A stretch of 64,000 nucleotides of DNA, taken from positions 63,606,677 to 63,670,676 of the forward strand of contig JAKTNV010000009.1 in NCBI GenBank assembly GCA_022747635.1, in the 5' to 3' direction. Numbering within the stretch: the first letter of the stretch is position 1; each line of letters begins with the position of its first letter. The notes below the pieces were generated by a model. That model saw only the letters and a list, made by a program, of their open reading frames with translations, was not told the origin of the DNA and ran no database searches. This document shows, piece after piece, positions 1-64,000 of this stretch. This DNA is from Hetaerina americana (taxonomy: Eukaryota; Arthropoda; Insecta; Odonata; Calopterygidae). The translations under genes and the position numbers were made by a program.

Positions 1-301
1 CTACTTATTTCCGATTCAGCTTCTCATTACCTCAAAGTTATGATGAATTTTTTCTGTTAAGGGGAATCGTACATTTTTCTGTACTTCCTTTCACGAAATT
101 CTGGCATTCGAATTACCTTTTCTTTTTGTAAACATGGTGCACAATCGTCAGATCATCTTCCACTCATTTATGCGCACTCTCTTATAGCATTCATACAATC
201 TTTAGCTTCAATTTCCCGGACATTTCTTTCAAAGAAGCTATTAGCGCACTTTTTAATTATTCTATTAAATGTCTACCAAACCTAATTCCCACCTCCACTT
301 A
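1..301. other. AT-rich intergenic sequence
   Basis: I see no gene, repeat or RNA here. Confidence 0.4.
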
Positions 302-594
302 AGATGTTCATGTGGTGGTGGAGTTTCGCATTCTTGCTTGTTGTGTCCTGGCTTTCGTGTTGTTGGATGGCTTTCGTGCTGCATCCAGGGGTGCAGTTGT
401 TTGTTGGTTTATGGCTTATGTGTTTACCTGAGTTTTGGATTTGCATGAGTGCGTGCGCTGCTGTGGGTACAGTTTTCCATGTTGTTGGTTTGATATGGTA
501 TTGTTCCTTATTACGGGGGGTGACCTAACACCCCCCACCACACACCCTTGCGGCAACTTGCGGGGTATTATGTAGTTGTAGATGCAGAAGATTA
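302..594 (+). repeat. Dispersed 0.3-kb repeat, copy 1
   Basis: This matches, with many substitutions, the element at 14184-14485 on the opposite strand. Shared blocks are CATGTGGTRGTGGARTTTC near the 5' end, a central GCATCC-then-GATGCA-like block, and a conserved 3' end reading GGTGACCTAACACCCCC, then CTTGCGGGGTATTATGT, then GTAGATG. No polyA tail and no protein. The open frame inside it (304-528) is not shared with the other copy and is not considered a gene. It is probably a SINE or other non-autonomous element; the 5' end is uncertain and no target-site duplication was found for this copy. Confidence 0.65.
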
Positions 595-2100
595 TTTTCC
601 CATTCCGCCAGATTCGACGGCAGGCTATCCCAAATAATGCACTTTAATTTGTTTTGGTGCTAATTATTGTACCCGAATTGTCAATTTACTTTTCCCATTA
701 AACTTTAATGTCTCCACGACCTCCCTAAATCTGATTTTGAAAATAATAAATATTTATTAGCATGCTCCACAATTAGCGCCAACTTATAAAACTGGTATCC
801 TTCCCCATTCATCTCAATCCCTCGCCTCATACATAACTTTTGGTGCAAAGGAGTGCTTGAAGCACGTATTTAAGACAATACTCCTTTAACATTTCAGACT
901 TCTTTGATTTTTCACCGTTATCTTTCAAACTGCGCTCACTACAGAAAGTATAACCGCGTTTCGGGGATATATCTTCCAAGGCCAATCCAGCCACCTCTAA
1001 TTTTTTACAGCCTAAACATATTTTTCCGGGATCGTCATGCAAGTTTTCAACAATACGAACATAATCTTTTCCTAGCAATCTAAAATTACAACACTTCTTC
1101 AGCAAATTTTAATAACGTGCCGGTCAAATCTATAGACCTCAACTTTTCTATTCTATTATTTCTATATATTCTACTACTTTCTACTATTCCATGCGTCCTA
1201 GCTTACTAATTCCTAGTCAAACTAATGCAAGTCAACGCCCTGACTAACATATACTCTATCGCCATCTCATCGCCACAATTCCAAATTAATTTCCATTAAT
1301 GCCAGTAACACACCCCTCTTTATTTGGAACTCAAAGAGGATATCTATTGAACTTGAAACTTTATTCACAAAATAAGAGTCATATCCTTAAGCCCCTTTTA
1401 TTTTGCAAGCTAAATAGTCCTTGTGAGATTGTCAAGCCCTTCTCGTAACATTTCATGACTTCTATCATAGCGTCGATCGTCTGAGGCTTTTCTTCGACTC
1501 TTATGAGACAAGATGAATAGATTTGTAGAGTTACCGGCTTTTGGAGTACCCTTGTCATGTGCAGTATCCCAACTTACCAGCCATAAGGAAAGCCACAGCC
1601 TGATAACCCTCCAGGGCCGCTTCTACTCTAAACGAACCATAACACTATCTGATGGCACTAACTATAACAACGCCCACGCCCCATCACTAGGAAATTTTAT
1701 ATGTATACATCTATGTGCAAGTATGCGCTGACACACCAAGATGCAGAGACCTCTCGTAAAATTCACAATATTAATTCATATTTATTAATATATGGCAATT
1801 CGCTGCCCGAATAGATGACATTCGATTTCTTCAATGCGCCAATTTGAATAGTCTTATTGTATTAATGATCTATTGCCTATAGGTGAGAGCGGTTCGAATC
1901 TGTCGCCATGAACCTGTGATTAAATCATTCTTCTAGATGCGCATTAGCATTCCCTCGGTTGGGAGGCGTAAGAAGCAATTATATGAAATACACGGCTAAA
2001 AATAATCCATAGGTGCAGATGTTTTGCATAGAAACGCGGTATCGGTATTGCTCGTGCATATCGAGAAGTCGAGGACAATAGTCTGTGTAACAAAACGATA
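595..2100. other. Intergenic, no recognised gene
   Basis: AT-rich DNA. One isolated B-box-like sequence (GGTTCGAATCT near 1890) has no convincing A box or tRNA fold upstream. Small open frames (827-1105 minus, 1513-1731 plus) carry no recognisable domain. Confidence 0.4.
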
Positions 2101-2111
2101 TTATCGTTCCT

Positions 2112-2417
2112 AGTAGTAGTTTTGAGGGGAGGCGACCGACAGCTGAGGTCATTTGCGCCATAGGGGATGGACAGGAAAGGATGAAGGGTGGAGAGAAACC
2201 CGGCGTCGGCATTAGCCTACTCTTTACGAAAGGCGCCAAGGGGTCCGCGGCTTAACGTCCCATCCGACGGACGGCGTACTCACTCAAAGTGCCCTCCACA
2301 AAGCACCTCAAGTAGGGATCGAGATACCTCTGAAAATATTCAACACCGCCGGGATTTGAACCCGGGCCCTCTGGGTGGGAAGCCAGTACGTTAGCCCCCG
2401 CACTATCTCGATCCCCC
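2112..2417 (-). mobile_element. tRNA-derived SINE with 11-bp target-site duplication
   Basis: Read on the minus strand, the element starts at 2417 with a tRNA-like head. The A-box region is TAGTGCGGGGGCTAACG and the B box is GGTTCAAATCC, followed by a matching T stem (CCGGG/CCCGG). A GC-rich body of about 200 bp follows, and it ends in short TAC/ACT repeats near 2112-2121. The 11-bp direct repeat TTATCGTTCCT flanks it exactly (2101-2111 and 2418-2428), the mark of target-primed retrotransposition. The head lacks a convincing full cloverleaf, so this is a SINE promoter and not a functional tRNA. It would be transcribed by RNA polymerase III and mobilised by a LINE in trans. Open frames over it (1979-2239 minus, 2188-2394 plus) are incidental. 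Confidence 0.85.
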
Positions 2418-2428
2418 TTATCGTTCCT

Positions 2429-5400
2429 TTTCTACCTCAATTTCACTACAACAATAGAAAGTAACACGTACTACAAAGCGAACCACGACCATCATAATAA
2501 CATTTTCCGACCAGATTATGGTCATATTCGGGTCAAAATTAATTTTGCGAGTATTTTCAACCTGCCACACACCCAAGCCTTGCATAGCACTAAAATATCT
2601 AATAAAATAACTACTAGAGTTTTCCAGCTAATAATGCTGAGGATAGTTGGCTACAGCAGAATGTAGGCAGAGCCTATTTAGTTTACCAGTTTACAAGCAG
2701 AAATCGTCAAAGTCAATCGTCAAATCGACAAGTCACCGGTCAAATGTTACCTCCTTCCCACATCTCTGCGTCTATCGCTGTTTTATTCCTGCAATCTTTA
2801 TGTTAAAAGGCAATTATTGTAATTTATGCTCTTTTTTGACTTAATGAATAACATTTGGGACTTAGTTTACTCAACTCTAACGACGTAAATTATCCCTATA
2901 TAAGGCATTATTTATTCTAACACTACATTTAGTGACTACATTTCTTAATCAAAATCCGGCAATCGACTCGCTACCTGTGTACATTTACCCAACTCACCGC
3001 AGCCCCCGGACTACATTATTTACGGTCTCTCAAAAATTACAGAAACAATATTTGGGACTCACGAATGGAAAATTTTCATAATTGAACTATTAATACTTAT
3101 AATTTACCATTCATTGAGAAGAATGCGATTACATAGGAATGCACTCCAAACAATATGAAAAGCTAGATTCAAATAACTCACACGATTGCACAAAAAATGT
3201 CATTTACATTCACAGTAGATGGACTTAATCCTCAATCAGACCCTACCTTTGAAACGCTAAATGAAAATGATGTAGCTTAAGTAAACTTGACAATATCAGA
3301 AAAATATATGCAAAGGGTTCGATGTTCCCTTGTCTCGGTGTTCTCCATTTATGTCGAGGAGACTTTGGAGGTTTTCTCAGTTTATAATTCCTATTTTAGA
3401 GTATATACCTATCTACTAAACATTTTAGTCGATTCAAAAGAACTGAAGAAAATTAGTGGATAAGAAAAACTTAAGGCAATGAAGCAGGAAGGTGGCTTCT
3501 TTGCCAAATACGAAAATAATGGAATTCAATAAGTTTCAAAAAATAAAAAATAAGAATATAAGATAACAGAAGTGAGAGAAAGGAAAAGGCTGCCTATGGG
3601 TAAAAAGAAAATTAAGAAATTGTGGATATCCCCGAAAAAACTAACAACCTTAGCAAGAAAATGGTCTACATTTGATAAGATTTTTAGAGTCTAAAAATAC
3701 ATAGAATATTTTTCAAATACTTATCAAAAGAAGGATTGGTAAATGTAAAGAATTAAATATAAGGGCATACAATGGCTGCGCAAATGGAAAGATATGGTTT
3801 TTGTTCACTGAAATTCTGACAAAAGGTAGTAACATTTTCTGAAAGATAATTTTTATTTCTTATTTAGATAATTTGGTGATCTGAACCATACATAACATAG
3901 TAAAAGTTATCCTTCACTACCAATGCTCGTTTTTTTGGCAGAATTAGGAAACAGATATCGTAGTCTTCTATTTGCGTGGTTGTCTATGGTATCCTCCAAC
4001 TTACCCCAAGGGCATAGGTAACTAAACAACCCCACGGAGTTCCGGGGGGCTCAGTCATTGTGCATTAGCATGGGATGTAGAGTGACAACCTATTTTTTGA
4101 AGAAGGTTTGAGCGTTTAAAATGTATACTAAGTATTTAAAAGCTATTCAGTGAGACGAGTTAAAGTTAGCTAAGTTAGATGTTTAAAACTCCAAAAAAAG
4201 AAATTGAGCCAACCATTCGCAGTCACCCCTATAACTTAATTCTATTTTTAAGTTTAAAGGAAAGTCACACAATCATAATTCGATTATTTTTATTAAAATT
4301 TACCAATTTAATTTATTATTTGACTGATAACGAAGGATAACGAAGCACAAATAGAAACAAAACCACCAAGAAAAAAATTGAAGAGTAGCACAAAATGAAA
4401 AACGCATATGTAAAATAGTACGGGACGACAACTGTGTACGGAATCAACTACGAATGAGAAAATTGAGCCTTCTGTACAATCATATCTTTAGACAAGACAT
4501 TGTGTTAAAGACAACTGAAAACGATGGATGAAACGGGGAGGCTCCAAAGGAGAAACGTGAAAAAATAATTGCGGATATGAGAGCGAAGAAATATGAAGAC
4601 ATGGAGAGCCAAGCGGACAGGAGATTTGTGCGTGGAGATGCCTCAAACTAAGCTTTGGATTGATGGACATTGATAATGATGAATCACATAAATCCACAGA
4701 AATGCCGTCAACTTACAAAAAAGAATGATATATGTCAATCAGCACCAAATTGAATAATTGGTTCAAGGTCTACATTCACCTAACTGCTCTATGAAAAATG
4801 CCTCACCTAAAAAATTCATTGTGTTGAAGAGGAGCTAGATCGTACCATCCAAGCTCAACAATATTCTCTGTCGCTGGATTACCTCCGTTCATTTTCCATG
4901 ACAGTGTTAGGAAGGAACTTAAGAAAGAAATAATCTTTTGAAAATAACCAAGATTACGAAATAAAGGACAAAATCCTGAATTCAAGATATAATGTTTATA
5001 TTTTTTCCATTGATTACCATAAATACATGTTGATGAATCTTAAAACTCGATGTAACATTTAAAAAAGCCCGTGAAAAAAGTGAGTTAATAATACTAGCTT
5101 TGTTAATTCTGTATCAAGCAATGTGCTTAAATGAAAGATCTTGAAATACCAGGAAGTTAGGGAAATAAAATGAAAAGTGACATTCATGAAGACTTATTTT
5201 TGGAATTTAAAGATAATTCTTAGGTTGAATAATTAACAATGTCTCTGTTCTTGCAATTAGCATGCATCCTCACGCAACCACGTGTTAACCACATGCGTCA
5301 CTTAAAGCGGAATAACCAAGGGAAAAATAATCCGGATTAGGTGTTCGTCGTCCCTCCTCAAACAAATCCCGCTGTTTTCCATAAATTATAAAAAATCGGG

Positions 5401-5534
5401 AATGAATATAGAAATACAATATATTCCTTCTAGGAATATTAATAAATAAAAAGCATTGCCTCGAAATGTTCTAAATTTTTCCCACATTTGATATTATGTT
5501 CTTAGGTTTAGAATAAATACTGTGAGAAGCAATT
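2429..5534. other. AT-rich intergenic sequence
   Basis: No gene, RNA or repeat recognised. Short open frames (2647-2844 plus, 4488-4697 and 4803-4985 minus) have no domain, signal peptide or coding bias that I can see. Confidence 0.4.
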
Positions 5535-5710
5535 GTTCGAATGAATTTTGTAGAATAAAATTCATTCTAGATAATAAACCTGTTGAACTGACGGTTAGAA
5601 TATTTAGCATTCAATCTCTTAGGCTAGTTAGCTATTTTTCTGATGAGTTTTGAAGAATAAAGGTTATTCTAGATAATAAACCCATTGAACTTATTGTTAG
5701 TATCTTTTAA
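5535..5710. repeat. Diverged local direct duplication (about 70-bp unit, 106-bp spacing)
   Basis: Two related segments, about 5535-5604 and 5641-5710, share the order GAATAAA, ATTCTAGATAATAAACC, TTGAACT, GTTAG. They differ by scattered substitutions, indicating an old tandem duplication. Function unknown. Confidence 0.6.
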
Positions 5711-8249
5711 GAATAATAGAAATAAGAATACTCAATCTTCAACCCTGTTTCAGTAATTTATCATTTTTTTAATTTCGTAGCTTATATACATTAAGCATTC
5801 CCTTCCCTAAATTATCAAGTATATGAATTTCACCCATGATTGCTAAAAAAAAGGTAATACCTATTTTAGTGAAACGATTGAGCGAATTTTTTTTGCAATT
5901 ATTAAAAGTTTTCTTACTCGCCACCACCACCCACAGGAGGTTTTTGTTGACCAAATAAACCAAATACTATACATAATTAGAAATGAACCCACAGACTTCT
6001 CAATGTTTAGCTCCCGTGTTTCTCACAAGGTTAATATAGAATTAGGACGGTTCTGAAAATGAGAGCCGGTAAAACGTAAAGATTACTAACTTGCCAACTG
6101 TTAACTCTAAAAGAGGTCATCTCCACGATTTGATTAGAGCCTTTAGAGAGATTCCTTTCTTCAGAACAATGCAATTAAAAATACGCAGCTTAAGATTTTT
6201 TGAATCAAGAATGACCACAAAGATAGAGAATTTGAAGGAGAGAAACCTCAAAGAAACGATTTGTTTTATAAAACAAAAGCTTTGTTATGGAAATTAAGAA
6301 TGGCTAAAACTGTTTAATCTCATCTGGAGCTACTGAATTGCTTAGTTAGAGAACGGAGCTAAAGAGTTTTGAAATTTTAAATGAAAAATTACAAAATGAA
6401 CAAATAATGTTCATACTCTACATACCATTCACAATTACTATGGTCATTTTCTTTTAAAGTATGCAAAAAAACTGGTAGTAATCTGATTCTAGGATTAATT
6501 AAGATACGTAAGTGCTGCTTTACATTACAAATACCGTGTTAGGTGTATTTGTATGGATTGACGTACCAGTAACATCTTGCCAACAGAATTAGGCCTCGAA
6601 CTATTACCAATACATGTACTTAGGGTCCATCGATAATTCAAGAGAAAAAAGGGGGCTAACAAAATTAATTTTCAGTCACCATGGCTCAATTACTTGGAAA
6701 TAGCCAATGCGCAAGCCATTGAGTTTCATTTTCTTCTAGGGTTTAATGACAATAAATATTCAAACTTAGTTAACTTTAAGTGTGCTCTTGCCCAGGCGAT
6801 TAATACACCCACCTGCTCACCACCACTTTTGCAAATGCCCCGCCTTGTGCAAGGATTGTTCGTCCAATCTGATGGTTTGACCAATGATCGGCTAGGGGGC
6901 AGACCTGATGGCTAGCTAGATGAGGGACTCATTTTTATTCCGAGACCATACATGGCTCCCCTTCTTCCTCCAAAGACCAAATAAGGGAAAGAAAATTGGC
7001 CAGCTGACAAACACCACTATCCGCCAACATTAGTGGCTGTACGGGACAATCAGATACGCACAGTTGGTTGATTAATTCTACTGTAAATTTACAGAAGACT
7101 TATTGAAATTGTTTCATTTTTATCTTCTTCCTGTACTGAATAATGTGTTAAAATAATCTGTGCCAAATGAAGTAACGATCAAAGAATTTGCTGTCGTTTC
7201 GAGTAATAAAATATACATGGCACTATTACGAGAGACGAGACAAATTCAACTGTTATGATAATTTTAACTCTAATTTAAGTTTGTATGCATTCGTTTATGC
7301 TAGAGTTTAGACTTTACCAAGACACTGGTGAATTTGACATTTTAAAAAAAGGTAAATAAGGTTTCAGGAGGGGAAGCAAAATATTATGTGTCAAAGGCCA
7401 GAAGAGGACCAAAAGTGTGTGTATGTATATATATACTATCTTCCCTGGTAAACAGAAAACAAGGTAAGAGCGTTCGAGATAAACCATTTGGATTTTACAG
7501 CTAATATGCGTCTACCAATATACATTACACTACAATTGGGCAAATAGATGTTAAATGCACGGTCTGCCGATTAACTAGGAACTTACCTGAAAGTAAAACT
7601 GAGAAACTAGATGAATACATGTCGGAGGAACATCACAATGATAAATGTTGTATGCGATAAAATACGAGTTTTTAGCTTACCAATACGCCCAATTATGTTT
7701 TACTCCAATGTTGACTGTCATTTATTACAATTAAAGGGTAATATTGAATGTACCAGTATTAGTATTGCTGAATATTGACATCTAAACCCTGAATTCACAT
7801 CATTCCTAATACACAATTGAAATTAAATGTCCTATTTTGTGTCTAATATGTCATGTGAAATACGCAGTGTTTCTATTATTCATTTACAACAGCAGTATCA
7901 TGTGTATTACTTGAATTTCCTCTCAAATATGTCAATCTTTGTTTACATCAGATGTTTATTTGGATATTACACGTTGATACTGGGTAATCTAAAAAGTGAA
8001 TTGCTGTGAGGTGGTACTTTATGAAACTCATCACCCTTTTTTATATCTATCCATTTTTTGAAACAGGCAAAAATAGAAGACAATTCAAAACACGTCCAAG
8101 TAAAAAAGCTTAAAAATTAACTGAGCATTCAAAATGGCCGAACTTTTCGGCAGAGGTAAGAGATATAAGTACCAACATAACGCCATAAAAAATCGAAAAT
8201 CAAATATACGTAACCCGCGACAAATTCGCGATACTTTTGAAACATACCT

Positions 8250-8250
<1 letters not shown>
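5711..8250. other. AT-rich intergenic sequence
   Basis: Nothing recognised. Open frames at 5769-5963 (minus), 6091-6297, 6694-6915 and 7827-8009 (plus) look like chance frames. Confidence 0.4.
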
Positions 8251-8318
<68 letters not shown>

Positions 8319-8329
8319 ATATATATATA

Positions 8330-8403
<74 letters not shown>

Positions 8404-8482
8404 TATACACTTATGTATGGTGTGATTGTGTGTATATGTATGGGTGTGTATATATATATGTAATTATATATATATATATATT
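8251..8482. repeat. (TA)n microsatellite with TG interruptions
   Basis: A long TA dinucleotide tract begins with TG repeats and is broken by single TG steps. Several overlapping YIYIYI open frames on both strands are artefacts of it. Confidence 0.95.
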
Positions 8483-10323
8483 TAGTCTGGTCGCATACCG
8501 AGGGAGAGAGCAAAGCGATACCTTTTCTCGGAGAGATAAATAAAAGCTTTACAGAAAAGTCAAGAAATGGGATATTCAAAAAATGACATAATTATTCTGC
8601 AGCATTAGAAAAAAGGAATTATGGTTATTAACATAAAGGGAGTCTACAATTTAATAGATCTACATTCGAAGGGTTAGCAGTTAAATCATCAACGACAATA
8701 ATTCATGAATTCGATACAACAAGGAGTAGAGTGAAATGCAGTATTTTTATCTTTTTATACACTTCTATAGAATCAAATTAAGATAACAATACAGCCACCA
8801 TAGGTTTTCCCAACTTAATATAATATAGTACATAATTTTCCTGAAGTGATATATTATGCCTAAATTTACAGATAGAAAAAGATATTGACAATCCTCTTTA
8901 TGAAAAAATACACCTAAAATCATATTCTTGACATTTTTGCAAGGCAATTAATTCGCAATCCTTTATTATCATGGTTTAAAAATAGCAGTATGGGAGAGAT
9001 CAATTTAGGAACTGAATTACAGAAATTGTAAGAATAAAGAGCAATCCGAAATATAAAGATAATAAAAGTTAAATATAAATAATTATCTGAAGCGGTCTTC
9101 ATTAAGCATTTAAATGAATACGTTAGCATTAGAAAGCTATAATAACATACGAAAACCTTATAAGTTGAACAGACGACAGTTAAACAATCGTTGAAATTGA
9201 ATGCAAATCTAGGAATAATCAATGCAATTTCCTTTCGCCGACGGAAGCCTCCCTGTCAAAATATAAACCAAACATTTGCTTCACATAAATGGCATGTTCG
9301 TGACTTATTTCAATGATTAATCACTTCCTTTCTTTGGTAGACAGTATATTGGTTGTCTTAGATGCATTTAATTTTCTTTTTTAAGTGGTTTTTCTCATAC
9401 CATCAAACCACATTTCAGAAATTTTTATTATCAAAATTGACTTGGCTGTTTCAACTATGACAGAATCAATTTCGGCCAATAGAAGAACTTGAAGGAGGGT
9501 TAAGCCCTTATTTTCTCCAAAAAGAAAAGTGATAACTGTCACATTCTGACGGCCGTAAATTTAAAAAATGACAGTCATTCTTCCTCCTTTCCCTCCAGAA
9601 CGAAATACCCCCGTTACAAAATTTCTGTCCGGAACTGCTAAGAAGGCCAAACCAAAAAAAAAAGAAGAACTAGATTCCCCCAATCAATTTTCAATCCATC
9701 GGAGCCAACGGTGAAGGGCAGGAAGAATAACACGGTTTAAGCGCTGGCTTCATTGCCTCGTATTGGCAAGACCGCCCGAAAAGATATGAAAAATTCATGA
9801 AGCTGTCTTTTACATTCGAAAATACCCGCGAAAAGTATGGTAATGGACCTCACGGGAAAAATAAAAACTCACTCCTTTTTTACAAAGTTAATTTAAATAC
9901 CTGGAAACACCATGTCTTTAACGATAACAGACCAAGGGATAAGGGAGAAGTAGATGGAATGGGAGAAAAGAAACACCAAATTGATTGCGTTAAAAAGCGG
10001 AGTTTCATTTTTTTTCTCCCTCACACGTGTTACCTTAGGAAGGAAGACCAATTGGTTGTTCCGGATTACGAAGAGAAAGCGAAAAAGGGAGGAAACACAG
10101 GGATAAATTTGAGAGACCCTAGGAATGAACATGAAGAGAAAAGTTTGGAGGAAGGGGGAAGATGAACATCACGGTAACCAAATTAAATCCGAAACATACG
10201 ATTTCCGAAAGTAGAGAGGCGCCAAACCTTCTTGAAAGGGTCGACAGTGTTAAGTTCTGCAAGGGAGTCCGAAGACCGCACGAGTCATTTTTGGTCGCTA
10301 TATGTACAAGTGTGAAGGTAAAG
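8483..10323. other. Intergenic, left flank of the tRNA-like array
   Basis: No recognised gene. A 122-codon open frame at 9797-10165 (plus) is purine-rich and lysine/glutamate-rich with no known domain; I do not call it. The flank just before 10324 would have been continuous with 13602 before the array inserted. Confidence 0.4.
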
Positions 10324-10335
10324 TAAAAACCCTCT
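10324..10335. other. Left 12-bp direct repeat flanking the tRNA-like array (putative target-site duplication)
   Basis: TAAAAACCCTCT occurs here and again exactly at the right edge of the array (13590-13601). The terminal T overlaps the first base of the unit, so the true duplication is 10 to 12 bp. Confidence 0.75.
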
Positions 10336-10440
10336 GACAAATTCCAAGGAACTGCGGGAGATGCCGCAACAGTAACTTTTAACGGAGTCATCCGCTAATG
10401 TGCATTTCAATGCAACAATTTCAGAGCGTAAAAATCATTC

Positions 10441-10512
10441 GCCTTGACTGGGACTCGAACCCAGATCCCTCAATATCCGGTCGAGTGCTTTAGCCACTTA
10501 AGCTACCGAGGC
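10441..10512 (-). tRNA. tRNA-like gene, copy 1 (GGA in anticodon position)
   Basis: The sequence folds as a complete cloverleaf: acceptor GCCTCGG/TCAAGGC (one C-A mismatch, one G-T pair), T8A9, D stem GCTT/AAGC, anticodon stem CTCGA/TTGAG with 7-nt loop CCGGATA, 4-nt variable loop, T stem CTGGG/CCCAG with loop TTCGAGT, and discriminator G at 10440. A box TAGCTTAAGTGG and B box GGTTCGAGTCC are intact, so Pol III transcription is plausible. The anticodon position reads GGA (serine), but there is no long variable arm, position 33 is C instead of T and 37 is T. A decoding tRNA-Ser is therefore unlikely; I call it a tRNA-like promoter or pseudo-tRNA. Confidence 0.6.
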
Positions 10513-10773
10513 GTCCTCTTAAACTCTGAAATTTTGGGGCTTTTAAAGGAACTAGATGTTATGACGATATACCGTACATACAATGTCACATGTATTCGTA
10601 GTCGTGCGCGAGGCGCCACTGTCCACGAGGTTAAAGCCAACTTTAAACACGTATGGTGTTTTCCCTTTGACAAATTCCAAGGAACTGCGGGAGATGCCGC
10701 AACAGTAACTTTTAACGGAGTCATCCGCTAATGTGCATTTCAATGCAACAATTTCAGAGCGTAAAAATCATTC

Positions 10774-10845
10774 GCCTTGACTGGGACTCGAACCCAGATC
10801 CCTCAATATCCGGTCGAGTGCTTTAGCCACTTAAGCTACCGAGGC
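10774..10845 (-). tRNA. tRNA-like gene, copy 2
   Basis: Same sequence as copy 1, 333 bp further on; both Pol III boxes intact. Confidence 0.6.
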
Positions 10846-11106
10846 GTCCTCTTAAACTCTGAAATTTTGGGGCTTTTAAAGGAACTAGATGTTATGACGA
10901 TATACCGTACATACAATGTCACATGTATTCGTAGTCGTGCGCGAGGCGCCACTGTCCACGAGGTTAAAGCCAACTTTAAACACGTATGGTGTTTTCCCTT
11001 TGACAAATTCCAAGGAACTGCGGGAGATGCCGCAACAGTAACTTTTAACGGAGTCATCCGCTAATGTGCATTTCAATGCAACAATTTCAGAGCGTAAAAA
11101 TCATTC

Positions 11107-11178
11107 GCCTTGACTGGGACTCGAACCCAGATCCCTCAATATCCGGTCGAGTGCTTTAGCCACTTAAGCTACCGAGGC
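11107..11178 (-). tRNA. tRNA-like gene, copy 3
   Basis: Same sequence and register as copy 1 in the 333-bp array. Confidence 0.6.
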
Positions 11179-11439
11179 GTCCTCTTAAACTCTGAAATTT
11201 TGGGGCTTTTAAAGGAACTAGATGTTATGACGATATACCGTACATACAATGTCACATGTATTCGTAGTCGTGCGCGAGGCGCCACTGTCCACGAGGTTAA
11301 AGCCAACTTTAAACACGTATGGTGTTTTCCCTTTGACAAATTCCAAGGAACTGCGGGAGATGCCGCAACAGTAACTTTTAACGGAGTCATCCGCTAATGT
11401 GCATTTCAATGCAACAATTTCAGAGCGTAAAAATCATTC

Positions 11440-11511
11440 GCCTTGACTGGGACTCGAACCCAGATCCCTCAATATCCGGTCGAGTGCTTTAGCCACTTAA
11501 GCTACCGAGGC
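11440..11511 (-). tRNA. tRNA-like gene, copy 4
   Basis: Same sequence and register as copy 1 in the 333-bp array. Confidence 0.6.
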
Positions 11512-11772
11512 GTCCTCTTAAACTCTGAAATTTTGGGGCTTTTAAAGGAACTAGATGTTATGACGATATACCGTACATACAATGTCACATGTATTCGTAG
11601 TCGTGCGCGAGGCGCCACTGTCCACGAGGTTAAAGCCAACTTTAAACACGTATGGTGTTTTCCCTTTGACAAATTCCAAGGAACTGCGGGAGATGCCGCA
11701 ACAGTAACTTTTAACGGAGTCATCCGCTAATGTGCATTTCAATGCAACAATTTCAGAGCGTAAAAATCATTC

Positions 11773-11844
11773 GCCTTGACTGGGACTCGAACCCAGATCC
11801 CTCAATATCCGGTCGAGTGCTTTAGCCACTTAAGCTACCGAGGC
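11773..11844 (-). tRNA. tRNA-like gene, copy 5
   Basis: Same sequence and register as copy 1 in the 333-bp array. Confidence 0.6.
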
Positions 11845-12105
11845 GTCCTCTTAAACTCTGAAATTTTGGGGCTTTTAAAGGAACTAGATGTTATGACGAT
11901 ATACCGTACATACAATGTCACATGTATTCGTAGTCGTGCGCGAGGCGCCACTGTCCACGAGGTTAAAGCCAACTTTAAACACGTATGGTGTTTTCCCTTT
12001 GACAAATTCCAAGGAACTGCGGGAGATGCCGCAACAGTAACTTTTAACGGAGTCATCCGCTAATGTGCATTTCAATGCAACAATTTCAGAGCGTAAAAAT
12101 CATTC

Positions 12106-12177
12106 GCCTTGACTGGGACTCGAACCCAGATCCCTCAATATCCGGTCGAGTGCTTTAGCCACTTAAGCTACCGAGGC
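12106..12177 (-). tRNA. tRNA-like gene, copy 6
   Basis: Same sequence and register as copy 1 in the 333-bp array. Confidence 0.6.
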
Positions 12178-12438
12178 GTCCTCTTAAACTCTGAAATTTT
12201 GGGGCTTTTAAAGGAACTAGATGTTATGACGATATACCGTACATACAATGTCACATGTATTCGTAGTCGTGCGCGAGGCGCCACTGTCCACGAGGTTAAA
12301 GCCAACTTTAAACACGTATGGTGTTTTCCCTTTGACAAATTCCAAGGAACTGCGGGAGATGCCGCAACAGTAACTTTTAACGGAGTCATCCGCTAATGTG
12401 CATTTCAATGCAACAATTTCAGAGCGTAAAAATCATTC

Positions 12439-12510
12439 GCCTTGACTGGGACTCGAACCCAGATCCCTCAATATCCGGTCGAGTGCTTTAGCCACTTAAG
12501 CTACCGAGGC
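12439..12510 (-). tRNA. tRNA-like gene, copy 7
   Basis: Same sequence and register as copy 1; last full minus-strand copy before the inversion junction. Confidence 0.6.
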
Positions 12511-12771
12511 GTCCTCTTAAACTCTGAAATTTTGGGGCTTTTAAAGGAACTAGATGTTATGACGATATACCGTACATACAATGTCACATGTATTCGTAGT
12601 CGTGCGCGAGGCGCCACTGTCCACGAGGTTAAAGCCAACTTTAAACACGTATGGTGTTTTCCCTTTGACAAATTCCAAGGAACTGCGGGAGATGCCGCAA
12701 CAGTAACTTTTAACGGAGTCATCCGCTAATGTGCATTTCAATGCAACAATTTCAGAGCGTAAAAATCATTC

Positions 12772-12778
12772 GCCTTGA
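12772..12778 (-). pseudogene. Truncated tRNA-like copy at inversion junction
   Basis: Only the last 7 nt of the acceptor 3' strand (GCCTTGA on plus) of an eighth minus-strand copy remain before the sequence switches to junction filler. Confidence 0.7.
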
Positions 12779-12813
12779 GTTTAGAGTTTAGTAGTTTAGA
12801 ATTTCAGAGTTTA
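12777..12813. other. Inversion junction with templated-looking filler
   Basis: GAGTTTA occurs at 12777-12783 and 12784-12790, GTAGTTTA at 12791-12798, then the native unit sequence CAGAGTTTAAG follows (GAGTTTA at 12807-12813). The filler is thus made of short copies of sequence lying just beyond the break, which suggests error-prone end joining or template switching. Confidence 0.65.
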
Positions 12814-12820
12814 AGAGGAC

Positions 12821-12892
12821 GCCTCGGTAGCTTAAGTGGCTAAAGCACTCGACCGGATATTGAGGGATCTGGGTTCGAGTCCCAGTCAAGGC
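12821..12892 (+). tRNA. tRNA-like gene, copy 8 (inverted part)
   Basis: Same 72-nt cloverleaf as copy 1 but on the plus strand, first unit after the junction. The 10-bp inverted repeat lies at 12800-12809 and 12907-12916. Confidence 0.6.
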
Positions 12893-13153
12893 GAATGATT
12901 TTTACGCTCTGAAATTGTTGCATTGAAATGCACATTAGCGGATGACTCCGTTAAAAGTTACTGTTGCGGCATCTCCCGCAGTTCCTTGGAATTTGTCAAA
13001 GGGAAAACACCATACGTGTTTAAAGTTGGCTTTAACCTCGTGGACAGTGGCGCCTCGCGCACGACTACGAATACATGTGACATTGTATGTACGGTATATC
13101 GTCATAACATCTAGTTCCTTTAAAAGCCCCAAAATTTCAGAGTTTAAGAGGAC

Positions 13154-13225
13154 GCCTCGGTAGCTTAAGTGGCTAAAGCACTCGACCGGATATTGAGGGA
13201 TCTGGGTTCGAGTCCCAGTCAAGGC
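13154..13225 (+). tRNA. tRNA-like gene, copy 9
   Basis: Plus-strand copy, 333 bp after copy 8, same sequence. Confidence 0.6.
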
Positions 13226-13486
13226 GAATGATTTTTACGCTCTGAAATTGTTGCATTGAAATGCACATTAGCGGATGACTCCGTTAAAAGTTACTGTTGC
13301 GGCATCTCCCGCAGTTCCTTGGAATTTGTCAAAGGGAAAACACCATACGTGTTTAAAGTTGGCTTTAACCTCGTGGACAGTGGCGCCTCGCGCACGACTA
13401 CGAATACATGTGACATTGTATGTACGGTATATCGTCATAACATCTAGTTCCTTTAAAAGCCCCAAAATTTCAGAGTTTAAGAGGAC

Positions 13487-13558
13487 GCCTCGGTAGCTTA
13501 AGTGGCTAAAGCACTCGACCGGATATTGAGGGATCTGGGTTCGAGTCCCAGTCAAGGC
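13487..13558 (+). tRNA. tRNA-like gene, copy 10
   Basis: Plus-strand copy, 333 bp after copy 9. The block ends 31 bp past it at the right direct repeat. Confidence 0.6.
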
Positions 13559-13589
13559 GAATGATTTTTACGCTCTGAAATTGTTGCAT

Positions 13590-13601
13590 TAAAAACCCTC
13601 T
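13590..13601. other. Right 12-bp direct repeat flanking the tRNA-like array (putative target-site duplication)
   Basis: TAAAAACCCTCT, identical to 10324-10335. Its first bases overlap the unit's own GCATT, so up to two bases could be microhomology. Confidence 0.75.
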
Positions 13602-15745
13602 CTTTATCACACCTAATTTCTGTTCTATGTAAGGTTCTTCATCATTGATCGTTCAATCCTAAGATTGGTTGATTGCAGCCCTCCATTCTTCCCTATCTGA
13701 TGCTAATTGGCTTACTTTCCGGTATTTTTGGTGATGTACTTTCTTCTTTATTTGTCCAATGCACTTATCCCTTGGCTATTCCCTTGGGACTTTTCCCTCT
13801 ATTTTTCCTTCTATAATGTTCTTTACGAATCTATTGTGCCTTAGGGTGTGGCCAGTCATTTGGTTCTTCTTTTCTTTGCAGTTCTCCATAAGGTCCGTTC
13901 TTTGTCTATTCTTCTGTATACTCCTTCATTTTTTATTTTATTTGTCCATTTGATCTTAAGCATCCTCATCAAGCACCAGGTTTCCAACGCTTCTAGTCTT
14001 TTCTGGTCTACTTTTCCGATGGTCCATACTTCTGATCCTTAGAGTGCCACCCTCCATACAAATGCTTTCATGTACTGTTTCCTCGTTCGTATTTCTTTGA
14101 ACACTGCATTTGGCTTTTCATTGTGAATGCTCTCTTATCTTGAGTTATTCTCCAATTCATATCTGTACTTCTTCCGCCCCATGTGAGGGTACATCTACAT
14201 CAACATAATACCCCGCAAGGGCGTGAGACGGGGGGTGTTAGGTCACCACCTATAAAAGGGAACGAAATTACATGCATAATCAAAAATACATTCAAACCTA
14301 TTCCCACATTGACGTAAACATGCAAACAAAAATCCTTTCATTTTATACATACAAATACATTTTATGACAAAAAATTGCATCTCGGGATGCAATAAAAAAT
14401 TGTCCAAAAACATGCAAGCTATAATTTGAAAAGAAAGAAGGTGAAATTCCACTACCACATGGACGTAGCATACAGCGGTCTCCTCCCCCATGGACCCAGA
14501 TTGGGAATGAGATCCAACGGTCCGACTTCACCTATCTCGGTACTTCCGTGATAAGTGAAGTTGCTCTAATTTTTATCCTTTCAGTCTAACTACTGCATTC
14601 CACTTCTCAACTCCACATTCCAATTTGTCTTGTTTATTTTCATGTTGTATCTTTGTAGAACTTGATCCAATTCATTTAGAGCCCTTTGAAGATCCTCCTG
14701 GTTTTCTGATATCCATGCAATAACGTCGACGAAGCGTAGTATGTTTATCTCTTCACCAATGATCCTAATTCCGTTTAATCCGATGCATTGTGCTTCTCTT
14801 ATTGCTTCCTACAGGTACCTGTTGAAAAATATGGGTGAGAGGTTGCATCCTTATCTAACTTCTTTGTTGATTCTAGCTTCAATATGACTTCCATTTCTCA
14901 TTCCCATTGTGGCTACTTGCTTCTAGTATAGCTGATCTTCTATCGTTGTAATCTATTCCGAGTTTTTTCGGCGGTCCAAACATCTTCCATTCCACATTGT
15001 TGAAGGCTTTCTCCAAGGCTACGAATGCCACATACAGTTGCTGGTTCGCATGCATTGTTATCTCTATCACGATTCTTAAACTGAGTATGTCTTCCCTGGT
15101 TACTCTTTTCTTCCTAAAGCCACATTGGTTTTCCGATAGGTCATCTTTAATTTTCCTTTCCACCCTTCGACTTATTATTCACGTAAGTATTTTTGATGCA
15201 GGAGATACAAGACTCATGATTTGGTGTTCCTCACATTTCCCTGTCCTCGTCTTCTTTAGTATCGCGATCATCACACTTCTTTGATAGCCTTCATGAAGTA
15301 TTCCGTCTTTGTAGCTATCTTTGATTATTCCATACAGATTGTCCTTGGCTTTGTGCCCGGGTGCCTTGATGATGTCACCGTTAGTTTTGTCTTCTTCATC
15401 AGGTATGTTTTTCTCAAGGTCTTTTCATGCTCTATCGAATTCACTCCTCAGTATGTATGGGCCCTGGTTATCGTCATCCGTTTCACTCTCATCCTTCAAC
15501 AGTTTTTCTTCCAGCGGCCTCGGACCTTGGTAGAGTTCTTCGATGTCTAGCTTCCATCTATTACCTATATCTTCACCTTCTATCAGTACATATAAATCCC
15601 CATATAAATCCCTGATGTAATTGCTTTTCATTTACCTTCTCCGAAATGTTGCTTCACCTGTTTTTATGCTGTGTCGTTGATTTTCTCGCAGCAGCCTTCT
15701 ATCCAGTTCTCCCTAGCCTTTTTGCATTCTCAGTTGACTTTGTTC
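13602..15745 (-). pseudogene. Decayed RTE/BovB-like non-LTR retrotransposon, 5'-truncated
   Basis: The minus strand, read across frameshifts and stops, gives a LINE reverse transcriptase from its N-side to its end. About 15425-15631 holds a stretch with LRSEFDRA. Next come LVSPASKILT, ENQCGFRKKRVTRED (about 15100) and YVAFVALEKAFNNVEW (the AFxD-type A motif has Asn for Asp). RFVDVIAW follows (decayed FADD catalytic box, about 14730), then FTYHGSTEI (about 14540) and GSEVWTIGKVDQKRLEALE (about 14000). The usual DREEWRAAINQS ending stops at 13659-13661. A short 3' UTR runs to the array edge. Catalytic aspartates are lost and several stops are present, so it is dead. It is interrupted by the repeat at 14184-14485. 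Clade assignment rests on the C-terminal signature and is tentative. Confidence 0.85.
14184..14485 (-). repeat. Dispersed 0.3-kb repeat, copy 2, inserted in the LINE
   Basis: Minus-strand copy of the family at 302-594. It is flanked by a 7-bp direct repeat CCCCATG (14177-14183 and 14486-14492). The LINE reading frame can be followed on both sides (FTYHGST to the right, GRSTDMNWRI to the left), so this is a true insertion younger than the LINE. The 3' end again shows the GGTGACCTAACACCCCC block and a GTAGATG tail. It has no coding capacity; the 82- and 62-codon minus frames over it are incidental. Confidence 0.75.
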
Positions 15746-16786
15746 TAATACATATATATATATAATCTAGTGTTTATCAAGATAAACGTGGAAGATGCAA
15801 GATTTAATAATATTCACTCTACATTAACTTTACATTCTTTATGCGGTGATATACAAATCAAAAAAAGTAACCCAAAAGGTTACCACACTTTGAAGTATAA
15901 AGGTCTGGCCAGAGATACTGGCAGAAATCACAATTTTACAAAAATAAAATGCCATTTAAAATCAAAATAAGGTTAAGTAAAGAATAAAGAAGATGCATTG
16001 GCAGTTTTGCGGATAGAAGGAAACAAAGCTTTTCATTTAGCAATAGGGAAATAAATTAATTGAAGTCACCGGATCATTCGAAGTAAGACGGAAAAAATTG
16101 CTACTCGGTACGTTGAAGACTTGAAAAAATGGCTGATAGGAGGAAACCTATGAGACACAGAAGAAGTACGGGGCCAATAACAGTGACAGGAAATTAAAAA
16201 AACCCAATGACTAAGAAAGGTGAGAAACGTGACCAAAGCTGAAAAATGGGGGGACTTCCCCTAGGAATGAGTATATATTGAGAAATATTAATGATGACCC
16301 TTGAGGAAATGTGAGTTTAAAAATGCCTACGGAAAAATTAAAACAGCTTACAGAACCATGAGGCCCAACATCAATAAACTCACAACAAGCGTCAGAGTCA
16401 TTTGGAATTGCAATTACGAAATTCCTTCTGAAGGTGTGGATCAAGGGAATAGTTGGAGAGTACTATTTGCACCTGTGTTCAAAAAAAGAAATGCATTCAA
16501 CGATGTTCGGGGAATATGATTTTAATATTGATGAGAGAGGAAAATAGATGTTATTATCTGGATATGGCACTGCAATGAAGAACTGAAGGAAAATCGATGA
16601 AGTGACCTTTGAACTAATGAAAAAATCAGAAAATCACTTTCTGAAGCAATTACAGAAATTTCTATGCGGTATTAAAAAATAAATACTGAAGAAGTTCAAA
16701 GAAAAACGTAATTGTGTGTGCTATGAGGAAAATAAATAAAAATAGGAAGATAAAAGGATTGAAAAATGTTAATATTTCAGAGCAAT
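15746..16786. other. Intergenic, possibly upstream decay of LINE fragment B
   Basis: Starts with a short TA run (15752-15765). A plus-strand frame at 16301-16519 has no recognised domain. Weak resemblance to a LINE endonuclease region around 16500 (a GEYDFNIDERG-like string) hints that the RT fragment at 16787 once extended leftwards, but I cannot support it firmly. Confidence 0.3.
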
Positions 16787-17026
16787 TGTAATGGCGTGCC
16801 ATTCATCTGAGATCATGAAAAAAATAATGTACCGAGAGGGAAGAAGAGGATACATAAATAATGAGCAGGTTGAATGTTTAAGCAAAGAAGTACGTTTTTT
16901 CTCCCAGACTCATCGTACAATAGATGATACAGCCTTCATTGCACTCAAGGATTCGGAGAAAGCATTTGATAACGTCGAGTGGAATATGACGTTACTTATT
17001 CACTGGAATGTAATACGATAAGATAG
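16787..17026 (+). pseudogene. Non-LTR reverse transcriptase fragment (LINE B)
   Basis: The plus frame (16791-17021) reads ACHSSEIMKKIM, then ends in FIALKDSEKAFDNVEWN. These correspond to the SHASKIxLKIL motif and the catalytic A motif of RTE-like reverse transcriptases. The interval between them is eroded (INNEQVECLSKEV where EDQFGFRKxxGT is expected). The sequence stops being RT-like right after VEWN. It is a different fragment from 13602-15745 and lies on the other strand. Confidence 0.65.
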
Positions 17027-17033
17027 TGATGCT

Positions 17034-17105
17034 AACTCTCTCTCTCTTTCTCTTTTCACCCATCCCTCTCTCACTCTCTCTATTTATTTCTAGCTCTCTC
17101 TTTAT
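17034..17105. repeat. CT-rich microsatellite-like tract
   Basis: Imperfect CTCTCTTT repeats on the plus strand directly after the LINE B fragment. Confidence 0.8.
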
Positions 17106-18832
17106 GTACCCCTTTCTATTTCTCTGCATAAAGTAGGTGAAAAAGTTTAGATATGAAATAGAAGGTGATTTTGATAGATGAAGTTGATTAGAAAGCCGAT
17201 GAAGCTAAACTAGGGAATGAAGTAACACGGGATTTCTATTTATTTCCGTTGAAATGTAATAGATTCATGTTCATTGAAAAGGCAATTACCAAAAGAAGGC
17301 ATACAAATACTTGAAAACATTATAATGTTGAAAGGTAGGACAATATCGTGGCACTGGCAGAGATAAAATAATATATGACAAGAACATTAATATCTATAGA
17401 AAAGGGAATGAAAATTTACGTCCTTAAGGTTTCAATGAAAGAAATATCAATGGTTTTCATTCAAAGTAGAGATGACGATTGTCACAAAACGAGACATAGA
17501 AATGACAATATTTGATTGTGGTTTCAATTTTAAGAAAAACGGTGTCAAATAATGAAGTAAATGAGGGAAAAGTTTTTTCAATCGGCGTGAAGCCTGTCAT
17601 ATTAATGTAACCTAACTGAAACGGTAAATTAGGAATGGTTCAAGGAATGAAATGATAGACGTGCACTTTCTTCAAAACCGGGAGCAGAGTAAAGCAGTTG
17701 ACCGACAGCCTGACCTGCAATACATTGATTGAGGGCAAGGGTTAGAGAAATACCCATTTTGCATCAGTCATACTCTTAAGCCACCAATGTCCTGACGACA
17801 TTTTGAAACCAATATATGTTTCTTTATAACAGAAGAATAGAAGAAGCAAGATAATAATTGAAACCAAATGCCCGGATTTAATATTTGAGAATCGTTACCA
17901 AAGCTATCCAGTTATGCGGAAAACGGGCGTGCTTGTCATAAATGTACGTATCTGGACTGCAGAGTAGGTATAAAAAAATATTTATGTAAGAATAAATTCT
18001 TGGAAGAATACAATAAATGAAAGAAAGATTACATTATTATATAACCACACCGATTTTAAAATGATTGAATATTAATAAAAACATTCAGGTTTAATTCCAT
18101 CGGAGAATCAAAATAAATATCAAATTTTAAAGCAAACATTTGCATAAATATATATTCTTTTCAACTTCTTATGACTTAATTACGTTATATCCACAATTTG
18201 AAAACAATCAAAAATACATTCCCCAGTGTAAACGGTTACTAGCAAAAGTAGTATATTAAACAAATCAGTTCCCATTCTACATGATACCGTTGTTGTAAAC
18301 GTGATTTTTACTCAAACACGCAACTATCAGGGGTTTCAAAGTTTCAGGGAAACATACGACGTAAAATGCGTTTGCTAGCATCGCAAACAATTTGCCGGTA
18401 TATTTCACTTTTAAAGGTACCTCAGTTTATTTTAGATATCGTAGCCCCGCAGAAAAATATTAAATTATAAACGCAAGCGTAGCACCCTAGACATTTGAGT
18501 ATGAAATACACTGCGTAGAAAGAGAAATCAAAGGGGATTGACGAAATAATGGAAGAGAAAAGTGGGGATAAGGGGGATTGGGATATTTGGAAGCATTCGA
18601 TTTTTACACGGTATCACACATGAAAGGTAAGATGCCTAAGTAGGAAGTTTCGCTGTCTAGTCTTCCTGTGATTGAACCATATGTTTCCCTGGTATAATAT
18701 TTTACATGGATATTAAAAAACCTTTAGGGAGATTGCCTTTGACCAATTTCGACGCATCTTCTTAGGAAGATTTATAAAGCAGAATGAGAAAGAGAACATA
18801 AATATGATATAATTATCAACGGTGATAGTAAT
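17106..18832. other. AT-rich intergenic sequence
   Basis: Nothing recognised in this stretch. Confidence 0.4.
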
Positions 18833-18961
18833 TTACTTAAGAAATAAGTGGCTGAATTGTACGTCAATGTGTGATATTTTATCAAAAGAATAGTTAACAT
18901 CGGTTGTTCTCGAATATAAAACAAGCAAAAGGCCACAAAATACTATAAGTAAACGTTCCAT
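18833..18961 (-). CDS. Speculative first exon with signal-peptide-like start
   Basis: An open frame of 138 codons runs 19249-18833. Its internal Met at 18961 begins MERLLIVFCGLLLVLY, a short charged n-region followed by a strong hydrophobic core, which resembles a secretory signal peptide. The frame closes 26 codons later at TAA inside AAGTAAAT, which could instead be a 5' splice donor (GTAAAT). No homologous family recognised, no second exon identified and no Kozak strength. It could equally be a chance frame in AT-rich DNA. Confidence 0.15.
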   Translation of the reverse strand: MERLLIVFCGLLLVLYSRTTDVNYSFDKISHIDVQFSHLFLK

Positions 18962-21898
18962 AGTGAACAATCTTTGGATCATATAATTATTATTAACATT
19001 AAAATATTGACCTAATTTGGAGAATTCCATTGGTATTCCAGCTCTATCCCTTAAATGACACCTCAAAATCGTTAAAATTATCAAAATGATATTGTATAAA
19101 GGGGTTATTTGCACTAAACAAATATTTGAAAAATATGCTTCTTCCGGCTCGCTCTTATAGATGGCATTTAAGTTGTATTTTTTCGTCATTAGACTTCCAG
19201 TAGCGTGGAGCAGTGGGCAATCAGGTAAGGCTATGCTGACTTTAAACAATGTGCGGATAAATGGAAGAGTGTGAGAGTTAAAGAATCACATATCGAATCA
19301 TGGAGAATAGAAATGCTGCAGAATAAAAAAACAGGCTTCTATATGGGGCCAGATAAATGGAATCAGCTGGTGGGAAATTCCATCTACCTTTTCGATAGTG
19401 GAAGTTGAGTGGAGAGAGTTGGCTGCGATGGCAGAGCCGTTTCGGAAAATGAAATAACATGTATCTGCAAGGGGAAAGACCTGATATTGCACGTGAAAGA
19501 ATTGATTATTAAATTACAAATATATTAAACACAGATTTTACACCATCTCAAAGCTAGTAATCCCCTTGGAACAATTATCCGAAAAGTCATTCGAACAAGT
19601 ATTTTGTATTCGAAAATAGAAAAATACAAAATAGGGTATATTTCGATTTCCTCAAAGTTATATTCAGTTTTAAGAAAACTATCAGTGTTATTTAGCTAGG
19701 AGCATTATTTTCAAACAAATATTTAATGATTTGTAATAATATAATTTTTTCATATTTCTTTAATACTCGCATTACGCTAGACACTATTGTCTCAAAAGAC
19801 AACCTTAAACCTTTTTTGCTCGATATTGTGATGATTTAAGCTTTCATCAAATAAGGTTTTAAGTAGGAAAATAGATTTTGCCTCGAACGTTTTGACGTGC
19901 TTGTGCGAAGGGAGATATACCGGGAAAGAGACGAATGGCGACAAGAGACTAGATTTCTTAAGAAAACGTCGTCATTCCATTGAATTCGGATGTGAGAAAG
20001 GATACTCGCAGTTAATTTAGGTACAAACATGCCTGCAGTCTACCTGTTATGCGCTCTACTAGACGCTTCTAAAATATGAGTAAAAATAATGCTATGAACG
20101 GACTCGTGGCTAAATATGGCGATTGGGGAAAAGTGCGACATTAAACCGAGTATTAAAGAAAGGATTACAGTAGATAAATAAAATATGTATTGGGGAATCA
20201 TTTATTTAAACTTCCCAAAACCATGTATTTTTTCGTTTAACTTCTTCTTACGGATGTGACAACTTTTTATTACTGTTTTGTCCGATATATATCAAAATAT
20301 AGTGATTGGTATACAATCAATTAACTCGCGGTAGAATAGACTATGCCGATAAACAAACTATTTAGCAAAGCATCTTGAAAAACATAAGCAACATTTAAAC
20401 AACAAAGCTTTTTGTATAGATTTACAGTTGGCTTAAATGCAATGGTCATTTCAAGATTCTGAATAAATGGTAATAGCGATATTTGATAACAAATATAAAA
20501 GTAAGAAATGTAAAAAAGTGCATATTTATGTGTTCCTTTTTATTAAAAAAATTGAAAATGTCAACATACATATTGTACCCTAACCATATCTTTGAAATGC
20601 CTTTCCTATTCCTTATCCTATATCCCTCGCAGTCCTGCATTGAACGGTTGCGTGGCTTGCTACAATTGCACATGGGCAGTAAATTTGAAAGTGCTCTCAC
20701 AATACAAAATGATCGCATAAAATAAATATATAAAGCTATTGATATTAGCCCATAATTACTCTTGAAATATAATATTAACTTTAGCTATTTTTTTTAAATA
20801 TTATCTTAATTGATATTAATGGCGGTTGAAAACTTGGAGCCATGGTAATCCTCTGCTAAATGTAAGTTTGAGCCACCGCCGGTAGGAGCCACAGTTTTAA
20901 TGTGCATATAACTAAGCAAGAATCCTTGTAAGCATTCTGTCCCTTATTAACTGCGCTCTGAAGCAAGCCCTCGTGCAAGTTTATAATTTATGAGGCAAAT
21001 CGTCACTCTACCCTGTGACCGCAACCGGCAGGAGACATGGGGTTTGTCTCCCCTTGCCTTCGACTACCGAGATTTCGTGCGCATCTCTGACGATTGTGTA
21101 CATTCCGTAGCAGTGTTGGAAGTAATTTCAGGCTAAATCTCAATGGTTGAAGAAAATATAAAAAAGTAAATTACCACTACTATTTCTTATTGAGGCTTTT
21201 CTCAATTGCTAAATTTTAATTTTTGAAAAACAATCGAAAAAAGTAATGTTTTGAGATGAAACACGCTCACGCCAAAATCAGGAAATATGTCTAAATTCGT
21301 TTTGAATGGGACTACATGAATGGACATGATGCATGAAAATATTTCAGAAAAAAACGTTTACCCACATTGTGGGTAATTTTATAATTTAATAAAATATATA
21401 AATATACATTTATATAAAATAATCAAAATGAAATGATTTTGGTGTATGGAGTGGGAGAAATTTGCATTCCTAATTAAGTTCTATATGATTAATAATGAAT
21501 AAACTACAGCTTTCCCCTTTTACTTCTCATTTCGCTGAAAAGAAACCCAAAGGTTGAAGTGGATTTCTAAAAAAATGGAACATTCATGGCAGTAAATAAG
21601 GAAGACACACACGTCAAGTGCATTAGCATACTTATGTGACAATATAAATATAGGAAGCGTGAATAAGGCACCTAACCATACAGCTCTCACGTTCGAATAA
21701 GTGAATATATTCATGCGGAAAATGTGATGACAACAAAACTGAAAACGTGAGGAAATAGTAAAATGAGACCTGTAGATCCTTCATTAAAAATTAAAAATCC
21801 AACTGTATTTGAGGAATGGAATAATGCGCGGATTGCAACTGATTTTACGTGCCACGGAGCATAAGGGAATAGCAATACCATGAGGCTTTTTACATCAA
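18962..21898. other. AT-rich intergenic sequence
   Basis: Nothing recognised. It contains the upstream part of the speculative frame ending at 18833 and several short chance frames. Confidence 0.4.
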
Positions 21899-22316
21899 GT
21901 CAAACTGAAAGAGAGGTAACAGACAGAGAGAGAGAGAGAGGAAAGAAAAGGAGGGGGACAGGCTGGATGACTGAAGTGAAAAAGAAGAAATGGTAAGTGT
22001 GAAAAGGGAGAGAGAGAGAGAGCGAGAAAAAGTGACGAGAGGGAGAGGTATTAGAGGAGTGGGATGGGAGGGAAGGGCAGCGAAGGCGGAAGGCGAATTG
22101 GGTGCGGTGGGCGGAAGGAAGGTTTTTTGTGGAGGGGTGTAGTGGAGAGGCAGGTAGGCAGAGGGAGTGGTATAAAGCACCAGGAAGTCGGGAGGGGCGA
22201 GAGCAAGGATAGTTGGTGTGGGGAGGCAGAGGGGTGGGACTCTCCCATAAGAGAAGGGGGCGGTGGGGAATGGGGGGGTGCGGTGGAAGGACGGGGAGCC
22301 GCCTTCTCCATCGTCC

Positions 22317-22336
22317 GCGTGATATTCGTATCACGC
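22317..22336. other. Perfect 8-bp hairpin with TTCG loop
   Basis: GCGTGATA-TTCG-TATCACGC forms a perfect stem capped by a TTCG tetraloop, inside the purine-rich block. As RNA this would be a stable hairpin, though the loop-closing pair is A-U and not the favoured C-G. Confidence 0.6.
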
Positions 22337-22415
22337 ACCCACCTAGCGTACCACGGGAGGTGAAATATTCATGAGTCTCTCAGTGGCGAAGAGAGAGAGC
22401 AAAAGGAGAGACTAG

Positions 22416-22529
22416 GATATATATGTGTATCTGTATATATTATATATACATATGGGGAGGTATGTGTTCATGTAATTTTTATATATATGTATTTGTATGT
22501 ATGTGCGCAATCATACACACATAATTATG

Positions 22530-22603
<74 letters not shown>

Positions 22604-22622
22604 ATTATATATATACATAATA
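22416..22622. repeat. (TA)n microsatellite region
   Basis: Core TA run at about 22538-22600 with mixed TA/TG/ATAC steps on both sides. Confidence 0.95.
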
Positions 22623-23230
22623 CATGCATTAACACATATGTAATTTTATGTATGAAGGGAAAGCAAGTGGCAAAGAAAGAGATATGGAGAGAGTCCAGGA
22701 CGTGGGAAGCAGGATCGTCAAGGGGAAATATGTCTAAAAAATGGAGGGCGAAACGGAAAAAAAAGATGGATAGAGGAAGGATAACTGGAAGCACTCGGAG
22801 GACAAATGAGGGAACGGGATTGACGGGGCGGAGGAGAAGAGGAAAATGTCTGAGAGACATATAAAATAGTAAGAGTGGGAAAGAGAAAGACTACGGTATG
22901 GGGAGGAAGTTCGTGGATTGGAATTGCAATGGGGTAAGAAGGAGGAGGAGGCGGAAAACAGAGAAGAGAAGAGGGGGCAGCTTGTGGGACTGAGTGAACG
23001 AGGGAATGGGATAAGGTAAGACAACGAAGAAAAATAAGCAAAGGTAGATGAAGAGATTGTGGAAAGAGTGGATAAGGAAGGGACGCCTTTTTTTGCGAAT
23101 AAAAATGGGCAGCGAAGTGCTGAAGGGGTGAGCGGAAGGGATTGCGGTAGGCCCGGGTGGGGGGGGAGGATGGCTGTCGGCTGGGGGATTTAGATTGAGG
23201 AGGAAGAGGCGGGCGACACTCGGACGTTAG

Positions 23231-26139
23231 CAAGGGTCGCTTTGATGCGGATTGGATGATTTGACGAATCATTTACATCCACATCTTCTTATCCCGGGCT
23301 CTATCCCGGAGAAGCGTGTCTCAGAGACTGCCGGCAAGCCTTTCGCGTGATCATTCATCCACCCGTCATTCTCTGCCTGCCGCAGAAAGCATCTAAAATT
23401 CCTGCTCTTATAAGCCCCACACGAAAATATTCCTTGAAATTCACATCCTAGATAAAGCATTTTCTTCCTTCTAGCAGCAGTGGGTTGAGTGGTTGGAGTA
23501 CCTAGAGTGCGAATTAATTCGATGAAAATGAAATACCTTCTTATTTTCAGATTGATTTAGGCATAATCTTCCCCAAAATTTTTGTACTCTAAATAATGAC
23601 AAATACGACCTTTCGCGGTTCTGTTTTTTGTGTGGAAACTCATTAGCGTATTGAAATTAATTTTTATTTCCCTCTTTAAAGAAGGCTCATTTATAATGTA
23701 TGCATTATCCAAAACTCTAGAATTCTCTTATAACATCAAGGTAACAGATTTGTGTCCCATAAAGTGGAATAATAACGTATTTGATATTAATGAAGGTAGA
23801 AGACATTATAAGCTAATAATAAGATAGCATATAAATCTTTATTAAAATACTTTTTCAAATCTTATTCGTTATAAATTATCCTCTCCATTTCCATCGTGTG
23901 ATAAATATTATACACAGAAACCTAATTCCTTTTGGATTATACCATGTCTATTCACCAGGACAAATTGGGATTTCTATTTTCCTTCAAATACAATAGTGAA
24001 TTATATTTAAAAATTTAGGGTTCTTTCAGGAATGGAATTGATTTTTTTATTACATCAATTACTAATAAGGTAACCAACATTAATCGATGGATTTATGTCA
24101 GCACATCACAGCCCGAGCAGGCTGCTAGAAGGAGTTAAGTGTAACCTTAGTAATTACAACAATTACGAAATTACCATCTTCATATTAGGCCTTACTTGCA
24201 TGTATGACTAATGCGGCCACAACCTCAAGGAACGAGCTTATGTGAAATATCGTACTTAGTTGGAAAATAACGCAATTAAAGTATAAATAAACTTTGCTTT
24301 CTCCCGTTATTTGGAACACGTCGAATATACTTTTAGCATTTGGGACCCGTCTCACACTCCATTCACTCAATATCAGAACGAAATGCAGATAGTAGGAACC
24401 CTGTTGGTAAAAGCCGCTTTGATATTACAGGACGTGCAGTGGGTAAATTACGTTCCTTGAAATTACAAGCTACAAGCTTCTTGAGATTAAATGGCTCAGG
24501 TCTAGATTAAACATATCACAAAAGTTTCTATGGTAAGATTTACTCGCGTTCTTTATGAATTAATGCCATATCCAATTTTCATCAACGTGCCGGACCATAA
24601 TAATATCTCTACAAATGCAATATACTACAGGTGTACATAAAATACGAACCGAAATATATGAATAACTTTGTTTTACCCTCGCATGATAAGTACCCTTTCG
24701 ATAAAATTATGTAAAGTTTGTCAAGTGTTTTTTATGATATACGTAAATTCTAAAAGCAATATATTACAACGAGATTGCGCATTAATATTGTGGCCATGAT
24801 ATTCACTTGACGTACTGGGACGTGTTCCGTGATGTATTCAGTCAAATTTAACATCATAGAAAATAGTTGACCCACAATTTTATTTAGGTTCGTGGTAATT
24901 GAATGTATGTTGGTGACTGAAATTAGTTCTACACGCAAGACGTTAAGGTTTGATTTAAATTCTTATATATCTATATTTCAATTCAATTTTTCAATTATAT
25001 AGTATTGTAGCAACACATGACATCCAATGCGGATCCTTTTCCAGGAACAAAGCCGAATCTGTAATCAATATAAAAATCAACTCTACTACGAAGTACCTGT
25101 ATTCGAACTTGAACGAGCTTTTCCAAAACTTTTCATAAGATTGGAAATGCAAAAATTCAACTATAATTCTTTATGTTTAAGAAATAACCTCATATAGCAA
25201 ATGATTATCCCACATTCTCTTTTAATAGTTATAAGACTGAGACTACACAAACGTGAAAGAAAAATGTCATTGGTATTAATAACAGATGTTAGTACAGAAC
25301 TACGCATCACACCTATTTATAGGTGATTAACGAAGTAAAAGTGAATTACATAAGGGAATTTATTATTTTCGATTCTCCGCTGAAAAGGATAAGGATTATT
25401 AGTCATTAGTAGCATTCCAACTGTTTCCTGAATAGCTACTATTCTAATAAATAATGTTTCTAAATAAAAAATATCAATAAAAGAATTGTTTAGTAATAAA
25501 TCAAGAAATTTGGGTCTCATTTTTAATATCTTAATGTACTTTTTTGTCTAAGACTTTGTGTTTCCAGTAGATTTCAGTAAATGAAGATTCACCATTCATA
25601 CACCAACTAGTTCTTCAGTGCATGAAGATGTTCCAATTGCTTGCCTCAATTTACTTTGCCCACACCATTCATTTTATGCACCAGCTAAAACATGGATCGA
25701 AAGAAGACACTTTAATTTCTAATCATATTTTCGTAATTAATTTTACGTAAATGTACAAAAAACGATGAGATTGGTCTTTGTACGCGTAAATTGATTGACG
25801 CATTACAATCAGTGACTTAATGCCTTGTAGCGGCGTCTGTGGTTAGTAAAACACTGCTTTTCTCGTGACCCTGTCTTGACTTGTCTCTGCACCACAATGA
25901 TTCTTGTCTGAGATTGCACATGCTTGCTGTGCAAATTCTTGTGTCTATGAGGATGAAGTTGTGAGAGAAGGTGTGCGTGTGGATTGAATTTTGTTTTAAC
26001 TTATAAACTAAATTATAACTGAAACTTATGCAATGATTTAAGAGACATTCGGCAATGAATCTATGTGTCGGGCACAGTGTTTTCGTTAGTACAGCCACTT
26101 CCAGCCTGGACAAACCTCGACCGATGAAGAGCGGAGAAG
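23231..26139. other. Intergenic sequence
   Basis: No gene recognised. The 118-codon minus frame at 25817-26173 overlaps the left edge of a plus-strand mariner relic and is not called. Confidence 0.4.
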
Positions 26140-26660
26140 TTGACGACCATTGACGTCTACAAACGACGCCCAAGTCAACATTGTGAATGATTTACTGCGT
26201 GCGTACCGTACGTTAACTGCCAGGAAGATTACCAGTGAAGTTGAACTTAGTGTTAGACCATTATGACAGAATTTTGCGCCTCAGAGACACCAAATGTGGA
26301 TAAACAAGCCTTGGTGCTTTCATCACGACAGCGCACCAGCACACACATCATTGATGGTTACTGAGTTTTTGGCCAAAAACAGCACACCGGTGATCCCCCA
26401 GCCATCCTACTCTCCAGATTCAGCTCCAGCGGACTTTTTTCTCTTCCCTAATCAACTTTGATAGGACGCCAATTTGAAACTATTGAAGATATCCGACCAA
26501 ATTGTACCGCAGACTTAAAGGTTAGCGCGGAAGAAGTGCTACAGGCGGCATTCGAAAGATGAAAAAACGTTGGAAGCGTTGGATTGGCAGCCAGGGGCTG
26601 TATTTTGAAGGCGATAAGCGTGATTAAAGAGTTACTAATAAAATCAATTAATTAATCAAT
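26140..26660 (+). pseudogene. Mariner-family transposase relic, internally deleted
   Basis: The left part (about 26145-26250) reads RPLTSTNDAQ, then LTARKITSEVELSV, matching the second helix-turn-helix region of mariner transposases. After about 26255 the sequence jumps to the C-terminal catalytic part: HHDSAPAHTSL (second catalytic Asp region), then PSYSPDSAPADFFLFP (the YSPDLAPxDFxLFP signature). It ends with RWKRWIGSQGLYFEGDK near 26600. The segment carrying the first catalytic Asp is missing, and stops occur after FPNQL and elsewhere. It is a non-functional DNA-transposon remnant; terminal inverted repeats were not identified. Confidence 0.85.
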
Positions 26661-29227
26661 GAGCATCATTTTTTTAACAGACCTGCAACAATAAGCATGC
26701 CTTCGTGATTTCTCAACCTAAACTTAAATTCAATAACGTATTATTTACGCTACTTTTCATTCATTTATATTTCATTCTAAATACACGTACAATCGTTCAT
26801 TGCAACATCAAATTTATGGTTTTACTTTCATCAAACTTTTACTTTTAATTGCATCTGCATTGTTAGCCTGCATTTTTTAAGATCTCTTTTAATATTATTT
26901 AGTAAGGCCTATGTTATCGTCGTAATCTTTTCTTAGATTTGTAAGATCAGTTACCAAATTTCTTGATTTTTCACGTATTCTCTTCATATTCTTAGCCTGC
27001 ATTCAGGCTCGGTAGTACCTTTAATTTCTTGTCTTACAAATTATATTGACCTTTCCATTACTCCAAACAAAAATGTCTGCTCTTTACACTTGTTTCCAAT
27101 TTCTTTTAGCCTCTCTACTTTCTCCATACTATCAAATGGCTCTTTAAAACATTTTTCATTCGCTTAAAAATATTTTAGCCTATTGTTGTATTATAATATT
27201 TTATATTTTCCTTTCTTTATATGGATTTTAATTTTTTTACTGCGCTTATATTTCTTCTCCTCTCAATTTTCGAAATTAAAATTATCGCAAACAATGGATG
27301 GTAATTCATGTTGATATTATTTGAAAATATATGGGCACTTTCTTAGGGAAGTTTTATCAATCCTCTTCTAGGCTCCAGATTTTCCTCTTTTGCTACGATT
27401 TCATTACTCCTATGAAGAATTTCATGGAAATCGTATCCATTAATTTCTTTTATTATTAATATTGGTTCTAGAATCCATGTCTTCGTAGTTCTTATTAGCA
27501 TAAAACTATTTAATTTCTAAGCCAAAATTATTAGCATCTAAGTTATGCTCCCATCCAAGAATCTATTGAAACCTATGTCATTGGTTCTAAATCTGACTTA
27601 CCCATAAATTAAACCAACTAGTTGCCTCATGCAATTATTCCAATACACCTATACCTTTTTGATCGCGAGCCTGCTCTTCTCTGACAACATTTGTTTTCTC
27701 AATGCCATCATTCACTGTTCCTAAACTATGTTCCCGTTCCCGTCCTTCTTCTGACTTGGCTTCGATATGCACACCTGAAATTCTATAAAATGTTCGTTTT
27801 TCCACAATTCCAGCAAATAAACCTCTTTCAATATCATCCTTATCAGAATTTTTCACATCCTTAATTTTTTTCTTGACATGAAATCCTTAGCCTTAATTCT
27901 GCCCTCATCAATGTAACGAATTAACTCATTCAAACTCTTCCAGCTATGTTTTTCTAAACTCTTCAGAAGTTCCGAGGGGTCGTTTTCTCTTTTCATCCAA
28001 ATACGGGAAAATTACCAGCGTGGGAAATTAATGGGGCACTTAAATTGACTTCTCATGCAGCTAAGGTAGTACTAATGTCATAAACTAAAGAAAATACAAG
28101 AAAAAAAATGAATACTTACAGGATTATCAGTATTGTTTCAGAAATCAGAGAGGTAAGCAATATGCCGTAGAACTAATGAGGTACCTGATATTTTATATGG
28201 ATATTGTTCAGGGTGTTAATGTTTAAATTTTTACAAAAATTCAGTTTGACTCCATAGATAAAATTGTGGATACGTATGTATTTATTTTACAGATATTCTT
28301 CTAAGAATGGGCAATATCTTAGCCTTTAATTAAACAAAATATTACATCTGAAAAATGAATGATTAATTTTCTCGAAATTCAAGTCAATTGCCGAAAATTT
28401 GGTGTGCATCTTGTCATGCGAGATAGCTGAAACCAAAACACACCTTCTTTCTATGGCATACCGTTAAACCCTTTGTAGAACTGTACAGTTGGAACGAATG
28501 ATTTGCATCTGTCTACCTTAAACACATCATCTATTTTGGCCTTCTAACTGTACGTTATCTTCCGTGGCGCATAATTCTTTGCCTGATTATAGTAACAGCT
28601 ACAGGAGCTTTGTCTCTCCGAGGACCTAAGCAACAGTTCCAGCAATTAGAGACCTGCTATTAGTTACCCTTTATTCCCTGCGCAATTCCATCTCTCGTTA
28701 TCGCTACAGACCTACCCCGTTCGTAGTCTCTCAAACACGGAGGCTTGTTCTTGAACCCCAGTCGTTTATTTTCTCACAAAAAGAAACATTATCAAACTAT
28801 ATAAGTTTTGCCGGATTAAGTTTGTAAAATATACGCCATCTTACACTTGATAATTCCATAAGAAGTTATTTCAACGGAACGTTTAAGATATTTCGAATAA
28901 ATTAAATTTTTTAAGGAAATCATTAAGGAAAGAAAACTATTTCTCTACGTGAATTTTGTCGTTTAAATGTTTCATTTTGCATGATTTATTTATCAAAACT
29001 AACAAATTTTTCATAGTAGATCATAGTCGGGGCTTGAAACATCTAGATATCCAAGGTGAAGTCGGCCTAAATTTTCAGAAAAATTTAAGTTTTAGTGATC
29101 TGACCGTAGTTTTCATTATTTTCCAAAGTAGATAAATTTTTAAAAACATTTGTATTGGATACACTCAATGGCATCAGGCTTTACTACTTGGAAACTCATT
29201 TTCAAAAGAAGGAAAAATACAAAGTAG
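26661..29227. other. AT-rich intergenic sequence
   Basis: Nothing recognised; a 73-codon minus frame at 27635-27856 has no known domain. Confidence 0.4.
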
Positions 29228-29330
29228 CATCTATGAATGACGCCTATGCGTTGAAACAAGTGGAACCAAGTAAAAACATTTTTGAGGAAAGTACCTTGTA
29301 TTCTTCTTTCATTTGATTATTATCTGAGTC
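29228..29330 (+). repeat. Relic of a Penelope-like element tail (degenerate hammerhead-like motif)
   Basis: ATGAATGACGCC, then TATGCGTTGAAAC, matches the hammerhead-like segment at 37412-37438 except that the CTGATGA core is changed. The following sequence (GAACCAAGTAAAAACA, then TTGTATTCTTC) also parallels 37444-37490. It is therefore a diverged copy of the same repeat family, with its catalytic core broken. Confidence 0.55.
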
Positions 29331-29769
29331 TTATTCGTATTAACACGAAATTAAACATAACAAATATATTCATGCGCTAAATTCCTTCCACTCAGAATTC
29401 ATTTTTTCGGCCTACCCCACTATACATGTCCTAAGACTGCACATGTGCAAGCGTAGCTGCTGGAGAATTGGGATGGTCAGCTTTAGACAAATAGAAAAGA
29501 CAGAGTTGTACTCTGTCACCAATGCATGCCAAGTTATTAGCGAAGGAAATTGTGAACGATTAGGAAATAGACAGAAGTATCGTAGAAATTGAAGTATATG
29601 GCAAATTTATGAAATCTATTAAATTTGTGGATAATCAATCTTCTGTTGGCCAGTCAATCAAACGATTCCTATCATTATTATACCAAGTCAAATATGCCAA
29701 AATGGGAGTTAGCCGCTAATTTTCGCCAAATTGAACACAATTCACATGGACACGAACTAGGATCCCTCA

Positions 29770-29880
29770 ATCTTCGTGAAATTAAGTGATCCGGGTTTCC
29801 CAGTCTCAGTCAACGTGAATGATTTTTACACTGGAAATTTCTGCATTGCGGAGCAAATTAAAGCAGTAATTTCATGGATA
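29770..29880 (+). repeat. Diverged solitary relic of the 333-bp tRNA-like unit
   Basis: GTGATCCGGGTTTCCCAGT, then CAGTCAAC, then GTGAATGATTTTTACACTG, GAAATTTCTGCATTG and GCAAATTA align in order with the 3' half of the tRNA-like gene and its right flank in the array (compare 12870-12945). Many substitutions are present, the tRNA 5' half is unrecognisable and the B box is destroyed. It shows that the unit, or its ancestor, is dispersed and older than the array. Confidence 0.6.
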
Positions 29881-30446
29881 CGGAACCCATAGTCAACGCA
29901 AATTAAGCAAAGGAAATAAGAAACCCGAGAATATGAAGATTAAATCAAACAATAAAATTGGATGATATAAACTTGAGTAGTTTTGACAGAGTAGTTCGTG
30001 GTAATACCCCACATCATTCCACCCATACCATTACTAACTGTGTTGAAGGTTCTCTATGAATCATCATGTCTTCTAACAAGTCACTATTTCGATTGATTAT
30101 AGCATAATACAAATATAGTATGGCCTAAATTATTTCCCTTACAACTTCTTTTCAATTCTCATAAGATTTCAATTAAAGTCCATGAGTGGTTTATTGACTG
30201 ATGAAAGTTGCACGGTTAATTGTTCCCTTTAATATGGGTTTACATTTTCAGGCTCGAACTTCATTTAAGCTCGTTTAAGTCCAAAATTGAAATAAATAAT
30301 AATTACACTAGTTTTCCGTCATCTTTTAACTTTTTTTAAATGGTGCATAACATTTTAATGCCCATCTCACTGATAACTGATGATTTGTAGAATCTTTGCT
30401 AAGTTGCGTACGCTCTGAGGTCGATCTGCCGTCGATCTATAATATA
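29881..30446. other. AT-rich intergenic sequence
   Basis: Nothing recognised. Confidence 0.4.
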
Positions 30447-31377
30447 CATGTACAAGGGCTGTCCCAAAAATAAATTGAATAAATCTGGAGCACAAATTTA
30501 TTTCAAAGTATAAATTGCTATAATTCTTTATGAGATTACCCTTATGTATCGGCACACAAATGCCAGTGCCTCCGCCAGTTGTGGTTAGCTTTCTCTAAGG
30601 CATCAACAGGGCCCTCCGTCAGGCCCCCCGTCATGGCCTCTTTGATATAATCCAATGGTCCAAAATGGTACCCAAAGGGATTGTACTTGAGTCGCATTCA
30701 GAAACCCAAGTTGCGTCACCAGCAACCACCTATTCTAAAAAATTCGGGTCACCTACACCGTGGTTCAAGAGATCCAAGGCAAGGTTGTCAAACAAGCAGT
30801 CTTCTGTCAGCACCTTGGGGATCATCTTACCACAACTTTCGCATCGTTAATCTTCTATAAAAATGCAATTAACTGTGTTTTTCTGAATATTGCTCTCTTA
30901 TGTTAACATCCTGAAATTTGGGGATCAGAAATAAGTATCTGTTGTACTTTTTGCACGTTTTCATCACACTTTGGTGCTGCTGAATGTCCAAGACATTCTT
31001 CATCGTCAACCTCCTCGTTACCATCCCAGAACATCCTGCGGAAGCAGAAAACCAACACTTGGAACCTGTCTCCTTCTCCATTAGCATCCTTAGCCACATT
31101 TATGGTCTCCGAACGCAACTTTCCGAGATCAATGCACAATTTTATCGTATACTATTATTCCATGGAAAGTGGCATCGTGAATTCGTGACGTGACCGTCGA
31201 ACAGGGGCCCGTCTAGTATCAATCCGCGCGCTGCAAATGTCCATTGTTAACTGACGTGCGTTTCGTTGCTTTTTCAAGATCTGCAATTACCTTTCCCACA
31301 GCAAATCACCCCACTTCAGCCAACTGCATTGGTGGCAAAAAATCATTCTACTTATATTTGGGAAAGACCCTGTATCG
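30447..31377 (-). mobile_element. Decayed mariner-like DNA transposon with both terminal inverted repeats
   Basis: Terminal repeats: TACAAGGGCTGTCCCAAA at the low end and, inverted, TTTGGGAAAGACCCTGTAT at the high end (about 31359-31377). The minus strand between them encodes the transposase. Its N-terminal DNA-binding region covers 31139-30903: CIDLGKLRSETINVAKDANG, EEVDDEECLGHS and DENVQKVQQIL, matching the FCxxLGKSxSET and DENVEKV motifs. A later part near 30750-30720 reads NFLE, stop, VVAGDATWVSE, matching the ITGDETWV first-catalytic-Asp motif. At about 0.93 kb it is shorter than a full mariner (about 1.3 kb), and the C-terminal catalytic region is not recognisable. Dead element. Confidence 0.85.
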
Positions 31378-32172
31378 TGAACTTCCCCACCAGAAGCAGC
31401 TTTGACCCTCCAGAGGAGCTCTAGGGATCACCAGAGTGCCTAACTGCAGTCCAACGCAACGTGTAATTCTTGAGGTGGTTTCAAAATCTTACAACGGAAA
31501 ATAAGCGCGAAAAAAGAGGTAAAATTGATGGGTTCATAAGAAGCTAAATGTAAGGAAATAGGAGAATGGGATTAAGTAATGTAGGATGACCATACAACAA
31601 ATCTCAAAATACAAGATTATGACAATAAACTTATGGGTAACCTAAAAGTGAACCAGATTAATTATGAGCTTCACCATAAAATAAGAGGAAGGAGTTTAAT
31701 TTGATGCAAGTAAATTCATCGAGGTGGATTTTACAGCTTTAAAGCGTTTCGTTAAATTAAAGTTACCTAGTCACTTTTTCTCTGAGATTAATTGTCCTCT
31801 TAGCTGCATAAACGGTCAGTTTCGCCCATTTATTTTTTATTGTCTTTATTAAAAAAAAGCCAAGAAAATTCCATAATTCTAACGGCAGGCAACTCAAGTT
31901 GCCAAGCACATACTACTTTACCGAGTCATACACAGCATTTTTCTTGAACTAATTTCCATTATAAGTGCCTGAATATTTTACATTATTTTATACCAGTCTA
32001 TCTGACGCTCAAATACATAAGATAATTTAACTAATGGGAAAGAAACGAGGCCACAAATAAACCCACCCACGACTGTTACACAGGTGAAGGTGTCTGGGGA
32101 ACTCTCGTTTGAACGTGCAAAAATGAAATATTCTATGGACTTCCGGAGCTTTTTACGGATGAACCTCGCTTT

Positions 32173-32174
<2 letters not shown>
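31378..32174. other. AT-rich intergenic sequence
   Basis: Nothing recognised. Confidence 0.4.
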
Positions 32175-32249
<75 letters not shown>

Positions 32250-32271
32250 TATATATCTAATAAATAAATAA

Positions 32272-32348
<77 letters not shown>
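32175..32348. repeat. (TA)n microsatellite with AATA interruption
   Basis: Long TA tract interrupted by AATAAATAAATAAATA around 32259-32276. Confidence 0.95.
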
Positions 32349-33456
32349 GCTGCTAAAAACAGGAGTGAATGACGGCGGATAAGAAAAGGAAATAAAGAAC
32401 AAAGGAATGATGAACGAGAGAAGAGAAAATCTTGTGGCATCTTCCATTGCTAGGTAGAGCATCAAAAGCGGTGGTAAAGATGTGGACGTCAACTACTTTA
32501 GTGACGGGATGGCAAATCTCCAAAGCACTTTGGTCATGCATTAAGGAACAGAACGGACAGGGGAACGAGAGTTGGAAAGAGAAAGTGCAAGAGGAAGCAT
32601 AGATTGTGAGAGAGAGAAAAAAAGATGGTACTCGCTCAAGAAACACCTCGAAAAATGTTTACCCACAGATAATTACAAATTAATACCGGTGAACCAATAA
32701 AAAAGAAAGAATAATCTCCTAACCGACCGTCAGAAAAAATAAGCTCCACACGCAAAGAATAAATTAGTCAAGAATAATATTCCTTCTGACTCTTTTCATT
32801 CCCACTTCACTCAAAAGAGAATTTCCCAGATCCTCCTCCTTTACTTACCGCGATCTTAAAAGAAATCAAGGAATCCCATCCCATAAGCGAACAGTGTTTT
32901 TCCTTCCCAATGGTACAAATGTCTTCATAAATGAATAATTTCTTTTAATAAATAAATAAAAAAAAAGAAAAAAGTTATTTTTCCAGTTCAATTACTGATG
33001 TATGTCCACTACACGGAATTCGTAAAAACCGACCGCTATGCCTTGGGAAAAATGAATATGCATGTGCGAGACTTTGGTACAAAAGAGACGGATTAAACAA
33101 GGTATCTGTAATTGAATGCCCGCTGAGACTGTGAAAGGGAACAGATGGAAAGGCTTGTTAGGATTTTTTCCCTCAACGGATTGGCTGATTAGTTAGTTAA
33201 ATGCGAGTTTTTTTATCCTATCGCCCACTTGAAGAGTATTGCTAGCGTGCCAGTGTATTGATAAAAAGAGCCCGGTTTCGCGGTGCCCGTTGGAAGATGG
33301 GTAAGAAACCTAACAACGGGTCGGTTTCCGAATTGATTACAAAATCTCAGTTCAAATTCAAGCTGATAGCGGACCGCAATGCACCCAATTTACCTAACAT
33401 GGAAAGAAAAATTTACATCCTAACGTACTAATAAGAAGGAAAACTATTGCAATTAA
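32349..33456. other. Intergenic sequence
   Basis: Purine-leaning (plus) stretch at 32360-32640, otherwise AT-rich. The minus frame 32353-32646 is compositional. No gene seen. Confidence 0.4.
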
Positions 33457-33513
33457 ATATATATATATATATATATCGATTATACGGATATATATAGATA
33501 TATATATATATAG

Positions 33514-33612
<99 letters not shown>

Positions 33613-33622
33613 TATATAATTA
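33457..33622. repeat. (TA)n microsatellite with GATA/CATA steps
   Basis: TA tract with scattered ATAGATA and ATACATA interruptions. Confidence 0.95.
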
Positions 33623-36157
33623 CATATGTTTTATGAATTTTATCTATATAATTCAAAATGTACAAAAAATTACATTAAAAATAGCATTAATACAGTTTTT
33701 ATTTAGAATGACGTAGCTGTATAAATGCGAGTAAAGTTTTCATTACTTACAGTTAACAAATTCGAGATAAGCACAAACAAATTAATTGAATTCATTATCA
33801 ATTATGTTAATTTCTCAGATATTTACATCAGAGGAAAACAGTTCCAAGCCAGATGTCTTATTGGTTCATTTAATTAAATTATTTAGTCCACCACAATGCT
33901 GCACGTGTTCTCAAAATCTGATATATTTCAAATAATTTATGAAAATGTAGAGGACAAAATATTTTCGGATTAACAGTCTGCAATAAATTTTGAGATTCTG
34001 TTCTTGGAAGCAAGATATGATATTGGAATGTGCAGAAAATTATTGGAATCTCTTTCGCCCGGTTCTAAATAAAGTTATTTATTAAATTACATCCGGAAAA
34101 TCACAAAAATGTAGGATAAGATTAGTTTCACATGCCATTTAAAAATTATCACCGGGTGAATTAAAATGGAAAAATTTAATTATTCAAACACAAAAGCTTA
34201 ATGTATTTTTTGGCACGGTCAACTAATATTCTTAAATACTTTTTAAAACGAAAATATAATATTCATGTCATGCGGGAAGACAAATTCCCGTTCGAAGTTT
34301 TCAAATCCGTTTTAATTTTACTGAATCGTTTTCAAGCATTTTCCATCATCCCTTAATTATTTGCGAAACGAATTCCTTTAAGATTTGAGATCACTTGTAG
34401 CAAACGTAAGGTGCCAAATTGTCGACCAATTCGGAAAACTTTACTCAGTAATTAGGCCAAATTACCTCCATGACTTATGAAACATGAACGGGAGACATGG
34501 ATATCCATCTTACTTATTCTCAACAGCTTACGCCTTGTGTCTTCACTATAGTAACTACACTGACACTTCACGACGGGTTACAGTGGGGCTGAAGGGTGTC
34601 ATGGGTAGGAAATACACAGTTTCACGAACTTCCAACTTGTAAGTGAGTAACACTTGAGCTTCCGTTCCACTGCAAACAAACTCTAAGCGCGAGTTTCATT
34701 GGAAAACCTATTAAAACTTGTCTAATGGGTACATAGTAGTATATACTTCATCTATAAGGTGTAGAATTGTTTCTTCCGGACATTTTAAATAGATAGTGCA
34801 AAATTAAATTTTTATTTTATACCTTTTTTTCTTATATTTATACCTATATTTTTATTTTATACCTATACCTATATATCCTATCCTATCCTATATATCTTAT
34901 TATCTCACCAATAAATAGTAGCACACAAATATATTTAATGCGGTTCATATAGTGCCAAGAAAATTGATATTTATTGGAAAATATGAGGCGAGATTATTTT
35001 CAATCTAGAAAAGTTCATAGCAAAATTAAAAAAAAGTGTCTGCGTCTTTTCTATTATTTTTGGGGATGCAATCTAAATCATACCTACTGCTAAGAATTTT
35101 AACGCAACTCTTGTCAATTATTGTTATTGGAAAATACATTAGTAATGCATACGGCGCAACAAATAAATATATAGGATTGGAAAAAGGAGCCATGGGAAAA
35201 TTACTCTGCTAACTTAGACTGCATGAAAAAACTCAGCAAGATATGGGATTATTCATACGGAGGCTTTTTACACTCAGCCGATCAGGCCCTTTTTAAATTC
35301 ACCCAAAGGCACTCGGCAGGAGTTACAGTTACCCTTGCAAATTGTGCGCTAGCTCTGAAGTACCGTAGGGCTGAAGACCCTGGCTAAGACTAGATTATTC
35401 ATTCCAGTTGAAACAATTTGCGGTTGGAACTATAGTTAATAATAATATGCTTATAATATTAACCATGTTATATTCCACTCTTTTAGGTCTTAAAAAGAAC
35501 AAAGCGTAAGACATAAGATGAGATGATACAACGTTGATGATTCAGGGAAAATGACATACAGGCCCTCTCCAAAAGTATAGGAATAATGCAATATATAATA
35601 TAATACATTTAGTCCAGGTGTGATTTTTGATCGAATTTTAATTTATCAAGAAATATAAAAATATAATCTTTTTATGTGGGCTGTCTCAGTAAATACTCAT
35701 AAACAAAATGAAAAATCTTTTTGTGGTGGAGACATAAAAAAAGCGTTCAAGTTTACAACAGGCATTTGTGTAAAAATCTTATGTCCGATCGTATCAGTGG
35801 GCGATTGATCTAATCTTTCATCTCAGAAACATGTACGGGTCGGAAATATATAACGCGGAAGTTATGAGATAATCTGTTTTGCCGGTTATTTTACTGTTCA
35901 GGCAATATTATATGTTATACACCCTCTATTATTATCTCCCAACCATAAAGTTACATAAACAATGATGTTTTTTGGTTATTTTACTGATCAGTCAAAATTC
36001 ATCGAAGGACTCTTGGTTCAGCTTTCCAAAACCAATCTAAAAGTGAGCATTGTGGATTATGAAGGGATTTTTGATATTTTTTGTTCATCAAAACGTCAGA
36101 ACATTGGTCTTTTATTTTTACTAGTATTATAAGTAAGTCCATCTTTGTCCATCTTTA
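33623..36157. other. AT-rich intergenic sequence
   Basis: No gene seen. Around 34810-34905 there are imperfect TTTTATTTTATACCTA and TATCC repeats. Confidence 0.4.
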
Positions 36158-36203
36158 TTGAACTTAAAATTAAACCACTTGGCTTTTCCACATAATAACT
36201 TTT

Positions 36204-36248
36204 ATTTACGACCTAGGTTTCGTTATGGTATAACATCATCAGGTCAAT
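36204..36248 (-). ncRNA. Hammerhead-ribozyme-like motif (Penelope type), minus strand
   Basis: On the minus strand: stem I 5' side ATTGAC, core CTGATGA, one extra T, stem II GTTAT-ACC-ATAAC, then GAAA, the palindromic ACCTAGGT and C (the GUC cleavage triplet), then stem I 3' side GTAAAT. Stem I pairs at 5 of 6 positions. A palindromic, nearly absent stem III fits the hammerheads reported from Penelope-like retroelements that act as dimers. The unpaired base before stem II departs from the textbook core, so activity is uncertain. Confidence 0.5.
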
Positions 36249-36254
36249 CCTGAG

Positions 36255-36287
36255 CTGATGACGTTATACTATTACGAAACCTAGGTC
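36255..36287 (+). ncRNA. Hammerhead-like motif, plus strand, degenerate
   Basis: The CTGATGA core (36255-36261), GAAAC (36276-36280) and CTAGGTC are present. Stem II has mismatches, and the sequence before the core (CCTGAG) does not pair with that after the cleavage site (GTAAAAG). Probably inactive. Confidence 0.4.
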
Positions 36288-36340
36288 GTAAAAGAAAGTT
36301 ATTTATGTGGAAAAGCCAAGTGGTTTAGTTTTCAGTTCAA

Positions 36341-37406
36341 TACGAAGAATTTCCACGAAGTGACGCCAGAAACTGTTTTATTCATATTTAGTAATGTTTT
36401 AACTCAGCACGTTCACTTTAAAATAGCATATTTGATAAATTACCCATTTCTCGAAATCTGTTTATCCTTTTCGATGAATGCAATAATTGCTGACAACACT
36501 CATGTAAAATATTTCTAGTAGCTAACTTATTTATCTTTTCATCAGAAAATTGATCAAGCTTGCTTTAGATCTTTTAAACAAATTTCCCTTTCTTCCAATT
36601 CGCAAAATAATTGTTTCTCATAATCATTATTTATATCAAAAAACAAGCTTGATTTGAATGAATAAACAAATTCTTTTGATATAATTTCATTGAAAAGCTA
36701 GATTTCGCCGTTTTACTTACAGGGGAAATTATTTCTACACTAAAACATAAGGTTGCAACGACGGATAGCTGACTACCATCACGTGTACCCTATGCACAAG
36801 GGTCAATCAATCCTGGTCGAGAATTTTGAATGTCATTAGTAAAGAAGTTAATTGGGTCTGAATCGCGACCCCAACGAGACGTGAATGACTCGACTAATGA
36901 TGGGTATAATGTGGCCCCAAATGGCATAGGATATGGACAAGAAGTGTGCATTTGTTGGGGATGGAAGGTAAACTTGGAACGGAGCTGCTGAATGACAAGT
37001 GAGGGTAAACAAAGGGGAAGGTATAAAAAAGACGGGATATGAAATTGCATAGTATACAACTGGCGAAACAATTCGCCCAGAATGATCACCAAGTTTCCCA
37101 AAAATAGAAAACTCATACTTCACTCATCCCATGGCTTTCATGTATGCCTTAAAAAGTACGTTAATATACTTTTGGAGGCAAGGAAACACTCCAGGTATAT
37201 ATGTCTTGAATACATTTTCGTAACGGCAATAAGACTATTTAATAATGGGTTTTCAACAAACAGCATTAAAAAATTACACGAAGTGATATCAAAAACAGTT
37301 TAATCAAACGACGTAATCTTATTTTCTAAATAAAGGAGATGAATTATGTCTTAGATGGTGTCTGGCTCAACTTTGTGGAAGTTCCTGTTCATGAAATGAA
37401 AAATCA
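36341..37406. other. Intergenic sequence
   Basis: No recognised gene; overlapping minus frames at 36790-37123 carry no domain. Confidence 0.4.
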
Positions 37407-37448
37407 GGTACCTGATGATGACGCCTAAGCGTTGAAACTAGTAATACC
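37407..37448 (+). ncRNA. Hammerhead-ribozyme-like motif (Penelope type)
   Basis: Stem I 5' side GGTAC, core CTGATGA (37412-37418), extra T, stem II GACGC-CTAA-GCGTT, GAAA, palindromic ACTAGT (37437-37442), A (GUA cleavage triplet, 37443), then stem I 3' side ATACC. Stem I pairs 4 of 5, with a C-A mismatch next to the core. Same architecture as 36204-36248 but different stem sequences, so it represents another Penelope subfamily. A relic of this version lies at 29228-29330. The tail AAATAAAGAACAGTGGAAAA follows. Confidence 0.5.
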
Positions 37449-38469
37449 AAAATAAAGAACAGTGGAAAAATACATTGTGTTCTTCATTCCAGGGGATAAA
37501 TTATAAGGACTTGAATATTCGTAAGCTTACACTTCCTTATATTGGTGAAGCCAGAGTTGCAGTCGCTTTTTGACACTGGTTCTTTAAGTTTTACCATGAT
37601 GATGCATCTTTTGATTTCATTATGCACGAAGAAACTAAAAAAATATAAGATTAAAGAAAATTCAAATAGTTCCATTGATGATTCACAAGGAAAAGATTGA
37701 GAAATACTTAAAGTGAAATTATATTAAATGTTAGTTTGAAATCTAACTAAAATTTAATTAATCATAATATGTAGTATGTTATCCTATTATGTACATATTA
37801 AAATTAATAAGAACTGGTTCTACTTAGTTACTTCGTTCAATTCACGAGCAACAGGAAGCAAAACGTTTCACTGGTATTAAAGAACATGAAAGCTTGATGA
37901 AAACATTCTTTGATGATAAAGCAAGCACATAACCTGATAAAATTAAAATGTACGCTTATCATAAGATAAAAATGTCATAAAACATTTCTACGTGAAAATG
38001 GTAACAAATGGCAATAAATGATGGCATAGAAATTTCAATAGTCTTTTTATTGTTTGTAAAATAAAAAATAAAAATCCCGAGGCTCTATCTTCCTAGAGAT
38101 TTCATTTGCGCTGTGCTGACGTATGCGACTAAACATTCGTGGAGAATCGTGGATGGAAGATAATTTTATCATAAATAAAACTAGGGCAAGCCAGTGGTAC
38201 CATAACGGCATAGATATAAACCGAGGATATAAACTTAAATTACTGTAACGAGCTCTGCCGAGACAAACGTCCGAGGAGCCGGGAACACATAGAGGGGGAC
38301 GCAAAAGAGCGGCAGAGAATAAGGAGAGATGCATAGATAATCGACTTTACGCAACTGAAATGGAGATCATAAGGTCACCGCGTATGTCCCTCGGAAGAAA
38401 AGACCAACAGAACTCGCTGACATGTGAGGCGTAGGACGGTGGGCGACAGGATTAAAAAATAATATTAAA
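37449..38469. other. AT-rich intergenic sequence
   Basis: Starts with the Penelope-like tail (to about 37500); otherwise nothing recognised. Confidence 0.4.
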
Positions 38470-38990
38470 AAAAGGAGAAGAAAAAATGAAAGGATTACGG
38501 GAAAAGGATATGTTTATATACAAACACAACGGTAAGAGGACAATAAAACAATATTTTTTCAGGCAGGAGAGAGGGAATGGGACTGGAAGGAATGAGATGG
38601 AGTATTTGGTGTGTGTGTGTGTGTCTGAAGGGTTTAAAGGGAATTTTCCCTTTCTTACCGAGCAGGAAAGGAGATGTGTGCGGAAAAGACGCAAGAACCG
38701 CGAGATAGGGAGGAGGCGAAAGAAAAATCGCCATCTCGAGCCTCTGGAATCCACACAACAGGCCACACCAACCCCTCCGCGAGAGACGAGGCCAGGGTGA
38801 GGGGGGTTCGTGCGGGCCCTCCGTGGACGGGAATAAGGGGTGAGGGACTGAGAGAGAGAGAAGGATGGTGGGAAGGAAAGAAAAATAAGACAGGAATGGG
38901 GGTCGGCTTCAGAGGGCTCGTGGGAAGTGGGGGAAGAAGTAAGGGCATGCCCGGAGTGAGTATGGGCGAGGACAGCGCAAGAAGGCAATA
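38470..38990. repeat. Purine-rich (plus strand), relatively GC-rich block
   Basis: G+A-rich plus strand with several CpGs (38690-38830) and a short GTGTGT run near 38613. The long frames here on both strands (up to 178 codons) are compositional; none shows a domain. Confidence 0.6.
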
Positions 38991-39039
38991 AAGCCGGGAC
39001 CTTATCCTCGCGTCGATGTGGGCGGGAAGAAGGCCGAGA

Positions 39040-39475
39040 AAGATCCTCGTCTCCGCTCTTTCTAACCCTCCCATCCCACTCTTTCCAACAACCCTAATGC
39101 CATCAACGCCCACCCCCCAAGCGACCCCTTCCCCCCAGTCCCCCTCCTCCCTTGCTATATTCCGCCGCCCAACCTATTCCGCGGGCGCCCATACTCACAG
39201 GCTCGCCCCCCTACACCACCCCCCCAAGACTCGCTCGTTCTCCGCTGTTCCTTTCGTCCTTTCTTGACCAACGACTGTACAGCTACTACTCGACCTCATT
39301 TCAAGCTGCACCTCCTCCCCCTCGACCTCGCTTTCCTTCCATCCAACTACCCCACCGATCCCGTCCATTCCTTCCCTGCCCTTCTCCCCTTCACCGATCT
39401 CATTAGTTTCCCACTCTTTTGTTATATCTATTCCTTTCTTTCTCCCGTCCACAATATATCTGCATCAAATACGCC
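39040..39475. repeat. Pyrimidine-rich (plus strand) block
   Basis: C+T-rich sequence starting just after the purine-rich block, so the strand bias flips within about 50 bp. Pro/Ser-rich frames are compositional. Confidence 0.6.
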
Positions 39476-40954
39476 CTAAGGAATCTCAATGCCCATGACA
39501 CAAGTGGTGAGTACAGCCGCCGGGATTATGGTGGACGCAAATGATTTAGATGAAAACGGGGCCAGGATTAAACATTACTCGTATTTTTTTATTTTTATCA
39601 TTTTTTTGTTGATTCATTAATTTCGTGTGGAATCGGCCAAGCAGTGACAAACAGTTAAATTTTTTAAATTTTTATGCTACTAGAACTTTAACGATTCTGA
39701 TATATGAAATATTGGCACCATAGCGCATAACTCAAAATCATGGAGTATCTTACGTGATAGCTTTTATCTTCAATGTTTTCTCCACAACTCTAAAGACGGA
39801 GGGTGCTAATGGTAGTATTAAATATTATAATAGGAGTAATTCTATCATGACTAATAATTATAAAACCAATAATTTTAATAACGCTCCGTTGATTTCCCAA
39901 TGGCTACGGCCTGGAATAAATATCACTCCTTTACGAATGCATTTACATATTGAATACGTACGATGAGTAGGTGCTTCATGTAGTACACATACTTATATTG
40001 CTTGTATAACCCAGCATGAGTTTTCAAATTTTTCATAAAAGTGTAAGTCATTCAGCATCCCATTCCAATATATGCTCTGAACCGTTAAATATCAAATTAA
40101 AACAAATGATCCAGAAAAATTGGCATAAAACGTATATTGATATGAATCAGTATCCTGTCCTTACGATACAGCGATGACACATTTTTAAGCATTATCAACC
40201 AATTATTAATTTGACTAGCTTTTCTGCTTAATAATTAGTATAACATTTTTAAAAACTAATGCGATACATTAAATTACCAGGTGGAATTGTAATTGTGTAA
40301 CAGTACTGAAGATCATAAATTATCGATCATCATGTACTGTCTTCTGGCCATCAAATTTCCATTACATGAGTTAATGTGGTCTAAAAAAGAGAGTATCCGT
40401 TACTTTCTTCAATTTTTTTTACCCGGGAACGGAAATATGTAATACATATCTGAAAAGCATATGGCTAGAAAGACATAAACCTGCCTTTCATAGAGTAACG
40501 ACTCACATCTAAAAGTTACATTGCCTTACTGATCTTGGTGTATAGGCGGAGTATATCAATTTAAATATGTACCCCCGCATTCGAATAATCGTCTAATCAG
40601 GCTCATAATATTATTGGAACCTAATGTGTCTATCATTATATCATCACCATTATGTGTCATCATTGGAGAGGATTCAAGCAATCTTTTCAAAATAAATAAA
40701 ACTTTAAAACACTACAATAAATTAACATATGATTATTTATAACGCATCTAGGTTATTTAATTTAATGAAAATCTCATTATAATTTCATAATGACAAAGTT
40801 CAATAGCTACTTTATCCGCCTTAATCACGCAGATTAAAATAAAAATTTTCAATAAAATCATAATTAAAAAGAGAGAAATCATCACTCAAACAAAAGTCAA
40901 TTTGCCCGAAGATGATAGTTTAATTCGGTTGTTTTGCCGTATGCATGGATTTCC
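39476..40954. other. AT-rich intergenic sequence
   Basis: Nothing recognised. Confidence 0.4.
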
Positions 40955-41139
40955 GACCCTGGTGGTAGCGGAGTAACGTCCTCACCTGCCAACCCAGAGG
41001 TCGTGGGTTCGACCTTAGGTGGTTTTTCCTCCACCTATGGCTTGGGTGTATGTAATTATAATATTGTTATATCGTTGATTAAAGTCCGATGAACAGGCCG
41101 AAGTGCCGTTTTCGGCAAATGCAAAATAAATAAATAAAT
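40955..41139 (+). mobile_element. tRNA-derived SINE with (AAAT)n tail
   Basis: The tRNA-like head has an A-box-like TGGTAGCGGAGTAACG (about 40963-40978) and B box GGTTCGACC (41006-41014). A roughly 100-bp body follows (CCTCCACCTATGGCTTGGGT, GGCCGAAGTGCCGTTTTCGG), ending in an AAATAAATAAAT tail at 41122-41139. That layout is the standard SINE arrangement. I could not find a clear target-site duplication. It is a different family from the SINEs at 2112, 44155 and 54111. Confidence 0.8.
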
Positions 41140-41490
41140 TAGTAGGATAATGAGTAACCGTCTTGAAAAAAATATGCAACAAATTTGTATCGATAAATTT
41201 AATGTTTCAAGGGTTAACTTTGTGGATATCCATTACATATTTATGGTTATAAAAACTATTAAATCCATTTATTTGGTGGAAGTATACATTTTTTTACTTC
41301 AGGATTATTTTCGTCGGTTAAAAATCTTTGCTTCAACAAATTTATCATTTTGCCTCTTGGTGGATTTGGAAAGAAATAATCAATCCCATTTGTATAATAA
41401 TGCTCTGATTTCAGCCTCAAACAAGTAGATTGAAATTTTGTTGTTTTAAAGCCCAGTAAAATCTCTACTACAGGGTTCGGACACATCCTA

Positions 41491-43139
<1,649 letters not shown>

Positions 43140-43480
43140 TAGGGAATAAAAAAAATACATGGATGGGTCGGGAATAGGGGAATGAAGGGTTTGGCTCTTT
43201 AGAGGGACTCTGAGGGATGCGAGGAGAGGGTGAGCGGCAACGGTGATGGAGAAAAGGACTCAGAGCAGAGGGGTTGTAGTATTCCCCCCCTCCTTCCGTC
43301 TTGTGGACGTGGGAGGAAAGGGTATAGGATGGTCGGTCACCTTCAAGTGAAATGGGTCAGCCGCCGCCCTCGACGCGAAGCAACAGGGACCAGGGATTCG
43401 GCGCGCGCGGAGAGAAGAGGGATTCGGGCTCGAAGGACGCCCGGCGTCTCTCGTCCGTTTATGTTTTTCTTTCCATTTGT
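43140..43480. other. Purine- and CpG-rich patch
   Basis: The plus strand is G+A-rich, and CpGs cluster at 43360-43450 (including GGCGCGCGCGG), unlike the surrounding AT-rich DNA. A 149-codon plus frame (43230-43679) starts here but has no domain; its basic, low-complexity N-part follows the composition. It could be an unrecognised promoter, an exon or a repeat. Confidence 0.4.
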
Positions 43481-44154
43481 ACTTCAGCTCCACATGTCCA
43501 TCCAATATACCCTCCCACCACCTTGCCTTAACTCCAACGATACGAGCATCCGCAATGTTTCCAAGCGTCAAGAACCCTACGTCGATTCTTTTTCTGTTGC
43601 TTTAATCCATCCTGCCGTGGATTATAAAAATGCACGATGGCCCATTTTCAAAAGCGTGCATTCCCATCAAAAATATTAACGACCATGACACACGTCTTCC
43701 CGCAGAGCCTGTTTGCAAACTACATTCATGTCTCCGTTTTATGATTTATTCCGCAGTGAATCGAATCTATATTATTGATGGGATGGCCATTACCAATGAA
43801 AGCCTTCAAAACCGTCAATCGCAATTGAAATCCAAGTGACACAGTCATAGAAGAAGCAGGCACTCAGCGTTATATTTTCTATTTGAAATGCTTCCATACA
43901 TTTGAATGAGGGCCTTTCAATTTCAGTACATTCGTTTGTTCAATTTTTTTGTCTTTACTAAACATAAAATCTGAAGTCACCTGACTAAAAACTTTCAAAC
44001 CAAATTTGACGGTTTAAAATATTATGCATTTTGAGTTTTTACAACCAATAAAATTAGTAGGTATTGGAAGTAATTCAAATATTTCTGCAACTTAATAAAT
44101 ACTGAGAAACCATGGGATGCTGCAGAATGGAATGGGAGGGAGAATGTAAACCCG
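43481..44154. other. Intergenic sequence
   Basis: No recognised feature. Confidence 0.4.
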
Positions 44155-44363
44155 CCATGTGGCGAACAAATATTCATTCGTATGGAAATAGATATAAGGA
44201 AAAGAGATAGGAACACACACAAAGGACGAACACAGGAGAGGCAAGGAAGATGGAATCGAGCAGATCACAAATGTAAAAATACTTCTCAGAGCGGGACTTG
44301 AACACCGCATTTTTCGACTTGCCGGGCTGATGCTCCAACTACTTGAGCTAGAGAGGAGACGTA
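44155..44363 (-). mobile_element. tRNA-derived SINE (family with CCGGC loop), copy A
   Basis: Minus strand: a tRNA-like head with A box TAGCTCAAGTAGTTGG (44335-44350), D stem GCTC/GAGC, CCGGCAA in the anticodon-loop position and B box GGTGTTCAAGTCCC (44293-44306). The body contains TTGTGATCTGCTCGATTCCA, CTATCTCTTTTCC and ATATCTATTTCCAT. It is the most complete head of the three copies in this cluster. Confidence 0.75.
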
Positions 44364-44539
44364 ATTTACACTGAAACCTGCGGGGGTTTATGTAAACTAG
44401 TGGCCCGATTCTTTGGCCTAGAGATTCTAGCTAATCGTGCCATGAAACGCACTGTTTCTATCATTTTTGACGTTGTATGATTGCTTTCCAAATGTCCTTT
44501 CCCCTGTGCCTTCTATTTCTTCATTAATATTCAAACACA

Positions 44540-44705
44540 TAAGGCTGTCATAGGGTGAGCATATACTCATTCACATAGAAATAGATATAAAGCAAAGGGA
44601 TGGGAGCACAGATAAAATACGAACAAAAGAGAAGAGGGGAAGGCGAAATCGAGCAGATCACAAGTGCAAAAATATTTTCTAAACCGGGAATTGAACCGCG
44701 GATTT
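44540..44705 (-). mobile_element. Same SINE family, copy B, head-truncated
   Basis: The plus-strand order GAAATAGATATAA, GATGGGAGCACA, GAACAAAAGAGAAG, GAAATCGAGCAGATCACAAG, GGGAATTGAACCGCGG repeats copy A about 390 bp later. The head ends at the B box, where copy C begins in the opposite orientation. Confidence 0.7.
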
Positions 44706-44706
44706 T

Positions 44707-44870
44707 AGTAGAGAGTTAGAACATCGGCCCGGCAAGTCGAAAGATCCGTGGTTCAAGCACCGGTCACGGAAATATTTTTGCACTTGTGAACTGCTAGATT
44801 CCGTCTTCCCCCACTCTCATACGTTCGTCTTTTTTCTTACTCCTATCTCTTCCAAGTGAATGATATTAGA
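44707..44870 (+). mobile_element. Same SINE family, copy C, inverted
   Basis: Plus strand: a partial head (GGCCCGGCAAGTCGAAAGAT, B box GGTTCAAGCACC) followed by TTTTTGCACTTGTGA, CTAGATTCCGTCTTCC, ACGTTCGTC and CCTATCTCTTCC. These are the same body blocks as copies A and B, in opposite orientation. Copies B and C are back to back at about 44706. Confidence 0.7.
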
Positions 44871-46609
44871 AAAGTTCATTGATTAATTCTAAGGCGGTAA
44901 ATTTATAGAGACTACTTAAGAAGAGGCTAAGGAAGAATCATTCAACAGAGAAATTCCTAAAACATTGAATATTAGAAGTAATTACTGAATAAATATAAAA
45001 ATGCCTGGATCAAATCAAAAAAGTGATAAAATTAAACCAGAGTAACCTGGAGGATTGCTGCAAATGGACCCTAGACTAAAATACCTATTAATGGATATAA
45101 GTTGCTAGACCAACGGTTTATTCTACGTTATAGGTGAATATCACAATTTCAAAAATCCAAAATTGTTCACCAAGAATTTTCTTTCTATATTGTAACTCAT
45201 CAGCATCAATCATCTTGGATATTCGCACTGCTATATTTTCTGCAAACCCTGCCTTATTAAATGCAGACCTAAAAGGTAAAATCGCAAATACCAAAACAAT
45301 TTCCCAGAAATTCTTGTAAATTAACATTTTTTTAAGCTATGGATTAGCCCCCACTAAACGTATCCGTGACTAATTACTCGAAGGAGCAACTCATATACCT
45401 ATCAGATCATTTCGATTCTCGAGTTATAGGGGAAAAAAGAAGTCACAAAGTTGTATTTAGCTTCATATGACCGCAGATAAATTAAACAAGCATGCCAACC
45501 TTTTATACCGAGATTCCTCACTTCATTCACTTAAATGCTCAAATTTTATCCATACTCAGCTGTTTGTCTCATCCATTTTAACTGTTTTCTATCACCCTTT
45601 TTGAGGATTCCACCTTCGAAATTCATTTGTTCGCAGGCATCGGTACCCGTAAGACATATGTGATAGGTGCACGAGCCTTGCGGTTGAGATACTTCTAAAA
45701 GGCGGAGACGCAGTAAACCACTTTAAAATTCAGTGCCACGGGAGAATTTACAGACTTTGGAGAATCGTGTTGCCGTCTACAGAGTTTCTCTGTTTAGCTA
45801 CAAGTGTTTGCCGTTAAATATAAGTTCAGTTTTAGCAGGGAATTTTTAAGCAAAACCACCATACCTTTGAAATATCACTTTCATTTTATACTATGTTCAT
45901 CAATAAATATAATAATAAGCTTTGTAAAAAATTTGGAAAACCCTAACGAATCGATATTCGCACACTTGAGCAATTTCTTAAAGATTTCTCCGTTTGTTTG
46001 ATCTCCGGTGCGAGATATTACTAGAAACATATATCGCTATTCAACCTGTAAATGTGATTTTATTTATCAAAAACGTGAGTAATGACTACAAGGAAAACAA
46101 ATTCGTTGTCAATTGCATTAACTAGGCATTCATTGGCCAGAATTTTCAGTCAATTTTCAGAAATTTCAAGTCAGTATTTAAAATATAGAAATTATCATTA
46201 AGCTTCCTTGTTTCCATTCACTTCAGAATTATTCACGCATCAAACATGTGCAATAAATGTTCATGAAGCAGCAATTAGCTTAATTGGTTGATGATTAACC
46301 AGCTAAAATTGCACTTTCAAACACTACCGAGAATAGTTTTTTTGCAAAAAGGTCCGTTTTAAATGAGATATTCTCTGCGGTGTTCCATCTGTCCCAAATA
46401 TTTTCCAAGTCGTTCGTCGGCGATCGGAAATGGTCAATTTCTTTTCCTTTCCTATTTATAAAGCCAACGCTCTTTTTTATCCCAAGGTAAATTTTCAAGA
46501 GAGAGACAGTTCGAAAATAAACGCGTCGGCTGTGGTTTTTTCTTCCTACGGTCGCCTAGAAACTGCCCCGTTCATCAGCTTGGCTGTGGGAGAGTTTCCA
46601 CTCCATCTT
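44871..46609. other. AT-rich intergenic sequence
   Basis: No supported gene; short frames at 45118-45327 and 46295-46498 (minus) lack domains. Confidence 0.4.
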
Positions 46610-47130
46610 CAACCCTTTTCTTCTCCCACCCGGGGACATCCGTGCCTACTCTAAACTCCCGACTGTCTCTCTCCTACCTCTACCCCCCCCCCCCATTTCC
46701 ACCAGCTTAAATTCCCCATCCAACTCCCGTTACATCCTTCCCACTTTATCCCAGCATTTTGGCATTACCCTCCCGTACCAAATTCTCTCCACTGAGAGCC
46801 TCCGCATTTCTCATGAGACATTGTCGCATTGTGTGTGTGTGTGGGTGACTGTGGTGCGCGTGTTTCTGTGCCCTTGTATTCCGCTGCGCTTTCGCACCAG
46901 ACTGACAAGCATTTCTTTTAAATTATTTCCTCTATCCTGCGGGAATGGGAGGGTAAGGTGGTTAGGGGTAGAGAGGAGGACAACTTGGTATACGGTCGTC
47001 TCTTTGTTTTCCTCTCTCCTACCCCCTTGCCTGTTTCCATTTTCTTATTTGTTCAAGCCCTCTCGCCCACCCCCTCCCCACTCACATCCTGATCCATCCC
47101 TACTTCCCCCCTTTCTGTCTCGCCTTAAAA
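46610..47130. repeat. Pyrimidine-rich (plus strand) block with a poly-C run
   Basis: C+T-rich sequence with 12 consecutive C at 46683-46694. The 119-codon frame at 46821-47180 is compositional. Confidence 0.6.
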
Positions 47131-47350
47131 AGAATCCTCTCTCAACCCTGCGTCGCAACAAACCTGCGCAAAACTCTTAGGGCAGCGGCATCCCAAAATC
47201 TTAAAGCGTGTGGTGGCGCCGTCGGTCGTCGTGGAGCCGTGGTCACCCCGACGGTTGCATTGAACGTGACCGGAATGGCGAGGGCGGCAGCTAACAATGC
47301 TTCGTAAATTAGCGGAATCGGGATGAAGACGGTTTCTAGGGGTCCGTCTC
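47131..47350. other. CpG-rich patch
   Basis: Many CpGs (e.g. GGCGCCGTCGGTCGTCGTGG near 47210) in an AT-rich neighbourhood. A 75-codon minus frame (47125-47352) covers it without a known domain. It could be a promoter, exon or repeat fragment; I cannot decide. Confidence 0.4.
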
Positions 47351-50300
47351 ATGTTGCATCACAGCTTCCCACAAGAGAAGGCATTGATATTCCCATACAT
47401 CCTCACCACCCATACACAACATGCAAGTGACGTCTAAATATTTCCCACCGTGTTTCCTATGGACGAAGGGAAGGAATATAAACATCTACCACCATTAGCA
47501 TTCGAGTCAGATTGGCAGATCAAGACGAAGGAGTGGTGCCCACAACATAGTTGATTTTAGATTGGTCCTTATTTCCAATCTTAGAACTCATCACAACGTT
47601 CAAATAACCGACCCGGTGAACCCGCTGACCTCCGATGAAAACTGAACCAATTTTTTTAATACTTCCATAGTTGGATTTGCTGACAACTGCATTCAACTGC
47701 CCCTTGTAACTCACCCCTGACCTGCCCCTGTGGTCTCTTGTTTTCAGATGTTCCATGAAAAATTTATCAGGTAATATTCCCTATTAACTTTGGTGTAGTT
47801 TTAATCACTGACTTCCTAGGATTCTTCAATTATAACTTTGTCGTAATTTATCTTGCAAAAAGTTTCTAATCAGATTTGTCAAGTTTTGATACCGTTCAAT
47901 TTACAATTTAAGTTCCTATGCGATTTCAGGCACTAAAATATAGCAAATTTTAGAAATGTGACTGAGCATACAGTTTATTAACAATGTATCCTAGATTAAG
48001 TGATGTAAATATTGCAATTATTCTGAGTCAATGGAAACTTAATATCTGCCGAATTATGCCCTCACATGAATTTGCCAACGAAAATTATCAGTGATCAGAT
48101 CAGTATAATATTACGTGAAATGCCTCAAAGTTGAATTTTATAAGATCAAATAACAAAATTCAGCAAATAGTTTGGAGGAATAATTACTCTTTCTGGGTTC
48201 ATAAAGAGTTATAAATATCAACGGAAATTGTTACATAAATATTTTTTATAAAATCATATAGCTTTTTAAAAGTGGTGTAGTTATATATTACTGGATGTTT
48301 TACCCGAAATAATATTTCAGGAGTCATGAAAAGGCATGGCATATTCAAATAACTCATCTACGAGCACGTTTTCTTGCAAAAAAACAACAAAGAAATAACA
48401 TTCAGTCATTGGCTTTTTATAGTGGTTTGTCTCTGAATGTTTTCCTCACATACCGAAATGAATTTTTATTTGAATCCATCCGGCAATTTTTTATGTCACT
48501 TTTTTCAATCCCTGGGCAATCATGCATCAAAACAATTCCTCGTGAAATAGAAGTAATAGGGAGAAAACCAAGAAAAAAAGATCAGGCACTGCCGTGAAAA
48601 TGATAAATAATAACTCAATCTGACTGAGAAATTTGGTATTGCCATCGGATTATAACCAGGGCAAAAAAAATTTAAAATATTATAAGAAAATAATTTACCA
48701 GCTTTGTATTAAGAATGTGATTTATGGACGGATAAGGTACGGTGGACAAAACACAAAGATTAGAATCCAAAAGAGAAAGGTGTTTATGGAGAAAAGGGGG
48801 AAAGTGATAAATATAATTGAAGCTGAACATGCTAGGAATGAAAGGGATGTGGACGAAAAAATTTCAAAGGAAAATCGAGGAGAAATCCGACAGGTTCAAT
48901 GAGTCGCTATTGACGCTGCTTTTCAAAACGTCAGGTTTGAAAGAAAATAAGTTTTTTGACCAAAAACGACCTAATCACCAAACCAATTGTTGCCCGTCAA
49001 CAATTGTAACGCATAAAATTTGAGGGAAAATTTCAATGACGGTTGTCTTTTGAAAGCATTTAACTTAGATTAATAAACGTAATTGCAAGAATTAAATTGA
49101 CATAATCAAAATTCGCAGATGAAATGACTGTAGTCTTCCTTTCTACCCTCATCAACTACTTTTCTGCAAGATATAACATTAATTCCATCGCTCAAATAAC
49201 AATACGCATAATTTTAAACAATGTGAGCAATTTCCACTTAATTATTATTCTCAAAAAACTATTCCACATTTTTTTCAGAAAAATTAATTTACTCATATTC
49301 AGGTGTGGCATCACTACCCATAAATCTCAAAGATTGGTAATAATTTGAATAAAACAATTTTTTCTTTTGATTTCAGGTGTGGTTACCTCTTAAAAGGACA
49401 CAAAAGCGGTTCATAATAAATTTCCTCGCAATCATAATTTTTAAAAGACAATGAAACTACTTTCAAATGCAAATGTAAAATCGAATGGTCTTTGTTATAA
49501 GATTATCAGAAATATTCTTGGGTCTGCACACCAAGATAGCAAACAAAAACAACATTGCAAACCACCTAGGCCGTAACGTAAGAATGATTTGATCGATTGG
49601 TTAATTGGACCACCCCCACAAAAAGCCGCCAAATATTGTCTTTCCTCTTAGAATTGTGTCCTGTAAATAAGGTATAGTCAATCAATTCAAGTAATGAAAT
49701 CGCATATTGCAAAAACACTTTATTGAGTTTGCGTATCACATTTTGGAAATCACATGGGGATACTCCGCATAAAAAATTATCCCTGGGTTTTAAATTAAAG
49801 AAGACGCAGGATTAAAATGAAACAGAAAGTGCGGTTTAAATGAAAAATTCGTCCGAATAATTTGAAAATCGGACAAATTAAAAAATCGTTTTCATTCGAC
49901 CGTTATGAAGTGAATAATTAAACGTAACGGGAAAAGATTGGAGATATCTGCTGCAATTTGCATCAGGCTTCAGTTGGAATTCGTGAGTAAATCATTTGCG
50001 TCCGATGGCAGCAATTCGAGTTCCAAAAAAAATGAAATTAAATAACAAATGCGCTAAAAGTTACCAAGAATGAAAATAAAGAAGGATATTCATACGGAAG
50101 GTTTAAAATCTAAATTTTATCCACAGCCTTCCTTTTGACTACCTCAACATTAAAAATATTCAGCATGGCAGACTAGTTACACTCAGCCCAGTGTAAGGCT
50201 CCATATCTGAGGAATCCTTTATCATGAGTTGAAATCTGGGCGGCTTTCTCCACGCGTCCAGCTAAACCTAGCCTGTAAGATTTTCTGGGTAACACAAGGT

Positions 50301-50943
50301 TATGTTATCTTGATCCACATTTCTACCGAATGAGAAATAAACCTCATTTAGTATCAGTTAAACACTGTCGTCCCAATTCAAACTCGTTAGTTTCAATCTT
50401 GCAGCTAGTAATTACCAAAGAATTGATGAATTTGCAATATTAAGGCAAAAAAATATTAAGGCTATGCTATCGAGGAAAAATTAAAATATACACCACATTC
50501 CTTGAGTGTAATTTTAAGAGAGATTTAAGGAAAGAAAAAAATTTCCGGAGTAAAATTAATCAACAATAATACACAACAAAAGGACTGAGAAAAATGTCGA
50601 TGAAATCAAGACAGAGAAAGACATAGGAGGAGTGAGACGGAGCGAGGGAAGTATGGAAGATATGACTCGAAAATTGGCTCTTTACTCTTGCAACACTCGG
50701 AAAATGTTCTCCTCCTTTTTCTTGCTATTCCCAGGACACATTCCAGGAGTGATGTAAGAATTTAGGAAGTGAGAGATGGGCGGAGGAGGGGAGGAGATAG
50801 AGGAATAGGAGGTAGCAATGGGGTAGGGAAAATGGGTGGAGAGGAACAGCGAGAAAAATGAGATAAAATGCGGAAACAATAAAGATGTTACTCTTCCCCA
50901 GGGGGGGAGTGTAACGCGGCGGAAAGGCCGAGAGGATTAGAGA

Positions 50944-50946
<3 letters not shown>
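47351..50946. other. AT-rich intergenic sequence
   Basis: Nothing recognised. Confidence 0.4.
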
Positions 50947-51010
<64 letters not shown>

Positions 51011-51041
51011 TATGTGTGTGTGTATATATATATATATATAT
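50947..51041. repeat. (TA)n microsatellite with TG interruption
   Basis: TA tract with GTGTGTGTG at 51013-51022. Confidence 0.95.
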
Positions 51042-51899
51042 GCGACCCTACAATTATTTTCTCGTACGTTTTTGTAAGTGAAACGACTGCGTAGTAAATA
51101 TATGAAAGATTTTCTCCTAAAGTCATTTCCCCGCGCAAAATTAAGCAACGAACAAATAATTATTTTTCTTGGATAAAAATAAAAAAGAGAAGAGAGATAG
51201 AGGCAAATTTCTTCAGTTAACGACACCTGAGGTTGGCATAACGAATAAGAGGAAGATAGCATGTACGCAATTCACCTTTATTCAAAATTTCAGGGACGAA
51301 GTTTATTATCTATAAAAAAAGGGTAATTCCTTCTAGTAGACATATCTTGAAATGGATTTTTTTTACGATTCTCTCACAGAAAAAAAACCTACTTTGTTAT
51401 CGCAAAAAAAATTATACTCGAGAGAATGTTTAACTATAAACTGAGTCAAATTTCGACGCCTCACAAAAGTTTTCCTGACCCACATTTTTCTCCAAATGCG
51501 GTAAAAGTTGAATAGAACATCGATGTTGCGAAAATGCAGAAATGAGGTGGAAGCTCAATTTTTTTGGCCAAGAGAATAAAAAAGTTATACCTGAAAGGTA
51601 GACGGAGGCCTAAGGGAAAATTAAGTTAGGCTAGTGTCATTCCTTTCGGTCAGAAAGCATTTGTGATAAAAAGCCTTTTCTTTTGTAGCTTGAAAGATAG
51701 GCACGTTCGTACACACGAATGATGTGACAAGAGTGCCCATAACAATATAATTTACTTAATTCTTGTGCATAAAACGTATTTGAATGTTGTTACCCAATTT
51801 TATAATGTATTTTTGGTGCAAGTTTTATTGGTTTTACTCCTGTATTACGTCAGTGGAAGCTCGGCTAGTTTGACGTCGGCAGCAAGTCGATTCATCTTC
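51042..51899. other. AT-rich intergenic sequence
   Basis: Nothing recognised. Confidence 0.4.
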
Positions 51900-52300
51900 A
51901 ATTTGCATACGCCTGCGCCTGGTAATTAAGAACGCTTCCCATAAAGCTGTTTCTTTACATTGAGGAACCGGGACAAGAGTCACATGAGGCCAGGTCTGGA
52001 CAATTGGGAGCGTTAGAAACGAACCTCACATTGATTTTTGTGACATATTCAACAACAGCATTTTCGGTGTTAGGATGATAAGTCGTGCAAAATTTCAGTG
52101 AAACAACCATTCCGTCTCTTTTAAAAGTGGCCTTTTGCGAATGATATGGCCTTAGAGAATTTTCAGCGTATCCCTGTAGCATGATCGAGTCAGGCTTGTG
52201 AGTGCTGGTACAACATGCTGATATACCCTTCCACGAACGTCGAAAAATAATATGTCCAGGCCAGCCGAGGCCAGGCTCGCTTGGTATTGATGATCCCTGC
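51900..52300 (-). pseudogene. Mariner-family transposase relic, frameshifted
   Basis: The minus strand, moving between frames, gives IIFFDVRGRVYQHVVP (the FFDxxGxVHHEFVP motif). It continues with IIRKRPLLKETEWLFH followed by a stop where the catalytic HHDNAPAH should be. In a shifted frame NAVVEYVTKINVRFVSNAP then NCPDLASCDS matches SVREFLAK and the YSPDLAPCDF signature. LNVKKQLYGKRS follows near 51945. The N-terminal half is absent, and the frameshift plus stop show it is dead. It differs from the relics at 26140 and 30447. Confidence 0.75.
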
Positions 52301-54101
52301 TATTGGGAAAAGTGAGGATTAGTTAGAGAAAATGCCAGAATATCCCAATCCGGTTCATTTCAAACCGTTTTCCAAAGTTTAAAACAAAAAATAAGCGGCA
52401 GTTATGAAATATATCACCATACTATAATATATTCAAATTAATCAAGAACAAATTTGAGAAATTAGATGGAAAGCTCCTATTTAATTCTCGAAGAAGAAGC
52501 GGTCGTGTATTAGAGATTCGGGCACATAAATGCTACCCTTGATTGCAAATAGTCTTTATAATATTGATACAAAATACAAACAGAAGATGAAATCCAAAAG
52601 TAGATACCATTTCAAAATCCCGTATTTAAATATAAAGCAAGGGTTGTTGGCGCTTTCGATAATAGGCAAAGATGCAGAAAGATAAAACTGAGGTGATACA
52701 TCGAAGGAAGGTTAAATCGTTCAGATAAGGATAAGTTTTAAATTAAAAAAAATGCATTCAAGAAATCGAGAATCTAAGAAATGGTATCCATTTACAAGAA
52801 GAAGGGACGCCAACTATTCAATTGGTAGCATAGGCAAAATAGCACATTGCCAGCGCATTTATAAAACATTGGAACCATCACGCATAGCATTTAAATAAAG
52901 TGAGAGAAACATGATGCTGATATATGCAATGAAAAGATGAGTCAGTAGGTGGAACTTTTTCAGAATGCCAATTAGAAAATACCCAATTCCTGAGAATAAA
53001 GAACTAATTTGAAAATTACTGGCCTATTTTTTATTTGCATATTGCGTACCTTTGATAAACCATGATTAATATATAGTAACAGTGAAGTGAGTGTGAAGTA
53101 AATAAAAGTGAAAAAACAGAAACTTTGTTCTTTCATATCAAAAAAGCTTTGATAATTTACCTTCATAAATGGTTTCAAGTTAACGTATACAGGAGGTAAT
53201 GGAAAAAGTCGAAAAACTCCTCGTGGACTTTCGGTAAGGTTTGAGGATTAATGGTAAATACTACAGTAACTAAAAGGAACATGTATGAAGTAGCGGAAAC
53301 TTTACAGGCTGGATGGTATAAACCTTTGAGGAACGGATATGTCCCACTGTGTTCCTGACTGAGAATTTCAACGGGAATTTCAAGGTAATATTTATGTTAG
53401 ACGAGTGAAGAAGAGGCAGTCAGATATAGATATCAGATAAAGATGTCAGGAATATGTGTAATAATTTGATTGATGCGTGGTGTAAAATTATATGTAAGAG
53501 CTTAATTTTTTTTAATTATCTTATTTTCTTGCTGATTGATTGATGTTAACGAGATGGGAATTTTCTTACTTTGAAAAAGAAATTTGTGTTTTGAAGTTCC
53601 CTTTAAGCGTACTTTTGTTTAATGACCGATTTTACCTTTGTGATTATTTGGGACTTGTGTACCACCTGACACTGTCTATCATCACATGTGGATTTTAATA
53701 AAATAAATTACGAACGACCTCTAAAAAAATACAGAAAAATCCCACTGAAACAATAAATAAGCAGACCTGAAGAAAAGTTGAATGATTCTTTCTCATACCA
53801 AAATCGAGTGGCAGTATACGTTTCGTTTGTGATCTATCTCCCTCAACGAAGTTCTACATCACTCCTAAGTTTTCTCCCCTCGGCCCTGCTAAGGGAATTG
53901 ACTAAATCCGGCGCAATAGTTATCTAATTAAAATTGATCTGGGATATTGGATCTTTCACCAGTTCCAAGTACACAATGCACACTGCAAATTCTATGGATG
54001 GAACAAAATTCGTGCAGATGAACTTTATGTTAACTGGGATTGGGAATATTTGAACATTTTGATAATAAGGTTCCAAAGTTTGAATCAATATATGCATGTG
54101 A
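52301..54101. other. AT-rich intergenic sequence
   Basis: Nothing recognised. Confidence 0.4.
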
Positions 54102-54110
54102 TTATGATAT

Positions 54111-54377
54111 TGCGGTAGTCCAGCGGTAGAGCGTTGGACTACTGACCGAAGGGTCCGGGTTGAATTCTCGGGGAAGCTTCTTTGGGCACCCTCAGCTCCA
54201 CCCTAGCTATGTGCTTTTCGGGTCTAGATCTTCCTGAGAAACTATAACCGGCACAAGGAAAGGAATTGGCCCTCCTACCTTAATGTGTTTTTCTTGCACG
54301 CCGTCTGGCTTAGTCCTGGGTGTAATCTATCATCACCGCCCAGACCGACCTTCGGGTTGATCATTATGTTTATGGTT
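54111..54377 (+). mobile_element. tRNA-derived SINE with 9-bp target-site duplication
   Basis: The tRNA-like head has A box TAGTCCAGCGGTAGAGCG (54117-54134) and B box GGGTTGAATTC (54157-54167). A GC-richer body follows (CACCCTCAGCTCCACC, CGCCCAGACCGACC, TTCGGGTTGATCATTATG). The direct repeat TTATGATAT flanks it at 54102-54110 and 54378-54386. It would be Pol III-transcribed and moved by a LINE in trans. Confidence 0.85.
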
Positions 54378-54386
54378 TTATGATAT

Positions 54387-55978
54387 ATTTAGAGATAGCA
54401 TACAGTTGAAAGTTAATTAAATACATTAGGAGAGCAAAATATAATGAATTTAGCGAATTGGAACATGCAATTATAACGCACTTCATTTGAAAACGGTCAC
54501 ATCGCGTTTGAGACGGCTGCCTCGTTATAATCCATTGAGATTTGGAAATCGTGAGCCCGTAAAATCAAAATAAGGTTTGTACCTTACTATATGTTATCCA
54601 AGAATGTCGTCCTGTGACGTACTGGTCGATAGTTAAAGGCGGAACATGTTTATATTCCCGTGAAAATCGACTTATTTTATATTTGAGTGAATATTTTGGC
54701 AGGATGCAGACGATATCGGAGTTTCTATAGATGAATGTAATATAGGGATATGTAATAATATAGAGATTAGAAAGAAAGAGATGACAGAGTGAGTTTGGCC
54801 ATTAATTTACAGAAAAACTTTAAAGAATACCATTTGATCCAATAAATAAGCCACGACGCAAGTATTTACAGAGGCGCAATAGTAGGGAAATATATGTTTG
54901 AATCAAATAATTAGGCATGCTTAGGCGATGGCGATGATGACAACTGTTTGAATGGAAAATGAAAATATTACCCTCACTACTTAGATTACACCTGCGCATG
55001 ATGTAAACGGTATCTATTTGCAAGCACACATGCATGTAAGTATACGTATCCCTTGATACAGTGAATCATATTGAGCAGGTTTAAAACTCACAATTTAATT
55101 CCAGTATGCCGCAATCAGGAATTTTTTTTCTATAAATGATCTATTTTTTGTTTTTCTCCCCAAACTGCTTGAAAATAAACAGTACTTTCAAAAGTGACTT
55201 CACATGGGTCATGCCAATCTTCTGAGAAGCAACTTCCCAAGTTAGTTCAGAGAATATTTGTATTGGAATCAGTACGAAGGACTTCCCGGATGTTTCTACA
55301 TCATTAGTAAAATTATTAGCACCAACCAATCGATATTTAAATCATGTTCAGAGCCCTATCATTGGGATGAGATTTGCCGAATATTTGTGGTGACTGAAAA
55401 TTCTATCCAACTTAATACTGATAAATTTGTACTCTTTCTCATAAATTTCTGATTATTCGTGACGAAACTTTCTAAAGTGTAACTATTAGGTTTAACAGAA
55501 GGTATGCTTTCCTTCAAATTTGATTCCTCTTAGGCCTTTCTACCAAACTGCTTTATTCCGTAGAGTATTCTCTGACTCGTCGGATTTTGGAGCATGGAGA
55601 CATGTCATTCGAGATAATAACGAAAGAAGTTGAATAAATGTTACAAGTACTTTGAATCTCATCGTAACAAATCAAGATATGTGCATTCTGTGTAGACTTT
55701 GGTAATGAAAAACATATTTATGTTTTAAAATATTTTTTTCGCCAATTTCCCATAACCAAAAAAACATTCACTTGTGCATCTAATAGACAAATTTTAAAAA
55801 AACTTCAGTCCTATCAGGCGTAAATGACGTCAGGTGCGTATTAATTAAGATCGTGATATCTTCTGAATTTTTTCAAAGCAGGGAGCCTTATAATTCAATG
55901 ATATTACATCCAACTACGACCATTTTGGTGTCATTATAATAACATAATTTGTTCCCATTCATCGGTATTGTTTAATAT
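54387..55978. other. AT-rich intergenic sequence
   Basis: No supported gene. It lies downstream of the candidate gene at 55979-56341; ATTAAA (minus strand, about 55970) could serve as a polyadenylation signal. I found no convincing second exon here. Confidence 0.35.
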
Positions 55979-56341
55979 TTAAGTATACCGTGTGGAGTCA
56001 AAAAATGTTTCGAGTGGTTTCTTGGATTTTGCAATGTTCCTCTTCGCAGCATTCAAAAAATGCGGTTTTGTGGCTACTAAATCCTCAGGTGCAAGCCGGT
56101 TCAACAAATCAAGTTGGAAGTGCGTCGTTGGCACTCTTGTATTAACAGTGTGCTCATTCATGTTTACTAAATCGGTCTTTTTCCACACAGCCGCTGCGGC
56201 GCACCGTGTCGAGATATTTGCGCTCAAATACGATGCCGAGCACGATTTCACCACAAAATATGAAGTTCCCTCCATAACATGCGCATGTGACTTCACAAGA
56301 GTGGATGCTAGGAACAAAAATAGTATGGTACGAAACTTCAT
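55979..56341 (-). CDS. Putative secreted protein, 120 residues, unknown family
   Basis: I chose the Met at 56341, not the upstream in-frame Met at 56437. It sits in a good animal start context (TCACCATGAAG) and begins MKFRTILFLFLASTLVKSHA, a textbook secretory signal peptide with predicted cleavage near residue 20. The mature part is about 100 residues with two Cys (about residues 34 and 47), little hydrophobicity and a basic stretch before the C-terminus (AAKRNIAKSKKPLE). Codons use more G/C at third positions than the flanking DNA. The frame ends at TAA within CACGGTATACTTAA, where GTATAC could also be a splice donor, so this may be a first exon. No Cys pattern or motif matches a family I know (odorant-binding, Osiris, antimicrobial). 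A small, lineage-restricted secreted protein is the best reading; a chance frame is possible but less likely given the signal peptide plus start context. Confidence 0.45.
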   Translation of the reverse strand: MKFRTILFLFLASTLVKSHAHVMEGTSYFVVKSCSASYLSANISTRCAAAAVWKKTDLVNMNEHTVNTRVPTTHFQLDLLNRLAPEDLVATKPHFLNAAKRNIAKSKKPLETFFDSTRYT

Positions 56342-56410
56342 GGTGATTTTTTGACAGTTAAATTCCTCCATATTCGCCATATAGCTCCAGAGTGCGGCCA
56401 TAAATTCTAC

Positions 56411-56445
56411 ACTGTAGTGCTTATAATATGCAAACATATATCTTA
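56411..56445 (-). promoter_or_regulatory. Possible core promoter of the putative secreted-protein gene
   Basis: On the minus strand a TATA-like GATATATG (about 56441-56435) precedes an arthropod-initiator-like ACAGT (A at 56413) by about 27 nt. This would give a 5' UTR of about 70 nt before the start codon. Such matches are frequent in AT-rich DNA, so this is only suggestive. Confidence 0.2.
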
Positions 56446-58019
56446 AAGCCGCAACGGTATTTATTCTCCAATTGACAGCTTACTTTCTCCATAGGGTGGA
56501 GTTGAGGGTAAGCATAGCATTCACAAAAGAATATACAACGAGGATCCATGGTGGTAGGGGTTTGGAGTTCCCATGAACATGCCTCCGCCGATTTCCCAAT
56601 GGTGTCCGTGGGCGTGCGCGAGTTTGTCCACGTTCGCGCCTGAATAGCTGGGCGTGCGTTCGCGTGTGTTTCCCGTGCAAACGTTACTGTTTGCTTGTTT
56701 GGATGTGCGTGTCTGCATTCATGTGTAATTTTGCACACGATTTGGAGTATGTTGGCATAATGCCTCAAAAATCAAATAAACTGAGCGAGAAGCAATTTCA
56801 TATTTATTTTTTTGTCATATTTTAATGACTCCCTTAATTTTTGCCTAAAACTGCGTGAGTGGAAGTGCACATTTCCGGGGGATAAATTTACATTCCTATC
56901 TATTGCTAAGCTAATAATTCTAAGTCGGTATTAAATTAAGTTAAATATAAATAAATAGTCCTCTTGGGTCTGAAGAAATGATGCTATGGAATTAAATAAC
57001 ATTCTTATTGACACTAATTCTGTTGGTGATATTGTAAGGAAAATACTATATTTTCAGTGGGGGTGTTATCTTTAAGACTTTCTCTGGTTTGGCCATTTAT
57101 CTAAAGGGCCCTTCCAAAGGATAAGATCGAAAAGGGACATTTTCTGCAAACGAAATGCTATTGAACTTAAAAAGATAAAGGATACAGTTGTTTAGACAAA
57201 CAATGTGTGAAGATGAATCTACATGATTCGTGCACTTCCCTCTAATCGCCGATAAATTCTATGATAGACCTAATGTAAAAACTAAATGGATAAATTTAGT
57301 GTTTGATAGTGATATTAATTTAAAAAAAAGAGTAAATTAAGATATTTTACCGTCTTTTACGCTATGTTATTATTATAACGATTATTGGGCAGAATATACT
57401 CGTAATCTACAAATACAAAACCCCCGCTCCTCAAATCATGGCATATCACTGAAGAGTAACGCTTAGCGTTCCAAAATTATTTTTTAATCGCGTATGAGGG
57501 AGACTTGAGGACTCAATACTGGATTAAGCTCACTACAATGGTGCAACTTTAAATATGGTATTGAGTTTCTATCTCCCTTTTACAGCATTCTCTCTCCATT
57601 TTCAATGCTAATATATCCTAACAAGATCCTGAGAACACCCTTTAACCGTATTCCTTAAGTGAACACAACTGGGAAAGGTATATATTTACTTTTACTCTTT
57701 GGTTGTGAAATTCTTTGCTGATAATGTTTAAACCAAAACTAGTTTAAGAAAGACTTGTCTGTAAAGGAATTATTTGTTGAAAGTTTTTTGTCCTCGGCGG
57801 TAGCAAAACTGACGTCATCAATGAACCAACGGATGGCGTGAGGGCACGGTAACTCCTGCACTGTTGGGCATGGCTTCCGTGTGATGGTTTCTCTATGTAT
57901 GGTTGACAAATATTAATTAATTTATATTATATTTATGAGAAAATAAAATAATTTGAATTTTTATACAATATTAACCGCAATGAGCAACTACTAGCTTAAA
58001 GGTACAAGCTTTAAGACCT
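56446..58019. other. Intergenic sequence
   Basis: Includes a relatively GC-rich stretch (56560-56720) upstream of the candidate gene with overlapping minus frames, and a GC-richer patch at 57790-57900. Nothing identified. Confidence 0.35.
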
Positions 58020-58400
58020 TTTCGGGTATATTAGATCAAAAATGTTGAAAAAAGAAGTGACTAATTAATGTAGGGAATTTGAGGTGAACGTCAATAAGAG
58101 GGACTCGCATAAATCCTTATCTTTACCTCCATTTATAAAACTGTACGAATCCCAATCTACTGTGGGAACATTAAAATCACGACTGATAATTACTCTATGC
58201 TCATTTTTGTGGGATGTAAAGCTTTTTATCTACCTTTCTAGATCTAGTATTGAATTAACGCCAGCATGGGGCGGTCTATAATACGCACAGACATATATTC
58301 TTTTCGCACTGGGTATTTTTACTGAGCACCAGACACTTTCTATACAGCTATCAGGAAATAACTCGGCTATACTAACGCAAGAGATTTTGATGTTTTTGGT
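58020..58400 (-). pseudogene. Non-LTR retrotransposon EEP-endonuclease fragment
   Basis: The minus strand reads ESVWCSVKIPSAKRIYVC, then AYYRPPHAGVNSILDLE and, after a stop, NEHRVIISRDFNVPTVDW, then LVTSFFNIFDLIY. These match the VYRPP, GDFNxPxxxW and LDLxF motifs of the apurinic-type endonuclease domain of CR1/Jockey-like LINEs. RDFN replaces GDFN and stop codons occur. RT sequences are not found next to it. It is a separate element from the RTE-like fragments. Confidence 0.8.
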
Positions 58401-60089
58401 TTATGCATTAAAATTCGGAAGAACCCTTACTATCATGTATACTACTGAGACAAAATATACTAATTTTATGAATTTGAATAGGAACTTCATATATTCCGTG
58501 GCAGCAAGGAGGTTTCACGTCTTCATGCGGGGAAATGAGTAATAGTAAAGGTAATGCGTGCTCGCTTGGAAAAAAACGGCTTCCTACCCTAAGGAGAATG
58601 ATAGTTAATGCGGATTTCGGAATGCTCATAAACCCAAATAGAGGATACCATTTTTTTTAATTCGTCCCCATGGTTCTGCCTGTACTAATTCTAATGATGG
58701 TATGTACATTAAATAAATGAATCGAAATTAATATTTTGGTACGTGAATTACCATAGCGCCCATTAAAAAAGAGGTCCATTGGAAATATTGAAAATATTCG
58801 ATAGGGAGTTTTACGATTGAAATTCGGTGGCACGTTCATTTAGTTATTTGATGAGTTCTTTTTTAAACGGTATTCATTGATCATTTTGAGCATTTTACTA
58901 ATCTATCACCCAGAGGAAACCATGAAAGAAATCAGTTAAAGCAGACGCACCAGATCATCCACTAACCCGGTCCATAAAATCATGAATATTACAAAGATGA
59001 AATGGTGTATTTAGGTTCAGAACACATTCAAAGTAATGTCTTGATATAGTTCATGCAGAGTTTATGCATAGAAAATTCTATTTAAAATACCATACGGTTC
59101 TTTTTGGGTCGTTGATTTATAATGAACTATCAAATTTTTTTCTCAAAAAGTATTGAAATTTAGAAATCCTACTTTGGGGTTAGAAATCCTTTTGGGGTTT
59201 TGGGGTTACTCAGACTTGGATTGTCATTTTTTCACAATATAAGAGTGGTAATTCCTAAACTACACGTGGAACATTTTTTCTATCGGCCGCTTAATGCCAG
59301 TTCAATAGTTGGTGATGTTTTGAATTCGCAAAATTGACGTGCGTTCTCAATTCATTTCAATATTGGCGACTATGCTAAATTTGCGCTTTTCTATCAGCAA
59401 AATGAATCCAATTATCTACTTGGAATATGGTGCGACATCCTAATACGAAAATGGGAAACGAGTATTACTCCATTTACGTAATTCGTTTCGGAAAACATAA
59501 ATATTCATTTCATGGTGATGGTAAAACACAGCGGAGGGTTGTCGGCAGTACTGAAAAAGACTCCGATCATTTTAATTAAATGCCATCGAAAAATCAATAA
59601 TTAGTTGAAATTTCATCATTATTAAAAAACTAAACACATGAGAAATGATTATTCTCTTGAACAAAATATTTTTAATCTTGCTCATGAATTTTACTGTAGC
59701 TTCCTAAAAATCGAAAAAAATAATCAACAATTTATTAATTAACTTTACAATACTCAGGTCTTGAATATGCTTTGTGGTGCACTGTCCCTGTTCAGGGTCT
59801 ATAAAAGTTTTATTCACAAGGTATTATGATAGCTATTTCCTGTTATTACTTAAAATATATTATATAATCAATATGGGAAATGTTTACTAGTGCATTATAT
59901 TCACCACCGCAATCTCTTTAGATGCTCGACATTGGTAGATTAAAAATTCCATATGTCATCTCATCTCTTAATTGGAATTAAATACTCCTTAAAAGGTAAA
60001 TAACTGGAAAATACTCCTGGAAATATGGTAAATGAGTATATCGCCATCACCGGTTTTAATAAAAGCGTACTTTTCAATTAGATTTCCTT

Positions 60090-60092
<3 letters not shown>
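58401..60092. other. AT-rich intergenic sequence
   Basis: The LINE endonuclease may extend to about 58630 but is not readable. Otherwise nothing recognised. Confidence 0.4.
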
Positions 60093-60096
<4 letters not shown>

Positions 60097-60155
<59 letters not shown>

Positions 60156-60181
60156 TATTTATTTATTTTATTTATTTATTA

Positions 60182-60228
<47 letters not shown>

Positions 60229-60278
60229 GTATATATATATGTGTGTGTGTGTGTGTGTGCGTGTGTGTAGATATACAT
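60097..60278. repeat. (TA)n / (TTTA)n / (GT)n compound microsatellite
   Basis: TA run, then TTATTTATTTAT repeats (about 60151-60180), a second TA run and GTGTGT to 60268. Confidence 0.95.
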
Positions 60279-60519
60279 AAAAGTTTTGTGTGAAAGTCTT
60301 TCGGATGTGAATAATAATGTACACAATGATATCATTAGCGAACAAAAATACACAACAATTAGGAAGACAATTTGTTGCTGTTTCTCATCCGTTCCTTATC
60401 TCCATTGAGAAATTCAGTATCACCACCGACAATTCGTAATACGTATGAGTCTTTTTTTGTGTGTTTCTGTGTTTTTTCTGTTCGGTAGTACTATCTAGGT
60501 GTACATTAGATATATATTT

Positions 60520-61186
60520 CTGAGTAAATGGAAAATTCTGTGCGATAGATATGGGGTGAGAATCAACACAACCAAATCAAAGATAATGCAATTTCCAAGA
60601 AAGATAAAAGATAACGAGAAAATAGGAGGACTAATACTAGAGCAGGTGAAAGAGTTCACTTATCTCTGATGCTTTCTGGGCCAAAGTAGTGAACGTAGTA
60701 GAGACGTAAGGAGAAGATTTGAGCAAGGAAAAGAGGCTACCACAAGGAGGAGGGAATTGATGACAGAGACATTGAGTATGAATACTAAGGAAAGGCTCAT
60801 TAAAACTTTGATGTGTAGGGTAGTTATGTACGACAAGTAAACATGGTCACTATAGTACGATAATAGACGTGGATTGGAGGCTTTTGAGACGTGGGTGTGG
60901 AGAAGGATGGAGAAGGCGAAATGGACCGAAAGTGAAACAAATGAGAAAGTGCTAGGTATGGTGAGCGAGGATAGGAATTTGTTGGGATAAATCATAAGGA
61001 GGCAGGAAAAATGGATGAAAGGCGTATTGATCGGCAGTAGGATGTTGAATACCGTGACAGAGGGGAGAATTTTAGGCAAGAGAGGAAAGGGTAGGAATAA
61101 TATGGGGGTGTTGGACGGGTTGAAATGTGGAAAGAAGTACAAAGAAATGAAGAGGGACTCGTAGAGTGGGATGTTTGGTTTTGTTT
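60520..61186 (+). pseudogene. 3' part of an RTE/BovB-like LINE reverse transcriptase
   Basis: The plus strand reads CDRYGVRINTTKSKIM, LEQVKEFTYL, then a stop. It continues with ERSRDVRRRFEQGKEATTRR, LSMNTKERLIKTLMCRVVMY, RRGLEAFETWVWRRMEKAKW and NEKVLGMVSEDRNLLG, then GRILGKRGKGRNNMGVLDGL and, near 61170, MKRDS-stop. This is the thumb and C-terminal region typical of these LINEs, collinear with the C-terminal half of 13602-15745 but from a different copy. Several in-frame stops make it dead. The catalytic palm is absent (5'-truncated at about 60520). The 182-codon minus frame (60660-61208) is its antisense shadow. Confidence 0.9.
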
Positions 61187-62300
61187 TGCTTGTATATATC
61201 CTATGCATGAATTCCCACTCTTTATTTCAACATAGATCAAATGATCAGATTTCACCTGTACGGCACATTTCTACATTTCCTTACTGAATTGAATCAAGTA
61301 TTACAATTTTGAAGCCTTTGATCCATTTATTTCTAAAGAATACGCCATAGTATCGTATGAATGGAAACAGAAAATGATATTATCCATACATTTTTTACAC
61401 GGCCAAATATTTATAGTAAATAACAATTAATTAGTTAACATACTTTTTTAATTACGGAGCGAAAAAAAATGTGGAGAATTTTAATGTGATAAGCTAAATT
61501 GAGACAACTTTTGAATCTCTTGTTTAAACTGATCTCGAAGTTTTCAGATTCAATATATTGGCCAAATTAACAACCGGAAGAAATGGTGATGATACATCTG
61601 AATAATTTCCGGATGATGTTTTGCCAATGGCAAGTGCGACAACTAAGGGCACTGAGAAAGAACTGAAAACAAAAAATGCGATCACGTTGAAGTAAGTAGT
61701 AGAAATAAAAACGAAATTAATGTAAAAAGACGGTTATATCCATTAAATGAACAGTTAAGAAAGACTAGAAGAAGAGTAAATATTATATATTGATTTAACC
61801 ATAAAATCTCCTGGTGGCCGTTAAAGATTTTATTGAACTGGAAATAAAATAACTTATTCTATAATAAATATCCCTATCAATATTCACAAGCAGTGATTTC
61901 ATTTTGGTAATGATACAATGCCGCAGAGTGCAGACCGATCGTTTGGAGTGTTAGGTAAGCAAAGAAAATATTCTGTAGTTCTTAGTAACATTTCCCTAAG
62001 TTCTTAGCGACATACTTGTTTCATGAAGTGACAAAACATTTAATATTTTTAAAGATCTTATGACATTAAAAATTTGTTATTATCTTTTTATGAATATGTA
62101 TTCAATGTGATTGCAAAATGAAATGGCTACATAAGGTATATTTTCCAACCCGAGTGTAATTTTATTTCTTATTCAAATTTCAACCAGTGTTCTACTTATA
62201 TCAACTTATGACACACGCTCCAAACACAAATATCTAAACGGATGCTCTAAAAACAAACACACAGTATTTCATTAATCCAACTAATTAATATATCTTGTAC
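61187..62300. other. AT-rich intergenic sequence
   Basis: Nothing recognised. Confidence 0.4.
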
Positions 62301-62301
62301 A

Positions 62302-62368
62302 TACATATCTGGTACATATTAGGAGGTACATATCTGGTTCATACATATCTGGTTAATACATACCTGGT
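62302..62368. repeat. Imperfect short repeats of TACATATCTGGT
   Basis: Four copies of the 12-mer, or one-base variants, at 62302, 62327, 62342 and 62357. Confidence 0.7.
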
Positions 62369-63034
62369 ACATATTATGGTACTTAACCAATCATGCTAAA
62401 AATGTTAAGGAAAATACTCCAAGGAATATCAAGATGCCTGACAAAAAGTCGTCTGGAAAATTAATCATTTTAACAGGAGCGACAAAGCTTAGAAAATTCG
62501 GAAATATATATTTAAAATACGTTTAAAATGTCATATCTTAATTATAATGCAGAAATATATCAGCTTTCTTTGTTCAGTCGATTATATGTCGGAAAACGTA
62601 ATTAATAGGAAATGATAAAAAGGTAGTAAATGATATTTTAGCTGTACGTATTTCGCTTTATTCTAACGTAAACTGAGAATTTTTCGTCCAAAATATTAAT
62701 CATAGCATTATTAAGCATTGCAAAATAAGTCTAATTATAAAAATATATCGAGTAAAAATCCTGAGTTGTATTACCTAGATTTATAAGATCAATTTTCACT
62801 ATTGGCATTGCTAAATTTATTTGTAAATTTCATCTCATTCCATTTATTGAATACCATACGTGTCAAATCATATCTCATTGCATGCAAAAACCCCAAAAAT
62901 GATATCACATTTCCTCGTATAATCTTTCATCTACTAAAACTGATATATGCATGTTACTTAAAACTGATATATGCAAATTTACTGAAATAACATTCGCAAT
63001 CACTACAATAGGAGAATATCGAAATATAAAGGGA
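62369..63034. other. AT-rich intergenic sequence
   Basis: AAAACTGATATATGCA occurs twice about 26 bp apart (62937 and 62960 region). No gene. Confidence 0.4.
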
Positions 63035-63090
63035 GCATTAACATATTGCTATAATTTAATAAGCATTAACATATTGCTATAATTTAATAA
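63035..63090. repeat. Exact 28-bp tandem duplication
   Basis: The 28-bp unit beginning GCATTAACATATTGCTATAA is present twice without change (63035-63062 and 63063-63090), followed by a partial GCATT. It is recent. Confidence 0.9.
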
Positions 63091-64000
63091 GCATTTAAAT
63101 GGCAAACTAACAACTTATATAAATTGTAGAAGACTTTAATACACTGTTTAGTTGGGAAGAAAAACAGAATTTTGGCACATACACCAACTTCAATCCAAAT
63201 TATTTCTTCTTTTTATAAAATTCTTTTATCAAGGAGGAAGTCACTCTAAGTGCTAATTTGTGAGTAAGTAGGTACACAATCATCTACCACCTTTAAATTA
63301 TATCTTCTGGTGGATAGAAGCTGACTTAATGAAGTGTAAAGGAACATAAATTTAGAATTCTGGGAGAATTCTGCAGTCATATTTTTTACCTTATGCATAG
63401 TGGAAGAAATTGCCGACACATTTTATAAAATTCCTCTCAAGGTTTTCACAAAGATATTTTACAATTTCACACCGTACTCTGAACTTTAAAGGCCATTAAC
63501 GGACAGTTCCTAGCCTCATATTAATTTTTTATTCAATCGATGGCATTTTACCGCCCTACAACGTTTCAATCGAGCTAAATCGAAGGTAAATATTCAAAAT
63601 GCCGTAATATGTTAATATTCAGCCAAGCTCAAGTAAACTCAAAGATAAAGGTGATGAGATATGAGAAAGTTATTGATTTTTTATAGGTACAAAACTTGGA
63701 CCTTGATTGGTAACACGCAGTGGATTATGCAATGGCATTAAATCATATTACATTGGAAACCTGAGTATAATATCATGATTAATCGTAACATACCCAGGGG
63801 TATGCTAATAAAACATATATAATCCACCATTCATACCGTTATTTCCTTTCTGTTGGATTTTCAAATATTATTACTTCTGCTGAGGCTACCATTAAGTGTA
63901 TATATGCATTGAATTGCAAAAGTACCGGAACAAATGATTAATTACTTTTTCAGGAACAGCAAAGAACCTAGCACTAAAAATTTATTGCCACTTGATACTC
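63091..64000. other. AT-rich intergenic sequence
   Basis: Nothing recognised up to the window end. Confidence 0.4.

What the first reader, a model, noticed from the sequence alone, without database searches (positions are those of the whole stretch)
10324..13601. A 3.25-kb array of tRNA-like-containing 333-bp units inserted as one block with a 12-bp target-site duplication
Seen: seven full 333-bp units in one orientation, then about 2.5 in the other, all apparently identical, bracketed by TAAAAACCCTCT on both sides. A plain satellite would not be expected to have a target-site duplication around the whole array. Known: SINEs and other LINE-mobilised RNAs leave such duplications. Inference: a preformed multimer, or an extrachromosomal circle derived from a tRNA-like satellite, was captured in one insertion next to a LINE 3' end. 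A mobile satellite of this type, with ten Pol III promoters in opposing directions, is not an element class I know.
Basis: partly seen in the sequence, partly recalled or inferred. Interest (0 to 1): 0.85.

Follow-up and report, generated by a model that had tools for sequence, protein, structure and literature searches.

The report
Penelope-type mobile arrays with tRNA-like units
The block is one young copy of a dispersed mobile element that inserts as a tandem array of tRNA-like units in two opposite arms, in the way a Penelope retrotransposon of the same genome inserts itself, so a small hitch-hiking repeat appears to use that kind of enzyme.

Summary
In detail: 7.3 identical 333-bp units one way, 21 bp of filler, 2.4 units the other way, between 12-bp direct repeats. 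It is not a one-off satellite capture. The same unnamed 1.63-Gb genome holds a dispersed family: 1054 first-look candidates, 40 scored, 39 loci by my grouping, all 39 read. 30 of 39 have two arms head-to-head (tRNA-like 3' sides outward), none tail-to-tail; in 26 of these 30 one outer end lies near unit position 105 and the other near 175. 14 of 35 testable loci have perfect flanking repeats of 10 bp or more, against 0 of 1190 mismatched pairs. In eight young arrays nearly all copies share the array's own variants. A resident Penelope-like element (851-aa open frame, RT plus GIY-YIG) inserts with the same anatomy: head-to-head arms, two 3' ends ~45 nt apart, mostly 12-bp duplications. Best reading: a non-autonomous, hammerhead-less, tRNA-bearing tandem element moved by Penelope-type two-ended target-primed reverse transcription, probably from a circular or multimeric RNA. 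LINE mobilisation is disfavoured. Helper identity and a circular template are inferred.

The parts
10324..10335 (.). Target-site duplication, left copy (TAAAAACCCTCT)
   Evidence: Only two copies in the window; other loci have their own different 12-15-bp repeats
10336..12778 (-). Left arm, about 7.3 head-to-tail 333-bp units, tRNA-like sense on the minus strand; outer end near unit position 177 (end 'B')
12779..12799 (.). 21-bp non-unit filler at the head-to-head junction
12800..13589 (+). Right arm, about 2.4 head-to-tail units, tRNA-like sense on the plus strand; outer end near unit position 103 (end 'A')
13590..13601 (.). Target-site duplication, right copy (TAAAAACCCTCT)
12821..12893 (+). 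tRNA-like domain of one unit (one of ten); a T5 run at unit position 79 follows it, upstream of end A (about 105)
29706..29860 (.). Degraded relative: sense piece 29774-29860 (nhmmer E 2.6e-7) preceded by a weak antisense piece 29706-29776 (E 0.24), so head-to-head only tentatively
44148..44867 (.). Old locus of a second tRNA-bearing family (unit about 442 bp in other copies), with pieces in both orientations; right limit approximate

Best explanation
The block is one young insertion of a non-autonomous retroelement family with a 333-bp unit (tRNA-like domain at 1-73, T5 run at 79, hairpin-rich 3' region with two reverse-transcription start sites, A about 105 and B about 175). A Penelope-type protein (RT plus GIY-YIG endonuclease) cuts both target strands 12-13 bp apart at a symmetric AAN/NTT site. 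It uses both freed 3' ends as primers on tRNA-sense RNA, starting at A on one side and B on the other, and copies 5'-ward, often through several units. The two cDNAs are then joined head-to-head with microhomology or filler. Shown by sequence: dispersed family, fixed ends, head-to-head arms, duplications, clonal units, same anatomy in a resident Penelope-like element. Inferred: that a Penelope-type protein, and this family in particular, is the helper; that the template is RNA; that it is a circle or a clonal multimer. The role of the tRNA-like part is unknown; my guess is processing or ligation of the RNA, because the T5 run should stop a Pol III transcript before A and B (terminator rule recalled).
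For: (1) 39 loci: 30 head-to-head, 0 tail-to-tail, 1 same-direction, 8 with one mapped arm. (2) 26 of 30 head-to-head loci have one A end and one B end. (3) Duplications: 14 of 35 with a perfect repeat of 10 bp or more vs 0 of 1190. In 21 loci that I picked from the 27 listed, lengths are 12 (10), 13 (9), 14 (1), 15 (1), three of the 21 with one mismatch; target symmetric: A at -3 and -2 in 17 and 17 of 21, T at +2 and +3 in 16 and 15 of 21. (4) Eight young arrays (chosen for many copies; 15 positions trimmed at each arm end) differ from each other at 9 unit positions; both arms carry the array's own variant, with single-copy departures only at 161-165 in L056 and L057. (5) 30 of 60 arms exceed one unit, maximum 3030 bp. 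(6) Resident Penelope-like element: RVT_1 and GIY-YIG in one 851-aa open frame. Among all 136 GIY-YIG matches, neighbours within 6 kb are 28 '-+', 1 '++', 0 '+-' (within 20 kb one '+-' is added). 7 of 7 fetched copies head-to-head, 6 of 7 with ends at two sites about 45 nt apart, perfect 12-bp duplication in 4 (one of them A/T-rich and simple), 15 bp in 1, 16 bp with one mismatch in 1, none found in 1. (7) PMC11167929 (main text read): a Penelope-like protein cuts and extends both strands, prefers ATT, starts inside the RNA, and the genomic 'tail' lies between two start sites. PMC3846280 (passages): head-to-head pLTRs, partial tandems, 8-10-bp duplications.
Against: The unit shows no similarity to the resident element's own body, so the helper is named by anatomy only; other Penelope families of the genome were not compared. 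The unit lacks the hammerhead that this element has. The spacing between ends is about 70 nt here against about 45 in the resident element and 30-40 in print. 4 of 30 head-to-head loci do not show the A/B pair, and 8 of 39 loci have only one mapped arm, mostly old (L021 has a few further bases like end B). Only 40 of 1054 candidates were scored, best first. The six Penelope copies were chosen because one search showed them as '-+' pairs. No RNA data, no empty site.
Confidence: 0.82

Rival explanations
1. LINE-mobilised multimeric RNA with twin priming: a LINE protein copied a tandem tRNA-like transcript, and twin priming made the inversion.
For: Duplications of 12-15 bp and 5' inversions are also LINE features (recalled; PMC2912911 seen only as the start of its abstract in the listing). 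A LINE-like 3' end abuts the window copy.
Against: By recall, inversion is occasional in LINE copies, but here 30 of 31 two-armed loci are head-to-head; one end at A and the other at B in 26 of 30; no A-tail or simple tail at the ends listed (L055 aside); symmetric AAN/NTT target. The resident Penelope-like element shows the same set.
Confidence: 0.06
2. DNA-level origin: an extrachromosomal circle or rolling-circle DNA of the unit was inserted.
For: Clonal head-to-tail units in each of eight arrays tested.
Against: Does not predict two fixed outer ends, a constant head-to-head polarity, or 12-13-bp duplications at a symmetric site.
Confidence: 0.05
3. A short Penelope-type insertion followed by local unequal exchange, so that the long array is secondary.
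For: Tandem arrays can expand and homogenise (established knowledge); PMC10702118 describes SINE-derived satellites (abstract and discussion read).
Against: Young copies are the longer ones: median 1222 bp in 16 loci at 97.5% identity or more, against 442 bp in 9 loci below 90% (Spearman 0.44 over all 39), partly confounded because best-scoring candidates were read. Both arms, in opposite orientation, share the same variants, which direct exchange within one arm would not give.
Confidence: 0.1
4. Helenus-type TRIM: a small LTR retrotransposon with a tRNA-like sequence in its LTR, present as tandem LTR-internal units.
For: tRNA-like sequence in a small non-coding element (PMC10886601, parts 1-2 of 6 read).
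Against: Animal Helenus makes 4-bp duplications; here 12-15. Head-to-head arms with variable junctions are not LTR features (recalled).
Confidence: 0.02

Closest known systems
Penelope-like elements (Penelope/Poseidon type, GIY-YIG endonuclease)
   Same: Head-to-head inverted arms, partial and full tandems, two alternative 3' ends ('tail'), AT-rich target, duplications of about 8-15 bp; a resident family shows these
   Different: The 333-bp element has no long coding frame in the unit, no hammerhead core, carries a tRNA-like domain, and often inserts as many short clonal units
Metazoan non-LTR retrozymes (PMC7229834 passages; PMC7761336 passages and section 9)
   Same: Non-coding tandem units of 170-400 bp, duplications longer than 4 bp, multimeric insertions, suspected Penelope helper, circular RNA template proposed
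   Different: Retrozymes are defined by type I hammerhead ribozymes; none found here. Fixed ends plus head-to-head arms are not reported in the passages I read
tRNA-derived SINEs and SINE-derived satellites (PMC10702118, abstract and discussion)
   Same: tRNA-like domain, dispersed non-coding element
   Different: A T5 run lies between the tRNA-like domain and the 3' ends; no A-rich or simple tail at the ends listed; two-armed insertions with two fixed 3' ends
Helenus TRIMs (PMC10886601, parts 1-2 of 6)
   Same: tRNA-like sequence in a small non-coding retroelement
   Different: LTR elements with 4-bp (animals) or 5-bp (fungi, plants) duplications
Schistosome W-elements (PMC8490949, passages)
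   Same: Satellite-like units that appear mobile, one reported candidate duplication
   Different: Some families hammerhead-bearing, W-chromosome repeats; no two-armed anatomy in the passages read

Membership tests
Non-autonomous Penelope-like element | Head-to-head inverted arms | tested here: met
   30 of 31 two-armed loci, 0 tail-to-tail, 8 further loci with one mapped arm
Non-autonomous Penelope-like element | Two alternative 3' ends ('tail') | tested here: met
   26 of 30 head-to-head loci with ends A and B, about 70 nt apart; 30-40 nt in print (PMC11167929), about 45 in the resident element
Non-autonomous Penelope-like element | Target-site duplication at AT-rich site | tested here: met
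   resident element 12 bp in 4 of 7 copies
Non-autonomous Penelope-like element | Sequence shared with an autonomous member | tested here: not met
   blastn of the unit against L092 and L078-L091: only separate 333-unit insertions near two of them. Other Penelope families of the genome not compared. So it is filed as 'works like', not as a derivative of this family
Metazoan retrozyme | Type I hammerhead ribozyme | tested here: not met
   No CTGANGA core on either strand of the unit; no hammerhead at E<=10 in Rfam over 841 bases of the right arm
Metazoan retrozyme | Circular RNA | not testable with these tools
   No transcript data
tRNA-derived SINE | Pol III transcript running from tRNA head to element 3' end | tested here: inconclusive
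   tRNA fold 46.2 bits but T5 at unit 79 precedes ends A and B; transcription not measured
tRNA-derived SINE | Single 3' tail (A-rich or simple repeat) and one orientation | tested here: not met
   27 loci whose ends are listed, L055 in (AT)n aside
Helenus TRIM | 4-bp (animal) or 5-bp duplication and paired LTRs | tested here: not met
   12-15-bp duplications in 21 loci; LTR, PBS and PPT not searched for by tool
Satellite DNA | Long arrays without insertion boundaries | tested here: not met
   Longest of 39 loci is 5.7 kb with its own duplication (L057); only 40 of 1054 candidates scored, so a large array elsewhere is not excluded

The most novel reading that the evidence does not exclude
A tRNA-like module stands where retrozymes and Penelope-like elements carry a hammerhead: a ribozyme-free mobile RNA circle, processed or sealed by tRNA-handling enzymes, is copied round and round by a Penelope reverse transcriptase from both ends of one double cut, so that insertions are born as clonal two-armed arrays.
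Probability: 0.35. Interest if true: 0.9.

Novelty: new variant of a known kind. Interest (0 to 1): 0.74.

Why it matters
The retrozyme review read here says that animal retrozymes show no motif that would reveal which autonomous element moves them (PMC7761336, section 9). This family gives such evidence for a retrozyme-like tandem element: two fixed start sites, head-to-head arms and the same kind of duplications as a resident Penelope-like element. Arm length, start site and junction can be read at each copy (39 read here, many more candidates), which makes the little-known Penelope mechanism testable from genome sequence. It also shows that some short 'satellite' arrays with tRNA-like genes are insertions, so tRNA gene counts in such genomes can be inflated: ARAGORN calls ten tRNA genes in this one block.

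Tried and rejected
Hammerhead in the unit: none. Helenus, SINE, satellite and LINE readings: see membership test and rivals. Relatives in prokaryote and viral collections with a 21-base pattern: 7 and 2 stretches, not followed; I judged them near chance by a rough estimate, not by a control. Sequence link between unit and the resident Penelope-like element: none; units found near L079 and L081 are separate insertions. Domain check of the neighbouring LINE-like stretch: no informative hit. Tail stability: the 95-185 stretch folds better than most shuffles but not strikingly (21 of 300 shuffles at least as good). The second family first looked like a 393-bp tandem in the window; copies from the genome fit a ~442-bp unit, so 393 bp is not its true period. 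In that family 16 loci were fetched of 40 scored, some chosen because a second piece showed: 6 head-to-head (L066, L072-L076); in L067 a 45-bp piece lies in the opposite sense about 110 bp away; it sits in (AT)n, so duplications cannot be judged. My first pair count used a hand-picked part of the list; one search repeats it on all 136 matches with the same result.
Full report
Observation. The window block was read base by base. It is 3,254 bp between two perfect 12-bp repeats: a left arm of about 7.3 units with tRNA-like sense on the minus strand, 21 bp of filler, and a right arm of about 2.4 units on the plus strand. Units show no mismatch inside an arm, and the arms agree at 591 of 592 compared bases. 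ARAGORN and Rfam see ten tRNA folds. The label tRNA-Ser is ARAGORN's; a real tRNA-Ser would have a long variable arm (recalled), so I treat it as tRNA-like.

The genome. A search of the window's own assembly (1.63 Gb, 1580 contigs, unnamed) answered once for the unit: 1054 first-look candidates, 40 scored, 111 matches that I group into 39 loci. All 39 were read: the window copy plus 38 fetched with flanks. Five were refetched longer because the array ran off, or came near, the edge of the first stretch.

Anatomy of the family. Mapped to the unit in tRNA sense (position 1 = first base of the tRNA-like fold), 30 of 39 loci have two arms with the tRNA-like 3' sides pointing outward, none has the opposite arrangement, 1 has two pieces in the same direction and 8 have a single mapped arm. 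In 26 of the 30 head-to-head loci one outer end lies at 100-115 and the other at 160-185 (exceptions L029, L047, L050, L060). The inner ends, at the junction, are scattered over the unit, with overlaps or filler. In these 30 loci arms run from 34 to 3030 bp, and 30 of 60 exceed one unit.

Duplications and target. Of 39 loci, 35 had both ends clear of the edges in the first fetch. Of these, 14 have a perfect direct repeat of 10 bp or more at the ends (13 without the (AT)n locus L055), against 0 of 1190 left-right pairings between different loci. The extended loci L056-L059 add 13, 12, 13 and 12 bp; L060 has none. In 21 loci picked from the 27 listed (six dropped; three of the 21 with one mismatch) lengths are 12 (10), 13 (9), 14 (1) and 15 (1). 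The site is symmetric: A at -3 and -2, T at +2 and +3, each in 15-17 of 21. That is what two like cuts on the two strands would leave.

Clonality. Eight young arrays, chosen because they hold many copies, differ from one another at nine unit positions (15 positions trimmed at each arm end). Both arms of each array carry that array's own variant. Departures are single copies at positions 161-169 in L056 and L057, next to an indel, and one private base each in L022 and L023; four arrays (window, L018, L019, L058) show none. So each array appears to be copied from one unit sequence. A circular template explains this directly. A transcript of an already clonal array would also do, but cannot by itself lengthen arms, which a lasting family needs (inference). 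Young loci are longer (median 1222 bp, n=16, at 97.5% identity or more) than old ones (median 442 bp, n=9, below 90%), which speaks against slow growth after insertion; reading the best-scoring candidates may exaggerate this.

The enzyme. A search for GIY-YIG in the same genome gave 3696 first-look candidates, 150 scored, 136 matches, many with one identical score, and open frames up to 851 aa. Over all 136 matches, neighbours within 6 kb are 28 '-+', 1 '++' and 0 '+-'. One copy (L092) has RVT_1 and GIY-YIG in one 851-aa frame, three copies of a hammerhead-like core CTGATGA...GAAAC (motif recalled, not called by Rfam), an inverted arm, a direct terminal repeat and a 12-bp duplication. Six more, chosen from the '-+' pairs, were fetched. 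All 7 are head-to-head, 6 of 7 end at two sites about 45 nt apart, and duplications are 12 bp (4, one of them a simple A/T string), 15 bp (1), 16 bp with one mismatch (1) and none found (1). The tRNA-bearing element thus inserts like this Penelope-like element, though the two share no sequence that I could find.

Literature. PMC11167929 (main text read): a purified Penelope-like protein cuts and extends both strands, prefers ATT, starts inside the RNA, and the genomic 'tail' is the stretch between two start sites. PMC3846280 (passages): head-to-head as the most frequent inverted arrangement, partial tandems, 8-10-bp duplications. PMC7229834 (passages) and PMC7761336 (passages and section 9): metazoan retrozymes are hammerhead-bearing tandem units of about 170-400 nt, expressed as circles, with no known helper. 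PMC10886601 (parts 1-2 of 6): Helenus TRIMs. PMC10702118 (abstract and discussion) and PMC8490949 (passages) for SINE-derived satellites and W-elements. Eight full-text searches listed no paper, as far as the titles and abstract starts shown tell, on a tRNA-bearing Penelope-mobilised element; only open-licence papers are held and lists were cut at 12-25 rows, so this is not proof of absence.

Mechanism. Shown: family, ends, polarity, duplications, clonality, matching anatomy. Inferred: RNA template in tRNA sense (the head-to-head polarity fits two cDNAs each started towards the 3' side), Penelope helper, circular template. A Pol III transcript should stop at the T5 run (unit 79; terminator rule recalled) before both start sites, so the tRNA-like part is unlikely to be a plain promoter for the template. 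It lies just 5' of the start sites, as the hammerhead-like core lies 5' of them in L092 (1542 against 1635 and 1683). Two 10-base complementary stretches flank the tRNA-like domain (313-322 and 87-96); whether they matter is untested.

Limits. Best-scoring sample only; unnamed species; no RNA; no empty site; no long reads; the Penelope copies fetched were chosen for their paired layout.

Noticed in passing
window 36156-36342: Inverted repeat (88% over 188 bp) whose two halves each carry a hammerhead-like core (CTGATGA...GAAAC at 36254 + and 36242 -), head-to-head; Rfam at E<=10 names no hammerhead there. Possibly a Penelope-type terminal piece.
   Followed up: partly
window 37411 (+): A further hammerhead-like core. 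Pattern CTGANGA-N7-20-GAAAC has 8 hits in 240,457 bases of window and fetched loci (some overlapping), 5 of them CTGATGA; four are followed by ...TGGAAAA. No shuffled control was run.
   Followed up: partly
window 44148-44867; L062-L077: Second, more numerous tRNA-bearing family (4616 first-look candidates, 40 scored), unit about 442 bp, inserted in (AT)n; 6 of 16 fetched loci head-to-head; ends near 406 and 442 in L072, L073, L075 and L076.
   Followed up: partly
L079 1-346 and L081 2975-3115: 333-unit insertions found by accident in 2 of 14 GIY-YIG loci (about 45 kb in all), suggesting more copies than the 1054 candidates.
   Followed up: no
unit positions 313-322 and 87-96: Ten-base complementary stretches enclose the tRNA-like domain and could close a stem round it in a circle or multimer.
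   Followed up: no
window 13602-14190: LINE-like 3' end in antisense, with several stops, abutting the right duplication.
   Followed up: partly
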